Positions 1-64,000 of a DNA stretch of 64,000 nt are shown here, in pieces. Position 1 is the first letter of the stretch. Every line of letters begins with the position of its first letter. This DNA comes from Paenisporosarcina antarctica (GTDB taxonomy: Bacteria > Bacillota > Bacilli > Bacillales_A > Planococcaceae), in assembly GCF_004367585.1 (NCBI RefSeq), contig NZ_CP038015.1:753001-817000 (forward strand). The letters are read 5' to 3'. The translations under genes were made by a program, and so were the position numbers. The notes under the pieces were generated by a model. It ran no database searches, was not told the DNA's origin, and saw only the letters and a list, made by a program, of their open reading frames with translations.

Positions 1-69
1 TTTTCGAAAAATTTGTTTTAGCATGTAAAAAACTCTAGTAATTTACCCACTATTGCATAAAAAAATGAG

Positions 70-109
70 CACCCTCAAGTATGGTCATAATATACTGAGG
101 GTGTTTTTT
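70..109. terminator. Bidirectional intrinsic terminator
   Basis: An imperfect stem pairs CACCCTCA (from 71) with TGAGGGTG (96-103) and is followed by six T. On the minus strand the same hairpin is followed by a T-run, so it can end the minus-strand AIM24-like gene that stops at 172. Confidence 0.8.
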
Positions 110-171
110 ATTTTGTAATGGAAATAACATTTTTTACTCCAATGGAAGCATTACTAAACGAACCTACAGAC

Positions 172-870
172 TTAAGAAGAACCATTTCCAGATGAATATA
201 CTTCTTCAAACGGCTGAACGATGACAAATCCTTCCCCTTTGAATTCCATTTGAATTGATTCCCCACTTCCACGACCTAATAAAGTTCTAAAGCTCACATC
301 TGTTTTGAATTCTGGGGTAATATGACCGGACCAAGCGACAGTTGCGTTAGGGTCAGTGATAACTGATTCCCCAGGACGGACAATTAGGGTCAAAGGCTCA
401 TAATGGCAGGTAATTGCTACTCTTCCTTTACCTGTTAAATTCACATTAAATAATCCTCCGGACATCATTCCCGCCACTTTTTTCATGAGTTTAATATCCC
501 ATTTGATACCGGGTTCAAAAGCGAGTAGGTCATTCCCATTCACTGTAATTGACTCATTGTTTAACTCGAAAATCGTGATTTTTTTACCTTGATCAGCTAA
601 ATACAGTCTTCCGTTTCCTTGTGCCTTCATAAGAGAAGCACCTTCCCCGGTTAACGCTTTTTTAAACATTTGACTAACGCCATGTTCCAGTACTTTTTCC
701 CGTTCAAATTTAATCTGTCCAGTGTACGAAATCATCGATCCCGTTTTGGCCCAGACGAGCCCCGATAAGTTTACTTCCAAGATTCGTTCAGTTTCTAATT
801 CAAAATAATCATTGTCGTTGTCATTTTGTTTAGTTTGTCTAACAAATTCCTCAATCGAATATTTACCCAT
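172..870 (-). CDS. AIM24 family protein (DUF124/TIGR00266-like)
   Basis: The 232-residue product is beta-rich with no signal peptide or membrane segment. Its glycine-rich, repeated beta-strand pattern, for example MMSGGLFNVNLTGKG in the middle and a late VIVQPFE motif, matches the AIM24/DUF124 family. The family has a double-stranded beta-helix fold. Its biochemical role in bacteria is not established, although the yeast namesake is linked to mitochondrial inner-membrane organisation. The gene stands alone and ends in the hairpin at 70-109. The ATG follows a GGGGA-type ribosome binding site. Family assignment is from sequence pattern only. Confidence 0.8.
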   Translation of the reverse strand: MGKYSIEEFVRQTKQNDNDNDYFELETERILEVNLSGLVWAKTGSMISYTGQIKFEREKVLEHGVSQMFKKALTGEGASLMKAQGNGRLYLADQGKKITIFELNNESITVNGNDLLAFEPGIKWDIKLMKKVAGMMSGGLFNVNLTGKGRVAITCHYEPLTLIVRPGESVITDPNATVAWSGHITPEFKTDVSFRTLLGRGSGESIQMEFKGEGFVIVQPFEEVYSSGNGSS

Positions 871-1490
871 CTCATCAAGTCCCCATTTCTTATGAATTGA
901 CTATACATACGAAATGATGGCAATTAAAGTTTCATAGTTTTCTAAGTTTTGAAAAATTGAGTTAACAGAGTTGATTCGCTCAAACACATACCGTTCAAGA
1001 ATGGAAAAAGAGATATTGGTTAATGTAAACCTTGTTGAAGTCAGAGACAAAAAAATATAGGAATGAACATTAAGGCATAATGTTCAAAATAATCTTTATA
1101 ATAACGCCGGTTGGAGAAGATTTCGTTGATCTAGACTCGGGGAGAGCGGTTGTCTCATTATATAATCAATGGTATGGTTAATCAGTGGAATGAATTGGAT
1201 AATATGATTTTTTTTAAAAAAATTAACAATAATTCTTGAATTTACAATATTTATTGCTGATTCAAATTATTAAAAAGTCATAAGTTATCTGTAGTTATTT
1301 TTTTGATGAAATCAAGCTAGTTACATTAACTATATGCTTCATAGCATAGAGACGTCTTACTTATCCAATGGGTGTGTGTAAAACTACCACCATAATGGAT
1401 TTGATGAGAAGTCCCTTTTTATGTTTAAAATGTAAGCGTAAAAAATAGGCGAAATATACAATACACTACTATTTTAAAGGGGAGGTACAT
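871..1490. other. 620-bp intergenic region, no supported gene
   Basis: The region lies between the divergent AIM24-like gene and the osmoprotectant operon and is very AT-rich. A 34-codon frame begins at 1081 (ATG with weak AAGG upstream), but it has no recognisable family. No clear terminator, riboswitch or strong promoter was found. The operon promoter must lie here; a TATACAAT at about 1455 is a possible -10 without a convincing -35. Confidence 0.5.
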
Positions 1491-2624
1491 ATGCTCAGAT
1501 TTGATAATGTAAGTAAAGTTTATAATGAGGGATTTAAAGCGGTTGATTCAGTTAGTTTTGAAATTCCAGAAGGAGAGTTTCTTGTTCTCATTGGTCCTAG
1601 TGGTTCTGGAAAATCGACGACGATGAAAATGATAAACCAAATGATTCCTCATACTAGTGGAACAATATGGATAGATGGAAAAGATATTACAAAGTTAAAT
1701 GCTGCAGAATTACGTCGAAATATAGGCTATGTTATTCAACAAATTGGTCTCTTCCCACATTATACGATTGAAAAGAACATTGCCATCGTTCCTGAACTTA
1801 AAGGGTGGGACAAGGAAAAAATTAAAGCGCGGGTAAGTGAACTATTGACATTGGTTGGTCTTGAACCGGAAATATACAGTAGCCGTTTTCCTAAAGAACT
1901 ATCTGGTGGACAACAGCAACGGGTTGGTGTTGCAAGAGCCCTTGCATCAAATCCTTCAGTAATATTAATGGATGAACCGTTTGGAGCACTTGATCCAATT
2001 ACTCGTGAACAGTTACAAGGAGAGTTAATTTCTTTACAACAAAAATTAAAGAAAACCATTGTATTTGTAACTCATGACATGGATGAGGCATTAAAATTAG
2101 GTGATAGAATTGCAATTATGAAAGATGGCAAATTACTTCAATTAGACACACCAGAGAAATTATTACATGAGCCAAGTCATGGCTTTGTAGAGGATTTCAT
2201 CGGTAAGCATCGAATTATTCAGAACCCCGAACTAATGTCAGTGGTTAGTGTCATGACTGACAAAGTAGTTACTTCGTATGCTCATCGTTCACCAGAGAAA
2301 GCTCTTATAATGATGCGTCAAAAAAAAATAACCAGTTTAATAATAGTAGATGATAATAATGCAATCATTGGAATTTTATCTGCATATGAATTGATAAAAA
2401 ATTTAGAGAATATTCAGTTCATTGAAGAAATCATGGAGCCTCCTGAAAGTGTTCTCTATGATTCGGCTACAGCGAAAGACGCGATTGTTATGATTTCTAA
2501 TGTCCGGCTTGGTATTATCCCAGTTATAAATGAAGAAAAAAAAGTAATGGGATTAGTAACACGTGGAACATTACTAGCTGCTTTGTCTAGTCAATGGACA
2601 GAATTGGAGGAAATGAATGAATAA
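1491..2624 (+). CDS. opuCA: Glycine betaine/carnitine/choline ABC transporter, ATPase with CBS pair
   Basis: This is the ATPase of an osmoprotectant uptake ABC transporter. The 377 residues show Walker A GPSGSGKST at 35-43, signature LSGGQQQR near 138-145, Walker B ILMDEP near 158-163, and a C-terminal tandem CBS region from about 255 to 370. That architecture and length match OpuCA/OpuBA (about 380 aa), in which the CBS pair is thought to sense ionic strength or a nucleotide. A GGGGAGG ribosome binding site precedes the ATG. The gene overlaps the permease gene by 8 bp, so the two are probably translationally coupled. The substrate (betaine, carnitine or choline) cannot be read from the sequence. 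Confidence 0.9.
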   Translation: MLRFDNVSKVYNEGFKAVDSVSFEIPEGEFLVLIGPSGSGKSTTMKMINQMIPHTSGTIWIDGKDITKLNAAELRRNIGYVIQQIGLFPHYTIEKNIAIVPELKGWDKEKIKARVSELLTLVGLEPEIYSSRFPKELSGGQQQRVGVARALASNPSVILMDEPFGALDPITREQLQGELISLQQKLKKTIVFVTHDMDEALKLGDRIAIMKDGKLLQLDTPEKLLHEPSHGFVEDFIGKHRIIQNPELMSVVSVMTDKVVTSYAHRSPEKALIMMRQKKITSLIIVDDNNAIIGILSAYELIKNLENIQFIEEIMEPPESVLYDSATAKDAIVMISNVRLGIIPVINEEKKVMGLVTRGTLLAALSSQWTELEEMNE

Positions 2625-3270
2625 TTTAAATATATGGGAACAATTCATACAACAAGCTCAAATGCGTTGGCAAGATGTTTTACAAGCAACATCTGTACAT
2701 ATCCAGTTAGTATTTTTCTCAATGCTAATCGCGGTTGTTCTTGGAATTGCGTTAGGTATAATAATTACGCGTGTTCCATCACTAGTAACAGTGGTATTAG
2801 GTGGAGCGGGTATTATGCAAACAATTCCAAGTCTTGCACTTCTGGGTTTTATGATTCCTATCTTTGGGATTGGTATAAAAACAGCGATTGCTGCTTTGTT
2901 TTTATATTCTTTACTTCCAATTATTCGAAACACATATACGGGAATTAAAGAAGTCAATAAAGCCACAGTTGAAGCAGCAAAAGGGATGGGTATGACTAGC
3001 TTACAAATATTAATGAAAGTCGAACTTCCTCTTTCAATTCCAATGATTATGGCAGGTATCCGAACAGCAGCTGTAATCAACGTTGGAACTGCAACGCTTG
3101 CCGCATTCATTGGTGCAGGTGGATTGGGAGATTTCATATTCTTAGGCATTACACGAGGGATTGACGGTTTAATACTACTAGGTGCCATTCCTGCGGCCTT
3201 ATTAGCTATCATTCTGGAAATCATCTTTAGCTCCCTCGAACGATGGTCTACATCAGAAGGGGTAAAATGA
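2617..3270 (+). CDS. opuCB: Osmoprotectant ABC transporter permease
   Basis: The 217-residue membrane protein has about six hydrophobic segments and the EAA-type loop (EAAKGMGMTSLQI, near 120-132) that docks on the ATPase, as in OpuCB/OpuBB. It starts inside the end of the ATPase gene and is followed 15 bp later by the binding-protein gene. OpuC systems usually encode two permeases (CB and CD). Only this one is present here, so the pore is presumably a homodimer or has a partner elsewhere. Confidence 0.9.
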   Translation: MNNLNIWEQFIQQAQMRWQDVLQATSVHIQLVFFSMLIAVVLGIALGIIITRVPSLVTVVLGGAGIMQTIPSLALLGFMIPIFGIGIKTAIAALFLYSLLPIIRNTYTGIKEVNKATVEAAKGMGMTSLQILMKVELPLSIPMIMAGIRTAAVINVGTATLAAFIGAGGLGDFIFLGITRGIDGLILLGAIPAALLAIILEIIFSSLERWSTSEGVK

Positions 3271-3285
3271 GGGAGGTAAATAGGG

Positions 3286-4176
3286 ATGACTAAAGTTAAA
3301 TTCCTGAAACTTGTGAGTCTATTAGTAATTATGACAATACTTTCTGGATGTATATTTAAAAGTGAAGATTCGATGATAGTTGGTTCAAGAAATAATACGG
3401 AGAGTATTATTTTATCTAACGTCATGGGACAATTAATAGAAGATAAAATGGGGATAGATGTTATATATAAAGAAAATCTGGGTGGTTCAAATGTTGTTTG
3501 GAACGCTATGTTAAACGGTCATATCGATGTAATCCCTGATTACACAGGAACAATTGTAATTAATTATTACCAGGAGACTGCTGGAGATGCTGATGAGACA
3601 TTAGATAAAACGAAAGAGCTGGTAACTGCAGATGGTATTACCGCATTTGATTCGTTCGGATTTAACAATACGTATACATTAGCTTTAGATGAAGACGAGG
3701 CAGAAAGACTAAACTTAAAAACGTTCAGTGACTTTGCAGAAATATCCGAAGACTATGTCCTAGGTGCAGTGTTCGAATTTATTGATCGTCCGGATGGTTT
3801 ACCTGGTTTCGAGAAAGAATATGATCTTAAGTTTAAAGACGTGAAAGGGATGGATCACGGTATGATGTACCGTTCCATTAATGCGAAAGAAGTTAACATT
3901 ATTAATTCCTACACTACAGATGGACAATTGCAAATGTATAATCTACGCGTTTTAGAAGACGATAAAGGATATTTCCCTCCATACCATGCGCTTCCACTTG
4001 TTCGAACAGAAACGCTGAATGAGTATCCTGAATTAGAAGAAGTACTTCTTTTATTATCAGATAAAATTGATGAAACCACTATGCAAACCATGAACGCCAA
4101 AGTAGATAATGATGGCATGATGGTTGAATTGGTCGCTAAGGAATTCTTACAAGAATCGGGATTAATTAATAATTAA
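3286..4176 (+). CDS. opuCC: Osmoprotectant-binding lipoprotein
   Basis: The 296-residue product is the extracellular substrate-binding protein of the transporter. It has a lipoprotein signal peptide with lipobox LSGC, giving a lipidated Cys22, followed by an OpuAC-type (PF04069) periplasmic-binding fold with typical segments such as GSRNNTES and a DVIPDYTGT motif. A GGGAGG ribosome binding site precedes the ATG. It is the last gene of the three-gene operon, which ends at the hairpin at 4252-4293. No second permease follows. Confidence 0.88.
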   Translation: MTKVKFLKLVSLLVIMTILSGCIFKSEDSMIVGSRNNTESIILSNVMGQLIEDKMGIDVIYKENLGGSNVVWNAMLNGHIDVIPDYTGTIVINYYQETAGDADETLDKTKELVTADGITAFDSFGFNNTYTLALDEDEAERLNLKTFSDFAEISEDYVLGAVFEFIDRPDGLPGFEKEYDLKFKDVKGMDHGMMYRSINAKEVNIINSYTTDGQLQMYNLRVLEDDKGYFPPYHALPLVRTETLNEYPELEEVLLLLSDKIDETTMQTMNAKVDNDGMMVELVAKEFLQESGLINN

Positions 4177-4251
4177 TTCTTATCATTGGAAAGATAGAAA
4201 TTGTGACGTGACGAAATAACTTTTTTAAAGATAAGAATGAACTTAATATAA

Positions 4252-4293
4252 AAATCGGTAATCTACAAGGATTTGTGGATTACCGATTTTTTT
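4252..4293. terminator. Bidirectional terminator between osmoprotectant operon and lytH-like gene
   Basis: AATCGGTAATC pairs with GATTACCGATT, followed by seven T on the plus strand. On the minus strand the stem is followed by five T, so it serves both convergent genes. Confidence 0.88.
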
Positions 4294-4367
4294 GAAGGGT
4301 GTCAATTATAATAAAATGTCTACACCAATTTAATTTCACTTTTGTTTCAATATATTACACTAACGTT

Positions 4368-5360
4368 TTAACGCTTCATTTTCTTCGCTTGTTGCTCCCA
4401 AATTTTCAAGTGAGGGTATGGATCGAATGCCCATTCTGTCCGTCCATTATATTTGTACATGCCATAATGGAGATGAGGAGGGAATCGGCCAGAAGTTCCT
4501 TTTTTGCCGTATCCAGTACTGCCTACATAACCAATAATAGTTCCTAATTCTACAATATCTCCTTCTTTTATTTCCTTGTTAAAATAAGCTAAATGAGCGT
4601 AATAGTGGTAGGTATTTTGAATATCCCGAATGCCTACTCGCCAGCCTCCAAATTCATTCCATCCCATTACTTCAATTATTCCGTAAGAAGTCGATTTTAT
4701 TGGAACGCTATAATCAGCATACAAATCTGTTCCTTCATGTATTCGTCGACCTCCCCAGCCCCTATTGGCTCCCCATGTTCCGTTATAACTATAATTATGA
4801 TTTAACGGTATCGGGAAAACATGTTCACCTAAATCCAGCGTGTTGAAGTGTTTATATAAATTAGCTATCGTCATGATTTGATTAACGGTTTTTTCGCTCT
4901 TATAATAATTCCATAAGGCCATTTTAAAACCTTCTTCAGATTGTCCGTAATTACCTAAGTAAATAGCTAACGTATAAAGCACATCTACATCATGATTCGG
5001 ATCCGCCATCCCGTCTGCATTACCGTCTAGTCCTTGACCCCCAAAATAAGCTATGGATTCGGGTGATGTATCTTCCTTATTAGGATTGAGCGAACCCGAC
5101 CAGTAATCTTGAGAAAATTGAATAGAAATAAGGCCATCCTTTTTAGGAATATCATTTCGTACTTGTTGAATATTACGTTCAAACTGATCTACCGCGGCTA
5201 AATAGTACCAAGGGACCATTAAGTTCTCGAATTTCAAATAATAAGCCATTCGTTCTTCCATACGTTGCTCATTTGTTGGTGGTTCTTTTGCTGAAACGAC
5301 CGTGAAAAAAAGAAAGCACAATGTAATTACATAGAGTGTAAAAAGAAAAACCTGCTTCAA
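4368..5360 (-). CDS. lytH: Secreted M23 (LytM-type) peptidase, LytH-like
   Basis: This is a zinc metallo-endopeptidase that cuts peptidoglycan stem peptides. A signal peptide covers about residues 1-24. An alpha-helical, lysozyme-like region follows (LAAVDQFERN near 55-65 and later). The C-terminal M23 domain holds HEGTD near 208-212, HYYAH near 252 and HLHYG near 296-300, the zinc and catalytic residues of the family. Length and N-terminal architecture resemble B. subtilis LytH (YunA), the sigma-K-dependent L-Ala-D-Glu endopeptidase of spore cortex maturation. The M23 call is secure. The LytH identity is likely, not proven. Confidence 0.8.
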   Translation of the reverse strand: MKQVFLFTLYVITLCFLFFTVVSAKEPPTNEQRMEERMAYYLKFENLMVPWYYLAAVDQFERNIQQVRNDIPKKDGLISIQFSQDYWSGSLNPNKEDTSPESIAYFGGQGLDGNADGMADPNHDVDVLYTLAIYLGNYGQSEEGFKMALWNYYKSEKTVNQIMTIANLYKHFNTLDLGEHVFPIPLNHNYSYNGTWGANRGWGGRRIHEGTDLYADYSVPIKSTSYGIIEVMGWNEFGGWRVGIRDIQNTYHYYAHLAYFNKEIKEGDIVELGTIIGYVGSTGYGKKGTSGRFPPHLHYGMYKYNGRTEWAFDPYPHLKIWEQQAKKMKR

Positions 5361-5520
5361 CTAAAAAACCTCCTTTTTGGTTTATTCTTTAGAATATCCT
5401 AATTTAAATAATTCATTACTTTATGTCATTTTTAATCGTTTCAAATGAATTATAAAATGTACCATACATAAAAAGATTTAAAAGGTCCCAATCTAAGGAA
5501 ATAAATTAAGGAGGAATTAG

Positions 5521-6009
5521 ATGAAAAAATTATGGATGGTAGCAACAATCTTTCTCATAAGTATTACATTAATGGGCTGTGGTACAAGAGAGGCAACAAA
5601 TGATACTGTCAACGATAATACGGGAAATGATACAACGAACGAGAACGTTGAAACTGAAAGTAATATGGGTGGTGAGGAATCACTATTAGAATTGGCGGAT
5701 GAAGCTGCGGATAAAGTCGTTGAGTTAGATGAAGTAGATAGTGCGACGGTCATTATTACAAATAATAACGCATATGTAGGAGCCGTCTTAGAAAATGAAA
5801 CAGAAGACATGGACCAAATTCAGGAAAAGATTAAAGAACAAGTAGAAGCTACGAACGCAAACGTTAATAATGTATATGTTTCAGTAAATCCTGATTTTGT
5901 AGAACGAATGACTGACTATGGCAATAAAATTGATGAAGGTAAACCTGTTGCAGGACTATTTGAAGAATTTAATGAAACAGTTCAAAGAATATTTCCTGAA
6001 GCCAGTTAA
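5521..6009 (+). CDS. YhcN/YlaJ family spore lipoprotein
   Basis: The 162-residue product has a signal peptide with lipobox LMGC (Cys20), then an acidic Asn/Thr-rich linker and a C-terminal domain of the YhcN/YlaJ family (pattern DSATVIITNNNAYV and VYVSVNPDFVERM). Members are inner-spore-membrane or forespore lipoproteins whose molecular role is poorly defined. A strong AAGGAGG ribosome binding site lies eight bases before the ATG. It is a single gene ending at the hairpin 6054-6085. Confidence 0.85.
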   Translation: MKKLWMVATIFLISITLMGCGTREATNDTVNDNTGNDTTNENVETESNMGGEESLLELADEAADKVVELDEVDSATVIITNNNAYVGAVLENETEDMDQIQEKIKEQVEATNANVNNVYVSVNPDFVERMTDYGNKIDEGKPVAGLFEEFNETVQRIFPEAS

Positions 6010-6053
6010 GAGGTCATTGTATTATGGTTTAAATTAGTATAAAACGTATAGAA

Positions 6054-6085
6054 GTCCAACAGCCAAATGGTTGTTGGGCTTTTTT
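6054..6085 (+). terminator. Intrinsic terminator after YhcN/YlaJ gene
   Basis: TCCAACAGCC pairs with GGTTGTTGGG, followed by a T6-type run. Confidence 0.85.
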
Positions 6086-6284
6086 ACCAATTATCTCGTG
6101 ATTAATAAATTGTGATAATTACCGAATAATCTGTATTATTAACTTAAACCAATAAGTTCATTAATCTAAAGTTTATGTAATCTTGCGTCTCGGTGTCATC
6201 ATTTATTATAAGTAGAAGTAATAACTTCATTTAAGTGCATCATAAAGAATATAGACTTTAACACAGACAGAAAGGATGTATAAC

Positions 6285-7616
6285 ATGGTTGTCTTTGAAC
6301 AAAAGAAATTAGAACTTTGGATTCAAAAATATCCACTTCTAAGTAAAATCACTAAGTTAGAAACAGTTGTTTGGTTGAATCCTCATCTAAAAAAAATGAG
6401 TGAGATATCCTCACTTCCAGTTAATAAACAAGATATGGAAGACGCAGCTCGATTATGGCAACGCTTTGCTCCCTTTTTATCACAAGTATTTCCTGAAACT
6501 AAAGTGACAGAGGGCATTATTGAATCACCATTAAGAAAAATACCTAACATGAAAATTGAGTTGAACAGTAAGTATGACGCCAAGCTAAATGGTGAACTTT
6601 ATTTGAAATGTGACAACGAACTGCCAATAGCCGGATCAATAAAAGCAAGAGGCGGTGTCTACGAGGTACTTCATTATGCAGAAAAATTAGCAATTGAAGA
6701 AGGATTAATTAGCAAAGAAGACGATTATACACTGTTCTCTAGTGATAAATTTAAAGAGTTTTTTAGTCAGTTTTCGATAGGTGTTGGTTCAACAGGAAAT
6801 TTAGGATTAAGCATTGGTATTATTGGTGCAAAACTAGGTTTTCATGTTTCGGTTTACATGTCGGCGGATGCAAAGCAGTGGAAGAAAGAATTACTGCGTG
6901 AAAAAGGTGCTACGGTACATGAGTTTAAAGGAGATTTTAGTGAAGCGATTTTGGCAGGCAGACAACAAACTTCAGAGAATCCAAATGGATATTTTGTCGA
7001 TGATGAAAATTCTAAACACTTGTTTTTAGGCTATAGTGTTGCTGCGATTCGCTTGCAAAACCAGCTTGAAGAGGGAAATATTATAGTAAGCGAAGAACAA
7101 CCTTTATTTGTTTATTTACCTTGTGGCGTAGGTGGTTCTCCGGGAGGAATTGCATTCGGATTAAAGCAAATTTTTGGGGATAATGTTCATTGTTTCTTTG
7201 TAGAGCCAACCCATTCACCCTCTGTGTTAATTGGATTATTAACAGGTGAAAAAGAAAAAGTTAGTGTTCAGGATTTCGGGATAGATAATAAAACCGAAGG
7301 AGATGGATTAGCAGTAGGAAGGCCTTCAAGTTTCGCGTCATCCATTAGTGGACATTTGGTAAGTGGAATTTATACATTGGAAGATAATGATTTATTTAAA
7401 TTGCTGGCTTTACTTGCAGACAGTGAAGGAGTATATATAGAACCGTCTGCAACGTCTGGTCTTATAGGTCCAGGAAAAATAGTAGCATCTAAATATGCAC
7501 AACAAAATAATTTGAATATGAACCAAGCAACACATATCGTGTGGGCGACGGGTGGAGCACTAGTGCCGAAAGAAGATATGTTAAGCTTTTATGAAAAAGG
7601 TAAGAGAATGATTTAA
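6285..7616 (+). CDS. dsdA: D-serine ammonia-lyase (D-serine dehydratase)
   Basis: This PLP enzyme converts D-serine to pyruvate and ammonia. The PLP lysine lies in the motif AGSIKARGG, followed by a glycine-rich phosphate loop (GVGSTGNLGLSIG) and a late GGALVP motif, as in DsdA. I place the start at the ATG at 6285 (443 aa), because AAAGG at 6271-6275 abuts the earlier ATG at 6276 but lies nine bases before 6285. The gene is monocistronic between two terminators, and no dsdC/dsdX homologue is adjacent. With the aspartate racemase at 31.9 kb it shows active D-amino acid metabolism. Confidence 0.92.
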   Translation: MVVFEQKKLELWIQKYPLLSKITKLETVVWLNPHLKKMSEISSLPVNKQDMEDAARLWQRFAPFLSQVFPETKVTEGIIESPLRKIPNMKIELNSKYDAKLNGELYLKCDNELPIAGSIKARGGVYEVLHYAEKLAIEEGLISKEDDYTLFSSDKFKEFFSQFSIGVGSTGNLGLSIGIIGAKLGFHVSVYMSADAKQWKKELLREKGATVHEFKGDFSEAILAGRQQTSENPNGYFVDDENSKHLFLGYSVAAIRLQNQLEEGNIIVSEEQPLFVYLPCGVGGSPGGIAFGLKQIFGDNVHCFFVEPTHSPSVLIGLLTGEKEKVSVQDFGIDNKTEGDGLAVGRPSSFASSISGHLVSGIYTLEDNDLFKLLALLADSEGVYIEPSATSGLIGPGKIVASKYAQQNNLNMNQATHIVWATGGALVPKEDMLSFYEKGKRMI

Positions 7617-7653
7617 TGCTTCGTTCTCTTTCTCAACTAAATGTTAGGGAAAA

Positions 7654-7687
7654 GGGAGCTTTCTCATTTGAGAAAGCTCCCATTTTT
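7654..7687 (+). terminator. Intrinsic terminator after dsdA
   Basis: A perfect 12-bp stem, GGGAGCTTTCTC to GAGAAAGCTCCC, with loop ATTT, followed by T5. Confidence 0.92.
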
Positions 7688-7850
7688 CTAATCTCAGCCA
7701 TTGAATGATTATTACAAAGCCTATTAGCGAATACTAAGAGCAATAAATAAGGAACATCAATTAATACAATAATTATTGTATTAAATGGATAAAGCCGAAT
7801 TTCATATCTTTAATTAAAAATTAAATTTCGTGAAGAGTGGAGAGATTTCA

Positions 7851-9214
7851 TTGCAAATTATTTTGCCGCATGCAGGTATAGTCTTGGTGATAGGTCCATC
7901 TAATAGTGGGAAGTCGACTCTGTTAAAAAATATGATTAAAAAGAAAAATATACTGTCATCTGAAATTATAAGTTCAGATGTATTTAGAGTTTTAGTAAGT
8001 GACATTGAATTTATTAATTTGTGTGACAGACCAAAAGATGAAGAAGATAACCTAAGGGACGAATACAATAGCATTTCTAAAGAAGCTTTCGACGTGATGG
8101 ATTCTGCGATTGAAGCAAGATGTCGTTTAAATAAATTAACTTTTGTGGATGCAACTCACCTTCACTGTGATGGTCGCAAACGATATATTTCTCTAGCTAG
8201 AAAGAACAATATTCTAATTGTATCAATTGTTCTGGAAATACCTGAAGAAGAACTGTTAATAAGAGATAGGCAACGACAGAATCCTCGAGGAGAGAGAAGA
8301 ATCAAAGAGCAGTACCAAATTTTCAAAAGAGAAAAGAGATTAATAATAAAAGAAGAATACGACTCCATTCATTTAGTTAAGGAAACAAAAAATCTTGAGT
8401 TTATCAGACTTACAAACCCTATTATTAAAGATATACAGCAAGGAATAGATATTATCGGAGATATTCATGGTTGCTATGAGGAACTAATTCTTTTGCTCGA
8501 AAAATTGGGGTATAAAAAAATGAAACAGGTCTTTATCTTCATCCAGATGGCAGAAAATTTGTTTCCATTGGAGATGTCATGAGCAGAGGACCTCAGTCTC
8601 TTAAAACGATGATATTCTTCTACGAACATGTTCAAATGGATCTTGCTTATATGATTGATAGCAATCACGGTTGGAAAATTGCGAGATGGTTGGATGGAAG
8701 AACTGTAACATTAAAGCATGGTGATGAAAGAGTGGAAGAAGAATTTAAAGTATTTGAAAAAGAATCTGGAACTGTAAAAGCACAAGAAATAAAATACAAG
8801 TTGAAGGAATTCTTTCTTTCTGCACCTTCTCACTATGTATTTATGAAGAACGGTATACAGTCATTAATTTGCACGCATGCCGGTATTAAAGACGATTTTA
8901 TCGGAAAGCAATCGCAAGCAATTAGTGACTTTTGTCGCTTTGGGGATACAGATGGACTTGATGAAAAAGGAAAGCCTGTGCGAAAGGATTGGTTTATCTC
9001 ACATAATAAAAGTTCGTTGATTGTTTGGGGGCATGATCCAAAACCACGTCCTTTATTGGTTAATAATACTATCAACATCGATCAGGGTGTTGTCTTTGGA
9101 GGGGCACTTACCGTCTATCGTTATCCGGAAGGAGAATTTGTTTCAGTTAAATCCAAGAAAGATTACTCAGAAAGTATTGATAATCCTTTGGAAAGAAAGA
9201 GTTCTCAAATTTAG
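7851..9214 (+). pseudogene. Polynucleotide kinase-phosphatase-like gene, split by a -1 frameshift at an A7 run
   Basis: Two overlapping frames encode one family. The upstream frame (to 8582) carries a P-loop kinase, GPSNSGKST, an Arg-rich RDRQRQNPRGERR segment, and the start of a metallophosphoesterase (GDIHGCYEE). The downstream frame carries the rest of that phosphatase: HPDGRKFVSIGDV, SRGP, GHDPK and NIDQG. The join is at AAAAAAA, 8514-8520. One extra A there would restore a continuous protein of about 450 aa. I chose TTG 7851 as start because GGAG at 7839 fits it better than GTG 7830. This could be a true pseudogene, a sequencing error, or programmed slippage. Bacterial Pnkp homologues repair RNA or DNA ends; a ligase domain is absent here. 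Confidence 0.75.
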
Positions 9215-9397
9215 TTTGTAAAATAATTTGGATACGTATTAAGAGCTAATTCGAAGAAAATAAATTATATAAGTTATATTTGAATGTCCTTTGTTAAAAA
9301 AGTTACAAGCTATTAGTCATAAAATTTAACGGATAGGTTTTATTGAATCGGGAAGAATACCTCTTGTATGATTTATAAAATTGAAGGAGGAATTATT

Positions 9398-9634
9398 ATG
9401 TCTTGGAATACCCCGAAACCAGATGATCGATCTGATAATGCAAAAAAACTTAAGGAAATGAAAAACAACACAGTTGATAATATGGAGGCAGCAGAAGAAA
9501 CAATGCACTTTGCTGATGGTAAAGAACTTCAAGAAATCAAACAGAAAAATGCGCGCCGTAAAGAAAGCATTGAAGGATTCCAAAAAGAAATAGAAGATGA
9601 AGTAGTACATCAAAAAGGATATACTCAAAATTAA
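9398..9634 (+). CDS. tlp: Small acid-soluble spore protein Tlp
   Basis: The 78-residue product matches the Tlp family: KPDDRSDNAKKLKEM near the N terminus, then NARRKESIEGF near residue 60. It is highly charged and predicted to be helical. Tlp is a forespore-made SASP-class protein of the spore core. The ATG at 9398 has AAGGAGG seven bases upstream, which rules out the earlier in-frame ATG at 9368. It is a single gene ending at the hairpin 9670-9709. Confidence 0.93.
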   Translation: MSWNTPKPDDRSDNAKKLKEMKNNTVDNMEAAEETMHFADGKELQEIKQKNARRKESIEGFQKEIEDEVVHQKGYTQN

Positions 9635-9669
9635 TAACAGTACTGTGTAATGTGAAATTCATAATTAGT

Positions 9670-9709
9670 GGTAAAAAGATGGGGAAAATACTCTCTCCAT
9701 CTTTTTACC
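9670..9709 (+). terminator. Intrinsic terminator after tlp
   Basis: A 13-bp stem, GGTAAAAAGATGG to CCATCTTTTTACC, whose 3' arm contains the T5 tract. Confidence 0.85.
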
Positions 9710-9727
9710 CATTTATAAGGTATTAAA

Positions 9728-9764
9728 TAAAAAAAAGAAACCCCGATTCTCATTGGGGTTTCTT
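9728..9764 (-). terminator. Terminator of the liv operon
   Basis: AAGAAACCCC (9735-9744) pairs with GGGGTTTCTT (9755-9764). On the minus strand it is followed by eight or more T, and it sits 18 bp after the livF stop. Confidence 0.9.
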
Positions 9765-9781
9765 AAATTAAATTATCTATA

Positions 9782-10492
9782 TTAACTTGATTTTTTACCC
9801 AGGTAAGCTTCAACAATCCTTGTATCTTCTAACAAGTCTGTAGCTTTTCCATTAATTATTATTTTTCCAGTTTCCATAACGTACCCATAGTCAGCTACTT
9901 TTAGCGCTTGTTTTGCATTTTGTTCAACAAGAAGAACTGTCGTGCCGTTTTCTTTTATTTCTCGTATCATTTTGAAAATATCAGCCACGATTAGTGGTGC
10001 CAATCCCATGGAAGGCTCATCTAGCAATATTAGTTTAGGCTTTGAAAGTAATGCTCGTGCAATAGCGAGCATCTGTTGTTGGCCACCTGATAGGGTACCA
10101 CCAAGCTGTTCTTTTCGTTCTTTTAAAATTGGAAATCGTGCCATTACTTCTTCAATATCTTTTTTTATATCTTTATCGTTTCGATGGTAGGCACCCATTT
10201 CAAGATTTTCCAAAACGGTCATGCTTGATAATATAGCTCGACCTTCAGGGACAAGCGCAATCCCTTTTCTAAGAAGTTGATCGGGTCTTAGACCTGTAAT
10301 ATTTTCACCTAAAAATTCAATAGTTCCACGTTTTGGTTTTAATAAACCAGAAATTGTTTTCATCGTGGTTGTTTTTCCTGCACCATTTGCACCAAGAATA
10401 GTTACAACCTTACCTTGCTCTACTTCAAGACTAACGCCTTTTAGTGCTTGAATTTTTCCATAAAAAGTTTCAATTCCAGTTATTTTAAGCAC
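9782..10492 (-). CDS. livF: Branched-chain amino acid ABC transporter ATPase LivF
   Basis: The 236-residue ATPase shows Walker A GANGAGKTT, signature LSGGQQQ, Walker B LILLDEPS and a late NAKQALKVADYGYV segment typical of LivF. It pairs with LivG to power uptake of leucine, isoleucine and valine. I place the start at GTG 10492: GAGGAGG lies nine bases upstream, and the length then equals the usual 237 or so. The start overlaps the end of livG by 8 bp. It is the last gene of livJ-H-M-G-F. Confidence 0.9.
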   Translation of the reverse strand: MLKITGIETFYGKIQALKGVSLEVEQGKVVTILGANGAGKTTTMKTISGLLKPKRGTIEFLGENITGLRPDQLLRKGIALVPEGRAILSSMTVLENLEMGAYHRNDKDIKKDIEEVMARFPILKERKEQLGGTLSGGQQQMLAIARALLSKPKLILLDEPSMGLAPLIVADIFKMIREIKENGTTVLLVEQNAKQALKVADYGYVMETGKIIINGKATDLLEDTRIVEAYLGKKSS

Positions 10493-11258
10493 TTTGTTCG
10501 TCCTCCTCTGAACCGAGGTATGCTTCAATAACATCTTTGTTGTTCTGGATTTCTTGAGGTGTTCCTTCGGCAAGTTTCTTTCCAAAGTTTAATACAGTAA
10601 TTCTGTCACAAAGTTTCATTACGAAGGGCATATCATGTTCAATTAATAATACCGTTATCCCTCTTTTTTGTACTTTTTTAATTAGGTCAAACAGGTCTTC
10701 AGTTTCCGTTTCATTCATCCCAGCAGCAGGTTCATCTAACAGTAATAATTTTGGATTACTGGCTAAAGCTCTGGCAATTTCAAGTCTTCTTTGTTGTCCG
10801 TATGCTAAGTTTTCCGCTACAACTTCTGTATAACTAGACAAACCTACTAATTCTAATAAATCTGTAGCGGTCTCACGTATGAATTCTTCTTCTTTTCGTT
10901 GAGACTTTGTACGAATAACACTCCTAATAACACCTGATTTAATCCGGCAGTGACCTCCAACTAAAACATTTTCTAGTACCGTCATTTGAGAGAAAAGACG
11001 TATATTTTGGAATGTTCGACAAATACCTTTATCGGTAATTTTATGTGGTTTAGTCCCTGATATTTTTTCTCCAAGGAAACTAATTTCCCCAGAAGTGGGG
11101 AGGAACATGTTCGTAATAATATTAAACATCGTCGTTTTCCCGGCTCCGTTAGGACCTATTAAACCAAAAATTTCACCTTCGTTTATTTTGAAAGAAACAT
11201 CCGTTAAAGCGGAGATTCCGCCAAAGTTTTTAGTGATGTTATTTAGTTCCAGTACCAT
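10485..11258 (-). CDS. livG: Branched-chain amino acid ABC transporter ATPase LivG
   Basis: The 257-residue ATPase has Walker A GPNGAGKTT near 35-43, then TFQNIRLF, AYGQQRRLEIARAL as a degenerate signature, and Walker B LLLLDEPAAGMN. The AAGMN extension is typical of LivG. It overlaps the livM stop by 20 bp and livF by 8 bp, so the operon is tightly coupled. Confidence 0.92.
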   Translation of the reverse strand: MVLELNNITKNFGGISALTDVSFKINEGEIFGLIGPNGAGKTTMFNIITNMFLPTSGEISFLGEKISGTKPHKITDKGICRTFQNIRLFSQMTVLENVLVGGHCRIKSGVIRSVIRTKSQRKEEEFIRETATDLLELVGLSSYTEVVAENLAYGQQRRLEIARALASNPKLLLLDEPAAGMNETETEDLFDLIKKVQKRGITVLLIEHDMPFVMKLCDRITVLNFGKKLAEGTPQEIQNNKDVIEAYLGSEEDEQSA

Positions 11259-12210
11259 GGTCGGACCCCCTTTTAAACTTCACTGTTTTTTTAATCCATT
11301 TCAATATTGACACATCTATGATTCCTTGAGGACGGAATGCCATCATTAAGATAAGGATTACACCATAAATCATATATCGATATTCACTAATAAATCGCAA
11401 AGCCTCAGGTAAAACCGTCATAAATGCCGCTCCAAATATAGCACCCCAAATTACATCACTACCACCGAACACTGCAAAGATTAATATTTCTATTGCGCGA
11501 TGATAAGCAAAATCTGCGGGACTGATATAGGCCAAAACATGGGCATATAAAGCACCAGCAAAACCGGCTAAAACGGCCCCTTGAGTAAAGGATAAAACTT
11601 TGTAGTATGTAATATTAATACCCATGGATTCAGCGGCTTTTTCATCCATTTTAATAGCTGCGTAAGCTCGTCCAACACGAGATTTGTTTTGTCTAATAAA
11701 GAACCATACGAGTAAAATATTAATCCCTAACAAGATGAGAAGGACAAGTAAATATATAAATTGATTGTTTCTTAAGCCAATTATTTCGGGATCAAAACCA
11801 ATGGCTGCAAAACTCTTTAATAGCGCTCTACCCATATGGGGAATACCAGATAAGCCAATTGCACCTTGAGTAACAGATTCCCAGTTAACAAAGATTACAC
11901 GAACGACTTCACCAAAGCCTAGTGTAGCTATGGCTAAATAGACTCCTTGTAATCTAAGAGCAGGGATTCCAATTAAAACTCCAAAAATACCTGCAACGAT
12001 TGCACCCGCAAAGATACCAATTATAATTGGTAAATCAAAGTGAATTGTTAATAGGGCAGAAGTATAAGCTCCTATTCCCATAAATCCAGCACTTCCTAAG
12101 GATAATTGACCTGAGGAAAGAGTAATATAAATGCTAATTGCTAGAATGATATTGATCATAATAAAGGAAGCGACTTGTAAATAATATGGATTTAATAGTT
12201 CTCCTAACAT
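11239..12210 (-). CDS. livM: Branched-chain amino acid ABC transporter permease LivM
   Basis: The 323-residue membrane protein has eight or so hydrophobic segments and the family motifs SAGFMGIGAYTSALL and GRAYAAIKMDEKAAESMGIN, the cytoplasmic coupling loop. The C terminus ends in the MAFRPQGI motif seen in LivM. A GAAGGTGA ribosome binding site precedes the ATG. It lies 4 bp after livH. It forms a heterodimeric pore with LivH. Confidence 0.92.
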   Translation of the reverse strand: MLGELLNPYYLQVASFIMINIILAISIYITLSSGQLSLGSAGFMGIGAYTSALLTIHFDLPIIIGIFAGAIVAGIFGVLIGIPALRLQGVYLAIATLGFGEVVRVIFVNWESVTQGAIGLSGIPHMGRALLKSFAAIGFDPEIIGLRNNQFIYLLVLLILLGINILLVWFFIRQNKSRVGRAYAAIKMDEKAAESMGINITYYKVLSFTQGAVLAGFAGALYAHVLAYISPADFAYHRAIEILIFAVFGGSDVIWGAIFGAAFMTVLPEALRFISEYRYMIYGVILILMMAFRPQGIIDVSILKWIKKTVKFKRGSDHGTGTK

Positions 12211-12214
12211 AAAA

Positions 12215-13099
12215 TCACCTTCCTGCCTCAGCTGTCTTTTTACCGAAAATCCCTTGAGGTCTTAGTAACAGGATGAAGATGATTGTAATAAAGGCTACTG
12301 CGTCACGATATCCTGAATCTCCGTAAGCTACAATCCCAGTCTCAGCTACACCAAGAAGTAATCCTCCTGCCATCGCTCCTTTAACATTACCCATACCACC
12401 TAAAATGATAATGGCTAATCCCTTAAGTCCCATCGATAATCCCATTTGAGGATTAACTGAGTTAAACGCCATTCCTACTAAGATCCCTGCTATTCCACCT
12501 AATACAGAGGCAATAATAACAGTAGTCGTTATTGTTCGCTTTGTGTTAACACCTAAAAGGCTTGCCGTTTCTAAATTTTCCGCGGTAGCACGTAGAGCTT
12601 TACCTGCTTTTGTTTTTGAAAGCCAATACGACAGGACTATCATTAACGCAACAGAGATAACAAATATTATTATTTGCACAAGGTAAATAGTAATTGAACC
12701 GATTTGGAATTGAATCTCAGAAAATGCATTACGGAATGGTTGGTTACCAGCTCCGAATATATGATGTGAGAGATTCTCAAGTACAATAGATACGCCTATC
12801 GTACTGATTAAGGGAGCGAGATGTGATACGCCTTGCTTTCCTCGAAGTGGACGCAATGCAATTCGTTCAAGCATGTATCCTAAAAGGGCAGTGACAGCTA
12901 TTGCTGCGATAAATGCTACCCAAAGTGGCATTCCAAATACACTTGTCATTAAGACACCGATAAACGCACCTATCATAAAGATTTCACCATGTGCCATATT
13001 AATAATACCAAGTACTCCAAAAACAAGAGTGAAACCAAGGGCAACGATGGCATAGATACTCCCTAGTGTTATTCCATTTATTAGTTGCTCTATAAACAA
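12215..13099 (-). CDS. livH: Branched-chain amino acid ABC transporter permease LivH
   Basis: The 294-residue membrane protein starts with the typical LINGITLGSIYAIVALG segment and contains NMAHGEIFMIGAF, GKALRATAENLETASLLGVN and a C-terminal LLRPQGIFG. These identify the LivH permease. The TTG start is supported by AAAGGAAGTGA upstream. A 13-bp stem-loop separates it from livJ. Confidence 0.92.
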   Translation of the reverse strand: MFIEQLINGITLGSIYAIVALGFTLVFGVLGIINMAHGEIFMIGAFIGVLMTSVFGMPLWVAFIAAIAVTALLGYMLERIALRPLRGKQGVSHLAPLISTIGVSIVLENLSHHIFGAGNQPFRNAFSEIQFQIGSITIYLVQIIIFVISVALMIVLSYWLSKTKAGKALRATAENLETASLLGVNTKRTITTTVIIASVLGGIAGILVGMAFNSVNPQMGLSMGLKGLAIIILGGMGNVKGAMAGGLLLGVAETGIVAYGDSGYRDAVAFITIIFILLLRPQGIFGKKTAEAGR

Positions 13100-13192
13100 G
13101 ACATCACTTCCTTTGACTTTTAAGTTATTTCAATTAACGGGGTATAAGACTCCCACCTCAAAAAGAAGAGGGAAAAGTGATTTTTTCTAATG

Positions 13193-13223
13193 AAGTGGCA
13201 AAAGTAAAATACTTTTGCCACTT
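13193..13223 (-). promoter_or_regulatory. Stem-loop between livJ and livH
   Basis: AAGTGGCAAAAGT pairs perfectly with ACTTTTGCCACTT around a 5-nt loop. No T-run follows on the minus strand. It therefore looks like a partial terminator, processing site or mRNA stabiliser that raises livJ over the downstream genes, a common arrangement in binding-protein operons. That role is inference. Confidence 0.6.
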
Positions 13224-13275
13224 AGCATAGCTTTGAACTTAACTACTAATATAATTTCTTGAAAATCGACAAAAT

Positions 13276-14433
13276 TTACTCAAATAATTGGAACTTACCG
13301 TCTTCAATTATGAGAACGGTTGGTTCCATAACAACATCTCCATCTTTATCAAAGGAGAATTTACCAAGCAGTCCATCTAAGTCTTTTATTTCTGCAAGAG
13401 CATCACGAAGAGCATCTCTATCTGCTTCTCCAGCATTTTTTAAGCCTTCTGCCATGATATACAATGCATCATAAGCTTGTGCAGCAAATTGGTCTGGTTT
13501 TTTACCATATTCAGCCTCATACTTTTTAACGAATTCTTGAACTTTTGGTTCGTCTTTATCGCCAAACCATGGAGTTGCAACAATTAAGCCATTTGAAGCG
13601 GCACCAGCAATATCAATAACTTGCGGTGAGTTAAAACCATTTCCACCAATAAAAGGTACTTCTATTCCCATTTTTCTTGCTTGGTCCATGATAACCGCAC
13701 CTTCATTATAAAGTGCCGAAGCTAAAATTAAATCTGGGTTAAGCCCTTTAATTTTTGTCAGTAGTGCATTATAGTCAGATTGACCTTTTTGGAAAGTTTC
13801 AATTGTTAAAACTTCAAGGCCCATTGCTTCTGCTTCTGCTTTCATTGTGTCAAATCCAGACTTCGTAAAAAGATCGTCATTGCCATAAAGGATGGCAACT
13901 TTTTTCGCATCATACTTTTTAACAGCTTTTTCCAAAGCTGCTGGTATTGCTAAAGATTCAGGTATTGAATTTCTGAATACATACTCGCCAAGTTGAGGAA
14001 TTCCTGCAGCTGTTGTAGAAGTTCCCATTATCGGAATGCCGTTTAAGTCAGCTTCAGGAGCTACAACATTCATTTCAGTACTTAAAGTTGGCCCTAATAT
14101 CGCGATAATATCATCATCACTCATTAGTTTTTGAGAAACTGTTAAAGCTTGTTCTTGCTTACCGGCCGAATCTTCAATAACTAGTTCAATTTTCACATCG
14201 CCTTTTTCATTAATTTCTTCCAAAGCTAAGTTAAAACCATTCGTAATTGCTTCACCATATGCAGCACCAGGACCAGTTAAATATGAAATAACCCCAATTT
14301 TTGCTGATATAGGACCATCAGCTTTTTCCCCTGTGTCCTCATTAGTTGTCTTTGTATCATTGCCACATGCTGCTAATGTAATTAGCATAAAGATAGAAAT
14401 TAATAGATACGCCTTTTTACTAATTTTTCTCAT
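13276..14433 (-). CDS. livJ: Branched-chain amino acid-binding lipoprotein (LivJ/LivK type)
   Basis: This is the extracellular substrate-binding protein of the Liv transporter. The 385-residue product has a signal peptide with lipobox LAAC (Cys about 22), then a type I periplasmic-binding fold with IGVISYLTGPGAAYG, AILGPTLSTE and QAYDALY. I chose ATG 14433 because it gives a normal lipoprotein signal; the longer frame from 14517 adds a tail with no family likeness. It is the first gene of the five-gene operon. An imperfect AT-rich inverted repeat near 14460-14495 lies just upstream and could be an operator. Confidence 0.9.
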   Translation of the reverse strand: MRKISKKAYLLISIFMLITLAACGNDTKTTNEDTGEKADGPISAKIGVISYLTGPGAAYGEAITNGFNLALEEINEKGDVKIELVIEDSAGKQEQALTVSQKLMSDDDIIAILGPTLSTEMNVVAPEADLNGIPIMGTSTTAAGIPQLGEYVFRNSIPESLAIPAALEKAVKKYDAKKVAILYGNDDLFTKSGFDTMKAEAEAMGLEVLTIETFQKGQSDYNALLTKIKGLNPDLILASALYNEGAVIMDQARKMGIEVPFIGGNGFNSPQVIDIAGAASNGLIVATPWFGDKDEPKVQEFVKKYEAEYGKKPDQFAAQAYDALYIMAEGLKNAGEADRDALRDALAEIKDLDGLLGKFSFDKDGDVVMEPTVLIIEDGKFQLFE

Positions 14434-14814
14434 TTCTCTGCCCCCAAAGTTAATAAAATGTATATATCTATCTGGTAGATGATATATATATAGTTCTATT
14501 AAATGGTATTTACTCATTAAAGTAAATAGATTTTACGGAATTATTCGATTATTTATTATTTTAAACAAACAAATTTGGTTAATAGAGGTATTGAAATACT
14601 ATAAATATTTATCACAAATTTTGGTTATAAACCCTTCAAATGGGGTTTTTTACTAGTAATTAATGTTTCTAAGATTTAGGAGAAATACTATTCATAAATT
14701 GTGAAGATCTAGGTAAATAAGTGATCCAGTGTTATTTAAATTAGATAGTAAATTCATGAGTAAAAATGCTGTATTGAGAGAAAATAACAGGAAATGAAAT
14801 GGAGGTGGACTTTT
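14434..14814. other. Divergent intergenic region between livJ and SASP-like gene
   Basis: The region is AT-rich. It holds the livJ upstream inverted repeat TATATATC/GATATATA near 14463-14493 and a short AAACCC/GGGTTT hairpin followed by T6 at about 14630-14651 with no gene upstream of it. No convincing promoter or coding sequence was found. Confidence 0.4.
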
Positions 14815-15009
14815 ATGAATAACAATCAAAATATTCAAGGTACATTTACAAAATCAGGAACCAATATTGCTGATGTCAAAAGTAAAAATGAACACTCGGG
14901 TATGACCTATAATCAAATAAAGAATGTTCTTGCTAAAACAACAGGTAACCAAGATGAAGGGGACTATAGTCAAACTGATATTGCGAATGTTAAACAAAAT
15001 AATCAATAA
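14815..15009 (+). CDS. Small SASP-like protein, possibly gamma-type
   Basis: The 64-residue product is rich in Asn, Gln, Lys and Ser and lacks hydrophobic segments. It contains two related motifs, TNIADVKSKNE near residue 16 and TDIANVKQNNQ at the C terminus, like the repeated TN-x-QQVKxxN units of gamma-type SASPs (SspE), a storage protein of the spore core. The middle is not typical of SspE, so this may be a divergent member or a different spore protein. GGAGGTGG lies before ATG 14815. It ends at a strong terminator. Confidence 0.55.
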   Translation: MNNNQNIQGTFTKSGTNIADVKSKNEHSGMTYNQIKNVLAKTTGNQDEGDYSQTDIANVKQNNQ

Positions 15010-15028
15010 TTCTTTATTGAAATCTATA

Positions 15029-15072
15029 GGATAAAAGCAGATTCCCGTTGCGGGTATCTGCTTTTATCCTTT
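15029..15072 (+). terminator. Strong intrinsic terminator
   Basis: A perfect 14-bp stem pairs GGATAAAAGCAGAT with ATCTGCTTTTATCC. It ends the SASP-like gene and lies only about 40 bp before the next start. Confidence 0.88.
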
Positions 15073-15091
15073 GTAAATGCTAAGATAGAAT
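15063..15091 (+). promoter_or_regulatory. Possible sigma-A promoter overlapping the terminator
   Basis: TTTATC (15063-15068), a 17-bp spacer and TAGAAT (15086-15091) lie upstream of the GTPase gene. The -35 sits inside the 3' arm of the preceding terminator stem. The match is moderate. Confidence 0.4.
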
Positions 15092-15113
15092 TGGAGTAAG
15101 GTGAGGTGGCAGT

Positions 15114-17063
15114 ATGAATAAAACGATTGGTATATTTGCGCATGTTGATGCAGGTAAAACAACCTTTGCTGAACAATTACTTTTCCATACAAAAAGTATT
15201 AAGCAAAGAGGTCGAGTGGATCACAAAGATGCTTTTCTTGATAGTCATGATATTGAAAGGCAAAGAGGTATTACAATATTTGCAGATCAAGCAATTTTTT
15301 CTTATAAGGATTCAACATATTATTTAATAGATAATCCAGGTCATGTGGATTTTTCACCTGAAATGGAGCGCTCAATTCAGGTGATGGACTATGCCATAGT
15401 GATTGTTAGTGCTGTTGAAGGCGTAGAAGGACATACTTCGACGATTTGGCAGTTACTTAGAAAACACAATATTCCTACGTTTTTCTTTATCAATAAGATA
15501 GATCGAATAGCTGCAGATGTTGAAAGCGTTCTGCAAGAAATTCATTCAGATTTGACAGCTAATGTTTACGATATAACTGACTCTTTTCAACAAGATAATA
15601 TGACGGAAGCACTCATTGAGTTCGTAGCCGAGCGAGATGAAAAGCTGTTGAACTATTATATAGAAGAAGGATATCAAAAGGATTTATGGATAAAGACATT
15701 AAAAGAAATGATTAAAGAAAATAAAATTTTTCCATGTTCGTATGGTTCAGCCTTACAAGACATAGGTGTAATCGAATTCTTAGATAAATTACATCAATTA
15801 ACCTCTACACATTATTCAAATGAAGAAGCATTTTCCGGAAGAGTTTATAAAGTTCGTCATGACGACAAAGGGACAAGAATTACTTTTATTAAAGCCTTGA
15901 ACGGTACTCTAAGTGTGCGAGATGAATTAACTTATGGGAATGATGAGCATAGAACTATAGAAAAAATTACTCAAATTAGAGTTTATAATGGAAGTAAATT
16001 TAAAATGGTTGATCATGTAAATGCCGGGGAATTATTTGCTGTTATCGGATTATCAAATGCATTTACGGGTGATGGTTTAGGAACTTTACACGAAAAAGCT
16101 GTGTATGAAATGATACCCACATTAAAGTCCAGAGTGGTTATAGACCCATTGGTGCATATAAAAGATGCTTTACGAAGCTTTAAGATGTTAGATGTGGAGG
16201 ATCCATCATTAAATGTTAGGTGGGAAGAGCCATTACAGGAAATTCATATTCATGTTATGGGGACTATTCAATTAGAAATATTGAAACAGCTAGTAATGGA
16301 GCGGTTTCATTTTGAAGTATCATTTGAGGAGCCTAAAATTCTATATAAAGAGACGATAGAGTCGACGACAAATGGGTATGGTCATTTTGAGCCATTGAAA
16401 CATTATGCAGAGGTTCATCTGAAAATAGAACCTTCTGAGAGAAATAGTGGAATCACATTTAATAATACATGTCATGCAAATGATTTATCTGTTGGTAATC
16501 AAAACTTAGTACGACAACATCTATTTGAAAAAGCACATAACGGAGTATTGACAGGTTCACCCATAACGGACGTGAAAATTACTCTATTAACAGGGCGAGC
16601 AGATAATATGCATACTTCTGGTGGTGATTTTCGAGAAGCTACATACCGAGCATTGAGACAAGGTTTGGAAAAAACGTCAAACCAATTACTTGAGCCGTTT
16701 TACAATTTCAAAGTGAAAGTAGAGCTCCATCAAATGGGGAAAGTATTATCAGATATTCAAATCGCATATGGCAGTTTTGATTCACCAATAACAGAAGGAA
16801 ATAAAGCGATATTGACTGGCAAAGTCCCTGTGTCAACCTTCATGTATTACGCTGCGGAGCTTGCTTCTTATACACAAGGAAAAGGCATGCTCAATCTGGT
16901 ATTTGGTGGTTATGATCGATGCCATAACGAAGAACAAGTAATAGAGAGAATCGCTTACAATAAAAATGCTGATTCTGAGTATAGCTCATCGTCGGTTTTT
17001 TGTTCAAAAGGAAAAGGATATACCGTTTCCTGGGAGCAGGCAGAAGCCAAAATGCATTGTTAA
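15114..17063 (+). CDS. TetM/TetO-family ribosomal protection GTPase
   Basis: The 649-residue product is an EF-G-like translational GTPase. Motifs are AHVDAGKTT at 9-17 (G1), RGITI (G2), DNPGHVDF (G3) and NKID (G4), followed by EF-G domain II, a domain III with HVMGTIQLEILKQL, domain IV and a C-terminal EF-G_C region. Length equals that of TetM/TetO (about 640 aa). Those proteins release tetracycline from ribosomes. Chromosomal homologues in bacilli may protect against other compounds or may be housekeeping, so resistance is not assumed. GAGGTGG precedes the ATG. The methyltransferase gene follows 37 bp downstream. Confidence 0.85.
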   Translation: MNKTIGIFAHVDAGKTTFAEQLLFHTKSIKQRGRVDHKDAFLDSHDIERQRGITIFADQAIFSYKDSTYYLIDNPGHVDFSPEMERSIQVMDYAIVIVSAVEGVEGHTSTIWQLLRKHNIPTFFFINKIDRIAADVESVLQEIHSDLTANVYDITDSFQQDNMTEALIEFVAERDEKLLNYYIEEGYQKDLWIKTLKEMIKENKIFPCSYGSALQDIGVIEFLDKLHQLTSTHYSNEEAFSGRVYKVRHDDKGTRITFIKALNGTLSVRDELTYGNDEHRTIEKITQIRVYNGSKFKMVDHVNAGELFAVIGLSNAFTGDGLGTLHEKAVYEMIPTLKSRVVIDPLVHIKDALRSFKMLDVEDPSLNVRWEEPLQEIHIHVMGTIQLEILKQLVMERFHFEVSFEEPKILYKETIESTTNGYGHFEPLKHYAEVHLKIEPSERNSGITFNNTCHANDLSVGNQNLVRQHLFEKAHNGVLTGSPITDVKITLLTGRADNMHTSGGDFREATYRALRQGLEKTSNQLLEPFYNFKVKVELHQMGKVLSDIQIAYGSFDSPITEGNKAILTGKVPVSTFMYYAAELASYTQGKGMLNLVFGGYDRCHNEEQVIERIAYNKNADSEYSSSSVFCSKGKGYTVSWEQAEAKMHC

Positions 17064-17100
17064 TATTGAGACAAAGATTAAGAAAATAGAGGTATTGTTT

Positions 17101-17712
17101 ATGAGTGAAAAAGAAAATGATCGATTGCTTCGTATAAAGACCGTTGGTACCCTGGAGGTGTTAAATCAATCAGTTCATTATAATCGCTATGAAGCAACAC
17201 CCTACATGGCATTGGATGAATTTTTTAAAAACTATGAACTAAAAAAGACAGATAGAGTCGTGGACTTTGGATGTGGCAAAGGACGTCTTCCATTTTACGT
17301 CCATCACCATGCTCAAGTATCGGTTGTCGGGGTCGAAATGAGTGGCAAGCTCTACCAGGATGCACTTGAAAATCTCGATAACTATGATCCGAAAGGAAAA
17401 AAAAGGATAGATTCTTTGTACTTTGAAAGATGCCTTGCTCAAGAGTATGAAATTGATTCAAGGGATAATGTGTTTTATTTCTTCAATCCTTTTTCAGTTC
17501 AAATATTTATGAATGTTGTCGGGAATATTCTTAAATCAGTCGATCAACATAAGAGACCTATCGACTTGATTTTGTACTACCCAACGACAGAGTATGTCCA
17601 GTTTCTAGAAACAAGAACAACTTTCGAATTACTGAAAGATATTACTATACCAGGCTTGTACGAACAAAATGAAAACGAACGATTTCTGGTCTTTCAGCTT
17701 CCAGAAATCTAA
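17101..17712 (+). CDS. SAM-dependent methyltransferase
   Basis: The 203-residue product has a Rossmann methyltransferase motif I, VVDFGCGKGRLPF near 59-71, an acidic motif VVGVEMS and YFFNPFS at motif IV. The substrate is unknown. I chose ATG 17101, preceded by AGAGGT, because the longer frame from 16966 overlaps the GTPase gene without homology. It lies 37 bp after the GTPase gene and is likely co-transcribed. Confidence 0.75.
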   Translation: MSEKENDRLLRIKTVGTLEVLNQSVHYNRYEATPYMALDEFFKNYELKKTDRVVDFGCGKGRLPFYVHHHAQVSVVGVEMSGKLYQDALENLDNYDPKGKKRIDSLYFERCLAQEYEIDSRDNVFYFFNPFSVQIFMNVVGNILKSVDQHKRPIDLILYYPTTEYVQFLETRTTFELLKDITIPGLYEQNENERFLVFQLPEI

Positions 17713-17805
17713 TAATGCATTGGTTTCACGTTTAAATATGAAGTCTTTTTATGAAAGTGATAAGATAAATTCAAACTAATTTAAGATGAAAAGAGGACAG
17801 AGCCA

Positions 17806-18090
17806 ATGGATATAATAAGTGAACTTGATGGCGCGAAAGTGATTAAACAAACAAAAAATGATACGAATAAAAACTTAAGTAGTATGTTTTTTGAAGAAAA
17901 AGATGGTTCAATAATTGAAATATCAATAACCGCCTTAGCCATTGCAAAGTATGAAGAGGATGATGAGTACTATATATTTATGTGTGATCGAGAATGGGTA
18001 ATTCAAGATGACCATAAGCTAGCATCAGTTGAGGAAGCGTTACTGTGGGTGGAAAAGAATTTTGATATAACTGAAGAAGAGTGGCTTTAG
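17806..18090 (+). CDS. Small acidic hypothetical protein
   Basis: The 94-residue product is acidic, soluble and has no signal peptide. Its pattern (EEDDEYYIFMCDREWVIQ, then a C-terminal EEALLWVEKNFDI) suggests a small alpha/beta protein, but I do not recognise the family. A GAGG ribosome binding site precedes the ATG and a terminator follows at 18135, supporting a real single gene. Confidence 0.6.
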   Translation: MDIISELDGAKVIKQTKNDTNKNLSSMFFEEKDGSIIEISITALAIAKYEEDDEYYIFMCDREWVIQDDHKLASVEEALLWVEKNFDITEEEWL

Positions 18091-18134
18091 GAGTGTTATT
18101 TTCTATTAAAGTACGTAAAGTATAAATTAATCTT

Positions 18135-18170
18135 AAAAAGTTGGTTCATACATTGAACCAACTTTTTTAT
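18135..18170 (+). terminator. Intrinsic terminator
   Basis: AAAGTTGGTTCA pairs with TGAACCAACTTT, followed by T6. Confidence 0.88.
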
Positions 18171-18370
18171 TTAATTAGGAATTTCAACATGTGTACTAGT
18201 CAAATATGCTCTCTTTACAGCGTTATTAAAATCGAATAAAGTAGAATACAGTCGAATAATACTTAAATTTGAATACAATCATCATAAGACATAGACAGCA
18301 ACTTATGAATTCTAGATCTTAGATCTTGAGTTTTCATTCTTTAGTTTGACATAAGAAAGAGGGTATTATC

Positions 18371-19597
18371 ATGAACTTATCAATTAAAATTGTTATTGCA
18401 TTGATTTTAGGCGCAATAACAGGAGTGGTGCTAAATTTATTTGCACCAGATTTATTCCCTCCTTTAGATACATATATTTTTACTCCTATAGGAAAATTAT
18501 TTATTAATCTAATCACTATGCTCGTTGTGCCAATTGTTTTCATCTCTATCGCTTTAGGAACTGCAGGACTAGGCGACCCTAAAAAGTTAGGACGTATTGG
18601 ATTAAAAACTATTGGATTCTTTTTAGTAACTACAACAATTGCAATAGTTATCGGATTAGGTTTAGCGTTTGTTCTTGAACCAGGTAATGCAGGTACATTC
18701 AATACCGATGAATTAGAATACAGTGGAGAAAAGGCACCACCAATCTCAGAAACTTTGTTAAACATTGTTCCAAAGAATCCAGCACAAGCATTTGCTGAAG
18801 CAAACATGTTACAAATAATTGTGTTTGCCATTTTTATTGGTTTAGCTTTAACTATGTTAGGTTCGAAAGTAGCAAGAGTGAAAGAAGTTCTTGAACAAGG
18901 AAACGAAATTATGATGTATTTAGTAAACCTTGTCATGAAATTTGCTCCGTATGGTACGTTTGCACTTCTTGCTTCTGCGATTGGGATGCAAGGTGTGGAT
19001 GCAATTAAAGCAATGAGTCTTTATATGGGCGTAGTTTTACTTGCATTGGTTATTCATGCAGGAGTTACATATGGTTCAGCAATTTGGATTTTAGCAAAAA
19101 GAAATCCACTTCAATTCTTTAAAGGTTTTGCACCAGCTATGGGTGTTGCATTTAGTACATCTAGTAGTAATGCAACGTTACCAGTATCTATGAGTGTTGC
19201 ACAAAAAAATCTTAAGGTTCCAAAATCGATTTCTAGCTTTGTACAACCTCTTGGCGCAACAATTAATATGGATGGTACAGCCATTATGCAAGGTGTGGCA
19301 ACCGTTTTTATCGCTCAAGTGTACGACGTTGAGTTAACGCTTACAGCTTTGGTGATAATTGTATTGACAGCTGTTTTAGCAAGTATTGGAACAGCAGGTG
19401 TACCAGGTGTAGGCCTAATAATGCTTGCTATGGTTTTGAGCTCAGTTAACTTACCTGTTGAAGGAATTGCCTTAATTATTGGGATTGATCGCTTGCTTGA
19501 TATGGCTAGAACTGCGGTTAATATTACAGGTGATGCAGCTTGTGCCGTCATAGTAGCAGAATCTGAAGAACGTGCTGCTAATAAAGTAAAGGCATAA
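18371..19597 (+). CDS. Dicarboxylate/amino acid:cation symporter (DAACS, GltT/DctA type)
   Basis: The 408-residue membrane protein takes up glutamate, aspartate or C4-dicarboxylates with Na+ or H+. Family marks are the serine-rich hairpin FSTSSSNATLPV near residue 260, NMDGTA near 297 and DRLLDMARTAVNITGD near the C terminus, which form the substrate and cation sites. Length fits GltT/GltP (about 410-430 aa). GAGGG precedes the ATG. Which substrate is used cannot be settled here. Confidence 0.92.
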   Translation: MNLSIKIVIALILGAITGVVLNLFAPDLFPPLDTYIFTPIGKLFINLITMLVVPIVFISIALGTAGLGDPKKLGRIGLKTIGFFLVTTTIAIVIGLGLAFVLEPGNAGTFNTDELEYSGEKAPPISETLLNIVPKNPAQAFAEANMLQIIVFAIFIGLALTMLGSKVARVKEVLEQGNEIMMYLVNLVMKFAPYGTFALLASAIGMQGVDAIKAMSLYMGVVLLALVIHAGVTYGSAIWILAKRNPLQFFKGFAPAMGVAFSTSSSNATLPVSMSVAQKNLKVPKSISSFVQPLGATINMDGTAIMQGVATVFIAQVYDVELTLTALVIIVLTAVLASIGTAGVPGVGLIMLAMVLSSVNLPVEGIALIIGIDRLLDMARTAVNITGDAACAVIVAESEERAANKVKA

Positions 19598-19614
19598 ACT
19601 TTATATGTTTGATT

Positions 19615-19652
19615 AAAAGGAGTTGGTTCCTGAAATGGAGCAACTCCTTTTT
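19615..19652 (+). terminator. Intrinsic terminator after the symporter
   Basis: AAAGGAGTTG pairs with CAACTCCTTT, followed by T5. Confidence 0.9.
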
Positions 19653-19666
19653 ATTATTAGTAGAGG

Positions 19667-19915
19667 TTGATTTCCGTTGCAACGACCTTACATGATTCGA
19701 AGCTAGCGCAGCGATGCAGAAACAGAAAACAGCCAGACGTTTTTTCGGCCATGACTCAGCCTCCTAAGGCCAATAGGACGTTTATCATGAAGGTGTTGCA
19801 ACACGATGTGGCATTCTTAATCTTCGTTCCAATTTGCTCCTGCGGGTCTTCACGCTCACGCTATTCCCGTTGGAAAGATATTGCGAGTAACCGCAGGAGC
19901 ACATGTTTTTCTTGC
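19667..19915. repeat. Dispersed intergenic repeat, copy 1 (degenerate)
   Basis: This copy shares segments with copy 2 at 32708-32937: TTTCCGTTGC, TTCGAAGCTAGCG(C/T)AGCGATGC, GGAAAGATATTG and CGAGTAACCGCAGGAGCACA. It is GC-richer than its surroundings and carries no open frame with a ribosome binding site. Frames across it are spurious. Confidence 0.75.
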
Positions 19916-19959
19916 CGTCTTTCAAAGACAATTATAAACTGGTTGCAATGTTCAAATTA

Positions 19960-19998
19960 TAGGTGTAGAAAAAAGACTCTTTTTTTCTACACCTATTT
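19960..19998. terminator. Bidirectional terminator
   Basis: TAGGTGTAGAAAAAA pairs with TTTTTTCTACACCTA. It follows the minus-strand gene that ends at 20059. Confidence 0.85.
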
Positions 19999-20058
19999 TT
20001 ATAGAAGGGAATTATTAGAAAGCCCTTTGTTTTATGTTTTAATAATAAGTGTTTATTG

Positions 20059-20460
20059 CTATCTTTTTTCAATCGCAATACGCAAGTTCGCGATGACTCC
20101 AAGAAGCAATATTAACGAAAAAACCATTTTTTCAAAAGGTGTTCCTAACAATTGTTGTATAAACCCAAAAGACCAAAGTACAACAAAAAACCAACATATA
20201 ACGGTTATTCCTCTTTTGTATTTGTATAACATATTTCCGCCAACCATTAGCGTAAATACTCCTCCAATAATAGAAATAATGGTATTGAAAATAGATATTG
20301 GTAGCTGAGTAGCGAAGGATTCAGACCGTCCACCATTAACCCATGACAATGGAATAATGCCGCTAATAATAAGGACATGGATTAAGATTGTCAAAGAATA
20401 AAAACTAATCGCCATAAATACAGCCGTTTTCATATTAATTTTTCTGAGTTTTTTTAACAT
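20059..20460 (-). CDS. Small integral membrane protein, unknown function
   Basis: The 133-residue product has four predicted transmembrane segments and a basic N terminus and no motif that I recognise. GAGGTGA lies seven bases before the ATG and a terminator follows, so it is probably expressed as a single gene. Confidence 0.65.
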   Translation of the reverse strand: MLKKLRKINMKTAVFMAISFYSLTILIHVLIISGIIPLSWVNGGRSESFATQLPISIFNTIISIIGGVFTLMVGGNMLYKYKRGITVICWFFVVLWSFGFIQQLLGTPFEKMVFSLILLLGVIANLRIAIEKR

Positions 20461-20653
20461 ACAATCACCTCATTTCTTCCCGCAATCATTATATATAATC
20501 TGATAGTATTCTATTACTTTATCTTGTGCCGTATTGCCAACTTTCCCCTTTTTAACCTCACACTCTCCCATATTTGTTCTCATTTTATTCATAGTTGGAT
20601 TTCGGATAGGTATAGGTATCAAATATCATCAACATTATTATTCTTTAACAGAG

Positions 20654-20881
20654 CCTTCTTAGTAAGATGATCTTATAAGAAGGGTGGGCGAAGTGTCGAA
20701 ATCACAAGCCCACCCTCCATATTCTATATATATAAAGGTACAGCAGGTAAAGCGTCAGAAGGGGACTGAAAACCTTTATGTGTCGGGGTGTAACATTCAG
20801 GCCTTATTAATCGTAAGAATGCTTACAAAGCGAAGTGTCTTGCTCTGTATTGATTGAATGTGTTAAAGAACCGATTCAATC
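20654..20881 (+). other. Hairpin-rich intergenic element, possible structured RNA
   Basis: Within 230 bp lie five inverted repeats: CCTTCTTA/TAAGAAGG enclosing TAAGAT/ATCTTA (20654-20683), AGGGTGGGC/GCCCACCCT (20681-20716), TAAAGGT/ACCTTTA (about 20732-20779), GTAAG/CTTAC (20813-20826) and GATTGAAT/ATTCAATC (20852-20881). The first two overlap by three bases and would compete. The element is upstream of the ribA promoter, so it is not that operon's leader. It matches no riboswitch class that I know. Confidence 0.35.
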
Positions 20882-20984
20882 TTAATGAAACCTAATGAGT
20901 TTGATAAACTGAAATTAAGTAAAAGATAAAGTGTATAACGAAACGATAATTAAAAGATAAAGAGAGTTTGAGGACGTTGTAGTT

Positions 20985-21036
20985 AACTTACTTGACAACT
21001 ATAAGTTACAAAAATATAATTACTTACATAAAGTAA
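20985..21036 (+). promoter_or_regulatory. Consensus sigma-A promoter of ribA operon with two inverted repeats
   Basis: TTGACA (20992-20997), a 17-bp spacer and TATAAT (21015-21020) form a perfect consensus promoter. AACTTA-N11-TAAGTT (20985-21007) covers the -35, and TTACTT-N5-AAGTAA (21020-21036) starts at the last base of the -10. Repeats placed this way usually are operators for a repressor. The regulator is unknown; a MarR or HxlR-like protein is only a guess. Confidence 0.75.
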
Positions 21037-21101
21037 CCTTAAGGAAAAGAAACTTTGTTAGTTTTAGTTTTTTATTGAGATTTCAAAAAGGAGATATTAA
21101 C

Positions 21102-21866
21102 ATGAGTAAAGTACAAACTGTTTCAAAACAAGCTCTTGCAGTGTTAGAGGATAAAATTCAATTAATACATTCAAGTCAAGGTTCTATATATTTAGTTGGG
21201 CCAATAAATCTACCCCTTAATTTGTTTGGGGAAACCGTCGTATTTCAATGGTACTGTTGGTTGCAAACGAAAGAAGAAAAAGAAGATATTCATCAAATCA
21301 TCGATAAACTATCTTCTGCAAACCTAGCAGAATTTCAGCAATCAAGTGTTCTCGTTTATGGTGATTTTGAACATGAAGAAGACGCCCTAATGAGAATGCA
21401 TTCAATCTGTCATACCGGGGATATTTTCGGAAGTAAGAGATGTGACTGTGGCTATCAACTCAAAGAGTCAATGCAAATGATCGTGGACCATGGAGCAGGT
21501 GCTCTAATTTATTTAGCTAACCATGAAGGCAGAGGAATAGGTTTATTTAGTAAAGCAATGGCTTATATTCTTCAAGAGAATGGGTATGACACAGTCGAAG
21601 CGAACGAAAGTCTTGGTTTTGTTGATGACTCTCGTAACTATGATGATGCCATTCAAGTTTTAAAAACATTACGTTCGAAACCAGTAACGCTGTTGACGAA
21701 CAATCCTAAAAAACTAGCCGCATTAATTGACGCTGGCCTCCCAATTTCAGGACGTACACCTTTGTGGGGAGATGTTTCGGAATTTAACGAGGCATACTTG
21801 CAAACAAAAATTAAACGCTCTGGGCATCTAGAGGTAGAAGATGAAGGGACTTGTCCAAATGACTAA
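21102..21866 (+). CDS. ribA: GTP cyclohydrolase II (RibA domain only)
   Basis: This enzyme opens GTP to 2,5-diamino-6-ribosylamino-pyrimidinone phosphate, formate and pyrophosphate, the first step toward riboflavin. The 254-residue product has the zinc site CHTGDIFGSKRCDCG and EGRGIGL, EANESLGF, RNYDDA and LLTNNPKK, all canonical. It lacks the DHBP synthase domain that B. subtilis RibA carries, and has an extra N-terminal region of about 50 residues. ATG 21102 has AAAAGGAG upstream. It overlaps ribD by 8 bp. Confidence 0.9.
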   Translation: MSKVQTVSKQALAVLEDKIQLIHSSQGSIYLVGPINLPLNLFGETVVFQWYCWLQTKEEKEDIHQIIDKLSSANLAEFQQSSVLVYGDFEHEEDALMRMHSICHTGDIFGSKRCDCGYQLKESMQMIVDHGAGALIYLANHEGRGIGLFSKAMAYILQENGYDTVEANESLGFVDDSRNYDDAIQVLKTLRSKPVTLLTNNPKKLAALIDAGLPISGRTPLWGDVSEFNEAYLQTKIKRSGHLEVEDEGTCPND

Positions 21867-22953
21867 CCACGAATTTTATATGGATTTAGCTATAAAAAAT
21901 GCGCAAGCGATGAAAGGGCAAACAGACCCGAACCCTCTTGTAGGATCTGTTATTGTCACTGAAAATCGAATTGTTGGAGTAGGTGCGCATTTGAAAACTG
22001 GAGAACCACATGCAGAAATTCATGCAATTCGTATGGCAGGAGAGAACGCACGAGGTGGAACGATTTATGTCACACTTGAACCTTGCTCTCATCATGGGCG
22101 AACAGGTCCATGTGCAGTAGCCATTGTGGAAGCTGGAATAACAAAAGTAATCATTGCGACTCTTGACCCAAACCCCGTAGTATCAGGTAACGGCGTAAAA
22201 ATCCTTGAAGAAGCAGGGATTGAAGTGATTGTGGGTGTTCTTGAAGAATCATCTAAAAAAATGAATGAAGTGTTTAATAAGTTCATTGTGAAAAAGACAC
22301 CTTTCGTTACATTAAAAGCAGGAATTACATTAGACGGTAAAATCGCAACACATTCGTCTAATAGTAAGTGGATTACATCTGAAGAAGCTAGACATGATGT
22401 CCATCAGCTACGAAATGAGCATATGGCAATTTTAGTTGGAGTGAACACTGTAATTGCTGACAATCCAGAGTTAACAACTAGAATTGCAAACGGCCGTAAC
22501 CCAGTTCGTATTATTTTAGATTCTACGCTAAAAATACCACTAGATCGTAAGGTCATTACAGACAAATTGGCTGACACATGGATTTTTACTAGCGAGAACT
22601 TCGACATAGAAAAAAAATCGTTGTTAGAAAGCATGAGTATTTCTGTATTTCCAACTTCTGGTTCGAAGCAGGTAAACCCAAAAGAAGTCATGCGAATTTT
22701 GGGTGAAAAAGGAATTTCATCTTTATTAATTGAAGGTGGAGGCACGATTAATGCAGCCTTTTTAGAAAATAAACTAATCGATAAAGCGATTATTTATATT
22801 GCACCAAAACTAATCGGAGGACAACAAGCACCTACATTTTTAGAAGGATCAGGAATCGATAAAATGGCAGACGCGGTTGACTTACTGGACGCAGATATCA
22901 TCAAAATAGGCAAAGATTTTAAGTTTGTCGGCTATCCAAGTTACACAATATGA
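21859..22953 (+). CDS. ribD: Bifunctional pyrimidine deaminase/reductase RibD
   Basis: RibD deaminates and then reduces the RibA product to 5-amino-6-ribitylamino-uracil phosphate. The 364-residue protein has the N-terminal cytidine-deaminase-like domain with HAE and PCSHHGRTGPC zinc motifs, and a C-terminal reductase domain from about 145 (TLKAGITLDGKIAT, EGGGTINAAFL). ATG 21859 is preferred over 21841 because AAGGGA lies eight bases before it. No ribE, ribH or DHBP synthase gene follows. Confidence 0.9.
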   Translation: MTNHEFYMDLAIKNAQAMKGQTDPNPLVGSVIVTENRIVGVGAHLKTGEPHAEIHAIRMAGENARGGTIYVTLEPCSHHGRTGPCAVAIVEAGITKVIIATLDPNPVVSGNGVKILEEAGIEVIVGVLEESSKKMNEVFNKFIVKKTPFVTLKAGITLDGKIATHSSNSKWITSEEARHDVHQLRNEHMAILVGVNTVIADNPELTTRIANGRNPVRIILDSTLKIPLDRKVITDKLADTWIFTSENFDIEKKSLLESMSISVFPTSGSKQVNPKEVMRILGEKGISSLLIEGGGTINAAFLENKLIDKAIIYIAPKLIGGQQAPTFLEGSGIDKMADAVDLLDADIIKIGKDFKFVGYPSYTI

Positions 22954-22976
22954 TTAAGCAATTGAGGGATACTAGT

Positions 22977-23540
22977 ATGAAATTTGGTTTTGATATCGAC
23001 GATACACTGATCAGTCTAAGAGAACATGCCTTCCATATTTATAATAAAAACTTGAACAAAAACATCCCTATTGATGTTTTTCATGAAATAAAAAAAGTTG
23101 AAATTCATGAAGCATTTGGTCTTACGGCAGAGCAGGGTTTTAACATGTGGAACAGCTCCCTAGAAGAGATTTACTACACATCCTGCCCTCCTTATCCAGA
23201 TGCGGTAGAAACATTGGTAGAACTAAGTAAGCAAGGGCATGAAATTTACTATATAACAGCTAGGCCTAGCGAGCATGGAGAACGTACGAAACAATGGTTG
23301 ATAGAACAAGGTTTTCCTGTACAAGCAGAGAAATTTTTCTGTGGCATGAAAGATCAGGACAAGGTGAAAATCATTCAAGAGTTAAAGTTAGATTATTACT
23401 TTGATGACAAGCCAGATGTTTTGAACACACTTTCGAATGATTCGTTGAAAGTGTATGTTATGAATCAATCGTATAATCAACATTTGACGATTCCAAGAAT
23501 TACTAATTGGTCAGAGCTGAAAGAAATTATAAACAAATAA
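22977..23540 (+). CDS. HAD-superfamily phosphatase (YqfW/5'-nucleotidase type)
   Basis: The 187-residue product shows HAD motif I DIDDTL near 6-11, motif II YYITARP and a late DDKPD motif, as in the YqfW/deoxyribonucleotidase-like group. ATG 22977 has GAGGG upstream; an in-frame ATG at 22950 overlaps the ribD stop. Its position directly after ribD suggests that it removes the phosphate from the RibD product, a step carried out by HAD enzymes in other bacteria. That role is inference; a nucleotidase role is equally possible from sequence. Confidence 0.75.
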   Translation: MKFGFDIDDTLISLREHAFHIYNKNLNKNIPIDVFHEIKKVEIHEAFGLTAEQGFNMWNSSLEEIYYTSCPPYPDAVETLVELSKQGHEIYYITARPSEHGERTKQWLIEQGFPVQAEKFFCGMKDQDKVKIIQELKLDYYFDDKPDVLNTLSNDSLKVYVMNQSYNQHLTIPRITNWSELKEIINK

Positions 23541-23718
23541 AATTTGATTGAATACCGCATTTATAGCTCATCAATTGGTTTGAATAATCTCATTTTACGA
23601 AACCGAGTATGTCATTGGTCAGATAATGGTACAATACTTGTTAAAGGATTATTCTGTTCCATGCATGAATGTTTTCTTGTCCACAAATGGATTTTTATAT
23701 AAAAGGAGATTGAATCAA

Positions 23719-24159
23719 TTGACTAATAAAGTACAAAATGACTTACCAGAAAATTACAATGAACTAAAAAAAGCTGCGAACCGAACGTCTAGTTGGAGAA
23801 CGCGTTTTGATGCAGTAGAAGAGCTAGGTCAGTATAACCATAGTAAAGTCATCGATGTCCTAACGACAAGAATGACTAAAGACCCGGTGTTTAAAGTGCA
23901 AGAGGCTGCTTATCGTCAGCTTAAAGGCTTAGGAGAAGATGTTCAACAACCTAAGCAAACAAAATTCGACATCATAAAAGGGACCTCTAAAATCTTGCTT
24001 CGTATTAAAAAGAGTTTGCCAGCAGATCATTCTTTTAAAGAGTTCGAAGAGAAATTCAAAAAAATGAGACTCGACGTATATGATGCTTACGAAGGTGAAA
24101 AAGGAGCAGGCTTTGATAAGTGGTTAGAAAATGAATGGGCTTCTTTGTTGAAAAAATAA
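23719..24159 (+). CDS. HEAT-repeat protein
   Basis: The 146-residue soluble protein has a HEAT-like helical pair (WRTRFDAVEELGQ, then HSKVIDVLTTRMTKDPVFKVQEAAYRQL near 25-65) and a basic, charged C-terminal half. Function is unknown; such proteins are usually scaffolds. I chose TTG 23719, with AAGGAGA nine to ten bases upstream, and not the ATG at 23626, whose extra residues look non-coding. Confidence 0.65.
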   Translation: MTNKVQNDLPENYNELKKAANRTSSWRTRFDAVEELGQYNHSKVIDVLTTRMTKDPVFKVQEAAYRQLKGLGEDVQQPKQTKFDIIKGTSKILLRIKKSLPADHSFKEFEEKFKKMRLDVYDAYEGEKGAGFDKWLENEWASLLKK

Positions 24160-24174
24160 GAAAATAAACACAAA

Positions 24175-24206
24175 AACTGATTGCAGCTTTCTGCAATCGG
24201 TTTTTT
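24175..24206. terminator. Bidirectional terminator
   Basis: CTGATTGCAG pairs with CTGCAATCGG. T6 follows on the plus strand and T5 on the minus strand, so it serves both convergent genes. Confidence 0.88.
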
Positions 24207-24216
24207 AGTTCTTAAT

Positions 24217-25140
24217 TCATGGAGTTACCACGGATTCCATAACAGTTAATGTAAGTTCAGCCGTATTCATGTTTACACTAGCTCCAATAGGAATAGCTGC
24301 CTTAAAGAGACCATGTGCTGAAGATATATTGCTGATTAAAGGTTTTCCTAATGGTACTAGAAATTCATCGATGATTTCATTGTATGTGACGCCGTAAGAA
24401 GGTTCGCAACTCGTGCATTCCCCCATTAGTATGCCAAAGCAATCGTCGAATTTCCCTGCTAATTTCAAGTGACTTAAGTAGCGATACACGGTGTTGATTG
24501 GTTCATGAGTTTCTTCAAGAAACAAGATTTTTCCTGCGGTATTTATTTCAAAAGAGGTGCCTAACGTGCCAACGAAAGAAGTAAGGTTTCCTCCAACAAT
24601 AGGACCCGTTACATCTCCAGATACTTTGTTTACAAAGGGCATGCCAGGAGGGTTAGTAATTTCCCACGGTGCCGCTATAGCAGAAGTAGCAGCAAAGAAT
24701 TGATTAAAGTTATAAGCAGGCGTTCGGTTATTGAAATCAAGCAATAATAAACTTTGAAATGTTATTAAATCTGAATATTCATACAACGCATTTAGTAACA
24801 CAGTTATATCACTGTAACCTGAAATAATTTTCGGGTTTTGAGCAATCACAGAGAAATTGAGGAATGGAAGGATACTGGCGACTCCAGTTCCTCCTCTAGT
24901 TGGTAAGATACAGTTGACTTCTTTATTTTCAAACATAGCCATCAAATCAGATGCCCTCTCTAGAGGGGTACCTGCTAGGAATCCATTAGAGTTATATACT
25001 TGGTCTCCGATAACAACACTAAATCCCATATTTTCTAATGTAGCAATGCCTTCATTAATCGTGGTAGCATTTATAGGACTACCTAATGTAACGATTCCAA
25101 TAGTGTCACCTGATTGAAGTTGCTTAGGTTTTATCGGCAT
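24217..25140 (-). CDS. LD-carboxypeptidase, peptidase family S66
   Basis: Members of this family remove the terminal D-Ala from peptidoglycan tetrapeptides (LdcA) or inactivate microcin C (MccF). The 307-residue cytosolic protein has the nucleophile motif GYSDIT near 107-112, FLEETHEP with the catalytic Glu, and SSAHGLFKAAIPIG with the catalytic His, in the usual Ser-Glu-His order. GAAGGAG precedes the ATG. It is a single gene, and its substrate is not determined by the sequence. Confidence 0.85.
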   Translation of the reverse strand: MPIKPKQLQSGDTIGIVTLGSPINATTINEGIATLENMGFSVVIGDQVYNSNGFLAGTPLERASDLMAMFENKEVNCILPTRGGTGVASILPFLNFSVIAQNPKIISGYSDITVLLNALYEYSDLITFQSLLLLDFNNRTPAYNFNQFFAATSAIAAPWEITNPPGMPFVNKVSGDVTGPIVGGNLTSFVGTLGTSFEINTAGKILFLEETHEPINTVYRYLSHLKLAGKFDDCFGILMGECTSCEPSYGVTYNEIIDEFLVPLGKPLISNISSAHGLFKAAIPIGASVNMNTAELTLTVMESVVTP

Positions 25141-25293
25141 TTTATTATTCTCCTTCCTAGAACATAAATATTTCTACATTGTATGGTTAAAGAAATGAAT
25201 AAAGCACATAAATTCACTGGGATTTAGAAAGCATAAATGATATTCAGTAGAAACAGATGTAGAATAGAGAAAAACAATTGATTGGGTGATTTC

Positions 25294-26490
25294 GTGGGAA
25301 AAAATATACAGCTTAAAGTGAAGTCTTCTTTTGTTAAAAATATTAAAGTAGGCTATCCACTCATAACAGAAGATGCAATTCTCAACATGAAAGACGTAAA
25401 AGAAGAAGGTACAATCATTGAGCTAGTTGATGATAATCAACGCTTTCTAGGAAAAGGTTATTATGGCAAACAAAACAAAGGTCGAGGATGGGTGTTAAGT
25501 CAAAATCAACATGAACTATTCGATGTGACGTTTTTTGAAAAGAAATTGAAACTAGCAATTGAACATCGCACTTCTTTGTTTAATAACCCAAAAACCACAG
25601 CATTCCGTGTGTTTAACGGAGAGGGCGATGGAGTTGGTGGATGTACGATAGATTTTTATGCGGGTTACTATGTTATTAGTTGGTATAGTGAAGGTGTGTA
25701 TAAGTTTAAGAACGACATTATTCAAGCATTAACAAAATTAGTCGATGTGAAAGGTTTATATGAAAAGAAACGCTTTGCATCACAAGGAACTTACATGGAA
25801 GATGATGATTTTGTTTCAGGAGAGAAGGCACCTGAGCCTTTACTTGTTAAAGAAAATGACATTAATTTTGCCGTGTATTTAAATGATGGTGCTATGGTCG
25901 GAATCTTTTTAGACCAACGGGACGTTCGTAAAACGATTCATGATTCTTATTCAAAAGGAAAGAGTGTGTTAAATACATTTTCTTATACAGGGGCATTTTC
26001 GGTTGCCGCAGTACTAGGTGGAGCAACAAGAACAACGAGTGTGGATTTAGCTAACCGCAGTAAAAGTAAAACGATTGAGCAGTTCAGTGTAAATGGCATT
26101 GATTTTGAGGCGCAAGATATCATGGTGGAAGATGTTTTTCATTACTTCAAATATGCAGTACGTAAACAATTAAAATTTGATTTGGTCATTTTAGACCCTC
26201 CAAGTTTTGCACGTTCTAAAAAGCATACATTTAGTGCTGGAAAAGATTATCCCGACTTACTAATGCAAGCTATTTCGATTACTGAGAAAAAAGGAGTCAT
26301 TGTCGCGTCATCTAACTGCAGTACGTTTGGAATGACTAAATTTAAAGGGTTTATTGAAAAGGCATTTAAACAAACAGGCAGTACATATAAAATTCGAGAA
26401 GAATTTTCTTTACCTGAAGACTATAAAACAATAGATGAATTTAAAGAAGGAAATTATTTGAAAGTAGTGTTCATTGAGAAACTTACTTAA
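25294..26490 (+). CDS. RlmI-like 23S rRNA cytosine-C5 methyltransferase
   Basis: The roughly 398-residue product has an N-terminal PUA-like domain, a linker with FRVFNGEGDGVGGCTID, and a Rossmann methyltransferase with LNTFSYTGAFSVAA (SAM motif I) and LVILDPPSFARSK (motif IV). This architecture is that of RlmI/YwbD. I prefer GTG 25294, with GGGTGA a few bases upstream, over TTG 25282. A terminator follows at 26523. Confidence 0.87.
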   Translation: MGKNIQLKVKSSFVKNIKVGYPLITEDAILNMKDVKEEGTIIELVDDNQRFLGKGYYGKQNKGRGWVLSQNQHELFDVTFFEKKLKLAIEHRTSLFNNPKTTAFRVFNGEGDGVGGCTIDFYAGYYVISWYSEGVYKFKNDIIQALTKLVDVKGLYEKKRFASQGTYMEDDDFVSGEKAPEPLLVKENDINFAVYLNDGAMVGIFLDQRDVRKTIHDSYSKGKSVLNTFSYTGAFSVAAVLGGATRTTSVDLANRSKSKTIEQFSVNGIDFEAQDIMVEDVFHYFKYAVRKQLKFDLVILDPPSFARSKKHTFSAGKDYPDLLMQAISITEKKGVIVASSNCSTFGMTKFKGFIEKAFKQTGSTYKIREEFSLPEDYKTIDEFKEGNYLKVVFIEKLT

Positions 26491-26522
26491 TTTCACTTTT
26501 TAAATTCTCACAAAATCAAGTC

Positions 26523-26552
26523 GTGTCAACATGATAATGTTGGCATTTTTTT
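26523..26552 (+). terminator. Intrinsic terminator
   Basis: GTCAACAT-GATA-ATGTTGGC stem followed by T7. Confidence 0.85.
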
Positions 26553-26630
26553 CTGAAAACTCAAAAATGTTTGTGTATTGAATAGTTTTAAGTTAATATT
26601 TTCCTAAAAGAACTAGAAGAGGTATTGCTC

Positions 26631-27893
26631 TTGGAACTAACAAAGCATTTTTTATTTAATTTGTCTTTAATGATCGTATTGCTTTTCTTTTGTGTTATGT
26701 GGGCTGAGAAATCAGGAAATGGGCGTTTGAACAAGGGCACAGCTTTATCATATTTTATTCTATCTTCAATACTTTGTTTTATGTTTTCATACCAATTAAA
26801 TGAAGAATTAATATTAGATTTGCGAATTGTTCCATTTATGGTAGGAGGTCTTTATCTTGGACTAAGTCCGGTTTTAGGATTATTTATCATAATTACTAGA
26901 GGATTTCACGGAATCGATATTGGATTCTTTTCTTCGTTAATATTTTATGGTTTATTTAGCTTTTTAATATGGTGTATCTATCCATGGTTTTTAAAACTAT
27001 CTTCAAAATACAGAATACTTTTTTCAGTAGGTATAACTATTCTGGTAAGTTTGATCATATTAGTTACTCTCGAAATTCTAAATCTACATAATAATAAGCT
27101 GGATGTCTGGGTAGCCTACCTTTTTATCCCGCCACTTGGGGTTGCAATGATTTCTTATATCATGGAGGTTATTGAAAAAAATATTCTTTTAAGACAACGC
27201 TTGTTAAAGATAGAAAAATTACAAGCAGTGGAGCAAATGGGAGCGGCAATATCTCATGAGATTCGTAATCCATTAACATCTGCAATGGGTTTTGTTCAAC
27301 TTCTTGAAGATGATTCAATTGAAAGTAAAGATAGAACCCAATACCTCGCCATTCTAAAAGGAGAATTAGAATCTGCCGAAAGAGTCATACAAGATTATTT
27401 GACCTTTTCAAAACCACAAATAGAATTAGTGGAAGAAATCGATGTGCATGTTGAGCTTCATCATGTGTTGAACTTACTTCAACCTATAGCTAATTTAAAT
27501 TCTGTAGAAGTTTCGACCAAGTTTTCTTCTTGTGGATTGATTAAAGGGGACCGTCAGAAATTTCACCAATGTTTTATCAATGTTATGAAAAATTCAATTG
27601 AATCAATGCCAAATGGTGGCGTTTTATCCATTGAGACAGTTTTCACTAAAAATAATGTGTCAATACAAGTTAAGGATACAGGCCTAGGTATGACTGAGGA
27701 AGAGGTTGTAAGATTAGGGGAACCCTACTATTCGACGAAAGGTTCAAAAGGAACAGGTCTTGGTATAATGGTTGTTTTCAGTATAGTAAAAGCAATGAAA
27801 GGAACAATTAAGGTGCAAAGTAAATTCGGAGTTGGAACGACTTTTCATATTTCCTTTCTTTCGTCTGTTACTGAATTACAGGAAAGTCCGTGA
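26631..27893 (+). CDS. kinB: Membrane sensor histidine kinase, KinB-like sporulation kinase
   Basis: The 420-residue kinase starts with six or so transmembrane helices of the 5TMR-LYT kind (RIVPFMVGGLYLGLSP near 65), then an H-box SHEIRNPLTS near 209-218, N-box NVMKNSIESM and G-boxes DTGLGM and GTGLGIMV. Length and layout match B. subtilis KinB, which feeds phosphate to Spo0F at sporulation onset. No response regulator gene is adjacent, as expected for a phosphorelay kinase. TTG 26631 is favoured over 26625 by RBS spacing. Confidence 0.75.
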   Translation: MELTKHFLFNLSLMIVLLFFCVMWAEKSGNGRLNKGTALSYFILSSILCFMFSYQLNEELILDLRIVPFMVGGLYLGLSPVLGLFIIITRGFHGIDIGFFSSLIFYGLFSFLIWCIYPWFLKLSSKYRILFSVGITILVSLIILVTLEILNLHNNKLDVWVAYLFIPPLGVAMISYIMEVIEKNILLRQRLLKIEKLQAVEQMGAAISHEIRNPLTSAMGFVQLLEDDSIESKDRTQYLAILKGELESAERVIQDYLTFSKPQIELVEEIDVHVELHHVLNLLQPIANLNSVEVSTKFSSCGLIKGDRQKFHQCFINVMKNSIESMPNGGVLSIETVFTKNNVSIQVKDTGLGMTEEEVVRLGEPYYSTKGSKGTGLGIMVVFSIVKAMKGTIKVQSKFGVGTTFHISFLSSVTELQESP

Positions 27894-28019
27894 AGCATTA
27901 AGGGTTAAAGTAACAACTTAATCAGTTAAATAATTCAACAGACAAAGTGCGATGTTCTCGTGATTAGTATTCAATTGACTATGTCCATGGAGATTGCAAC
28001 ACATCATAGGATTGGCTAT

Positions 28020-28068
28020 ACGAAAGACGCCGTTGAAGTGATAAAGTCACTTCAACGGCGTCTTTCGT
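28020..28068. terminator. 21-bp perfect hairpin, convergent terminator
   Basis: CGAAAGACGCCGTTGAAGTG (28021-28040) pairs exactly with 28048-28067 around a 7-nt loop, and one more A-T pair extends it. It sits between the convergent kinase and CAP-protein genes. Its T-rich tract is inside the stem end, so termination efficiency is uncertain. Confidence 0.7.
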
Positions 28069-28182
28069 TCTGGAGGTTATGGTTTAGTGGGTTAGCATCC
28101 AAAGGGACCCGGAAACCTTTGTCGATACTGTATGCGGGTACTTTCTTACAAGGAGCGGCATCATTGGCAGGCTACTCATGAA

Positions 28183-29325
28183 TTACGGTGTGTAAAAGTT
28201 CTCTGTAAAATAAGGTTGATTTTCATCGTTAAAAGCCACACCCACGCCAAGTAATTTAAAGTCACGTTTTAATAAATTCTTGCGATGGCCAATAGAGTTC
28301 ATTAATCCCTCATGTGCAAAAATACTGCTGGACTGACCATATGCTAAGTTTTCACCAGCTACTGAATAATTAATGTCGTCCATAGTCATACGATCAAAAG
28401 GAGATTGCCCAGCTAAATTGGTGTGATTAAAGTAATTTTGACTCGCCATATCTAGACTATGTTTGTAAGCTGTCCCTCGAACCGTTGATTCCCATTTCAC
28501 GGGAGGAACTTTGTGATGAACACGGGCGGCATTTGTTAAATCAAATAATTGAAACTCAAACCCATCTCGCAATGCATCACTAGTTTCACCGTATAAAGAA
28601 TTTTTTTTGTTTTCCAAACTGTCCGATATGATTTGTATAGCTGTGACGGTATTGTTTTCATGAACGTCATAAAAGACGGTCACATAAATATTTTCAATTA
28701 AGAATGTTTCCATTTCTCCATGATCATTTAAAATATAATTAATGTTATCTTTCTGAATATGTTTGAGCGGTTGGCCTAACGTTTCTTGAACAACTGTCTT
28801 AGGACTATTTAATTTAATTCCGTAAGAAGAGGCAATTAAATCGTTATTAGTGAATAAACCATTCACTCGCGAAGAGTCATCAAAAGATACCATTAAAAAG
28901 TTTTGGTAATTGGTATGAAAGGTGTGCCACTTAGACCCATATTCATTTAATGTCGTACGCTTTGCTTTACCTAGTTCATTATTTACTGCCTCCAATTTGT
29001 CCCCAACTTGAATGTTATGAACTGAAAATAAACCATCAGTTGGCGTCGCTAATGTTGGTTTTTCTAATTGGGTAACAGGATCATAAGTAGATTTATTAAC
29101 TTCGTTTGTTAGCTTTGCGGGTAATGTAGTTACTGTATTGGAAAGATCATTTATCGTATTTTCAATAAAGGGTTGATTTTTAAAAAATTCATATCCTTTA
29201 ATTACTTGTGCATCAATCGTATCTAAAAAGGATACGTCCACATAGTCACTTGCCGGCTTTTCCCAGAGTGGGCTTGTTAAATAGGCGACAAAAAGTAATG
29301 TGAGGATGGTGCTTAGGAAACGCAT
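28183..29325 (-). CDS. ylbC: CAP/SCP-domain secreted protein, YlbC/YkwD-like
   Basis: The 380-residue product has an N-terminal signal or anchor segment (FLSTILTLLFVAYL), a linker, a central CAP-associated domain (DKLEAVNNELGKAKR and a repeat of it around 150-180), and a C-terminal CAP domain with HSLDMASQNYFNHTN, GENLAYGQ and HRKNLL. This order fits B. subtilis YlbC. Function in bacteria is not established. ATG 29325 has GGAG upstream, while GTG 29337 abuts it. Confidence 0.82.
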   Translation of the reverse strand: MRFLSTILTLLFVAYLTSPLWEKPASDYVDVSFLDTIDAQVIKGYEFFKNQPFIENTINDLSNTVTTLPAKLTNEVNKSTYDPVTQLEKPTLATPTDGLFSVHNIQVGDKLEAVNNELGKAKRTTLNEYGSKWHTFHTNYQNFLMVSFDDSSRVNGLFTNNDLIASSYGIKLNSPKTVVQETLGQPLKHIQKDNINYILNDHGEMETFLIENIYVTVFYDVHENNTVTAIQIISDSLENKKNSLYGETSDALRDGFEFQLFDLTNAARVHHKVPPVKWESTVRGTAYKHSLDMASQNYFNHTNLAGQSPFDRMTMDDINYSVAGENLAYGQSSSIFAHEGLMNSIGHRKNLLKRDFKLLGVGVAFNDENQPYFTENFYTP

Positions 29326-29642
29326 AATTATTTCCACTCCTTTCAGCTTCTAATATGCGGCGCATTGCGTTGTCAACTTCAGCGTACATTAGAATGCACC
29401 GGTCTTCACTCATTTGTTTTTTAGCACTACTTGCCATCTTGAAAGCTCAATTTATCGGCTTCCAAGCTTATTATATAATATATAGTATAGATACCCCTAA
29501 AATTTGCTCTTATCTAGTCATAGAATATCCATTTCTTGTGATATGAATACGAGAAGAATAAGGAACTAATATTAATTAAATTTGATGATAATATAAAAGA
29601 GATTAAAATTATGTGGACTACAGAAAAGATAAAGGGTGGATT

Positions 29643-30227
29643 ATGGATTCGATAATTCGGTATATACAAGATATGGGTTTCTATATGGTATTAATTTTAC
29701 CAGGCATTATTGCGGTACGTATTTTTCAAATTAAGCGATTAAAAATGCAAACGAACATTTTACGTGAGTTCGGCATTACACTGTTTTTTATGTTCCTTGT
29801 TGGCTTGCTGTCTCAGACTATATTACCTGCTGTAAGTAGCCAGGGAGGGGAAGTGAAATTTATTAACGGGAATCATCAAGCAATTAATCTAGAGCCTTTT
29901 CGGGTATTAACCGAGACTTATAATGCAATCAAATACTTGGACTTATGGCAACCTTTTTTAATTAATTTCGTTGGAAATATTGTGATGTTCTTCCCTATAG
30001 GTTTTTTTCTTCCATTATTATGGGGAAAGTTTGGTCGAGCTTGGCGAGCAATCGGTACTGCATTTCTTATATCAGTAGCTATTGAAATACTGCAACTTCC
30101 TCAAATGCGCAGTAGTGATGTAGATGACTTATGGCTAAATACTTTAGGGGCTTGCATCGGTTATATAGTGTATAAAAGTCTTCCAAATATGGTCAAGAAA
30201 AGTTTTAACATAAGACAAATTGGGTAA
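29643..30227 (+). CDS. VanZ-family membrane protein
   Basis: The 194-residue protein has four or five transmembrane helices and the VanZ motifs NLEPF, NIVMFFPIGF and RSSDVDDLWLNTLGACIGY. Family members are accessory membrane proteins, and some confer low-level teicoplanin resistance, but most have no known role. ATG 29643 is preceded by AAGGGTGG; the GTG at 29613 is not. Confidence 0.88.
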   Translation: MDSIIRYIQDMGFYMVLILPGIIAVRIFQIKRLKMQTNILREFGITLFFMFLVGLLSQTILPAVSSQGGEVKFINGNHQAINLEPFRVLTETYNAIKYLDLWQPFLINFVGNIVMFFPIGFFLPLLWGKFGRAWRAIGTAFLISVAIEILQLPQMRSSDVDDLWLNTLGACIGYIVYKSLPNMVKKSFNIRQIG

Positions 30228-30644
30228 CCATCGTGTGTGTCTAGAGTTAAATGAGTTTATCATCATGAACCCACTAGATGAAACGAAAATGGATGGAAAA
30301 TCAAATCATGACACTTATTGTCGATTTAGTCTAATAAGACGTTTTCAAAATTAAAGGAAAGCAGTTATATCAACTTTTAATAGATAAATTAATAGCAAAT
30401 ATTTAAACAGTTAGAAGGACACGCTTAAACTATTGCTCGAAAAATGATATAATTTCTCATTGAAGCACTAATATGTATATGCTATTTGTTTGACGGGTGT
30501 TATTTATTCATTCGTTAGTAACTAGAACTTAGATCCTCATGCTATAGCTTCCATTTAAATAGAAAAGTGAATGCTCGGTTACAGCTATAATTCACGTTAA
30601 TATAAATACACAATATGTTTTGGAAAAGAGAGTTGATATATACC
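30228..30644. other. 417-bp intergenic region upstream of the D-aspartate module
   Basis: The region is AT-rich and has no coding frame with a ribosome binding site. A TATAAT near 30440 and a TTGACG near 30491 are isolated hexamers without good partners. No terminator or riboswitch was recognised. Confidence 0.4.
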
Positions 30645-31868
30645 ATGACAACAAATCATTCGTTTTTACCTATATTACTTGGTTCAGATATGAACGCATA
30701 CGGAATGGCACGTGCTTTTCATGAAGCTTATGGATTAAAACCACTCGTTTTAGGCCGTATGAATTTATCCGCAACACAAGATAGCAAAATTTTAGATTTT
30801 CAAGTTATTCCTAATTTAAATGAACAAGATGTGTTCGTTCCAGCTCTTTTAAAAGTTGCAAGTGAACATGTGGATAAAAAACTATTGCTCCTAGCCTGTG
30901 GAGACGATTATGCTAAATTAATTATCCAAAATAAAGAACAATTACAGTTACATTTTGCGGTACCATACATTGATGAAAAATTAATGGATCGTATCGTGTT
31001 AAAAGAAAATTTCTATAATATTTGTGAGCAGTACGGATTTGCCTATCCAAAGACATCACTTTGTACCTTTAAAACAAAGGACTCATTTACCATCGACTTT
31101 ATGTATCCAATCATCATTAAAGCATCTAACTCTGTCGAGTATTGGAATTGTTCATTCCCAGGAAAGAAAAAAGTTTTCTTGGCACATGATGAAACAGAAA
31201 AGAATGCCATCATTGAAGCGATATACAAATCAACTTACAAAGATAATTTAACGATTCAAGAATTTATTCCGGGAGACGATTCTTACATGCGTGTTTTAAA
31301 TGCGTATGTAGGGAAAGATGGAAAAGTCAAACTCATGTCTTTGGGTAACCCGATTTTAGAAGAGCATTCACCTGAAGGCATCGGAAGTTATGCAGCTATC
31401 ATTAATACGTTTGATGAAGCATTACTTGAACGAGTGCGTGTTTTCTTAGAAGATATCGGCTACATTGGCTTCGCAAACTTTGATATGAAGCTTGATTTAC
31501 GAGATGGTGAATACAAGTTATTTGAGATTAACTTGCGAAATGGTCGAAGTAGTTACTATGTTACTGCAAGTGGTCACAACCTGATGAAGTATGTGGCAGA
31601 TGATCATATGCTTAATATTCCACAAACGTTGACGTATGCGAAAGACAAGCATCTCTGGATGATTATTCCAAAAGGAGTATTATTTAAGTACGCACAAAAC
31701 GATCAACTTAAACAGGAAGCAAAAGAGTTAATTGCTGCAGGAAAATTCACGAATCATTTATTTTACAAAAAAGACTTCAATCCAAAGCGATGGGCAAAGT
31801 TAACGTTGAATAATTTAAATTACTATCGTAAGTATAAAAAATACTTTAACAATAAAGGTTTGTCTTAA
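30645..31868 (+). CDS. ATP-grasp ligase, D-aspartate ligase (Asl)-like
   Basis: The 407-residue cytosolic protein has an ATP-grasp fold: MYPIIIKASNS and IQEFIPGDDSYM in the ATP-binding half, GFANFDMKLD and LFEINLRNGRSSYY as metal-binding motifs. Length matches the Enterococcus faecium D-aspartate ligase (about 419 aa), which attaches D-Asp to the Lys side chain of peptidoglycan precursors. The next gene, an aspartate racemase 3 bp downstream, supports that role strongly. ATG 30645 is preferred over 30615, which has no ribosome binding site. Confidence 0.75.
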   Translation: MTTNHSFLPILLGSDMNAYGMARAFHEAYGLKPLVLGRMNLSATQDSKILDFQVIPNLNEQDVFVPALLKVASEHVDKKLLLLACGDDYAKLIIQNKEQLQLHFAVPYIDEKLMDRIVLKENFYNICEQYGFAYPKTSLCTFKTKDSFTIDFMYPIIIKASNSVEYWNCSFPGKKKVFLAHDETEKNAIIEAIYKSTYKDNLTIQEFIPGDDSYMRVLNAYVGKDGKVKLMSLGNPILEEHSPEGIGSYAAIINTFDEALLERVRVFLEDIGYIGFANFDMKLDLRDGEYKLFEINLRNGRSSYYVTASGHNLMKYVADDHMLNIPQTLTYAKDKHLWMIIPKGVLFKYAQNDQLKQEAKELIAAGKFTNHLFYKKDFNPKRWAKLTLNNLNYYRKYKKYFNNKGLS

Positions 31869-31871
31869 TTA

Positions 31872-32573
31872 ATGAAAAAAAAAGTGTTAGGCATCATCGG
31901 AGGGGTCGGCCCGCTTGCAACGATGTTACTAGGTGAAATGATTGTCAAACGTACAAAAGCAAAATCAGATCAACAACATGTCAATATGGTAATTACCAAT
32001 AACACCAGCATCCCAGATCGTACGACATATATACTGGACCGATCAAAAGCTAACCCTGTGCCAGTCATGATTTCAGATGCTACTAAATTAATATCCATTG
32101 GAGCAGAAGTGTTAGCTGTTCCATGTAATACCGCTCACTCATTTTATCAAGATATTCAAAAGGGAGCGGGAATTCAAATGGTTCATATGATTGATGAAAC
32201 AGCAAAACGAGCTGCTCAAATAGGTGCTAAAAAAGTCGGTATTCTTGCAACAACTGGAACATTGACTACTTCTGTTTATCAACTAGCATGCCAACGTGCA
32301 GGTGTTCAACCCGTTGTCCCAGATGAAGAAACGCAGAAATTGGTTATGTCTATTATTTATGATGATGTGAAAGCTTCGCAGCCTGTCGATTTTTTGAAAT
32401 GGCAACAAATTATTAGTAAAATGGACGACCTTTCTTGTGATTATATGATTTTAGGGTGTACGGAATTATCGATTGTAAAAAAAGAATTAAATCTTGGTGA
32501 TACATACATCGATTCTTTAATGGTATTAGCTGAAAGTTCTATTCTTGCATGTGGCTATGAATTGAATGATTAA
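31872..32573 (+). CDS. Aspartate/glutamate racemase family protein, probably aspartate racemase
   Basis: The 233-residue product has the two catalytic cysteines of PLP-independent Asp/Glu racemases in PCNTAHSF near 82-89 and GCTELSIV near 193-200, plus an N-terminal GGVGPLATM motif typical of aspartate racemases. It makes D-Asp from L-Asp. It is translated 3 bp after the ligase gene and so supplies its likely substrate. A terminator follows at 32663. Confidence 0.85.
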   Translation: MKKKVLGIIGGVGPLATMLLGEMIVKRTKAKSDQQHVNMVITNNTSIPDRTTYILDRSKANPVPVMISDATKLISIGAEVLAVPCNTAHSFYQDIQKGAGIQMVHMIDETAKRAAQIGAKKVGILATTGTLTTSVYQLACQRAGVQPVVPDEETQKLVMSIIYDDVKASQPVDFLKWQQIISKMDDLSCDYMILGCTELSIVKKELNLGDTYIDSLMVLAESSILACGYELND

Positions 32574-32662
32574 CTAAATTGGTTCTTTGTCAAATGGCGT
32601 TGGTGAAGAATTTCAGTCGGCTATAATTGATTATTTTTCGCGGGACTGTCCAGAAAGTCAGT

Positions 32663-32692
32663 AAGACTGCTTTTTTTGGGCAGTCTTTTTTT
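32663..32692 (+). terminator. Intrinsic terminator after racemase
   Basis: AAGACTGC pairs with GCAGTCTT around a T-rich loop, followed by T5 or more. Confidence 0.87.
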
Positions 32693-32707
32693 ATGTAGTT
32701 TTTCAAG

Positions 32708-32937
32708 TATCCGTTGCTTTCCGTTCCAGCGCACTTTCATGTTTCGAAGCTAGCGTAGCGATGCAGAAACAGATGGACGCTTTCCGCGGGCACGGCTTCA
32801 GCCTACTCGTCGCGAAAAACACGATCCTGTGGGGTCTTCAGCTCGCGCTTTTTCGCTGGAAAGATATTGGACGAACTGTCATTCGGCCAATATCTTTGCG
32901 ACGAGTAACCGCAGGAGCACATGTTTTCTCGCCATCT
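32708..32937. repeat. Dispersed intergenic repeat, copy 2
   Basis: This is the best-preserved copy. It contains TTTCGAAGCTAGCGTAGCGATGC, CGCTTTCCGCGGGC, an internal inverted arm (GGAAAGATATTGG with CCAATATCTTT) and GCGACGAGTAACCGCAGGAGCACA. GC content is clearly above the flanks. A 64-codon frame inside it has no ribosome binding site and is not a gene. Confidence 0.8.
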
Positions 32938-33023
32938 TACACTCCAATCAAATAGAATTGCACGTTAAAATTGGATAAGAATATATAAATTGCCTGATCC
33001 AGTGACAATGCTTAAAAGTAGGA

Positions 33024-33475
33024 TTATGCTGCTTTTGAGCGTAATTGTTTTTGTTCACTTTGTTTATCAGCTGGTTTTAATTTAAAGTGTGAAATAATAC
33101 GGTTTTTGTAATTTTGGAAATTTCTATATCCATAAGCGACACGATTCAATACGTTGATTTTATTGTTAATCCCTTCAATTCTTCCGTTATTGTAAGGCTA
33201 AATAAAGCTGTTTTCTATGAACTTAAGATGTTTTCTTAACGTTTTTAAGCTTGTTCTCATATAACTTGAAATTAAAGGGCGAAACAGATCTAGTTAAACT
33301 AGTCTCCAATGCCTTGAAATCCTTATCAGACATAACTTTTAGAAGTTCTTGATAGAACATTTCTTCTACAATACTTGTCGCTAAGCGTTGGCCGAATAAT
33401 AGGTAGTATTTACCTTCTTTTATTAAGTTTTCTTCAAAAGTAATGTTGGGTCTTGAATATCGAGTAAAGATTTAA
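33024..33475 (-). pseudogene. ISL3-family transposase remnant (C-terminal part)
   Basis: Translated on the minus strand, the 3' end reads as the typical ISL3 C terminus: NNGRIEGINNKINVLNR, YGYRNFQNYKNRI, then a basic tail ending at the TAA at 33024-33026. An in-frame TAG at 33198-33200 replaces a tyrosine or similar residue just before this motif. A frameshift separates it from an upstream piece (FGQRLATSIVEEMFYQELL). The N-terminal half is missing, so the element is dead. Confidence 0.85.
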
Positions 33476-33497
33476 TACTAATACTAGTAGAATGTAA

Positions 33498-33566
33498 CAA
33501 GTGAGTTTCCTCCTGGATGATGGTTTTGGTCGGCTTTTATTCTACAAGGAATCTCACTTGTTTTCT
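33498..33566. repeat. 16-bp imperfect inverted repeat next to the ISL3 remnant
   Basis: AACAAGTGAGTTTCCT pairs with AGGAATCTCACTTGTT (15 of 16) around a loop of about 36 nt. It is probably a leftover of the insertion sequence or a nested mini-element. No coding capacity is seen. Confidence 0.5.
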
Positions 33567-33602
33567 ATATCTCTTTGAACTTATGTTTCCTTTATTCTCT
33601 TA

Positions 33603-33781
33603 GCGGACTTCCGTGCAGAGCGGCGACTCCGGTGGGATTAGCGTGACAGGTGAGACCCCACAGGAAACGAATTGTACACTATTCGTTTGCGACGAGTAAC
33701 CGCAGGAGCATTGATTGTTTTGGAGACGAGGAGGCTCACCGCAGGCCCCACGGAACGCGTCCGCTCGGAACGGAAATCAGC
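33603..33781. repeat. Dispersed intergenic repeat, copy 3 (palindromic arrangement)
   Basis: This copy shares GCGACGAGTAACCGCAGGAGCA with copy 2. Its ends are inverted relatives, TTCCGTGCAGAGCGG at the left and CCGCTCGGAACGGAA at the right. It also has GGGACCCC-like GC-rich blocks (GTGAGACCCCACAGG). It flanks the ISL3 remnant on the side opposite copy 2. Confidence 0.75.
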
Positions 33782-34146
33782 GTGTATCAGTCTTATTTTT
33801 AGTTGCATAGATATTTATAAAAAAAGGACATTAGTGAAATTCCATCCCTTTCTCCTGTTTTATCGAGAAGGGGATGTTATTTCACCAACGTCATATATTG
33901 TACAACCACTAAACTTTGTCCCTCTAATAGGACAGAGTTTAGTGTTGAAATATAGCAAGTAAAATTCGAACAATATTATAGAATCTTTTCCATTTTACTG
34001 ATGTTCTCGGGTTATGTAGGGAATTAGTTGAGGTTGCAACATGGTGTCCAACATGAGTTGTAAAAACCTACAGGCCCAATTGGAAAAGGCTTAAAATAGC
34101 ATTTTATGGTACACTAAAAACATGTAAATATAAAGGTGGAATAACC
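33782..34146. other. Intergenic DNA before the helicase gene
   Basis: I see no gene here. A short inverted pair, CATCCCTTTCTC and GAGAAGGGGATG near 33843-33877, could be an old terminator. Confidence 0.35.
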
Positions 34147-35298
34147 ATGTCATTTATCGAAAACTTAAAACCCGAACTTCAAAATAAATGGAAATTTGAA
34201 TATGAAATGCCTGTACAGACTCAATTAATCCCAAGCATGCTTGAAGGGAAAGATGTGGTGGCACAATCGCCAACGGGTTCAGGTAAAACATTAGCGTACG
34301 TCTTGCCACTATTAAATCAAGTCGATGGTTCATTACACAAAACGCAAGCGCTCATCGTTACTCCTTCACAAGAACTGTCGATGCAAATTGTTGAAGTTTT
34401 ACGTGAGTGGACAGCTGATACCGATATTACAGTTGCTCAATTAATTGGAGGAGCTAATATGGCTCGACAATTAGAGAAACTAAAGAAAAAACCAACTATT
34501 GTCGTTGGAACACCGGGCCGTTTAAATGAATTTATTAAAAATAAAAAACTTAAACTGCATGACATCATGCATATTGTTTTAGATGAAGGCGATCAGTTGT
34601 TAGCTAGAGAACATCGCGGTATTATCAAAGCGCTTATTGATGGCTCTAATCACGAACGCCAAATAGTAGTTCTATCGGCAACGATTACCGAAGAAATTGA
34701 GTTAGCAGCAAATCGAATGATGAAAGATCCATTACGTATTCATGTGACACATGAAGAATTACCGGCGCAAGGTAAAGTGGTACATTCATTTGTCAAAGTA
34801 GAAGAACGTGACAAAACAGATCTACTGCGACGTTTAGCTTATGTGGAGGGATTACGCGGTTTAGCTTTTGTTAACAATTTAGATCAATTGTTAATGAAAG
34901 AATCGAAGCTGAAATTCCGTGAAGCAAAAATCGTAACTTTACACTCAGATATGAAAAAAGAAGAACGTAAGCAAGCATTGGCTTCTTTCCGCAAGGGGGA
35001 AGTAAGTATATTAATTGCTACTGACATTGCCGCTCGTGGTTTAGACATAGAAGGTTTGACTCATGTTATACATGTTGATGTACCGCACTTGATCGAACCA
35101 TATTTGCATCGTTCAGGCCGAACAGGTCGTGCAGGTGCTGATGGAGAAGTATTATCATTATTAACATATACAGATGAAAAGAATTATAAAAAATGGACAA
35201 AAGAGTTGCCATCTAAACCGGTACAAAAAGTATGGGATCAAGGTAAATTAATTGAAGGGTCATCTAAAACCCTGCTACAAAGGGGGAAAAAGAAATGA
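34147..35298 (+). CDS. yfmL: DEAD-box RNA helicase, YfmL-like
   Basis: The 383-residue protein has two RecA domains and little extension, as in YfmL (376 aa), a helicase linked to ribosome assembly in B. subtilis. Motifs are AQSPTGSGKT (I), PSQELSMQI (Ia), GTPGRL (Ib), DEGD in place of DEAD (II), SAT (III), and HRSGRTGRAG (VI). The DEGD variant of motif II keeps the metal-binding DE pair. AAGGTGG precedes the ATG. The stop overlaps the next ATG by 4 bp. Confidence 0.85.
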   Translation: MSFIENLKPELQNKWKFEYEMPVQTQLIPSMLEGKDVVAQSPTGSGKTLAYVLPLLNQVDGSLHKTQALIVTPSQELSMQIVEVLREWTADTDITVAQLIGGANMARQLEKLKKKPTIVVGTPGRLNEFIKNKKLKLHDIMHIVLDEGDQLLAREHRGIIKALIDGSNHERQIVVLSATITEEIELAANRMMKDPLRIHVTHEELPAQGKVVHSFVKVEERDKTDLLRRLAYVEGLRGLAFVNNLDQLLMKESKLKFREAKIVTLHSDMKKEERKQALASFRKGEVSILIATDIAARGLDIEGLTHVIHVDVPHLIEPYLHRSGRTGRAGADGEVLSLLTYTDEKNYKKWTKELPSKPVQKVWDQGKLIEGSSKTLLQRGKKK

Positions 35299-36524
35299 CT
35301 TTTGATGAAAAATTAGCAGAATATGCTAATTTGGCTGTGCGTGTAGGAATTAACGTCCAACCTGGTCAATACGTGTTAATAAACACGACGACGGAAACAC
35401 TTGATTTTACGCGTCTAGTTGTTAAAAAAGCTTACGAAGCAGGAGCCAAACGCGTCCATGTAAATTTCTCGGATGGACCAACCAATCGTGCTTTTTATGA
35501 GTTTGCTGCTGAATCTGAAATGCATGAGTTTCCAGCATGGATGGTAGCGCAGCGAGATGAATTGATCGATCAACAAGGAGCATTATTATGGATTGATGCG
35601 GAAGATCCTGACTTATTAGCAGGAGTTCCTGTTAAACGTATTTCTGATCAACATAAAGTAGCAGGTCGTGCGTTAGAAAAATACCGTGCTGCTGTTATGT
35701 CTGATAAAATCGCTTGGTCAATTGTTGCGATACCTTCCCAAAAGTGGGCAGCAAAAGTATTTCCGGAGTTGCCAAAAGAAGAGCAATTAAACACGTTATG
35801 GGAAGTTATTTTTAAAACAGTCCGAATTGGTGATGGAACTGCTGTTGAACAGTGGAAGACTCATATTAGTGAATTAGAAAAGCGTGCAACTGCATTAAAC
35901 GACAAACGTTATAAAAAAATCATATATAAAGCGCCTGGTACAGAATTAACAATTGAATTACCAACGAGACACCTATGGATGACTGGTGCTAGTAAAACGC
36001 CTAACAAGACTGCATTTATTGCGAATATGCCTACTGAAGAAGTCTATACAGCTCCTTTAAAATTAGGTGTTAACGGATATGTTCGCAATACAAAACCACT
36101 TGTTTACCAAGGTAATATTATTGATGGATTCACGTTTACGTTTGAAAATGGCAAAATTGTTAAGGCACAAGCGGAGGTAGGAAATGACTTGCTTCAAGGC
36201 TTGATTCAAAATGACAATGGGTCAGCTTATCTTGGTGAATTGGCTTTGGTTCCGCATAAATCACCCATTTCGTCTTCTGGTATTTTATTTTACAACACAT
36301 TGTTTGATGAAAATGCATCGAACCATTTAGCGATTGGTGAAGCCTATCCAACGTGTGTTGAAGGTGCTAGTAATTTAGAAGAAGGACAATTTCAGGCTTT
36401 AGGATTAAATACATCGATCACTCATGAAGATTTCATGATTGGTAGTGCGGAAATGGATATTGATGGTGAACGTGAAGATGGTAAAATAGAACCTATTTTC
36501 CGTCAAGGGAACTGGGCATTTTAA
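35295..36524 (+). CDS. M29 family aminopeptidase (AmpS/PepS type), copy 1
   Basis: The 409-residue protein is a cytosolic metallo-aminopeptidase of family M29. Marks are MPTEEVYTAP with a metal-ligand Glu, ELALVPHKSPIS, and LFDENASNHLAIGEAYP containing the metal-ligand His. It overlaps the helicase stop by ATGA and is followed 12 bp later by the SGNH gene, so three genes form an operon. A paralogue lies at 48496-49728 with the same length and motif order. Confidence 0.92.
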   Translation: MTFDEKLAEYANLAVRVGINVQPGQYVLINTTTETLDFTRLVVKKAYEAGAKRVHVNFSDGPTNRAFYEFAAESEMHEFPAWMVAQRDELIDQQGALLWIDAEDPDLLAGVPVKRISDQHKVAGRALEKYRAAVMSDKIAWSIVAIPSQKWAAKVFPELPKEEQLNTLWEVIFKTVRIGDGTAVEQWKTHISELEKRATALNDKRYKKIIYKAPGTELTIELPTRHLWMTGASKTPNKTAFIANMPTEEVYTAPLKLGVNGYVRNTKPLVYQGNIIDGFTFTFENGKIVKAQAEVGNDLLQGLIQNDNGSAYLGELALVPHKSPISSSGILFYNTLFDENASNHLAIGEAYPTCVEGASNLEEGQFQALGLNTSITHEDFMIGSAEMDIDGEREDGKIEPIFRQGNWAF

Positions 36525-36536
36525 GAAGGTGACTTT

Positions 36537-37436
36537 ATGATAAAAGGACGATTAACTGCCATATTGGTAATCTGTAGTGTGTTTCTAGTACCGTTTCAAA
36601 CAAGTGCTCAAGTATTTGGTCCTGTTTCCTATTTGGCTCTTGGCGATTCTATTGCTGCTGGTCAAACACCCATGAGTGAAATTGATACAGGTTATAGTGA
36701 TTTAATTGCCCAAGAAATTGCGAGGAATCAACCACTTGCTTTTTATTCGAAAGATTTATCATTTCCGGGATTTACGACTGCCGATGTGCTGGAACGTGTG
36801 CAATCTAAAGAGGCGGAACAACTGATTAAAAATGCAAATGTCATTACAATTTCTGCTGGAGCCAACGATCTTTTGAGACTTATTCAAGCGAATGATAAGT
36901 CTGGATCATTATCCTTTCAACAGATTCCCGTGGATTTTTCATTAAATACCGTCCGGAAAAACATGTTAACGATGTTAACCGACTTGAAAAAAATAGCACC
37001 GAAAGCAGAAATTTATGTAATGGGTTATTATTTTGCGTATCCACATGCACGTGAATCGCAAAAGTTCGGTACGGCTAAACAATTAGATCGTCTTAATGAT
37101 ATTTTAGCAAAAGTGTCGAAAAAAGCAGGTGTGAATTTTGTGTCAGTTGACGCTGCTTTCGGTAATAATGCAATAGATAAAGTTCCAAATGCAGCAGATG
37201 TCCACCCAAATGCAGTGGGATACCGAGCAATGGCGAACAGTTTTTTCAATGTCTATTCTAAAGGCTCAATGCAGGTAATGAAAAATGAGGTGCCTCCTGC
37301 AAATCCTCGTAGCTTTGAACAGATTATGCAAGATCAAAAGGATGCTAATGAAGCAAGAGATGAATCTGCAGTATTGCCATCTTCGTTTTTAGAAGAAGAA
37401 TATTTAGCACTATCTGAAATGAGACCATTTATTTAA
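36537..37436 (+). CDS. Secreted SGNH/GDSL hydrolase
   Basis: The 299-residue product has a signal peptide (about 1-24, cut near TSAQ). The SGNH blocks follow: LALGDSIAAG with the nucleophile Ser, a Gly in FPGFTTADV, SAGANDL, and DVHPNAVGY with the catalytic Asp and His. It is therefore an exported esterase or lipase of unknown substrate. It is the third gene after the helicase and M29 genes, 12 bp downstream. Confidence 0.88.
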   Translation: MIKGRLTAILVICSVFLVPFQTSAQVFGPVSYLALGDSIAAGQTPMSEIDTGYSDLIAQEIARNQPLAFYSKDLSFPGFTTADVLERVQSKEAEQLIKNANVITISAGANDLLRLIQANDKSGSLSFQQIPVDFSLNTVRKNMLTMLTDLKKIAPKAEIYVMGYYFAYPHARESQKFGTAKQLDRLNDILAKVSKKAGVNFVSVDAAFGNNAIDKVPNAADVHPNAVGYRAMANSFFNVYSKGSMQVMKNEVPPANPRSFEQIMQDQKDANEARDESAVLPSSFLEEEYLALSEMRPFI

Positions 37437-37473
37437 AAAAGTTGGAACTCGAGTTAACGAGTTCCAACTTTTT
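37435..37473. terminator. Bidirectional terminator
   Basis: AAAGTTGGAACTCG pairs perfectly with CGAGTTCCAACTTT, followed by T on both strands. It serves the SGNH gene and the minus-strand small gene at 37472-37588. Confidence 0.92.
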
Positions 37474-37588
37474 ATTTGCGTGTATATGTGATTTTAGTAC
37501 CTTTTCTAGAATCAATAACTTTTTTAACGATTGGGATAATGATAGGTGCAAACTTTATTGTTGTTTTAATTAATTTACCAATTTTCAT
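37472..37588 (-). CDS. 38-residue membrane-associated peptide
   Basis: A short frame with AGGAGTG seven or so bases before its ATG encodes a basic peptide with one hydrophobic stretch (FAPIIIPIV near 14-22) and a Lys/Arg-rich tail. No family is recognised. Its stop falls at the edge of the terminator. It lies 63 bp after the DUF4870 gene on the same strand. Confidence 0.6.
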   Translation of the reverse strand: MKIGKLIKTTIKFAPIIIPIVKKVIDSRKGTKITYTRK

Positions 37589-37651
37589 GTATATCACTCC
37601 TGTCGCTATTGTTATAGTATTGTTATTTCCCACAAGAAGTCAATAGTAAAC

Positions 37652-38002
37652 CTACTGAAGCACTTTAATTCCTTGAATAATATTCCAAATCAATACAGCG
37701 ATTGAAAGAACGCCATAAACTATCAAAAACAATAATGGTATGCTAGCGGCAAAGAAATCAACTGATGTACCTGGTTGAATTGAAAAGTCGGAAGGACTAT
37801 ACATCGTAAGAGACAAAACCATTAATATAATAAAACCGACAATTCCAAGTGCAACTGGGATTGCATGTGAAAGTAGTGAACGTTTTGCATGATGCTTCAC
37901 TTCTGCATCAGGTGTAATAAAGTATATGATAATTGGTAATAAAAATGGGGTAAATAGAATACTGAAGTAACACAAAGCGGATAAAACACGTCGATTATCC
38001 AA
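37652..38002 (-). CDS. DUF4870 family membrane protein
   Basis: The 116-residue protein has three transmembrane helices and the DUF4870 pattern: LSALCYFSILF, IIIYFITPDAEVKHHAKRSLLSH, and a last helix followed by IIQGIKVLQ. The function of the family is unknown. AAGGAGG precedes the TTG start. Confidence 0.85.
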   Translation of the reverse strand: MDNRRVLSALCYFSILFTPFLLPIIIYFITPDAEVKHHAKRSLLSHAIPVALGIVGFIILMVLSLTMYSPSDFSIQPGTSVDFFAASIPLLFLIVYGVLSIAVLIWNIIQGIKVLQ

Positions 38003-38059
38003 TTTTATTCCTCCTTAAAACTCTATTAGCTATTTATACGAAACATCATGCAAATGGTT

Positions 38060-39130
38060 TCAAGTCAACGCATGTTTCGTTAAAATATCTGCATATTGTT
38101 CTACTGATGAAATTAATACGTATTCATTGGGACCATGCCAATCATCACCACTTGGACCAAATTCAATAGCTATAGCTCCTGTGTTAACATAAAAACGTGT
38201 ATCTGCAGCTCCATGCTGACCAAATAGAACAGCTTCTTTTTGTGTGACTTTAGCTGTTAATTCAGATAGTGACTTAATGTAATTATTATCTTCTGATGTA
38301 ATAATAGCAGACATTTTATCATAAACTTTGACAATATTTTTTGAATTAATTGAAAGTGCTAAATTGGTAATTTGTTGTAAAATTTCTTCCCATCTTTGTC
38401 CAGGAATAAAGCGAATATCATATCCAACTTCACAATGGTCAGGTACAACATTATAGCGATCACCTGCTTGAATTTTAGCCAAGTTAATGGAAGGATATTC
38501 AAAATAACAATTACTTGCTTTTGTAAAAGGTAAGTTCATAAGTTTTTCATAAAATATGTATGAAGCTTCAATTGCATTTGTTCCTTCCCAAGGACGTGAA
38601 CCATGTGCGGCTTTTCCTAGAAATGTGATATGTATTTGCAAAACACCTTTTGATTGAACACTTAATTTTAATTGGGTTGGCTCCCCGCAAATGACAAAGT
38701 CGCCAGAATGGCCTGTCTCAACGAGATGACCAGATGTTTTGTGACCACCTGTTTCTTCATCGGTTACAATATGCAAAACAACGTGTTGTTGTAATTGCTT
38801 TGGAATAGAAGAAATATGTCGGAAAGCTTCCATCATTGCAGCAACTCCAGCCTTCATATCTGCAGAACCACGGCCATATAGTCTGTCACCCTCAATAATT
38901 GGATTAAACTGTTCAATTTTCGCTGGGACTACGTCTACATGTCCATTCCATACGATAGTTGTAGGACCTTGACCTACCTCTGCGTGAATCATTAAGCGTC
39001 CTTCATTTTCGAGGACTTGATGTGGGATCGCATGACTTGTAAGCCACGACGAACAATACCGTAGTGCGTCATTTGCACCAATCTCTGTATCACTCTTGAT
39101 TGCTACTAAATTTTTCAATAAATTGATCAT
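38060..39130 (-). CDS. M20 family peptidase/deacylase (ArgE/DapE type)
   Basis: The 356-residue zinc hydrolase has NGHVDVVPA and GRGSADMKAG (metal ligands), TDEETGG with the catalytic Glu-Glu, and a dimerisation domain around 165-280. It belongs with acetylornithine deacetylase and succinyl-diaminopimelate desuccinylase, but no arg or dap genes are nearby, so the substrate is open. The DUF4870 gene follows 57 bp downstream. Confidence 0.87.
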   Translation of the reverse strand: MINLLKNLVAIKSDTEIGANDALRYCSSWLTSHAIPHQVLENEGRLMIHAEVGQGPTTIVWNGHVDVVPAKIEQFNPIIEGDRLYGRGSADMKAGVAAMMEAFRHISSIPKQLQQHVVLHIVTDEETGGHKTSGHLVETGHSGDFVICGEPTQLKLSVQSKGVLQIHITFLGKAAHGSRPWEGTNAIEASYIFYEKLMNLPFTKASNCYFEYPSINLAKIQAGDRYNVVPDHCEVGYDIRFIPGQRWEEILQQITNLALSINSKNIVKVYDKMSAIITSEDNNYIKSLSELTAKVTQKEAVLFGQHGAADTRFYVNTGAIAIEFGPSGDDWHGPNEYVLISSVEQYADILTKHALT

Positions 39131-39266
39131 GTACCATTCACAGCCTTTTGAATTTTATATACCTAGTATAACGGTAAATAGTTGAAAGTCACAGGACTGC
39201 CAATAAGCCTCTTGTATCTCTTTCTAACCTTCTGTAGAATGAACTCGTATTATAGTTTAATGTATG

Positions 39267-39357
39267 TACCACAAGGGGAGCCTGTAATGGCTGAGAGTGA
39301 ACGAGAAAAGTTCTAACCCTTAGAACCTGTGAGTTAATGCTTGCGCAGGGATGTGGA
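39267..39357 (+). ncRNA. TPP riboswitch (THI element) aptamer
   Basis: The conserved core is present: GGGGAGCC, then GGCTGAGAGTG, then AACCCTTAGAACCTGTGAGTTAATGC and GCGCAGGGATGTGG. P1 forms from CCACA (39269-39273) and TGTGG (39352-39356). It senses thiamine pyrophosphate and normally shuts off thiamine genes. The gene directly downstream is only a thiT-like fragment, followed by mapB. Confidence 0.95.
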
Positions 39358-39375
39358 TAGAAACCGACTCCAATG

Positions 39376-39408
39376 ACGTCAGGCTCCGTCCCTGAGGTTG
39401 TTTTTTTT
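39376..39408 (+). terminator. Expression-platform terminator of the TPP riboswitch
   Basis: TCAGG pairs with CCTGA around a 7-nt loop, followed by GGTTG and T8. A further AACC/GGTT pair may extend it. It sits about 20 nt after the aptamer. Confidence 0.75.
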
Positions 39409-39463
39409 ATGGTTTTTTTCACCTTGACTCGCGATTTGTAGCACATCGCAAAAGAGAAGAAAG

Positions 39464-40449
<986 letters not shown>

Positions 40450-40453
40450 AGCG

Positions 40454-40492
40454 AAAGACCAACTGCTACGAACGCGCAGTTGGTCTTTTTTT
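40454..40492. terminator. Bidirectional terminator
   Basis: GACCAACTGC pairs with GCAGTTGGTC, followed by T7 on the plus strand. It lies between convergent mapB and the TspO-like gene and overlaps the end of the latter. Confidence 0.9.
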
Positions 40493-41197
40493 AATGAATA
40501 GGATGCCAGAAAGCATGACTGCACTTAAGAAGAAGGCAGCTGTTGAGACTAGTAATTCTTCTAAACCATTTCGAACAGCTATCCCAATAAAAGCCCAAAT
40601 AAAGACCAGGACGTATGCAATATCAAAATGATGGTAACGAATATGTAATGCAAGTGCTGTACCGATAGTCATCATAATTACAGCCCATAATGGGTTACTT
40701 AAACCCCAGCCACTCCATTGATAAAAGGTTAAAACATAACTAATATTGGCAATTGTGGCGACACTGATCCACCCTAAATAAATAGAAATAGGTAGTCGAC
40801 TCGCGACCAGATTATCTGTAGCCTTATAAGTGCCGTATAAAATAATAAGAGTGACAAGTAATGCAATCATTACTACAACTGTTAATAAAAAAGATTCATA
40901 ATGCCACAAGTAAATCCATGCCATATTCAAAATAGAACTAATGATAAACAGAGTTGAGCGTTTTGCATAGGCAGCGTCATTTTGTGTACGCTTTTTCCAC
41001 ATGCCTACTACCCAAAAGATTAACATTAGATAAATGACAGACCAAATCGAAAATACGTATCCTGCTGGAGTAAATAAAACCGGAAGACGATTGGATATCT
41101 CACCTGTAGTTTGATTATTTAAAGGCAAGATATTAGCTAAAGCATTAACAGTAATTACACCGATTAGTGAGATTACCATAAGTGCGAAACGAACCAT
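40466..41197 (-). CDS. TspO/MBR-like membrane protein (tryptophan-rich sensory protein)
   Basis: The 243-residue protein has about seven hydrophobic helices. PAGYVFSIWSVIYLML near 44-59, with later Trp-rich helices such as LNMAWIYLWHYESF and YQWSGWGLSNPLW, follow the TspO/MBR pattern of this longer subgroup. Function is unknown; TspO proteins bind porphyrins. ATG 41197 has AGGAGG eight bases upstream, while GTG 41206 abuts it. Confidence 0.75.
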   Translation of the reverse strand: MVRFALMVISLIGVITVNALANILPLNNQTTGEISNRLPVLFTPAGYVFSIWSVIYLMLIFWVVGMWKKRTQNDAAYAKRSTLFIISSILNMAWIYLWHYESFLLTVVVMIALLVTLIILYGTYKATDNLVASRLPISIYLGWISVATIANISYVLTFYQWSGWGLSNPLWAVIMMTIGTALALHIRYHHFDIAYVLVFIWAFIGIAVRNGLEELLVSTAAFFLSAVMLSGILFIKKRPTARS

Positions 41198-41304
41198 AGC
41201 ATTCACCTCCTATACTGTAGTATAACGTCATGTAACGATAACATCAATTTCCAATTTACCGAAAATTTCTGTAAAATAAGAGACAGAAGAATGGGGGGAG
41301 TTGT

Positions 41305-42078
41305 ATGAACATTCGTTTAAATGAATTACTTATGGACCAACAATATGAGAATAAGAAAAAATACAACAAAGAATTAAAACAGCTCCAATTCGACATGTTA
41401 AACGTTCAGCAACATTTATTCAACGAAAAAGTGGGTCTTGTGCTCGTTTTTGAAGGGATGGATGCAGCTGGAAAAGGGGGGGCGATTAAAAGATTATCGG
41501 AAAGGTTGGATCCCCGAGGACTTAGAGTTCACCCGATAGCTGCTCCTCAACCACATGAATTAAGATTCCATTACCTTCAACGTTTTTGGAGGAAGCTTCC
41601 GCAACACGGACAAATTAGTATCTTTGATCGTTCTTGGTATGGACGAGTATTAGTAGAACGTATCGAAGGATTTGCAACAAAGCCACAATGGAAACGAGCT
41701 TATAAAGAAATAACTGATTTTGAAAAAATGCTGACGGATGAATCATACATCGTGGTAAAATGCTGGTTGCATATAACACAAGACGAACAGTTAAAACGTT
41801 TTGAAGAACGACGTATTGATCCAAATAAACAGTGGAAACTAACGGATGAAGATTGGCGTAATCGTGAAAAATGGACAAGTTATATAGAAGCGGCTGAGGA
41901 AATGTTTGAAAAAACAAACATTAATTATGCTCCGTGGATTGTTGTGGAAGCAAATGATAAAAAATATGCACGAATAGTTGTTTTAAAAAGAATTCTAGAA
42001 CATATTATGCAAGTATGTGTGGAAAAAGGCATACCTGTTAACTCACATCATGATGTTTCGCAAGGCGAAGATGCATGA
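41305..42078 (+). CDS. ppk2: Polyphosphate kinase 2 family protein
   Basis: PPK2 enzymes transfer phosphate between polyphosphate and nucleotides. The 257-residue product has Walker A GMDAAGKGGAIKRL near 50-63, DRSWYGRVLVERIEGF (Walker B/lid), and HITQDEQLKRFEERR. It is a one-domain form. Direction (ATP or ADP/AMP phosphorylation) depends on subclass and is not decided here. GGGGGGAG precedes the ATG. Confidence 0.9.
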   Translation: MNIRLNELLMDQQYENKKKYNKELKQLQFDMLNVQQHLFNEKVGLVLVFEGMDAAGKGGAIKRLSERLDPRGLRVHPIAAPQPHELRFHYLQRFWRKLPQHGQISIFDRSWYGRVLVERIEGFATKPQWKRAYKEITDFEKMLTDESYIVVKCWLHITQDEQLKRFEERRIDPNKQWKLTDEDWRNREKWTSYIEAAEEMFEKTNINYAPWIVVEANDKKYARIVVLKRILEHIMQVCVEKGIPVNSHHDVSQGEDA

Positions 42079-42130
42079 TATAATTACGGAGTATTTTCAG
42101 AAAAATTAGAAATAACTGGAGGGTAACATA

Positions 42131-43933
42131 TTGACTACCAAAACATACTCTGAAGTTTGGAATTTAGACGTATTTTTTAAAGGGGGAAGTTCATCACCTG
42201 AGCTTCGAGAGCACTTAAATACTTTATCTGTAAAATTAGATACATTTCAACAAAGGTTATCAACATTTGAAGTGCCACAAGGTGAAACAGACTCTAATAA
42301 AATTTTCTCTATTATTGAGGAAACGAAAGAGATAGCTGAAAATTTATCGCAAGCTGGAGCAGTAATTGGTTGCTATTTAGCACAAGATACGTTGGATAAA
42401 CAAGCCAATTTATTACAAGGGGAAATGGGCTCTTTAGGTGCTCGTTTTTCTTCATCCATGTTAGTAGTTCAGCAACAATTATCAAAAACAGAAGATAGCG
42501 TTTGGGTTTCCTTAATGGAAAATAATCAATTAATAAAATTTGCTTTTGTTTTAAATGAATGGAGAGATGAAGCAAAAGAATTGCTGACAGAGAAAGAAGA
42601 AGACATGATCACCGCTCTTAGTGTAGATGGCTATCACGGCTGGAGCCAACTATATGATGTATTAGTAGGTGACGTGAGAGTTCGTGTCACGGTTGATGGC
42701 GAAGAAAAAGAGTTTTCTGTAGGTCAAGCAAGTAATTTAAGTTCACATTCTGATGCATCGGTCAGAAAAGAGTCATTTGACGCACTTGAACATTCCTGGA
42801 CAGAAAAAGAAGAGTTCTTTGCAAAAACATTAAATCATATGGCAGGGTTCCGATTAGCTGTCTACAAAAAACGTGGGTGGGATTCGGTTTTAAGAGAACC
42901 ATTACATATGAATAGAATGAAGCAGGAAACTTTAGACGCAATGTGGGGAGCAATTAGTGCGCACAAAACACCTTTTGTAAATTATTTGAAACGCAAATCA
43001 GAGTTAGTTGGAGCAGATGCCATGAATTGGTGCGATTTAGACGCACCAGTTACGAAATCAACTCAAAAAGTATCGTATCAAGAAGGTGCAGAATTTATTT
43101 TAAAACAGTTTGGTAAGTTTGGACCAGAGCTTGAGAAATTCTCACGTAAAGCATTTGAAGATGAGTGGATTGAAGCTGAAGACCGTCCGAATAAACGTCC
43201 TGGCGGGTTTTGTACAGGTATGCCGTTGTCACAGCAATCTCGTATTTTCATGACTTATAGTGGAACGATGTCAAATGTCGCAACATTAGCACATGAACTG
43301 GGTCATGCCTTCCATTCACATGCACTTCGACCGGTACACTGGATGAATCGTCAATATGCAATGGGTGTAGCTGAAACTGCTTCTACATTTGCTGAAATGA
43401 TTGTAGCGGATGCTGCAGTTAAAGAAGCGAAAACAGATGAAGAAAAATTAGCACTGTTGGAAGATAAAATTCAACGCAGTGTAGCGTTCTTTATGAACAT
43501 TCATGCTCGATTTTTGTTTGAAACCCGTTTTTACGAGGAACGTAAAAAGGGAATTGTCTCTGCAACTCGATTAAATAAGTTAATGGAAGAGGCGCAACGT
43601 GAAGCTTATGGAGATGGACTTGGTGAGGTTCACCCTCATTTCTGGGCTTCTAAACTGCACTTCTATATCTCTCGTGTGCCATTTTATAATTTCCCGTACA
43701 CATTCGGTTACTTATTCAGTTTGAGCATTTATGCAAAAGCAATTGAAGAAGGTAGTAACTTTGAAGAAAAGTATATCTCTTTACTTCAAGACACGGCGAT
43801 TATGTCAGTAGAAGATTTAGCGATGAAACATTTAGGCGAAGACATCACTCAACATGCTTTCTGGGAAAAAGGTATTGCACTATGTACTAAAGATGTGGAA
43901 GAGTTTTTGGCATTAACTTCATCTAAAGGGTGA
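42131..43933 (+). CDS. M3 family oligoendopeptidase (PepF-like)
   Basis: The 600-residue cytosolic zinc peptidase has the HELGHAFHSH motif near residue 387, the downstream Glu in GVAETASTFAEM, and FYNFPYTFGYLFSLSIY near the C terminus, all typical of the M3B (TIGR02290) group. TTG start with GGAGGG seven bases upstream. It lies 52 bp after ppk2 and 6 bp before the acetyltransferase gene, so these may be one transcript. Confidence 0.92.
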   Translation: MTTKTYSEVWNLDVFFKGGSSSPELREHLNTLSVKLDTFQQRLSTFEVPQGETDSNKIFSIIEETKEIAENLSQAGAVIGCYLAQDTLDKQANLLQGEMGSLGARFSSSMLVVQQQLSKTEDSVWVSLMENNQLIKFAFVLNEWRDEAKELLTEKEEDMITALSVDGYHGWSQLYDVLVGDVRVRVTVDGEEKEFSVGQASNLSSHSDASVRKESFDALEHSWTEKEEFFAKTLNHMAGFRLAVYKKRGWDSVLREPLHMNRMKQETLDAMWGAISAHKTPFVNYLKRKSELVGADAMNWCDLDAPVTKSTQKVSYQEGAEFILKQFGKFGPELEKFSRKAFEDEWIEAEDRPNKRPGGFCTGMPLSQQSRIFMTYSGTMSNVATLAHELGHAFHSHALRPVHWMNRQYAMGVAETASTFAEMIVADAAVKEAKTDEEKLALLEDKIQRSVAFFMNIHARFLFETRFYEERKKGIVSATRLNKLMEEAQREAYGDGLGEVHPHFWASKLHFYISRVPFYNFPYTFGYLFSLSIYAKAIEEGSNFEEKYISLLQDTAIMSVEDLAMKHLGEDITQHAFWEKGIALCTKDVEEFLALTSSKG

Positions 43934-43939
43934 CTTTAA

Positions 43940-44485
43940 ATGATACTATTACAAGGGAAAAAATATTTTTTACAAACATTACGTGAAGAAGATGCTGCTG
44001 TTTTAGCAAATCTTGTTATAAAAAATCGATTTTACTGGTCGATTTTTGAACCAAGACATCAAGACGCATATTTTACAGCAGCTGTTCAACGCGAAAAGAT
44101 TTTAGAATCACTGCATCATATGAAAAGTAAGCGGGAGTTTAATTTTGGTATATATGAGTACAAAACACGAGAACTGATTGGTCATATTTCAATGTACAAC
44201 ATAAAACGAGTTCCTTTTTCAAGTGCCTTTATCGGGTATTCTATTGATGAAATGAATGTTGGTAAAGGGATTGCAACTGAAGCGGTTCAATTGCTTGTGG
44301 ATTATGGAATGGAAGTTATAGGATTACATCGAATTGAAGCATATGTATCTCCACGTAATGGTGGGTCAATTCGTGTGTTGGAAAAAGTGAAATTTCAAAG
44401 AGAAGGATTACTTCGACAGCTATTATTTATTAATGGTAAGTGGGAAGATCATTTTATCTATGCTGTACTAGAAGATGAATATTGA
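43940..44485 (+). CDS. GNAT N-acetyltransferase, RimJ/RimL type
   Basis: The 181-residue protein has the N-terminal LREEDAAVLANLV pattern, IGYSIDEMNVGKGIATEAVQ (acetyl-CoA pyrophosphate loop) and HRIEAYVSPRNGGSIRVLEK, typical of ribosomal-protein acetyltransferases and relatives. The substrate is unknown. It starts 6 bp after the M3 peptidase gene. Confidence 0.9.
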   Translation: MILLQGKKYFLQTLREEDAAVLANLVIKNRFYWSIFEPRHQDAYFTAAVQREKILESLHHMKSKREFNFGIYEYKTRELIGHISMYNIKRVPFSSAFIGYSIDEMNVGKGIATEAVQLLVDYGMEVIGLHRIEAYVSPRNGGSIRVLEKVKFQREGLLRQLLFINGKWEDHFIYAVLEDEY

Positions 44486-44528
44486 AAAGGTAAGGCCGCT
44501 TGGCGGAAATGGCGTAAATTGATGAATG

Positions 44529-44560
44529 GCTGGTTTCTCATTTGAGAATCCAGCTTTTTT
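44529..44560 (+). terminator. Intrinsic terminator
   Basis: GCTGGTTTCTCA pairs with TGAGAATCCAGC (one mismatch), followed by T6. Confidence 0.88.
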
Positions 44561-44665
44561 GTCGATTTCCCGGGAAATATTGTTACGTATAGGCGGATAT
44601 ATTTACAATCTGTAGAAACAAACATATAATATACTTTAAAACCAATAAGAATAGTGGGTATTAAA

Positions 44666-45088
44666 TTGAAAACAATCCCGAAGCCTCTTGTATTAGCAAA
44701 TCAGTGGACCATTGTATTGTCAGTAGTCATTGCATTAATCACTCAAACAGCATGGATACTGCTTGTTCCGCTTGTATCATGTATTTTAAGTTTATTTACT
44801 GGGTTCCATCCCATTTTAGCAATTGTTAAACGTTTTTTAACTAAACCAGTAAATCTATATGTACAGGAAGACTATATTCAGCTTAAATTTAATCAATGGT
44901 TGGCTGTAGGATTTCTATTAATTGCATGCATAGGTTTTTTAATGAACTGGACCCTATTGTTTAATGTGGCCACAATAATGGTTGGTATAGCTGCTCTCTT
45001 AGCTATATTAGGGTTTTGCATTGGTTGTGTCATGCGTTTTCAGTATCAACAATGGATTTATAGAAGAAAAAAATCATCAGCCTTATAA
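44666..45088 (+). CDS. DUF4395 membrane protein
   Basis: The roughly 140-residue protein begins IPKPLVLANQW, the family hallmark, and has four hydrophobic segments plus a Cys-rich FCIGC near the end. Role unknown. TTG 44666 gives a start just before the hallmark; GTG 44654 is also possible, and neither has a strong ribosome binding site. Confidence 0.78.
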   Translation: MKTIPKPLVLANQWTIVLSVVIALITQTAWILLVPLVSCILSLFTGFHPILAIVKRFLTKPVNLYVQEDYIQLKFNQWLAVGFLLIACIGFLMNWTLLFNVATIMVGIAALLAILGFCIGCVMRFQYQQWIYRRKKSSAL

Positions 45089-45130
45089 AAAATGAAACGA
45101 GCCCAGTTACTCGGCTCGTTTCATTTTTTT
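45087..45130. terminator. Bidirectional terminator
   Basis: AATGAAACGAGCC pairs with GGCTCGTTTCATT with T-runs on both strands. It serves the convergent DUF4395 and carbonic anhydrase genes. Confidence 0.92.
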
Positions 45131-45131
45131 A

Positions 45132-45680
45132 TTATTCTACAACTTCTAATCTACCTGTTGCAGGATCGATGACTAATCCGTGAACAGCAACTTCTTTCAC
45201 CATTAATGGATGATTTCGTACCATATCAACACTATGCCTTACACTTTCATGCACATCTTCAAATCCGCGTAACCAATCGGTTAATTTAACTCCTGAATAG
45301 TTCAACATATTAATGGTATCGTGTGAAATGCCTCTATTAATCATTTTTTGAAGCATTTCTTGCGGTTGGATAGCACCCATCCCACAATCATAATGACCGA
45401 TTATGTATATTTCTTCAGCATTTAATTCGTACACAGCTACGAGCAAACTCCGCATAATTCCACCAAAAGGATGATTAATAACTGCACCAGCACTTTTTAC
45501 AATTTTTACATCCCCATTTTTAAAATTCATAGCCTTTGGTAAAAGTTCAAATAGACGTGCATCCATACACGTTAATATAACTATTTTTTTGTCAGGAAAC
45601 TTCGTGGTAATAAATTTTTCATATTGTTTTTCAGAAACAAATTTTTGATTAAATGAAAGAATCTCGTTTAATAAAGACAT
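45132..45680 (-). CDS. ytiB: Beta-carbonic anhydrase, YtiB-like
   Basis: This zinc enzyme interconverts CO2 and bicarbonate. The 182-residue product has CMDAR near 38-42 and HYDCG near 96-100, which give the Cys-His-Cys zinc set and the Asp-Arg pair. Length and the C-terminal VHGLVIDPATGRLEVV fit YtiB of B. subtilis (187 aa). It is a single gene. Confidence 0.88.
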   Translation of the reverse strand: MSLLNEILSFNQKFVSEKQYEKFITTKFPDKKIVILTCMDARLFELLPKAMNFKNGDVKIVKSAGAVINHPFGGIMRSLLVAVYELNAEEIYIIGHYDCGMGAIQPQEMLQKMINRGISHDTINMLNYSGVKLTDWLRGFEDVHESVRHSVDMVRNHPLMVKEVAVHGLVIDPATGRLEVVE

Positions 45681-45847
45681 GTCATTTCCCCCTAGTATAT
45701 CTTTTTCTTATTGTAGATGATTTTCGTGTAGATTATCCACTTTTACGTCACACATATTAAAAATAACTAAATATGAGCCACTTTAACATTGAGAGTAAAG
45801 AAAATATTACTTAAACTAAATGTATGAAGAAAAAAAGGATGACAAAT

Positions 45848-46996
45848 ATGAATAAATTATTAGTTAATCAAGCGTTTGAGTTTCTTTCGCAATATGGAAA
45901 TGAAAAAGGTCATTCTGAAGATACGATGATGAATCGTCAACTTACTGTTAAGGAAGAAATAGAGTCGACCGGAACTTACATCCACACGTTCGATGAAATA
46001 TCATATGGAGCTAAACTCGCATGGCGCAATAGTACAAAGTGTATTGGTCGATTGTTTTGGGAAACGCTTGATGTTTTTGATGCGAGAGATGTTGAGTCAA
46101 AAGAAGAAGTAGCACAGCATATCCATCATCATATTCAACATGCAACAAATGAAGGGAAAATTAGATCTACCATTACAATTTTCCCACCCCTGAAATTTAA
46201 TGAGCAACAAAAAGTACAAATATGGAGCCATCAATTAATTCGATATGCAGGATATTTAGAAGAATCAGGTGAAATTCTTGGAGATCCCGCTTCCTTAGAA
46301 TTAACGAAAGTAGCACAAAAATTAGGTTGGCAAGGAGATAGAACACCATACGATTTTTTGCCTGTCATTTACCAATGGAACGAAGGACCACCTAGTATTA
46401 TTCCTATTTTAAAAGAAGAGGTTCTTGAAATTAAGATCGATCATCCAATTAATAAAAATTGGGGTCCGCTTAATTTAAAATGGTATGCAGTCCCAATTAT
46501 TGCAGATCGCGTTCTTGAAATTGGGGGATTACGTTATCCTGCTCCTTTTAATGGTTGGTATATGGAAACTGAAATTGCAGCGCGAAATTTTGTGGATTCA
46601 TATCGCTACAATCGATTGAGAGACGTTGCTAAGCAATTGGAACTTGATACGTCAAGTACTACAACATTTTGGAGAGACAGAGCCCTTGTTGAATTACAGC
46701 ATGCTGTGTATGCATCGTTTAAACAAGCAGGTGTACAAATAGTTGATCATTATACCGCTGCACAACAATTTCAAACATTTCGTGAAAAGGAAGATAAATT
46801 ACAAAGAGAAGTAAAAGGCGATTGGACCTGGCTTGTCCCACCAGTATCTCCTTCGTTGACACCTATTTTCCATCAAGGCATTGTAAATGAAGAGTTGTCG
46901 CCCAATTTTATTAAACAGAAACGCCCACTTTTACTCAAAAAAATAAGCGAGATGACAGAATCATCTCGCTCGTCGGGTTGTCCGTTTCATGTGTGA
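45848..46996 (+). CDS. nos: Bacterial nitric oxide synthase oxygenase
   Basis: The enzyme makes NO from arginine. The 382-residue product has the haem-ligand Cys65 in AWRNSTKCIGR, the substrate Trp/Glu region PFNGWYMETEIAARNF, and WVPP-like TWLVPPVSPSLTPIFH near the C terminus. It is the oxygenase domain alone, as in Bacillales. I chose ATG 45848, because AAAGGA abuts the earlier ATG at 45839. It is convergent with mreBH with no bases between the two stop codons. Confidence 0.93.
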   Translation: MNKLLVNQAFEFLSQYGNEKGHSEDTMMNRQLTVKEEIESTGTYIHTFDEISYGAKLAWRNSTKCIGRLFWETLDVFDARDVESKEEVAQHIHHHIQHATNEGKIRSTITIFPPLKFNEQQKVQIWSHQLIRYAGYLEESGEILGDPASLELTKVAQKLGWQGDRTPYDFLPVIYQWNEGPPSIIPILKEEVLEIKIDHPINKNWGPLNLKWYAVPIIADRVLEIGGLRYPAPFNGWYMETEIAARNFVDSYRYNRLRDVAKQLELDTSSTTTFWRDRALVELQHAVYASFKQAGVQIVDHYTAAQQFQTFREKEDKLQREVKGDWTWLVPPVSPSLTPIFHQGIVNEELSPNFIKQKRPLLLKKISEMTESSRSSGCPFHV

Positions 46997-48004
46997 TTAG
47001 CGGGCAATTTTTTGTATTTTATCTATCATTACTAGTGAGCGACCTGTACCAATTGCTACAGACTCAAGAGGTTGAGGAGCTATGTGAACAGGGACAGATA
47101 TCTCATTAGATAACCATTCTTGCATGCCTTTTAATAAAGCACCGCCACCAGTTAACACAACACCTTGGTCAACAATGTCTCCTGATAGTTCTGGAGGACA
47201 GCTTTCAAGCGTTGCGCGGATCGCTTCTAAAATCGATAACAACGATTCTTTTAAAGTTTCTTGTACTTCAACAGAATTAATCGTTATTGTTTTTGGAAGA
47301 CCTGTTAATACGTCTCGACCTCTAACTTCCATTGTTTCCACTGTATGTGGAATTAAAGCGTACCCCACCTCAATTTTAATTCTTTCAGCGGTACGTTCAC
47401 CGATTAATACATTAAAGTTTTTGCGAACAAAATGAATAATGTCTTCATCCATTCGATCCCCAGCAACTTTTACAGTGTTTGAAGAGACAACGCCACCAAA
47501 TGAAATGATTCCCACTTCAGTTGTTCCGCCACCAATATCTACGATTACACTAGCAATTGGCTCACTGACAGGCAGGTCTGCACCAATTGCAGCAGCTACT
47601 GTTTCTTCTATCAAGTGAACTTCTTTAGCCCCACTATTTTTTACAGCATCATGGATGGCACGACGTTCTACTGATGTGGCGCCTGAAGGTGTACATACCA
47701 TAACGTTCGGTTTACGAACAGAACTTCCTAATTTTTTGCCTATTTTCTTCATTACCATGCGCAACATATCTGTTGTCACATCAAAATCAGCAATCACCCC
47801 ATCTTTTAAAGGACGAATGACGGTAATAGAACCTGGTGTTTTACCAATCATGCTTTTAGCTTCATCACCAAATGCAATAATTTGTCTTGTTTTTGTATCC
47901 ACCGCTACGACAGATGGTTCATTTAAAATTATGCCTTTATTTTTTGTATATACAAGGATGTTAGCAGTTCCTAAATCAATCCCTAAATCAATACTTGAAA
48001 ACAT
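46997..48004 (-). CDS. mreBH: MreB-family actin homologue, probably MreBH
   Basis: The filament protein guides lateral wall synthesis. The 335 residues equal MreBH in length. Actin motifs are [15 protein letters not shown] (phosphate 1), [16 protein letters not shown] (phosphate 2) and TGGGALLKG (adenosine). The N terminus [15 protein letters not shown] and the absence of the mreC/mreD and spoIIID/mbl contexts favour MreBH, but Mbl cannot be excluded without alignment. Confidence 0.85.
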
Positions 48005-48216
48005 ACAGATTCCTCCTCTAAGCAGTTTGCTATATAAGTATAGAGGAGTTTAGTGCTTATGCCATGTGGTACTTAATGGGAGATATCAATTATTGCAGTG
48101 TGTTATGTGATATAAGATAGAGAAGGGGGGTGAAAAATAAGTAACTTGTAGGATTTTGTGGTCGTTCTGTTATATGTCTGTGGTTAAAATGTAAAAAAAA
48201 TGTTTTATGATAACAA

Positions 48217-48246
48217 AAAAGCAATCGTCCAAAGACGACTGCTTTT
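48217..48246 (-). terminator. Terminator of the 46-residue minus-strand gene
   Basis: AAAAGCAATCGTC pairs with GACGACTGCTTTT, followed by T on the minus strand. It lies 8 bp after the stop at 48254. Confidence 0.85.
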
Positions 48247-48253
48247 CTTAATA

Positions 48254-48394
48254 TTAGAATGTATTTTCAGGTTTTGGATCAATTACTTCTGAATCACGAG
48301 AAATTAAAGCTTTTTGCAAAAAATACATAATGAAATAAGTAACTACTCCTAGAATAGCCATAAAGCCAATTACAGTTACTACACCTAAAGCCAT
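48254..48394 (-). CDS. 46-residue single-pass membrane peptide
   Basis: The frame has GAGGGGA eight bases before its ATG and a terminator just downstream. The peptide has one transmembrane helix (about residues 4-27) and a short charged tail ending SEVIDPKPENTF. No family is recognised. Small peptides of this kind often accompany membrane complexes, but no partner is indicated by its neighbours. Confidence 0.68.
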   Translation of the reverse strand: MALGVVTVIGFMAILGVVTYFIMYFLQKALISRDSEVIDPKPENTF

Positions 48395-48495
48395 TGTAAT
48401 TCCCCTCTCTATTAATCATTTGTTTAATAATTATTATTATACATGATTTAAGAGAATTCTAGTAGTGGTTAATCAAAATTGGTGAAAACTGCCGT

Positions 48496-49728
48496 TTAAA
48501 AAGCCCAGTTACCGTCACGGAATACTGCTTCTTTAGAACCATCTTCTAAAATTCCATCGATGTCCATTTGTTCTGAACCAATCATAAAGTCAACATGTGT
48601 AATACTTTGGTTTAAGCCATGTTCTTGTAGTTCTTCTGAGGACATTTTTTTGCCGCCTTCTAAACAGAATGCATAGGCACTACCAATTGCTAAATGGTTT
48701 GATGCGTTTTCATCAAATAAAGTGTTATAGAAAAGTAATCCAGATTCAGAAATAGGGGAGTGATGAGGAACTAAAGCAACCTCTCCTAAATACTTAGCCC
48801 CTTCATCCGTATCAACTAATCGTTGTAATACTTCTTGTCCTTCAGTAGCTTCAACTTTAACAATGCGACCTTTTTCAAATGTAATCTTGAAGTCGTCTAT
48901 GATGTTTCCGCCGTAGCTCAATGGTTTTGAACTAGAGACAACACCATTCACACCTGTTTTCAATGGAACCGTAAATACTTCTTCAGTAGGCATATTCGCC
49001 ATGAACGAAGTGCCTTTTTCATTTACACTGCCAGCCCCACACCATAAATGTCCTTTTGGAAGTTCAATTGTAAGATCAGTCCCTGGAGCAGTGTAGTGCA
49101 ATTTTTTGTAGTTTTTGTCATTTAAGTAATCAACTTTCTCATGAAGTGTGTCATCGTGTTTCGCCCAAGCTTCAATTGGAGAATCTACATCCGCTCGAAC
49201 TGCTTTAAAGATAGCATCCCATAAAGCACTAACTTGTTCATCTTCCGCTACATCTGGAAATGCTTTAGCTGCCCAAGATTTAGACGGAGCTGCAATGACT
49301 GTCCAACTAATTTTGTCTGATTGAATATATTGACGATATTTTGTTAATGCAGTTCCAGCTGCTTTTTGGAATGCCGAAATACGAGACGAGTCAATTCCTT
49401 TTAATAAATCAGGACTTGAAGATACTACACTCATAAATGCTGCGCCTTGATCAGCTAATTGTTCACGTTCTTGTACTTTCCATGCCGGATACTCCTCGAA
49501 AGATTCACTTGGAGCCAACTCGAAACGTGTACGTGTAATCACGTCATCTGTCCAGTCTACATATACTTGTTTTGCTCCAACTTCATACGCCATTTTTGTT
49601 AATAAACGAACGAATTTAGGGTTATCAATAGATGCTGTGATATATAAAATTTGACCTTTTTGAATGTTTACGCCTACTTTAACTGCTAACTCAGCATACT
49701 TCGTTAATTTTTCATTAAAAGTTGTCAT
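48496..49728 (-). CDS. M29 family aminopeptidase (AmpS/PepS type), copy 2
   Basis: The 410-residue paralogue of the protein at 35295-36524 shares MPTEEVFTVP, EVALVPHHSPIS and LFDENASNHLAIGSAY, including the metal ligands. It acts in the cytosol on N-terminal residues of peptides. It is a single gene on the minus strand with GGAGAT-like ribosome binding site upstream. No terminator was recognised after it. Confidence 0.92.
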   Translation of the reverse strand: MTTFNEKLTKYAELAVKVGVNIQKGQILYITASIDNPKFVRLLTKMAYEVGAKQVYVDWTDDVITRTRFELAPSESFEEYPAWKVQEREQLADQGAAFMSVVSSSPDLLKGIDSSRISAFQKAAGTALTKYRQYIQSDKISWTVIAAPSKSWAAKAFPDVAEDEQVSALWDAIFKAVRADVDSPIEAWAKHDDTLHEKVDYLNDKNYKKLHYTAPGTDLTIELPKGHLWCGAGSVNEKGTSFMANMPTEEVFTVPLKTGVNGVVSSSKPLSYGGNIIDDFKITFEKGRIVKVEATEGQEVLQRLVDTDEGAKYLGEVALVPHHSPISESGLLFYNTLFDENASNHLAIGSAYAFCLEGGKKMSSEELQEHGLNQSITHVDFMIGSEQMDIDGILEDGSKEAVFRDGNWAF

Positions 49729-49879
49729 TAGGTGATCTCCTTTTTGTATAAGCTACTCCTATAGTAGCAATATTCGAAGGAGTAAATCAATTGAAAAGTT
49801 CGTGTGACGAAATAACCTTTAAAATGCTTTAATATTTAGAGTTGAAAATCAGTACAGAAGTCTATCAATCAATTCGCCA

Positions 49880-50109
49880 AGATGATGCAATGGAGGAAGA
49901 ATTTAGTTTACTACAGGAATCATTGAAAAAGCTTTTGCTGAAACAGATGATAAGGGTATTGTCGGTAAACACGTCACACCATTCTTGCTAGATAAAGTGA
50001 AAGAATTAACAAAAGTTAAAAGTTTGGACGCAAATATCTTTGATTAAACAAAATGCCATAGTTGGAACGGGAATTACTGTAGCTCATCAAAGACTTTTGA
50101 ATAACGATC
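49880..50109 (+). pseudogene. psuG: psuG (pseudouridine-5'-phosphate glycosidase) remnant
   Basis: Three frames together give the C-terminal end of PsuG: EEEFSL, then [41 protein letters not shown], and after a frameshift [17 protein letters not shown]. The TPFLL and SLxAN-(I)-xLxxxNA patterns are family hallmarks. At least two frameshifts and loss of the N-terminal three quarters show decay. No psuK is nearby. Confidence 0.72.
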
Positions 50110-50219
50110 TTGTAAAATGTTTTTTTAAAAAAGTTTTATTTGGTTTTGTGATCAAAAAAATTAGTACCTTAATTACGTATATAGAATAGTATATATGGAT
50201 ACGAATTGGAGGGTATTTA

Positions 50220-50807
50220 ATGTGTATTTACGTGTATCCCACAGGGGTTTATTATACTCCCTGTGTTAGTGGAGCTGAGCATGAATTAAGAAATACGTTG
50301 CGTTTACTATGGGAACAGCATGTCTACTGGACAAAATCTGCTATTATTAGTTTAATTAATAATTCACCAGATTTAGATGCAGTTTTAGCACGACTATTAC
50401 GAAATGCTCCTGAAATGGGGAACGTACTTAAACCTTACTACGGTGAGCAATTAGGAGACCAATACGGTGCTTTAATCAAAGCTCACTTAGTCATTGCTGC
50501 AGATCTTGTGAAAGCGGCTAAAGAAGGAGATACGCAAAGCTTTGAGTCTGTTGATAAAAAATGGTATGCCAATGCCGATGATATTGCTATATTTCTAAGC
50601 TCAATTAACCCTTATATATCACAGGAAGATATGAGAGAAATGATGTATAAACACTTGGATTTATTTAAATCAGAAACAGTTTTCTTACTTCAACAAGACT
50701 ATCAAGCAGCCATTAATACGTTTGACGAAATTGAAATGCAGGCTCTCCACATGGCAGATTATATTTCAGCAGCCATTATCAAGCAGTTTCCTCAAATTCA
50801 GATGTAA
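50220..50807 (+). CDS. Conserved helical protein, unknown function
   Basis: The 195-residue soluble protein is mainly helical. Patterns such as LRLLWEQHVYWTKSAIISL, VLARLLRNAPEMG, KKWYANADDIAIFLS and IIKQFP recall a conserved family in Bacillus and Paenibacillus whose role is not known to me. Repeated conserved His, Trp and Glu residues in a helical bundle would permit metal or cofactor binding, but that is a guess. GGAGGG lies six bases before the ATG. Confidence 0.7.
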   Translation: MCIYVYPTGVYYTPCVSGAEHELRNTLRLLWEQHVYWTKSAIISLINNSPDLDAVLARLLRNAPEMGNVLKPYYGEQLGDQYGALIKAHLVIAADLVKAAKEGDTQSFESVDKKWYANADDIAIFLSSINPYISQEDMREMMYKHLDLFKSETVFLLQQDYQAAINTFDEIEMQALHMADYISAAIIKQFPQIQM

Positions 50808-50813
50808 GTAATG

Positions 50814-50845
50814 GACACCGTTGAGAATTCTCAACGGTGTCTTTT
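50814..50845. terminator. Perfect palindromic terminator
   Basis: GACACCGTTGAGAA pairs with TTCTCAACGGTGTC with no spacer, followed by T4. Confidence 0.88.
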
Positions 50846-51223
50846 AAAATAAAATAATAAGGTATAAAAATTTTGGACTGAAGAGAATTCTGAAGGATTT
50901 GGAAAAAAATACTGTCTTTACACTTTGAAAACCTTCTTGTGAATCAAAAAGTGACCGAAATTGCATCTCATGAAGATTCTTCTTTCCAAAAAGGGGTTGA
51001 TTCTTTCTTTGTCCAAACCAATATTCCTGTGTTAGAACCATGGAGCAGGAGATAATCTTATGAAAGAGACCTGGAAACGTTTAAGAGTCAGAGAACGCTT
51101 TAGTTTTACATTGACGCTTCGTAAGAAAAGCTGCAAGTCGAAGCTTGTAGCCTAATTTTTTGCACATTAAAACGTTTAAAAAACTTTAGATAAAGGAATT
51201 TCTAAATAAGGAGGGATTTTCGT
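50846..51223. other. Intergenic DNA with a possible decayed coding fragment
   Basis: The plus frame 50894-51055 reads openly for 53 codons (HFENLLVNQKVTEIASHEDS and KGVDSFFVQTNIPVLEPW) in a protein-like composition. It has no start codon with a ribosome binding site. A second short frame from 51060 encodes a basic 31-residue peptide. I do not recognise either. The downstream part must contain the promoter for the monooxygenase operon. Confidence 0.35.
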
Positions 51224-52531
51224 ATGAAGACTGATGTATTCATTACAGGTGGTGGAATTGGTGGCTTGACGCTAGCATTAAAACTGGTAAGTTCAGGTAT
51301 CGATGTTGTGATGGTTGAAAAATTAACAGGAAATCAACCTATTTATAAAGGAGAATTATTGCAACCAAAAAGCATGCAAATTTTTGATGGATTACATGTT
51401 TATTATCAAGTCACTTCGAATGCGCAAATTATTGAGGTCCTTGATTTATTTGAACTGTCAAAAACATTAAAAGTGAAAGATCAGTCTTTTATGGATTACA
51501 CCGTCATTCCTGGGAAATATAATGCAGCCTACATGATTCACCATGAAAAGTTGAAAACTATCATATTTAAGCAAGCGGAAAAATATCCAAACTTTCATTA
51601 TTATAATGAGGCAACTTGTAAGGCAATTGAAAATAATACGGCTATCGTGCAACAAGGAAACGAAAAGTTCCAAGTAGAAGCAGCTTTCTTCATTGGTGCA
51701 GAAGGACGGGCATCTGTTACTCGCCAAGCGATGGGTATTAAAGTTGATCCGATTAAATATAATCATCATTTTATTACGGTTACTTTCCCTCGGCCTTCAG
51801 ACTTAGTGGGAGGGCAAATTTTTTCTAGTTACAATCGATTCTTAGGGTTATTTCCACTGCCTGATAATCAAGTACGTTCAGTCTATTTAATTCCTGCAGG
51901 TGACTATAAAAAAATTAAAGAAAAACCAATTGGACACTTTCATAAATTGTATACAGATCTTGCGCCATCTATCGATGGTTATGTTCAGCAGCTTACGGAT
52001 TGGTCAAAAATTCAATTAATGATTCCCATAATGTATCATGCGAATTCCTATGTACAAGGCAATAAAGTTATTATTGGAGACGCAGCACATGCTGTACATC
52101 CGATGGCAGGGGAAGGAATGAATATGGCTATCCAAGATGCCGACATTTTAGGTGAATTATTGGTAGATATGTATAAATTGTCATCTCTACATCCAGATAA
52201 TTTAGAGCAATTCGAATACGTTCGAAAAGAACGTGCTGATTACTTAATTCAACTAAGCCATTTGTCAGCACTTGCCTATTCATTCCCATTTCAACCAGTA
52301 AGTTGGATTCGCAGCAAAACCTTTGAACGAATAGAGGAAGATCCAGTTCTTCACTTCAAGCAAATGTTAAATGTATCTGGACTAGGCATGTGGAAAGAGT
52401 CTGTGAGAGATCGTTTTATTCAAGGTGGCATGATGCCAACTAGAAAAAAAAATTTGTCTGTTGCCAAAAAAGAAATGAAGTTATTTTCAGCGGAAGATGA
52501 TTATCCTTGGAAATGGAATGGCCTTTTATAG
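51224..52531 (+). CDS. FAD-dependent monooxygenase (UbiH/PHBH fold)
   Basis: The 435-residue protein hydroxylates an unidentified aromatic or polyketide-like substrate. It has GGGIGGLTLALKL (dinucleotide-binding) at 9-21, a DG-like middle motif (FFIGAEGRASVTR) and GDAAHAVHPMAGEGMNMAIQDA (FAD ribityl motif) near 287-308. GGAGGG precedes the ATG. A methyltransferase gene follows 71 bp downstream on the same strand, suggesting a two-enzyme tailoring unit. Confidence 0.87.
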   Translation: MKTDVFITGGGIGGLTLALKLVSSGIDVVMVEKLTGNQPIYKGELLQPKSMQIFDGLHVYYQVTSNAQIIEVLDLFELSKTLKVKDQSFMDYTVIPGKYNAAYMIHHEKLKTIIFKQAEKYPNFHYYNEATCKAIENNTAIVQQGNEKFQVEAAFFIGAEGRASVTRQAMGIKVDPIKYNHHFITVTFPRPSDLVGGQIFSSYNRFLGLFPLPDNQVRSVYLIPAGDYKKIKEKPIGHFHKLYTDLAPSIDGYVQQLTDWSKIQLMIPIMYHANSYVQGNKVIIGDAAHAVHPMAGEGMNMAIQDADILGELLVDMYKLSSLHPDNLEQFEYVRKERADYLIQLSHLSALAYSFPFQPVSWIRSKTFERIEEDPVLHFKQMLNVSGLGMWKESVRDRFIQGGMMPTRKKNLSVAKKEMKLFSAEDDYPWKWNGLL

Positions 52532-52602
52532 CACATTGATAGGTTTATATCTCAAAATAAACGTGTATTTAAATAACAATAAGTAAATGGGAGGGATAGG
52601 CA

Positions 52603-53592
52603 ATGGTTGATATAATGAAAATGTTTAAAGCGCGTATGTGGATGAAACGAAATGTTCCGTTTTTATATTCCTGGCATGCATACGTTGGGTATGAACTAAA
52701 TTTATTTAAAGCGTTTGAGCGTGGCGTAACCGTTGCCGACGTGGCGGATGCCTATCAAATAGATGAAATATTACTTAATCAATGGATGAGTGTTGGAGTG
52801 TCGATTGGTCATTTAAAACCCATGAGCCGCAATCGATATAAAACGGGAGCCATGTGGAAGTTACCACGGCCTAAAGATGAATCGTCTTCAGGTGTCATAT
52901 TAAAAGAAATGATGGAATTACATATTCCTAGTTTACTAGCTTATCCAGATATGATGCGAAATAAAACTCGCAATCACTTTGATGCGGATAAACATGCTGA
53001 TACGGTAGCTCAAACAAGTCGATTTTTAGAAGTAATTGCTTTGCCAAAAATTTCAAAATTATTAAAAGGAAATACTAAGCAGTTAGTTCTTGACATTGGT
53101 TGTGGAGAGGGAGGTTATATTAAACGGCTTGCTGAACGTTTCCCTGATTCTAAGTTCAAAGGTATAGAGATTAGTGATTCAGTTGCTAAAACGGCCATGA
53201 AATTAACCCAATCACTAGATAATGTATCAATTGATCAAGCTAATTTATGGGAATATGATCCGGAGACTTTATACGATTTAATATTATTGAACAATATCAT
53301 TCACTATGTTCCTCCCGAAAAGCGGCAAGAATTATTTTTGCGCTTAAGTGACTGGTTATGTGAAGGTGGCGTTTTATCAGTTGTTACACCTATTTCTGGT
53401 GGGGAAGAAAGTCCACCATTTGTTGCTGCATTTAATAGCTTCTTTCATTCATTTGAAAACTTGTATTCCTTACCTGAAAAAGAGCACTTAGAGCAATGGG
53501 GAATCGGTGCAAACTTAACCTCGATAAGTATACAAACTATCATTCGTGAAGGAAGTTGGTACGTTATACAATACAAAAAAACCTCTATATAA
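52603..53592 (+). CDS. Class I SAM-dependent methyltransferase, O-methyltransferase-like
   Basis: The 329-residue product has an N-terminal helical, winged-helix-like region (ADVADAYQIDEILLNQWM near 45-62), as in small-molecule O-methyltransferases, then motif I VLDIGCGEGGYIKRL near 164-178, LLNNIIHYVPPEKRQELF and GGVLSVVTP. It likely methylates the product of the upstream monooxygenase; this is inferred from position only. GGGAGGG precedes the ATG. Confidence 0.83.
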   Translation: MVDIMKMFKARMWMKRNVPFLYSWHAYVGYELNLFKAFERGVTVADVADAYQIDEILLNQWMSVGVSIGHLKPMSRNRYKTGAMWKLPRPKDESSSGVILKEMMELHIPSLLAYPDMMRNKTRNHFDADKHADTVAQTSRFLEVIALPKISKLLKGNTKQLVLDIGCGEGGYIKRLAERFPDSKFKGIEISDSVAKTAMKLTQSLDNVSIDQANLWEYDPETLYDLILLNNIIHYVPPEKRQELFLRLSDWLCEGGVLSVVTPISGGEESPPFVAAFNSFFHSFENLYSLPEKEHLEQWGIGANLTSISIQTIIREGSWYVIQYKKTSI

Positions 53593-53606
53593 AACTAGAG
53601 GTTTTC
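53576..53606. terminator. Bidirectional terminator
   Basis: AAACCTCTA pairs with TAGAGGTTT, followed by T-rich sequence. It lies between convergent genes and overlaps the end of the methyltransferase gene. Confidence 0.8.
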
Positions 53607-53616
53607 GTTTGCACAA

Positions 53617-53838
53617 TTATTTACGGAGTGATCCAAGTTCTGAAGCGATAGCTTGCATTTCACTCGGACTGAACGTTGTCCGGTTTTTAACCATGTTGTA
53701 CAAATAGTGTAAGTCTTCATATTGAGATTCATCAAAATTTTCGGATCTCATAGCATCTACATTGACCATACGAAGTTTGTCTTTTATCTGTTCAATCATG
53801 TATTCAACATTCTCTTGCGATGGTTGAGTTAAGTTCAT
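53617..53838 (-). CDS. yfkK: DUF1128 family protein YfkK (UPF0435)
   Basis: The 73-residue helical protein closely follows the YfkK pattern: [29 protein letters not shown] and [14 protein letters not shown]. Its function is unknown. In B. subtilis the gene is near yfkH, whose homologue is also close here. Confidence 0.9.
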
Positions 53839-53981
53839 TTGGATTCCCGCCTTTCAAACGGTATTAGTTTATCATTTCATGCTACAGAAAAATTGTCAAA
53901 TCCAAGTAGCATTTTGTTTTAATACATATATAATTGGGTATATTAAAGCACATTGACTTTTAACCTTAGGAGGTTTTATTA

Positions 53982-54398
53982 ATGAAAGAAAGTAAATTTG
54001 TAAAAGGAATTGTAATAGGTGCAATTGCAGGTGCTGGATTAAGTTTATTAGATCGTATAACACGTGAAGATGTTAAATATAAGTTAAGAACGGTTTCCTC
54101 TGATGTTAAGTATTATTCGAAAAATCGTGAAGACTTGAAAATGAAATTACAAGAAAAAGCAGATCAAATCCATACTGTATATAACCAGTTTTCTCAAGAT
54201 GCACAATATTTATCGGATAAAGTAGATGAATTAAAAACATTAACTCCACAAGTGAAAACACTGGTCACTGATACAAAGGATGCATTCGTTCATTCCAAAG
54301 AAGAATACAAAACGATTGTAAAGAGCGAAGAAGATCAGTTCAAAATGCCAGTATTACCTGAGGAAGTTTATGAAGAGAAAGGAAGCTCGTTCTCTTAA
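53982..54398 (+). CDS. YtxH-like membrane-anchored protein
   Basis: The 138-residue protein begins with a glycine-rich hydrophobic anchor (KGIVIGAIAGAGLSLLD) and continues as a long helical, charged coil (about 30-115), the YtxH layout. It is probably a stress-linked structural protein, but the family is ill-defined. AGGAGG precedes the ATG. It is followed 16 bp later by the YfkH start. Confidence 0.78.
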   Translation: MKESKFVKGIVIGAIAGAGLSLLDRITREDVKYKLRTVSSDVKYYSKNREDLKMKLQEKADQIHTVYNQFSQDAQYLSDKVDELKTLTPQVKTLVTDTKDAFVHSKEEYKTIVKSEEDQFKMPVLPEEVYEEKGSSFS

Positions 54399-54414
54399 GA
54401 AAGGAATTGATTAC

Positions 54415-55392
54415 ATGGCGAACGAAAATCAACCAATTCAACCTAAGGGCAGTAAACAGTCCCGTTCCTCATATAATTTCTTAAATAAGATAAAGTTAAT
54501 GCAATTTAAAAAGAAAGATAAAGGTCCGGACGAACCTTTTGATGTCACATCATCAAAAGGTTTTTTTCAAGAATTATTAGCGAGGATTAAATATTTGGAT
54601 GTTACTGCTCTAGGCGCACAGCTTGCTTTCTTTTTTTTGCTATCATTATTTCCATTATTAATTTTTATGGTGACATTGCTTCCTTATTTAAATTTGCAAG
54701 AAGATCAACTCTTTAGCATTTTGCGTACATATGCACCAGACGAAGTTTATAAACTCATCTATGGCACAGTAAATGAAGTTCTTACCAATCGAAATGGTGG
54801 ACTATTATCTGTAGGAATACTTGCAACTATTTGGACTGCATCAAATGGTATGAATGCTTTGATTAAATCACTTAATCGCTCATATAGCCTTGAAGAAACA
54901 AGACCTTTCATTATAGCTAGAAGTATTTCAGTTATTTTTACACTTTTACTCATTACACTGTTTGTAATTGCTCTAGTATTGCCGGTATTTGGAGAACAAA
55001 TTGGCATATTTTTATTCTCATATTTAGGATACGAACAAAGTTTCTTGACTGTCTGGAATAGTATTAGATGGACGATTCCACCAGTAATGATTTTTGTTGT
55101 CTTCATGTTGTTATACTGGATTGCACCAAATAGAAAGTTGTATTTGAAAAGTGTAATACCAGGTGCCATCTTTGCTACGTTAGGGTGGATTCTCGTATCT
55201 CTAGCATTCTCATTTTATGTTAGTAGTTTTGCTAATTACTCTGCTACATACGGGAGTATTGGTGGAATTATCGTACTAATGATGTGGCTATATTTCTCAG
55301 GTACCATTTTAATGGTCGGTGGGCAAATTAATGCTGTTATGCAAGAACGTAAAGAAAAATTAGATATGAAAAAAGCAGGAGCTGTCGTATAG
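54415..55392 (+). CDS. yfkH: YihY/BrkB family membrane protein, YfkH-like
   Basis: The 325-residue protein has a basic, Gln-rich N-terminal tail of about 55 residues and six transmembrane helices with the family signatures ALGAQLAFFFLLSLFPLLIF, WTASNGMNALIKSLNRSY and YGSIGGIIVLMMWLYFSG. The old name ribonuclease BN for this family is wrong; the role is unknown. ATG 54415 has AAAGGA upstream. Confidence 0.88.
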   Translation: MANENQPIQPKGSKQSRSSYNFLNKIKLMQFKKKDKGPDEPFDVTSSKGFFQELLARIKYLDVTALGAQLAFFFLLSLFPLLIFMVTLLPYLNLQEDQLFSILRTYAPDEVYKLIYGTVNEVLTNRNGGLLSVGILATIWTASNGMNALIKSLNRSYSLEETRPFIIARSISVIFTLLLITLFVIALVLPVFGEQIGIFLFSYLGYEQSFLTVWNSIRWTIPPVMIFVVFMLLYWIAPNRKLYLKSVIPGAIFATLGWILVSLAFSFYVSSFANYSATYGSIGGIIVLMMWLYFSGTILMVGGQINAVMQERKEKLDMKKAGAVV

Positions 55393-55408
55393 ACGCTCCT
55401 GCTTTTTA
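55373..55408. terminator. Bidirectional terminator
   Basis: AAGCAGGAGC pairs with GCTCCTGCTT, followed by T5. It spans the 3' ends of both convergent genes. Confidence 0.88.
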
Positions 55409-57310
55409 TTTAATTTTAAGTAAGCGTAGCCCATTTAAGATAACGAGAATGGTACTGCCTTCATGCCCGATCACGCCAAGTGGTAAATTAATAATTTGAA
55501 AGAAATTACTAAAAATCAAAAGTACAATAATCGAGATGGAGAAAATGACATTTTGTTTTACGACACGATTCATCTTCCGAGACAAATGAATCGCATACGT
55601 AATGCGAGATAAATCATCTTTCATAAGTACAACATCTGCAGTCTCTAGTGCAACGTCTGTGCCTTGACCCATGGCTATACCTAGAGTAGCGGTGGCTAAA
55701 GCTGGTGCATCATTAATACCATCCCCAACCATCCCAACGTTTCCATATTTCGCTAGAAGATCTTTCATATGTGTGACTTTTGTTTCTGGTAAACATTCGG
55801 CAATATAGTGATCAACGCCTGCTTCTTCTGCAATTACTTTAGCTGTTCGTTCATTATCGCCAGTTAACATAATTGTGTAAATACCTGCTTTTCGTAATAA
55901 TGAAATGGCTTCTTTAGATTCAGGTCGAACTGTGTCTTTAAGAGCTAATACTGCAATAATTCCATCTTGGTCAGCTGCGAAAATGACTGTTTTTCCTTCG
56001 TTTTCTAGATGAAGAGCTACATCATTACTAAAGGACATTGCCTCATCATAGCCTACAAAACGAGGCTTACCTACTTTCCATTCTTTCAAATCGATATCCG
56101 CCTTAATTCCCCAGCCTGGTATATCTTCCATTTTTGTAATAGGGAAAGTTTTTACACCTTTTGTGATAGCAAATGAAGTTATGGCTTGAGCCAATGGATG
56201 TGTGGATTGTGATTCAATACTCGCTAAACTCGTTAAAACAGCCTGTTCATCTAATCCATCCCGAACGATAAAATCTGTTACGAGTGGCTTTCCTTGTGTG
56301 AGCGTTCCAGTCTTATCAAGCGCAATTGCTTTCATATTACCAATGTTTTCTAGGTGGACTCCACCTTTAAATAACAATCCATTTTTCGCTCCGTTTGAAA
56401 TGGCAGCTAGCGTAGCGGGCATAATTGAAGCAACTAGTGCACAAGGGGATGCAACAACAAGTAAGACCATTGCGCGATAGAATGTGGTAGTCCAATCCCA
56501 ATCAAATATATAGTGAGGGAGGAACATCATCAAACCAACAGTAATAAGAACAATTTTTACATATTTACCTTCAAACCGTTCAATAAATTGTTGTGAAGGG
56601 GATTTTTCACTTTGAGCTGATTGAACAAGTTCAATAATTTTTTGAACTAACGATTCACTACTTGATTTCGTCATTTCGATTGTTAAAACACCGTTTAAAT
56701 TCACAGTTCCCGCAAACAATTCATCACCTGCGTGTTTTGAAACGGGTATAGATTCACCACTTATGGCTGCTTCATCAATAGAAGTACTACCGGTAACAAT
56801 CACACCATCAACTGGTATACGATCGCCTGGTTTGACAAGTAAACGATTACCTATTTCTAGGGTATTAACCAAGACGCGATTTGATTGTCCATTAGCATCA
56901 AGTAGCCATGCTTCTTCCGGTTGCAAATTCATCAAACTGGACAATTCTTTTTTGCTTTTGTTCATCGTGTAAGTTTCAAGTGCACCACTCAAAGAAAAAA
57001 TAAAAATAAGGATGGCGCCTTCAGCCCAATAGCCAATTACGGATGAACCTATTGCAGCAAAAATCATGAGTAACTCTACATTTAGCTCTCTTCGATGAAT
57101 GGTATTTAAAATTCCTTCTTTGGCTTGCGCAAATCCACCTATTAGAAAGGCGGCTAAATATAAAGTAATGGAAAGGGAACTTTCTTCACCTATGCCAAAA
57201 AACCAAGCAAAAAGAATTAAGACCCCAGAGAAGAGAGCTGCAATCAATTCAATATGTGGTTTTAAACGACTGAGAATTGATGGTGAATCTTGTTGCTTAA
57301 TACCTTCCAT
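55406..57310 (-). CDS. zosA: Zinc/heavy-metal P1B-type ATPase, ZosA-like
   Basis: The 634-residue pump has no N-terminal heavy-metal domain. Motifs are SGES, the ion-path ASPCALVAS (SPC in place of CPC), DKTGTLTQGKP with the phosphorylated Asp, THPLAQA with the HP dipeptide, and GDGINDAPALA. HEGSTILVILNGLRLL at the C terminus and the length fit B. subtilis ZosA (YkvW), a zinc transporter induced by peroxide. The perfect PerR box upstream agrees with that. ATG 57310 has AGGAGG seven bases before it. Confidence 0.87.
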   Translation of the reverse strand: MEGIKQQDSPSILSRLKPHIELIAALFSGVLILFAWFFGIGEESSLSITLYLAAFLIGGFAQAKEGILNTIHRRELNVELLMIFAAIGSSVIGYWAEGAILIFIFSLSGALETYTMNKSKKELSSLMNLQPEEAWLLDANGQSNRVLVNTLEIGNRLLVKPGDRIPVDGVIVTGSTSIDEAAISGESIPVSKHAGDELFAGTVNLNGVLTIEMTKSSSESLVQKIIELVQSAQSEKSPSQQFIERFEGKYVKIVLITVGLMMFLPHYIFDWDWTTTFYRAMVLLVVASPCALVASIMPATLAAISNGAKNGLLFKGGVHLENIGNMKAIALDKTGTLTQGKPLVTDFIVRDGLDEQAVLTSLASIESQSTHPLAQAITSFAITKGVKTFPITKMEDIPGWGIKADIDLKEWKVGKPRFVGYDEAMSFSNDVALHLENEGKTVIFAADQDGIIAVLALKDTVRPESKEAISLLRKAGIYTIMLTGDNERTAKVIAEEAGVDHYIAECLPETKVTHMKDLLAKYGNVGMVGDGINDAPALATATLGIAMGQGTDVALETADVVLMKDDLSRITYAIHLSRKMNRVVKQNVIFSISIIVLLIFSNFFQIINLPLGVIGHEGSTILVILNGLRLLKIK

Positions 57311-57365
57311 TTTCATTCCTCCTGATAATGATATTCAATATCATATGCCTATTAATGTACGAAAA

Positions 57366-57392
57366 GCTGGCACTCCCATAGGGAATACCAGC
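57366..57392 (-). terminator. Hairpin in the zosA leader, possible attenuator or fumarase terminator
   Basis: GCTGG-x-A-x-TCCC pairs with GGGA-x-TACCAGC through a 12-bp stem with G-T wobbles and loop ATA, followed by TTTT on the minus strand. It lies downstream of the zosA promoter, so it would act on zosA transcripts as well as fumarase read-through. Confidence 0.6.
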
Positions 57393-57414
57393 ATTTATTA
57401 GAATTATTATTAAT

Positions 57415-57452
57415 TTATAATCATTATAACATAGTGAATTTACATAAATCAA
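57415..57452 (-). promoter_or_regulatory. zosA sigma-A promoter with a perfect PerR box
   Basis: TTATAATCATTATAA at 57415-57429 matches the PerR consensus TTATAATNATTATAA at every position. On the minus strand TTGATT (57452-57447), an 18-bp spacer and TATAAT (57428-57423) form the promoter, with the -10 inside the PerR box. Repression should be lifted by peroxide. Confidence 0.88.
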
Positions 57453-57461
57453 TTCAATAAA

Positions 57462-59003
57462 TTATTTATATACACGTTCACTGTATAGAGCTAATTTTTC
57501 GAGAGAAGATTTATCTACATCTGCATGCAAACTATTCCCGTGTGAATCCATTGTGACTACTGCTGTAAAGTCTTCTACGCGCAAATGCCACATTGCTTCA
57601 GGAAGGCCAAATTGCATTAAGTCAACGCCTTCAACACCCGTAATACAGTTAGCATAGTATTGAGCAGCTCCACCAATTGCATTTAAGTATACGCCACCGT
57701 GTTCACTAAGCGCAGCTAGCGTTTTCGGACCCATACCCCCCTTACCCATAACTGCACGAATACCAAATTTTTTCATGATGTCTCCTTGGTAAGGCTCTTC
57801 TCGAATGGAAGTGGTCGGGCCTGCCGCTTTAATTTGCCAATTACCTTCTTTGTCTTTTAATACGACAGGGCCACAGTGATAAATGATTTGACCATTTAAG
57901 TCTAGTGGTGCATCGTGATCAGATAAGTATTTGTGAATTGCATCACGCCCCGTGTACATCATCCCACTAATTTTTACTACATCGCCAACTTTTAGTTTAC
58001 GAATTGCTTCCTCACTAACAGGCGCACGAAGTTCGACAAAATTAGTAGCTATTTCTTCAGTTGGGTCAACTTTATCTTCGTCCTTAAACTCAACTTTTTC
58101 GCCTTCTTGGAATTGCCATTCGTTAATTTGACCAGTTGTAGGATTAATGTTGATCGCTAATCGACGATATGCCCAACAGTTGTATGCAACAGACACAAAG
58201 AAACTAGCAGGTATTCGGTGCATGACACCAATCTTACAACCTAGTAAAGTAGCTTCTCCGCCAAATCCCATTGTGCCTATTCCCAATGTATTCGCTTTTT
58301 CGACAGTATATTCTTCAAGTTCAGCAAGTTGTGAATTTGAATTAACATCATCAACGGAACGGAATAATTGTTCTTTCGCTAAATCATATCCTGAAGCGCG
58401 ATCGCCGCCGATTCCTACACCAATGAATCCAGCTGAACAGCCTTGACCTTGTGCTTGATAGACTGAGTGAAGAATACATTTTCTAATGCCATCTAGGTCA
58501 CGACCAGCACGACCGATACCTTCGAGTTCAGTAGGGAGACTGTATTGAATATTTTTGTTTTCACAACCCCCACCTTTTAGAATAAGCTTCATCTCTATGT
58601 AATCATTTTCCCATTGTTCAAACTTTACAACAGGAACACCTTCGCCTAAGTTGTCTCCACTATTTTCGCCTGTTAGTGAATCCACTGCGTTTGGACGAAG
58701 TTTGGCATTTTTTGTAGCAGATACAATCGCACGTTTGATTGCAGCTTTAATTTCTAATTGGTTAACTCCAATTGGTGTTTTAATTTTAAAAGTGGGCATA
58801 CCGGTATCTTGACAGATAGGTGATACCTTATCATCAGCCATTTGAATATTATTTGTGATGGTGTCTAAACTCATCGAAGCACGAGTTCCAGCATTTTCGG
58901 CAGCTTTTGCTTTACTTACTGCACGACGCACATCTTTTGGTAAGTTCGTAGATGTTTCTGTAATTAATTCATATATGCTTTTTTCCAATGTTTCCAAATA
59001 CAT
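57462..59003 (-). CDS. fumA: Class I (iron-sulfur) fumarate hydratase
   Basis: The 513-residue protein joins both halves of class I fumarases. The alpha half contains ISPICQDTGMPTF, LKGGGCENK and QGQGCSAGFIGVGIGGDRASGYDLAK with cluster-ligand Cys residues. The beta half, from about 320, has GMMYTGRDAIHKYL, GPTTSIREEPY and MGKGGMG. It interconverts fumarate and malate with an oxygen-sensitive [4Fe-4S] cluster. B. subtilis uses the unrelated class II enzyme; whether one exists here is unknown. Confidence 0.9.
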   Translation of the reverse strand: MYLETLEKSIYELITETSTNLPKDVRRAVSKAKAAENAGTRASMSLDTITNNIQMADDKVSPICQDTGMPTFKIKTPIGVNQLEIKAAIKRAIVSATKNAKLRPNAVDSLTGENSGDNLGEGVPVVKFEQWENDYIEMKLILKGGGCENKNIQYSLPTELEGIGRAGRDLDGIRKCILHSVYQAQGQGCSAGFIGVGIGGDRASGYDLAKEQLFRSVDDVNSNSQLAELEEYTVEKANTLGIGTMGFGGEATLLGCKIGVMHRIPASFFVSVAYNCWAYRRLAININPTTGQINEWQFQEGEKVEFKDEDKVDPTEEIATNFVELRAPVSEEAIRKLKVGDVVKISGMMYTGRDAIHKYLSDHDAPLDLNGQIIYHCGPVVLKDKEGNWQIKAAGPTTSIREEPYQGDIMKKFGIRAVMGKGGMGPKTLAALSEHGGVYLNAIGGAAQYYANCITGVEGVDLMQFGLPEAMWHLRVEDFTAVVTMDSHGNSLHADVDKSSLEKLALYSERVYK

Positions 59004-59094
59004 GTACGTAAAACCCCTTTCTTATATTGCTTAGTTATGTTTCTACTTATCATTATACTCTTTTGAATTTAAAAAATGGAATGGATTTCAAAGA

Positions 59095-59121
59095 AAAGAG
59101 AGTGCCAATTGGCACTCTCTT
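59095..59121. terminator. Palindromic terminator
   Basis: AAGAGAGTGCCAA pairs with TTGGCACTCTCTT. It follows the minus-strand small gene at 59127. Confidence 0.85.
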
Positions 59122-59126
59122 ATTGT

Positions 59127-59312
59127 TCATTCAGATAATTTTTTAAATTGTTCCATCTTCAGTTCTAAATCATCCATCATAGCAATCATCCGATCAATAT
59201 CTTCAAGTTCAGTCGTTTCTGGTTCAATTGAATCTAATACTTCTAAGAAAATGTGAAGACGTTCTTTTAAGTATGTTACTTGTTGTTCTTTATTTGAAAT
59301 AGCATTGCCCAT
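59127..59312 (-). CDS. SE1561 family small helical protein
   Basis: The 61-residue product is acidic and helical, with the pattern KEQQVTYLKERLHIFLEVLDSI and LEDIDRMIAMMDDLE, like the SE1561 family of staphylococci and bacilli, whose function is unknown. ATG 59312 has GAGG eight bases upstream, so the GTG at 59321 is not used. Confidence 0.78.
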   Translation of the reverse strand: MGNAISNKEQQVTYLKERLHIFLEVLDSIEPETTELEDIDRMIAMMDDLELKMEQFKKLSE

Positions 59313-59415
59313 GTGAAACACCTCTCTTTACACTTATATCGTAGCAAATCTGCCATTAATTTTCAACCGTGAGTAGGACTAAAGAAATAATTTAATATTA
59401 AATTTATTTAGAATG

Positions 59416-59455
59416 TTTACAAAATTCTAATTACATGTTAAAGTAAACTTACTTC
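59416..59455 (+). promoter_or_regulatory. Putative sigma-A promoter with inverted repeats
   Basis: TTTACA (59417-59422), a 17-bp spacer and TAAAGT (59440-59445). GTTTAC (59416-59421) and GTAAAC (59444-59449) flank it symmetrically, and AAGTAA-AC-TTACTT covers 59442-59455. AACTTACTT is also found at the ribA promoter. Confidence 0.5.
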
Positions 59456-59459
59456 AACA

Positions 59460-59643
59460 AGAGAGGGGAGGCCGTAGTGAATAGTCGAAACCAATCAATT
59501 ATTTAGTTAGAAGGAGGGGGTTCGAACATTTCACCGGCACGTAAATTTAGCCGTGAATTCGATTTATGGAAACTCAATTGGATATTAGTAACATTTAAAA
59601 GGCTCAGCCAATCATCTGTTCGCAGATCATAGACTGAGCCTTT
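59460..59643 (+). other. Small plus-strand unit with ribosome binding sites and terminator, no known product
   Basis: After the putative promoter, GGGGAGG precedes a GTG at 59479 that opens a frame of nine codons ending in TAG. The same frame continues for about 42 codons with SPARKFSREFDLWKLNWILVTF, a protein-like run. A second AAGGAGG lies at about 59512. It could be a decayed small gene, a leader-type peptide or an sRNA. No family is recognised. Confidence 0.35.
59597..59643. terminator. Bidirectional terminator
   Basis: AAAGGCTCAG pairs with CTGAGCCTTT, with an inner ATCTG/CAGAT stem around TTCG. It ends both the small plus-strand unit and the OsmC-like gene. Confidence 0.87.
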
Positions 59644-59651
59644 GACATTGT

Positions 59652-60035
59652 CTAAATAAGTTCAAATGTTTCGATAACTACCATAGATTGATCAACAGAG
59701 CGCACCATTGAACAATTTTTTTTTGTTAGCATCATTGCTTTTTGTAGTTTAGTAGTATCGAGATTAGTACCTTTAAGCTTAAAATGAATATGTACTTTTT
59801 CGAGTCGACTTGCTTCCTCAGGATTTCGTATCACTTCTAATACATTAATCTCCATTTCCTCAATTGGCATACGCATTTTCTCACAAACTTTTCGAAGTAC
59901 ACCTCCACTACAACCGACTAGAGACGAAACTAATAGTTGATAAGGTCTATATCCTTTCGTTTCGTCACCAGAAATCGTTAGCGTTCCGAATTCCAAAGCT
60001 GTTTCAAAACCATTTTCAGTCATTATATATTTCAA
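59652..60035 (-). CDS. OsmC/YhfA-like family protein
   Basis: The 127-residue product follows the OsmC fold pattern: PYQLLVSSLVGCSGGVLRKVCEKM with the two reactive Cys residues on the helix, and KNCSMVRSV near the end. Members reduce organic hydroperoxides or have unknown roles. TTG 60035 has GGAGG eight bases upstream, whereas the longer frame starting at 60089 overlaps the divergent promoter region. Confidence 0.85.
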   Translation of the reverse strand: MKYIMTENGFETALEFGTLTISGDETKGYRPYQLLVSSLVGCSGGVLRKVCEKMRMPIEEMEINVLEVIRNPEEASRLEKVHIHFKLKGTNLDTTKLQKAMMLTKKNCSMVRSVDQSMVVIETFELI

Positions 60036-60118
60036 CTTGAATCCCTCCTTTATGGTAGAATTGTACCGAAACTTTGTTGAAATGAACATGATTTCAACTT
60101 GTATATAGGAGGACCACC

Positions 60119-61297
60119 ATGAATCAATTTACAGCCTTAGAGAAAAGAAGATTTTGGATTTTAGTTGCAATCGTTTCCATCTCGGGTTTTTCGCAGGGAA
60201 TGTTGTTACCACTTATTTCTGTTATTTTCGAACAAGATGGACTTTCTTCATCTTTAAACGGTTTGAATGCAACCGGGTTATACATAGGTACGCTTCTCAT
60301 ATCGCCCTTTATGGAACAGCCTCTCCGAAGGTATGGTTATAAACCCATCATCATTTTCGGAGGCTTGTTAGTTTTTGTTTCATTGTTATTATTTCCATTA
60401 TGGAAAAGCGTTGTTTTTTGGTTTATTTTACGGTTATTTATCGGAATAGGAGACCATGCACTTCATTTTTCAACACAAACATGGATTACAAGTTTTTCCC
60501 CACACGAACGCCTAGGACGTAATATTGCTTTGTACGGACTATCTTTTGGCATTGGATTTGCAGCTGGACCGTTATTTTTGCCGCTCGTATCTATTTATGA
60601 AGGGTTACCCTTTATTGTATCCGGTATTTTATGTCTAGCTGCATGGTCACTTGTGTTTTTTATTGATAATGATTTCCCAGGGCATATGCATGATACATCG
60701 ACGATGCGAGGGACGTGGGCACGTTTTGGTGCAACCATTGGATTTGCGTGGGTAGCATTTATTCCACCGTTTAGTTACGGTTTTTTGGAGTCTAGTTTAC
60801 ATGCCATTTTCCCAGTCTATGCACTTCGAAATGATTTTGATTTGTCGATGGTATCTATTGTATTAGCGGCATTTTCAACGGGTGGGATACTATCGCAGTT
60901 ACCTTTGGGTGCTTTAAGTGATCGAATTGGAAGAAGAAAAGTGGTACTGTTTGCGCTGTTTGGTGGTGCTTTTTCGTTTAGTATCGCAGCACTTCTTGAA
61001 AATAATTTTTTGACACTTGTTTTTGCATTTCTTTTAGCGGGTTTGTTTGTGGGTTCAACGTTCTCTCTTGGTATATCGTATATGACTGATTTGACCCCAA
61101 AAGCATTATTACCAACAGGAAATTTGTTATGTGGGATTTTCTTTAGTATTGGCAGTTTAACTGGACCATTTATGGGCGGAGTCTTTTTACAATTTTTTGA
61201 GGGCTTTAGCTTTTTGTGGCTTGTGTCGTTATTTTTGTTGACGTTGAGTTTATTGAGTTTGATAAAGCCCAAAAAACAGCAAGTACAATCGACGTGA
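60119..61297 (+). CDS. Major facilitator superfamily transporter
   Basis: The 392-residue protein has 12 transmembrane helices and MFS loop motifs GYKPIIIFGG (loop 2-3) and GALSDRIGRRKVVLF (loop 8-9). It could export a drug or metabolite; the substrate is unknown. AGGAGG precedes the ATG. It is divergent from the OsmC-like gene and ends at the hairpin 61272-61325. Confidence 0.88.
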   Translation: MNQFTALEKRRFWILVAIVSISGFSQGMLLPLISVIFEQDGLSSSLNGLNATGLYIGTLLISPFMEQPLRRYGYKPIIIFGGLLVFVSLLLFPLWKSVVFWFILRLFIGIGDHALHFSTQTWITSFSPHERLGRNIALYGLSFGIGFAAGPLFLPLVSIYEGLPFIVSGILCLAAWSLVFFIDNDFPGHMHDTSTMRGTWARFGATIGFAWVAFIPPFSYGFLESSLHAIFPVYALRNDFDLSMVSIVLAAFSTGGILSQLPLGALSDRIGRRKVVLFALFGGAFSFSIAALLENNFLTLVFAFLLAGLFVGSTFSLGISYMTDLTPKALLPTGNLLCGIFFSIGSLTGPFMGGVFLQFFEGFSFLWLVSLFLLTLSLLSLIKPKKQQVQST

Positions 61298-61325
61298 CAA
61301 TCGAGGGTACTTGCTGTTTTATTTA
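61272..61325 (+). terminator. Intrinsic terminator after MFS gene
   Basis: AACAGCAAGTAC pairs with GTACTTGCTGTT, followed by T4ATTT. The stem starts inside the end of the gene. Confidence 0.85.
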
Positions 61326-61492
61326 AGCGTTTATGGAAAGCTAATCGCTTTATATAAGATATAAGGAAGTATAATTTTTTTCAAGATACACGTTTGAGAT
61401 TGGAGTAGCTTTGTTTAGCTCGACGATTTTCTCTGTTTGTACTTTGTCCTCGACCCTTTCACTTCATTGACAATTCAAAATATCATAAAAAG

Positions 61493-61521
61493 AAAAAGCA
61501 TGCTCAAATGAACATGCTCAG
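61493..61521 (-). terminator. Probable terminator of rlmCD
   Basis: On the minus strand AGCATG pairs with CATGCT, followed by T5. The stem is short. Confidence 0.6.
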
Positions 61522-61538
61522 GGAATTCGTGACTGTAT

Positions 61539-62918
61539 TTAAAGTGTTTTTCGTACCAAAAGAGTGACACTTTCAATTTGTGCAGTTTGAGGGAACATAT
61601 CAACTGGTTGAATATATTGAATGTCGTACACTTTGCGCAATTGACTTAAATCTTTTGCTAATGTCGATGGATTACATGATGTGTAGACAAAGCGTTTTGG
61701 TCGTACATTTAATATTGTTTTTAACAAACTATCTGCTAAACCAGTTCGTGGCGGATCTACTGTTAATACATCTGGCACAAAACCTTCACGGCTCCATGTT
61801 GCAAGCCATTCTTCAGCAGTTCCTGTTTCGTAAGTAGTGTGTGTAAAACCGTGATTTTCTGCATTCTTCTTAGCATCAAAAATACTATCCCCAACGATAT
61901 CCATACCGCGAATTTCCTTCGCGTCCTTAGCTAACCAAAGACCAATCGTACCCACACCACAATAAGCATCGACAACTGTTTCTTGTCCAGTTAATGCAGC
62001 AGCAGACTTGATTTCGTTATATAATCGAACAGTTTGAGTAGGATTTAGTTGGAAAAAGGCACGAGCTGATAAATCAAAAGAAAATTCCCCTAATTCTTCG
62101 TGCAACGTTTTTTTGCCATGAAGCACAATTGTACGCTCTCCGAAGATTAAAGAAGTTTGCTTCGAATTAACATTTTGAACAATCGATACAACAGCTGGAT
62201 CAATGGCAATTAGTTTATCAATGAGTTGCTGACGTTTCGGCATTTCGGCAAGTGTAGTGACGAGTACAAGCTGGATTTCCCCAGTTTGGATACCAGTTCG
62301 GACAACGATTGTTTTCACTAAACCATTATTCGTTTCTTCATCATAAATCGGGATTTTTAGCTTTTCAAGAATGCGTTTCACGGCATTCGTAATGCGTGTT
62401 GTGTTCGGGTGTTGTACGATACACTCATCTATATTTAATAATTGGTGTGTGCCTTCTGCAAATAAACCGGCATGTACTTTGTCGGCAACCTTGCGAACTT
62501 GGAACTGGCTTTTATTGCGATACTGCCATGGGTTGTCCATGCCTATTGTTGGACGAACATCGATGTTTGTTGCAATGTCTTTTAAATAGCGTTCAAGTGA
62601 TTGCACAATCATATCACGCTTTTCAACTAACTGTTGTTCATAGGTCATATGCTGTAATTGGCAGCCTCCACATTCTTCATAAACAGGACAAGGTGCCTCT
62701 TGTCGATGAGGGGAAGCTTTACGAATTTGAAGAATTTTTGCTTCAGAGAAATTAGATTTAACGACTTCGACTTGAGCGGTTACTTCTTCTCCTGGAAGTG
62801 CACCTTTAACAAAGACGACATTGCGCTTGAAAAACCCAATGCCTTCTCCGTTAATACCAAGTCTCTTGATTGTAAGTGGAAATTTTTGGCCTACTTCAAT
62901 AATTGTTTGTTGTGACAA
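61539..62918 (-). CDS. rlmCD: 23S rRNA uracil-C5 methyltransferase RlmCD
   Basis: The enzyme makes m5U in 23S rRNA. The 459 residues equal B. subtilis RlmCD (YefA). It has an N-terminal TRAM domain, an iron-sulfur motif CPVYEECGGCQLQH, SAM motif DAYCGVGTIGLWLA, VDPPRTGL and the catalytic CNPSTLAKDL. TTG 62918 gives the family length; AAAGGA is somewhat far upstream (12 bases). It lies 52 bp after pdaA and is probably co-transcribed with it. Confidence 0.92.
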   Translation of the reverse strand: MSQQTIIEVGQKFPLTIKRLGINGEGIGFFKRNVVFVKGALPGEEVTAQVEVVKSNFSEAKILQIRKASPHRQEAPCPVYEECGGCQLQHMTYEQQLVEKRDMIVQSLERYLKDIATNIDVRPTIGMDNPWQYRNKSQFQVRKVADKVHAGLFAEGTHQLLNIDECIVQHPNTTRITNAVKRILEKLKIPIYDEETNNGLVKTIVVRTGIQTGEIQLVLVTTLAEMPKRQQLIDKLIAIDPAVVSIVQNVNSKQTSLIFGERTIVLHGKKTLHEELGEFSFDLSARAFFQLNPTQTVRLYNEIKSAAALTGQETVVDAYCGVGTIGLWLAKDAKEIRGMDIVGDSIFDAKKNAENHGFTHTTYETGTAEEWLATWSREGFVPDVLTVDPPRTGLADSLLKTILNVRPKRFVYTSCNPSTLAKDLSQLRKVYDIQYIQPVDMFPQTAQIESVTLLVRKTL

Positions 62919-62970
62919 AGTGTATACACGTCCTTTACTACTGGTGACTATAGTATATAGGACAGACGAG

Positions 62971-63774
62971 TTAATGGAAAGACAACGGAATATCACTTGT
63001 TCCATTAACTAATGAGTCTAGAGATGAAAAAGTATATCCTTTCGCTTTAGCATCTCGGATAAAATCAGGTAAAGCAGCTGCATTATCAGGTGAAACTGTG
63101 TGCATCAAAATGATAGCACCTGGATGGATTTGATTCATTAAATGATTGTAAGCATATGCTTTTCCTTGTGGTCGATCTGCGTACCAATCTACAAACGCTA
63201 CCGACCAAAACATATGACGATACCCGAGTTCATTGCCATAGGCAAGTAAATTCTCACTGAAAACTCCTTCGGGGGGACGTACAAAACGAGTTTTCGTTAA
63301 ATCTGTTTTTTCAGCCAATAGCTGATCAAATTTTTGCCACTCTTCTTTCATACGAGCTTCTGACAAATTGGCCATATTCGGATGCCCGTATGAATGATTA
63401 CCGATTTCATGACCTTCTTTAATCATGCGATTTACTAAATCCGTCGCACTTTCAACATAATGACCTGTGAGAAAAAAAGTACCAGGTACTTTCTCTTTTT
63501 TCAATGTATCCAATATGGGGGAGGTATGTCCATTTTCATAGCCATTATCAAAAGTGAGGTATAAGATTTTTTCATCCGGAGAACCTTTGTAAAAAGCACC
63601 GTATTTTTTTAATAGTTCGTCAAATGTCCCGCCAGCTTGAGCTTGTTTTTCTTGAGCCCCTTTTTTAAACCCCCAATGCAGTGACTCTGCGCCTACTTGG
63701 AATGGGTTTAGTAAAATGCCTAAGGTTAATATCGTACATGAAGCAACAATTCCTAAAGTATGTTTTATCCACAT
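62971..63774 (-). CDS. pdaA: Peptidoglycan N-acetylmuramic acid deacetylase PdaA
   Basis: PdaA deacetylates muramic acid residues so that muramic delta-lactam can form in the spore cortex, which germination lytic enzymes need. The 267-residue product has a signal peptide (about 1-29), then a NodB domain with TFDNGYENG, HSYGHPN (metal His residues), RPPEGVFS and a late HTVSPDN. The motif TFDNG, with Asn where most NodB proteins have Asp, is typical of PdaA. Confidence 0.92.
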   Translation of the reverse strand: MWIKHTLGIVASCTILTLGILLNPFQVGAESLHWGFKKGAQEKQAQAGGTFDELLKKYGAFYKGSPDEKILYLTFDNGYENGHTSPILDTLKKEKVPGTFFLTGHYVESATDLVNRMIKEGHEIGNHSYGHPNMANLSEARMKEEWQKFDQLLAEKTDLTKTRFVRPPEGVFSENLLAYGNELGYRHMFWSVAFVDWYADRPQGKAYAYNHLMNQIHPGAIILMHTVSPDNAAALPDFIRDAKAKGYTFSSLDSLVNGTSDIPLSFH

Positions 63775-63813
63775 AAAAACGCAACCTTTCTTTTATGATA
63801 GGTTGCGTTTTCT
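63775..63813 (-). terminator. Terminator of the yfhF-like gene
   Basis: AACGCAACCT pairs with AGGTTGCGTT, and the minus strand continues with T5. It separates the partial gene from pdaA. Confidence 0.87.
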
Positions 63814-63821
63814 TAAACATC

Positions 63822-64000
63822 TTATGCATAAATATTTTTGAGTGCATCTCGTAAATCTGGATAAGTGAACTTAAATCCATGTAGTAATAACTTCTCAGGT
63901 AACACACGCTGTCCTTTTAAAACTAATTGACTCTTTTCTCCAAGTACAAGTTTTAGAGCAAAAGCGGGAACGGGCATCCAATGAGGGCGATGTAAAACTT
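63822..64000 (-). CDS. yfhF: TIGR01777 family NAD-dependent epimerase/oxidoreductase, YfhF-like (partial)
   Basis: The last 58 or so codons are in the window. The 5' part lies beyond 64000. The visible end contains MPVPAFALKLVLGEKS, LVLKGQRVLPEKLL and FKFTYPDLRDAL, the C-terminal DUF1731 region of TIGR01777 proteins such as YfhF. The substrate is unknown. The stop is TAA at 63824-63822. Confidence 0.88.
   Translation of the reverse strand, partial: VLHRPHWMPVPAFALKLVLGEKSQLVLKGQRVLPEKLLLHGFKFTYPDLRDALKNIYA

Follow-up and report, generated by a model that had tools for sequence, protein, structure and literature searches.

The window, a 64,000-nt stretch of DNA, comes from the 3.97-Mb genome of Paenisporosarcina antarctica (G000). 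At 21102-23540 it carries, all on the plus strand, genes for a GTP cyclohydrolase II (GCHII), a RibD, and an NT5C-type HAD phosphatase, preceded by a promoter and inverted repeats (Table 1). The start of ribD overlaps the stop of the GCHII gene, and the HAD gene starts either on the ribD stop or 23 bp past it. Profile matches agree with a preliminary description of this DNA, which had recognized a ribA with GCHII only, a ribD with both domains, and a HAD gene, overlapping or closely spaced on one strand.

Table 1. Features of the window operon and its upstream region
Feature	Position	Strand	Basis
Second inverted repeat AACTTA/TAAGTT, around the -35	20985..21007	+	sequence reading and upstream comparison
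Sigma-70-type promoter: TTGACA (20992-20997), 17-nt spacer, TATAAT (21015-21020)	20992..21020	+	12/12 consensus bases
Inverted repeat TTACTTACATAAAGTAA	21020..21036
Putative HxlR/YodB-type operator (TTACTTACATAAAGTAAC...)	21020..21040	+	26.8 bits; next best in window 10.8
GCHII2, stand-alone, N-terminally extended subfamily of GTP cyclohydrolase II	21102..21866	+	PF00925, 157 bits
RibD	21841..22953 (start 21841 or more likely 21859)	+	deaminase and reductase domains; TIGR00326, 414 bits (cut-off 156)
HAD phosphatase, NT5C family	22950..23540 (start 22950 or more likely 22977)	+	PF06941 (NT5C), 54 bits (cut-off 24.8)

The operon and the rest of the riboflavin pathway

The window GCHII matches the GTP cyclohydrolase II domain only, with no match to a DHBP synthase domain, and can be aligned with the solved GCHII 2bz0 across the zinc cysteines and the AYxLQxxGYDTVEAN region. 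The zinc motif of RibD (HAE, PCSHHGRTGPC) can be read in its sequence, and both proteins are apparently catalytically complete. The HAD protein, for which no solved relative was found by sequence, is presumed to be the phosphatase of the RibD product. The available portion of PMC12051542 describes the riboflavin-pathway phosphatase as an unknown step, for which only nonspecific HAD enzymes had been reported before that study's own finding. The window operon contains none of ribE, ribH, and ribB, and the domain and Rfam scans bear out the preliminary view that DHBP synthase, RibE, RibH, and an FMN riboswitch are all missing from it.

The remaining genes are found elsewhere in the P. antarctica genome, where an FMN-riboswitch operon (L004, C1:327-330 kb) consists of the riboswitch, ribE, ribBA, and ribH, with no ribD. 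Apart from the window copy, GCHII occurs once in the genome, as part of RibBA; this protein and the only RibH are encoded near C1:328 kb. There are 2 RibD_C matches, and only the window copy reaches RibD scores, the other falling below about 90 bits; the window RibD is also the sole RibD-sized match among the matches listed for this genome. With no ribD in the riboswitch operon and no second full RibD found, riboflavin synthesis must run via the window RibD, and thus appears to depend on the window operon. For the same reason a spare riboflavin supply was rejected. The secondary supply offered in the preliminary description therefore does not hold, and the complete ribDEAH operon that it proposed to look for was not found in the genome, the riboswitch operon being ribE-ribBA-ribH only. 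A sole rib locus with ribE and ribH moved away, which it had named as a refutation, is therefore half borne out.

Relatives of the operon and a linked flavin monooxygenase

GCHII2 is present in 112 of the 151 family genomes, with a RibD within 2.5 kb in 108, and a search across the order, here represented by this one family, gave GCHII2-like matches (E to 1e-55) in 176 of 261 genomes. GCHII2 is without a neighboring RibD in G012, G031, G043, and G082. The RibD beside GCHII2 is the only full RibD listed in 107 of the 108 genomes; G020 carries an additional riboswitch-linked ribD besides that of the operon, and G127 retains a truncated ribD beside ribE. Trees, built as quick searches, separated GCHII2 together with the GCHII of 2 toxoflavin-like plasmid clusters from RibBA-type GCHII on a long branch (100% SH-aLRT). 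The operon RibDs form 2 clades, each with 100% SH-aLRT, and their deep order relative to the RibDs of riboswitch operons is unresolved in the tree. A recent translocation of the local ribD is not supported.

Many genera carry a further gene between ribD and the HAD gene, a flavin monooxygenase (FMO; PF01494) related to UbiH, HpxO, and TetX. At E 1e-40, FMO was found in 67 of the 112 genomes with GCHII2 versus 0 of the 39 others, and it is absent from P. antarctica at this threshold. Its best solved sequence match is 8uiu, "Flavin monooxygenase" (E 5e-44), for which the literature matches listed were only unrelated papers, and its structure could be modeled well (pLDDT 89). Of 80 FMO loci scanned in named genomes, the best 80 of 196 relatives, 63 have GCHII and 17 have FMO alone. 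Within this set, GCHII-RibD-FMO-HAD accounts for 49 loci, FMO-GCHII-RibD-HAD for 8, GCHII-RibD-FMO with no HAD seen adjoining for 3, and FMO-GCHII, CatE-FMO-GCHII-RibD-HAD (Bacillus sp. B15-48), and CatE-FMO-GCHII (Priestia abyssalis) for 1 each, so that FMO is joined to GCHII in 2 different orders. A divergent HxlR-family gene adjoins the cluster in 13 of the same 80 loci; among Bacillus-type relatives the operon has hxlR, FMO, and even catE as neighbors. FMO is sometimes unlinked to the operon, as in Psychrobacillus and P. indica.

These arrangements bear on what the HAD protein does. Its NT5C family match, with no solved relative by sequence, would also suit an enzyme of deoxynucleotides or other nucleotides, in which case the 3 genes would have no common pathway, and the 3 loci in which no HAD adjoins would agree with this. 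In both clades, however, HAD is a neighbor of GCHII-RibD, whether or not FMO is there: this holds for 19 of the 20 loci read in relatives, and in the twentieth (G012, no RibD) HAD lies next to GCHII. A separate NT5C paralogue, 32% identical to the window HAD, is encoded at C1:1399401 in P. antarctica. We therefore regard a nucleotide-specific HAD as very improbable. The genes flanking the operon in the 20 relatives were mostly judged from the starts of their sequences; in Solibacillus-type loci an SSF symporter gene comes before the operon.

The linkage of FMO in 2 orders could also mean that the operon is a precursor module, with its product 5-amino-6-ribitylaminouracil (5-A-RU) oxidized by FMO or another enzyme to a metabolite, for example an azapteridine-like compound or an oxidized ribityl-pyrimidine signal or antibiotic. 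The inclusion in GCHII2 of the GCHII from the toxoflavin-like plasmid clusters of Halobacillus and Bacillus arachidis is in keeping with this. Toxoflavin-type clusters encode GCHII, RibD, WD40, FGE-like, and methyltransferase proteins, and the gene content of the plasmid clusters looks similar. No WD40 or formylglycine-type gene, however, was found among the 10 window proteins scanned, and a SAM-methyltransferase-like gene at 16966-17712 lies 3.4 kb upstream of the operon with a symporter and other ORFs between. As P. antarctica also lacks FMO, we consider such a conversion unlikely.

A putative HxlR-type operator and its stress-gene context

The window promoter is the sole 12/12 match within 20300-24300, a region where promoter-like sites in general (10, versus 13.7 in shuffles) are not above shuffles, and the closest copy of the operon (L006) has identical promoter elements and spacing. 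The repeat at 21020-21036 overlaps the -10 and the likely transcription start and is conserved in part of the relatives. The repeat around the -35 is possibly a second operator. The perfect promoter wrapped in inverted repeats of the preliminary description is confirmed for the promoter and for the repeat at the -10 and start, and the -35 repeat is conserved only partly. The operator pattern has a single match within 3 mismatches in the window, which is exact (chance expectation 0.84 at 3 mismatches). The specific regulation anticipated earlier is borne out by this HxlR/YodB-type site within the promoter. A cryptic FMN riboswitch in the leader was rejected: the Rfam search suggested earlier for 20461-21101, run over 20450-21250, gave no match even at E up to 1, and the window contains no FMN riboswitch at gathering score.

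Upstream regions of both GCHII2 clades have the operator in common, and a search pattern for it was derived from the promoters of GCHII and FMO, without that of a CatE-like VOC dioxygenase gene. In 16 genomes, all 23 of the 23 distinct exact sites lie before GCHII2 (10), the CatE-like gene (11), or FMO (2), the reversed control having been run at one mismatch. With one mismatch allowed, there was no enrichment (71 sites versus 91 in the reversed control across the 16 genomes, and 4 versus 9 in P. antarctica); one-mismatch sites in relatives also precede hxlR genes, divergent from YceI, and DoxX genes. When 10 CatE-like sites were turned into a matrix with a threshold of 12 bits, this was exceeded at 57 of the 63 operons linked to FMO (2 of the 6 misses being contig ends), at 6 of the 17 FMO genes standing alone, and, among 778 other upstream regions, at 1, all in the best 80 of 196 relatives. 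The test is partly circular, because its sites were first found with the GCHII/FMO-promoter pattern. The operator was seen at 5 of the 10 unlinked FMO loci read. An operator above 12 bits lies within 200 bp of GCHII2 in 16 of the 30 best-scoring GCHII2 loci and is absent there in 14, and several operon-bearing genera are without it.

The operator is thus shared with catechol-dioxygenase-like and regulator genes, and P. antarctica itself encodes an HxlR protein with an N-terminal cysteine. This protein (C1:378078), the better of 2 HxlR matches, has Cys7, its best solved match is YodB (5hs7, E 1.4e-26), and its own gene has a weaker upstream site (15.1 bits). According to the available text of PMC6212828, the catDE genes of B. 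subtilis function in the detoxification of catechol and have CatR and YodB as repressors; that of PMC6943732 reports that CatR is modified at Cys7 and that Cys6 is the redox-sensitive residue of YodB.

In relatives, the lone GCHII2 of G012 and that of G031 come after mhqD-like, ligB-type dioxygenase, and doxX genes, all on one strand (families checked on the G012 copies). In G047 an MhqD-like gene comes directly after HAD, and in G087 a DoxX gene that bears the operator has an FMN reductase gene behind it. The MhqD and catechol-dioxygenase models match below their NCBIfam cut-offs, so that "CatE-like" and "MhqD-like" are inferred names. By sequence the CatE-like protein has no relative in the PDB, and those of its 12 listed plasmid relatives that carry an annotation are called only "VOC family protein"; its structure model was discarded (mean pLDDT 36, 2 sequences). 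The simplest account of the regulation and linkage would place the operon in an HxlR-type electrophile (catechol/quinone) response.

Retention without riboflavin synthase and a proposed function

Thirteen of the 151 genomes have no RibE match, and 6 of these keep the operon (G083, G088, G096, G098, G110, and G149, with G098 being a metagenome-assembled genome with 8% contamination). All 6 are also without RibH and have one FMN riboswitch match each. Retention is mixed, as the operon is missing from the other 7. Five of the 6 have the operator, and in the sixth, G098, a contig end cuts the region. In the close pair G096 and G110, the operator is identical and the GCHII genes differ by 5 synonymous and 0 replacement changes, with dN/dS of 0.04 for RibD and 0.06 for HAD. 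The operon genes of this pair are under strong purifying selection (dN/dS 0 to 0.06), an argument for use of the operon that assumes RibE loss before their split. For G083 and G149, single-contig auxotrophs of one genus, dN/dS is 0.05 to 0.12 where computable but says little, since synonymous sites are near saturation.

Flavin could not be made from the operon product with the genes of these 6 genomes. Their retention of the operon argues for a non-flavin use of 5-A-RU, which probably has a role of its own. The precursor idea of the preliminary description survives in this general sense, strengthened by the 6 of 13 RibE-less relatives that keep the operon without RibH, and its expectation of a use beyond a riboflavin operon was right, but its azapteridine, deazaflavin, or MAIT direction is not favored. 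The evidence points instead to catechol/quinone stress.

The main rival, in prototrophs such as P. antarctica, is that the operon supplies flavin to stress flavoenzymes. The first half of the riboflavin pathway would be placed under HxlR so that FMN and FAD rise for flavin-dependent reductases and monooxygenases, leaving 5-A-RU without a role of its own. It would explain why the operon RibD is the sole full RibD in 107 of 108 RibD-GCHII2 genomes, 102 of which have RibE, why the operator stands before FMO in some genomes, and why an FMN reductase gene follows DoxX in G087; the lone GCHII of G031 and G012, both with a riboswitch-type ribD, could raise flux. It does not account for the 6 genomes without RibE and RibH, for the selection seen in G096 and G110, or for the operator in 5 of the 6, and we consider it possible but rather less than probable.

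Our preferred reading, to which we give a probability of roughly 0.4, is that this is a catechol/quinone-stress operon making 5-A-RU, here also feeding riboflavin, and that 5-A-RU itself is useful under stress. Gene content, the sole RibD, the common operator, the linkage to hxlR, catE-like, and FMO genes in relatives, and the retention in some riboflavin auxotrophs are seen in the sequences, whereas binding by HxlR, the inducing compound, the substrate of HAD, and how 5-A-RU is used are inferred. A repressor of the HxlR family and of YodB/CatR type, probably that at C1:378078, would repress the operon. Modification of its N-terminal cysteine by a catechol, a quinone, or another thiol-reactive electrophile would release the operon together with the CatE-like dioxygenase gene and, in many relatives, FMO. 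GCHII, RibD, and HAD would convert GTP to 5-A-RU, with basal expression in P. antarctica feeding riboflavin through the ribE-ribBA-ribH genes elsewhere. The useful stress product may be 5-A-RU, its phosphate, or the GCHII product alone where RibD is missing, and 5-A-RU could act as an ortho-diamine condensing with o-quinones and dicarbonyls or as an FMO substrate. Counting against this reading are the 14 of 30 GCHII2 loci that have no operator, the lack of enrichment of one-mismatch sites, the weaker site before the P. antarctica hxlR gene, the 7 other RibE-less genomes, which have no operon, and the absence of FMO from P. antarctica.

5-A-RU is best known as a pathway intermediate and MAIT-antigen precursor. 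Its reaction with methylglyoxal needs no enzyme, o-diaminouracils condense with o-quinones to give isoalloxazines, and the GCHII product condenses with diacetyl. A more specific and doubtful version of the stress reading is that 5-A-RU is a deliberately made, electrophile-induced scavenger, whose ortho-diamine would trap o-quinones (yielding flavin-like isoalloxazines) and dicarbonyls; this would fit every architecture, GCHII alone included. The reaction of 5-A-RU with methylglyoxal is described in the available text of PMC5344979, and a literature search on 5-A-RU scavenging of quinones found nothing relevant.

If the stress reading is true, quinone/catechol stress governs the first committed steps of vitamin B2 synthesis across a large group of Bacilli, RibD is separated from the FMN riboswitch, and 5-A-RU gains a physiological role of its own. 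Should the scavenger version hold, a vitamin intermediate would be a stress-defence metabolite, retained even by some bacteria that have lost synthesis of the vitamin. The operon-keeping auxotrophs make a role of 5-A-RU directly testable, free of confusion with flavin supply. Searches of the open-access literature, at the level of titles and abstract starts, showed no description of this combination among the papers listed.

Three known systems resemble parts of the locus. Toxoflavin-type clusters share the GCHII subfamily, on plasmids of Halobacillus litoralis and B. arachidis, but have another gene order and regulation, as well as the WD40/FGE-type gene missing from the 10 window proteins scanned. 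The YodB/CatR (HxlR/DUF24) quinone-diamide-catechol regulons of B. subtilis (catDE, azoR1, and yodC) are similar in that the P. antarctica regulator has an N-terminal cysteine and is nearest by sequence to YodB among solved structures, and in that CatE-like and DoxX genes stand under the same operator type. Riboflavin-pathway genes and FMO, in contrast, do not figure in the descriptions of these regulons in the available text of PMC6212828 and PMC6943732, the latter containing the word "riboflavin" 0 times. The riboflavin operon ribDEAH of Bacilli shares the GCHII and RibD chemistry up to 5-amino-6-ribitylaminouracil 5'-phosphate. The window operon differs from it in lacking RibE, RibH, DHBP synthase, and the FMN riboswitch, in place of which it has a putative HxlR-type operator, and in combining a GCHII of a separate subfamily (100% SH-aLRT split) with a HAD phosphatase.

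Altered operon arrangements in relatives

GCHII2-RibD-HAD is in two pieces in the close relative G082, where RibD-HAD keeps its syntenic position and GCHII2 lies on a different contig. The HxlR-type operator was absent from the upstream region read at the G082 GCHII2 locus. G127, a further genome of the family, contains the GCHII2-RibD-HAD operon alongside a riboswitch-operon ribD that is cut down to 331 aa and adjoins ribE; this shortened gene looks like a decay intermediate.

The HxlR-type operator is also missing from the GCHII2 upstream regions of the g4 genus (L018, L020-L022), which instead carry a distinct dyad, GGATAA...TTATCC, and these genes may be controlled by another regulator.

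Structured RNAs in the window

Two structured RNAs scored above their gathering scores elsewhere in the window. On one side of the Bacillaceae-1 RNA lies a dicarboxylate symporter, on the other a small membrane ORF.

Coordinates of operon pieces, shortened ribD and structured RNAs
Feature	Location	Strand	Score (bits)	Gathering score
G082 operon, one piece	L079 6758-7522			
G082 operon, other piece	L080 5149-6848			
G127 shortened ribD	L075 5611-6606			
TPP riboswitch	window 39264-39368	+	65.6	54.3
Bacillaceae-1 RNA	window 19775-19836	-	42.3	35

GCHII2 on plasmids

Plasmids of Priestia megaterium (L057, L058) encode a GCHII2 that stands alone and is 76% identical, with a MarR-family regulator gene immediately upstream of it. 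The GCHII of the plasmid clusters of Halobacillus litoralis and Bacillus arachidis (L059, L060), which we take to be toxoflavin-like, belongs to the same extended subfamily, GCHII2.
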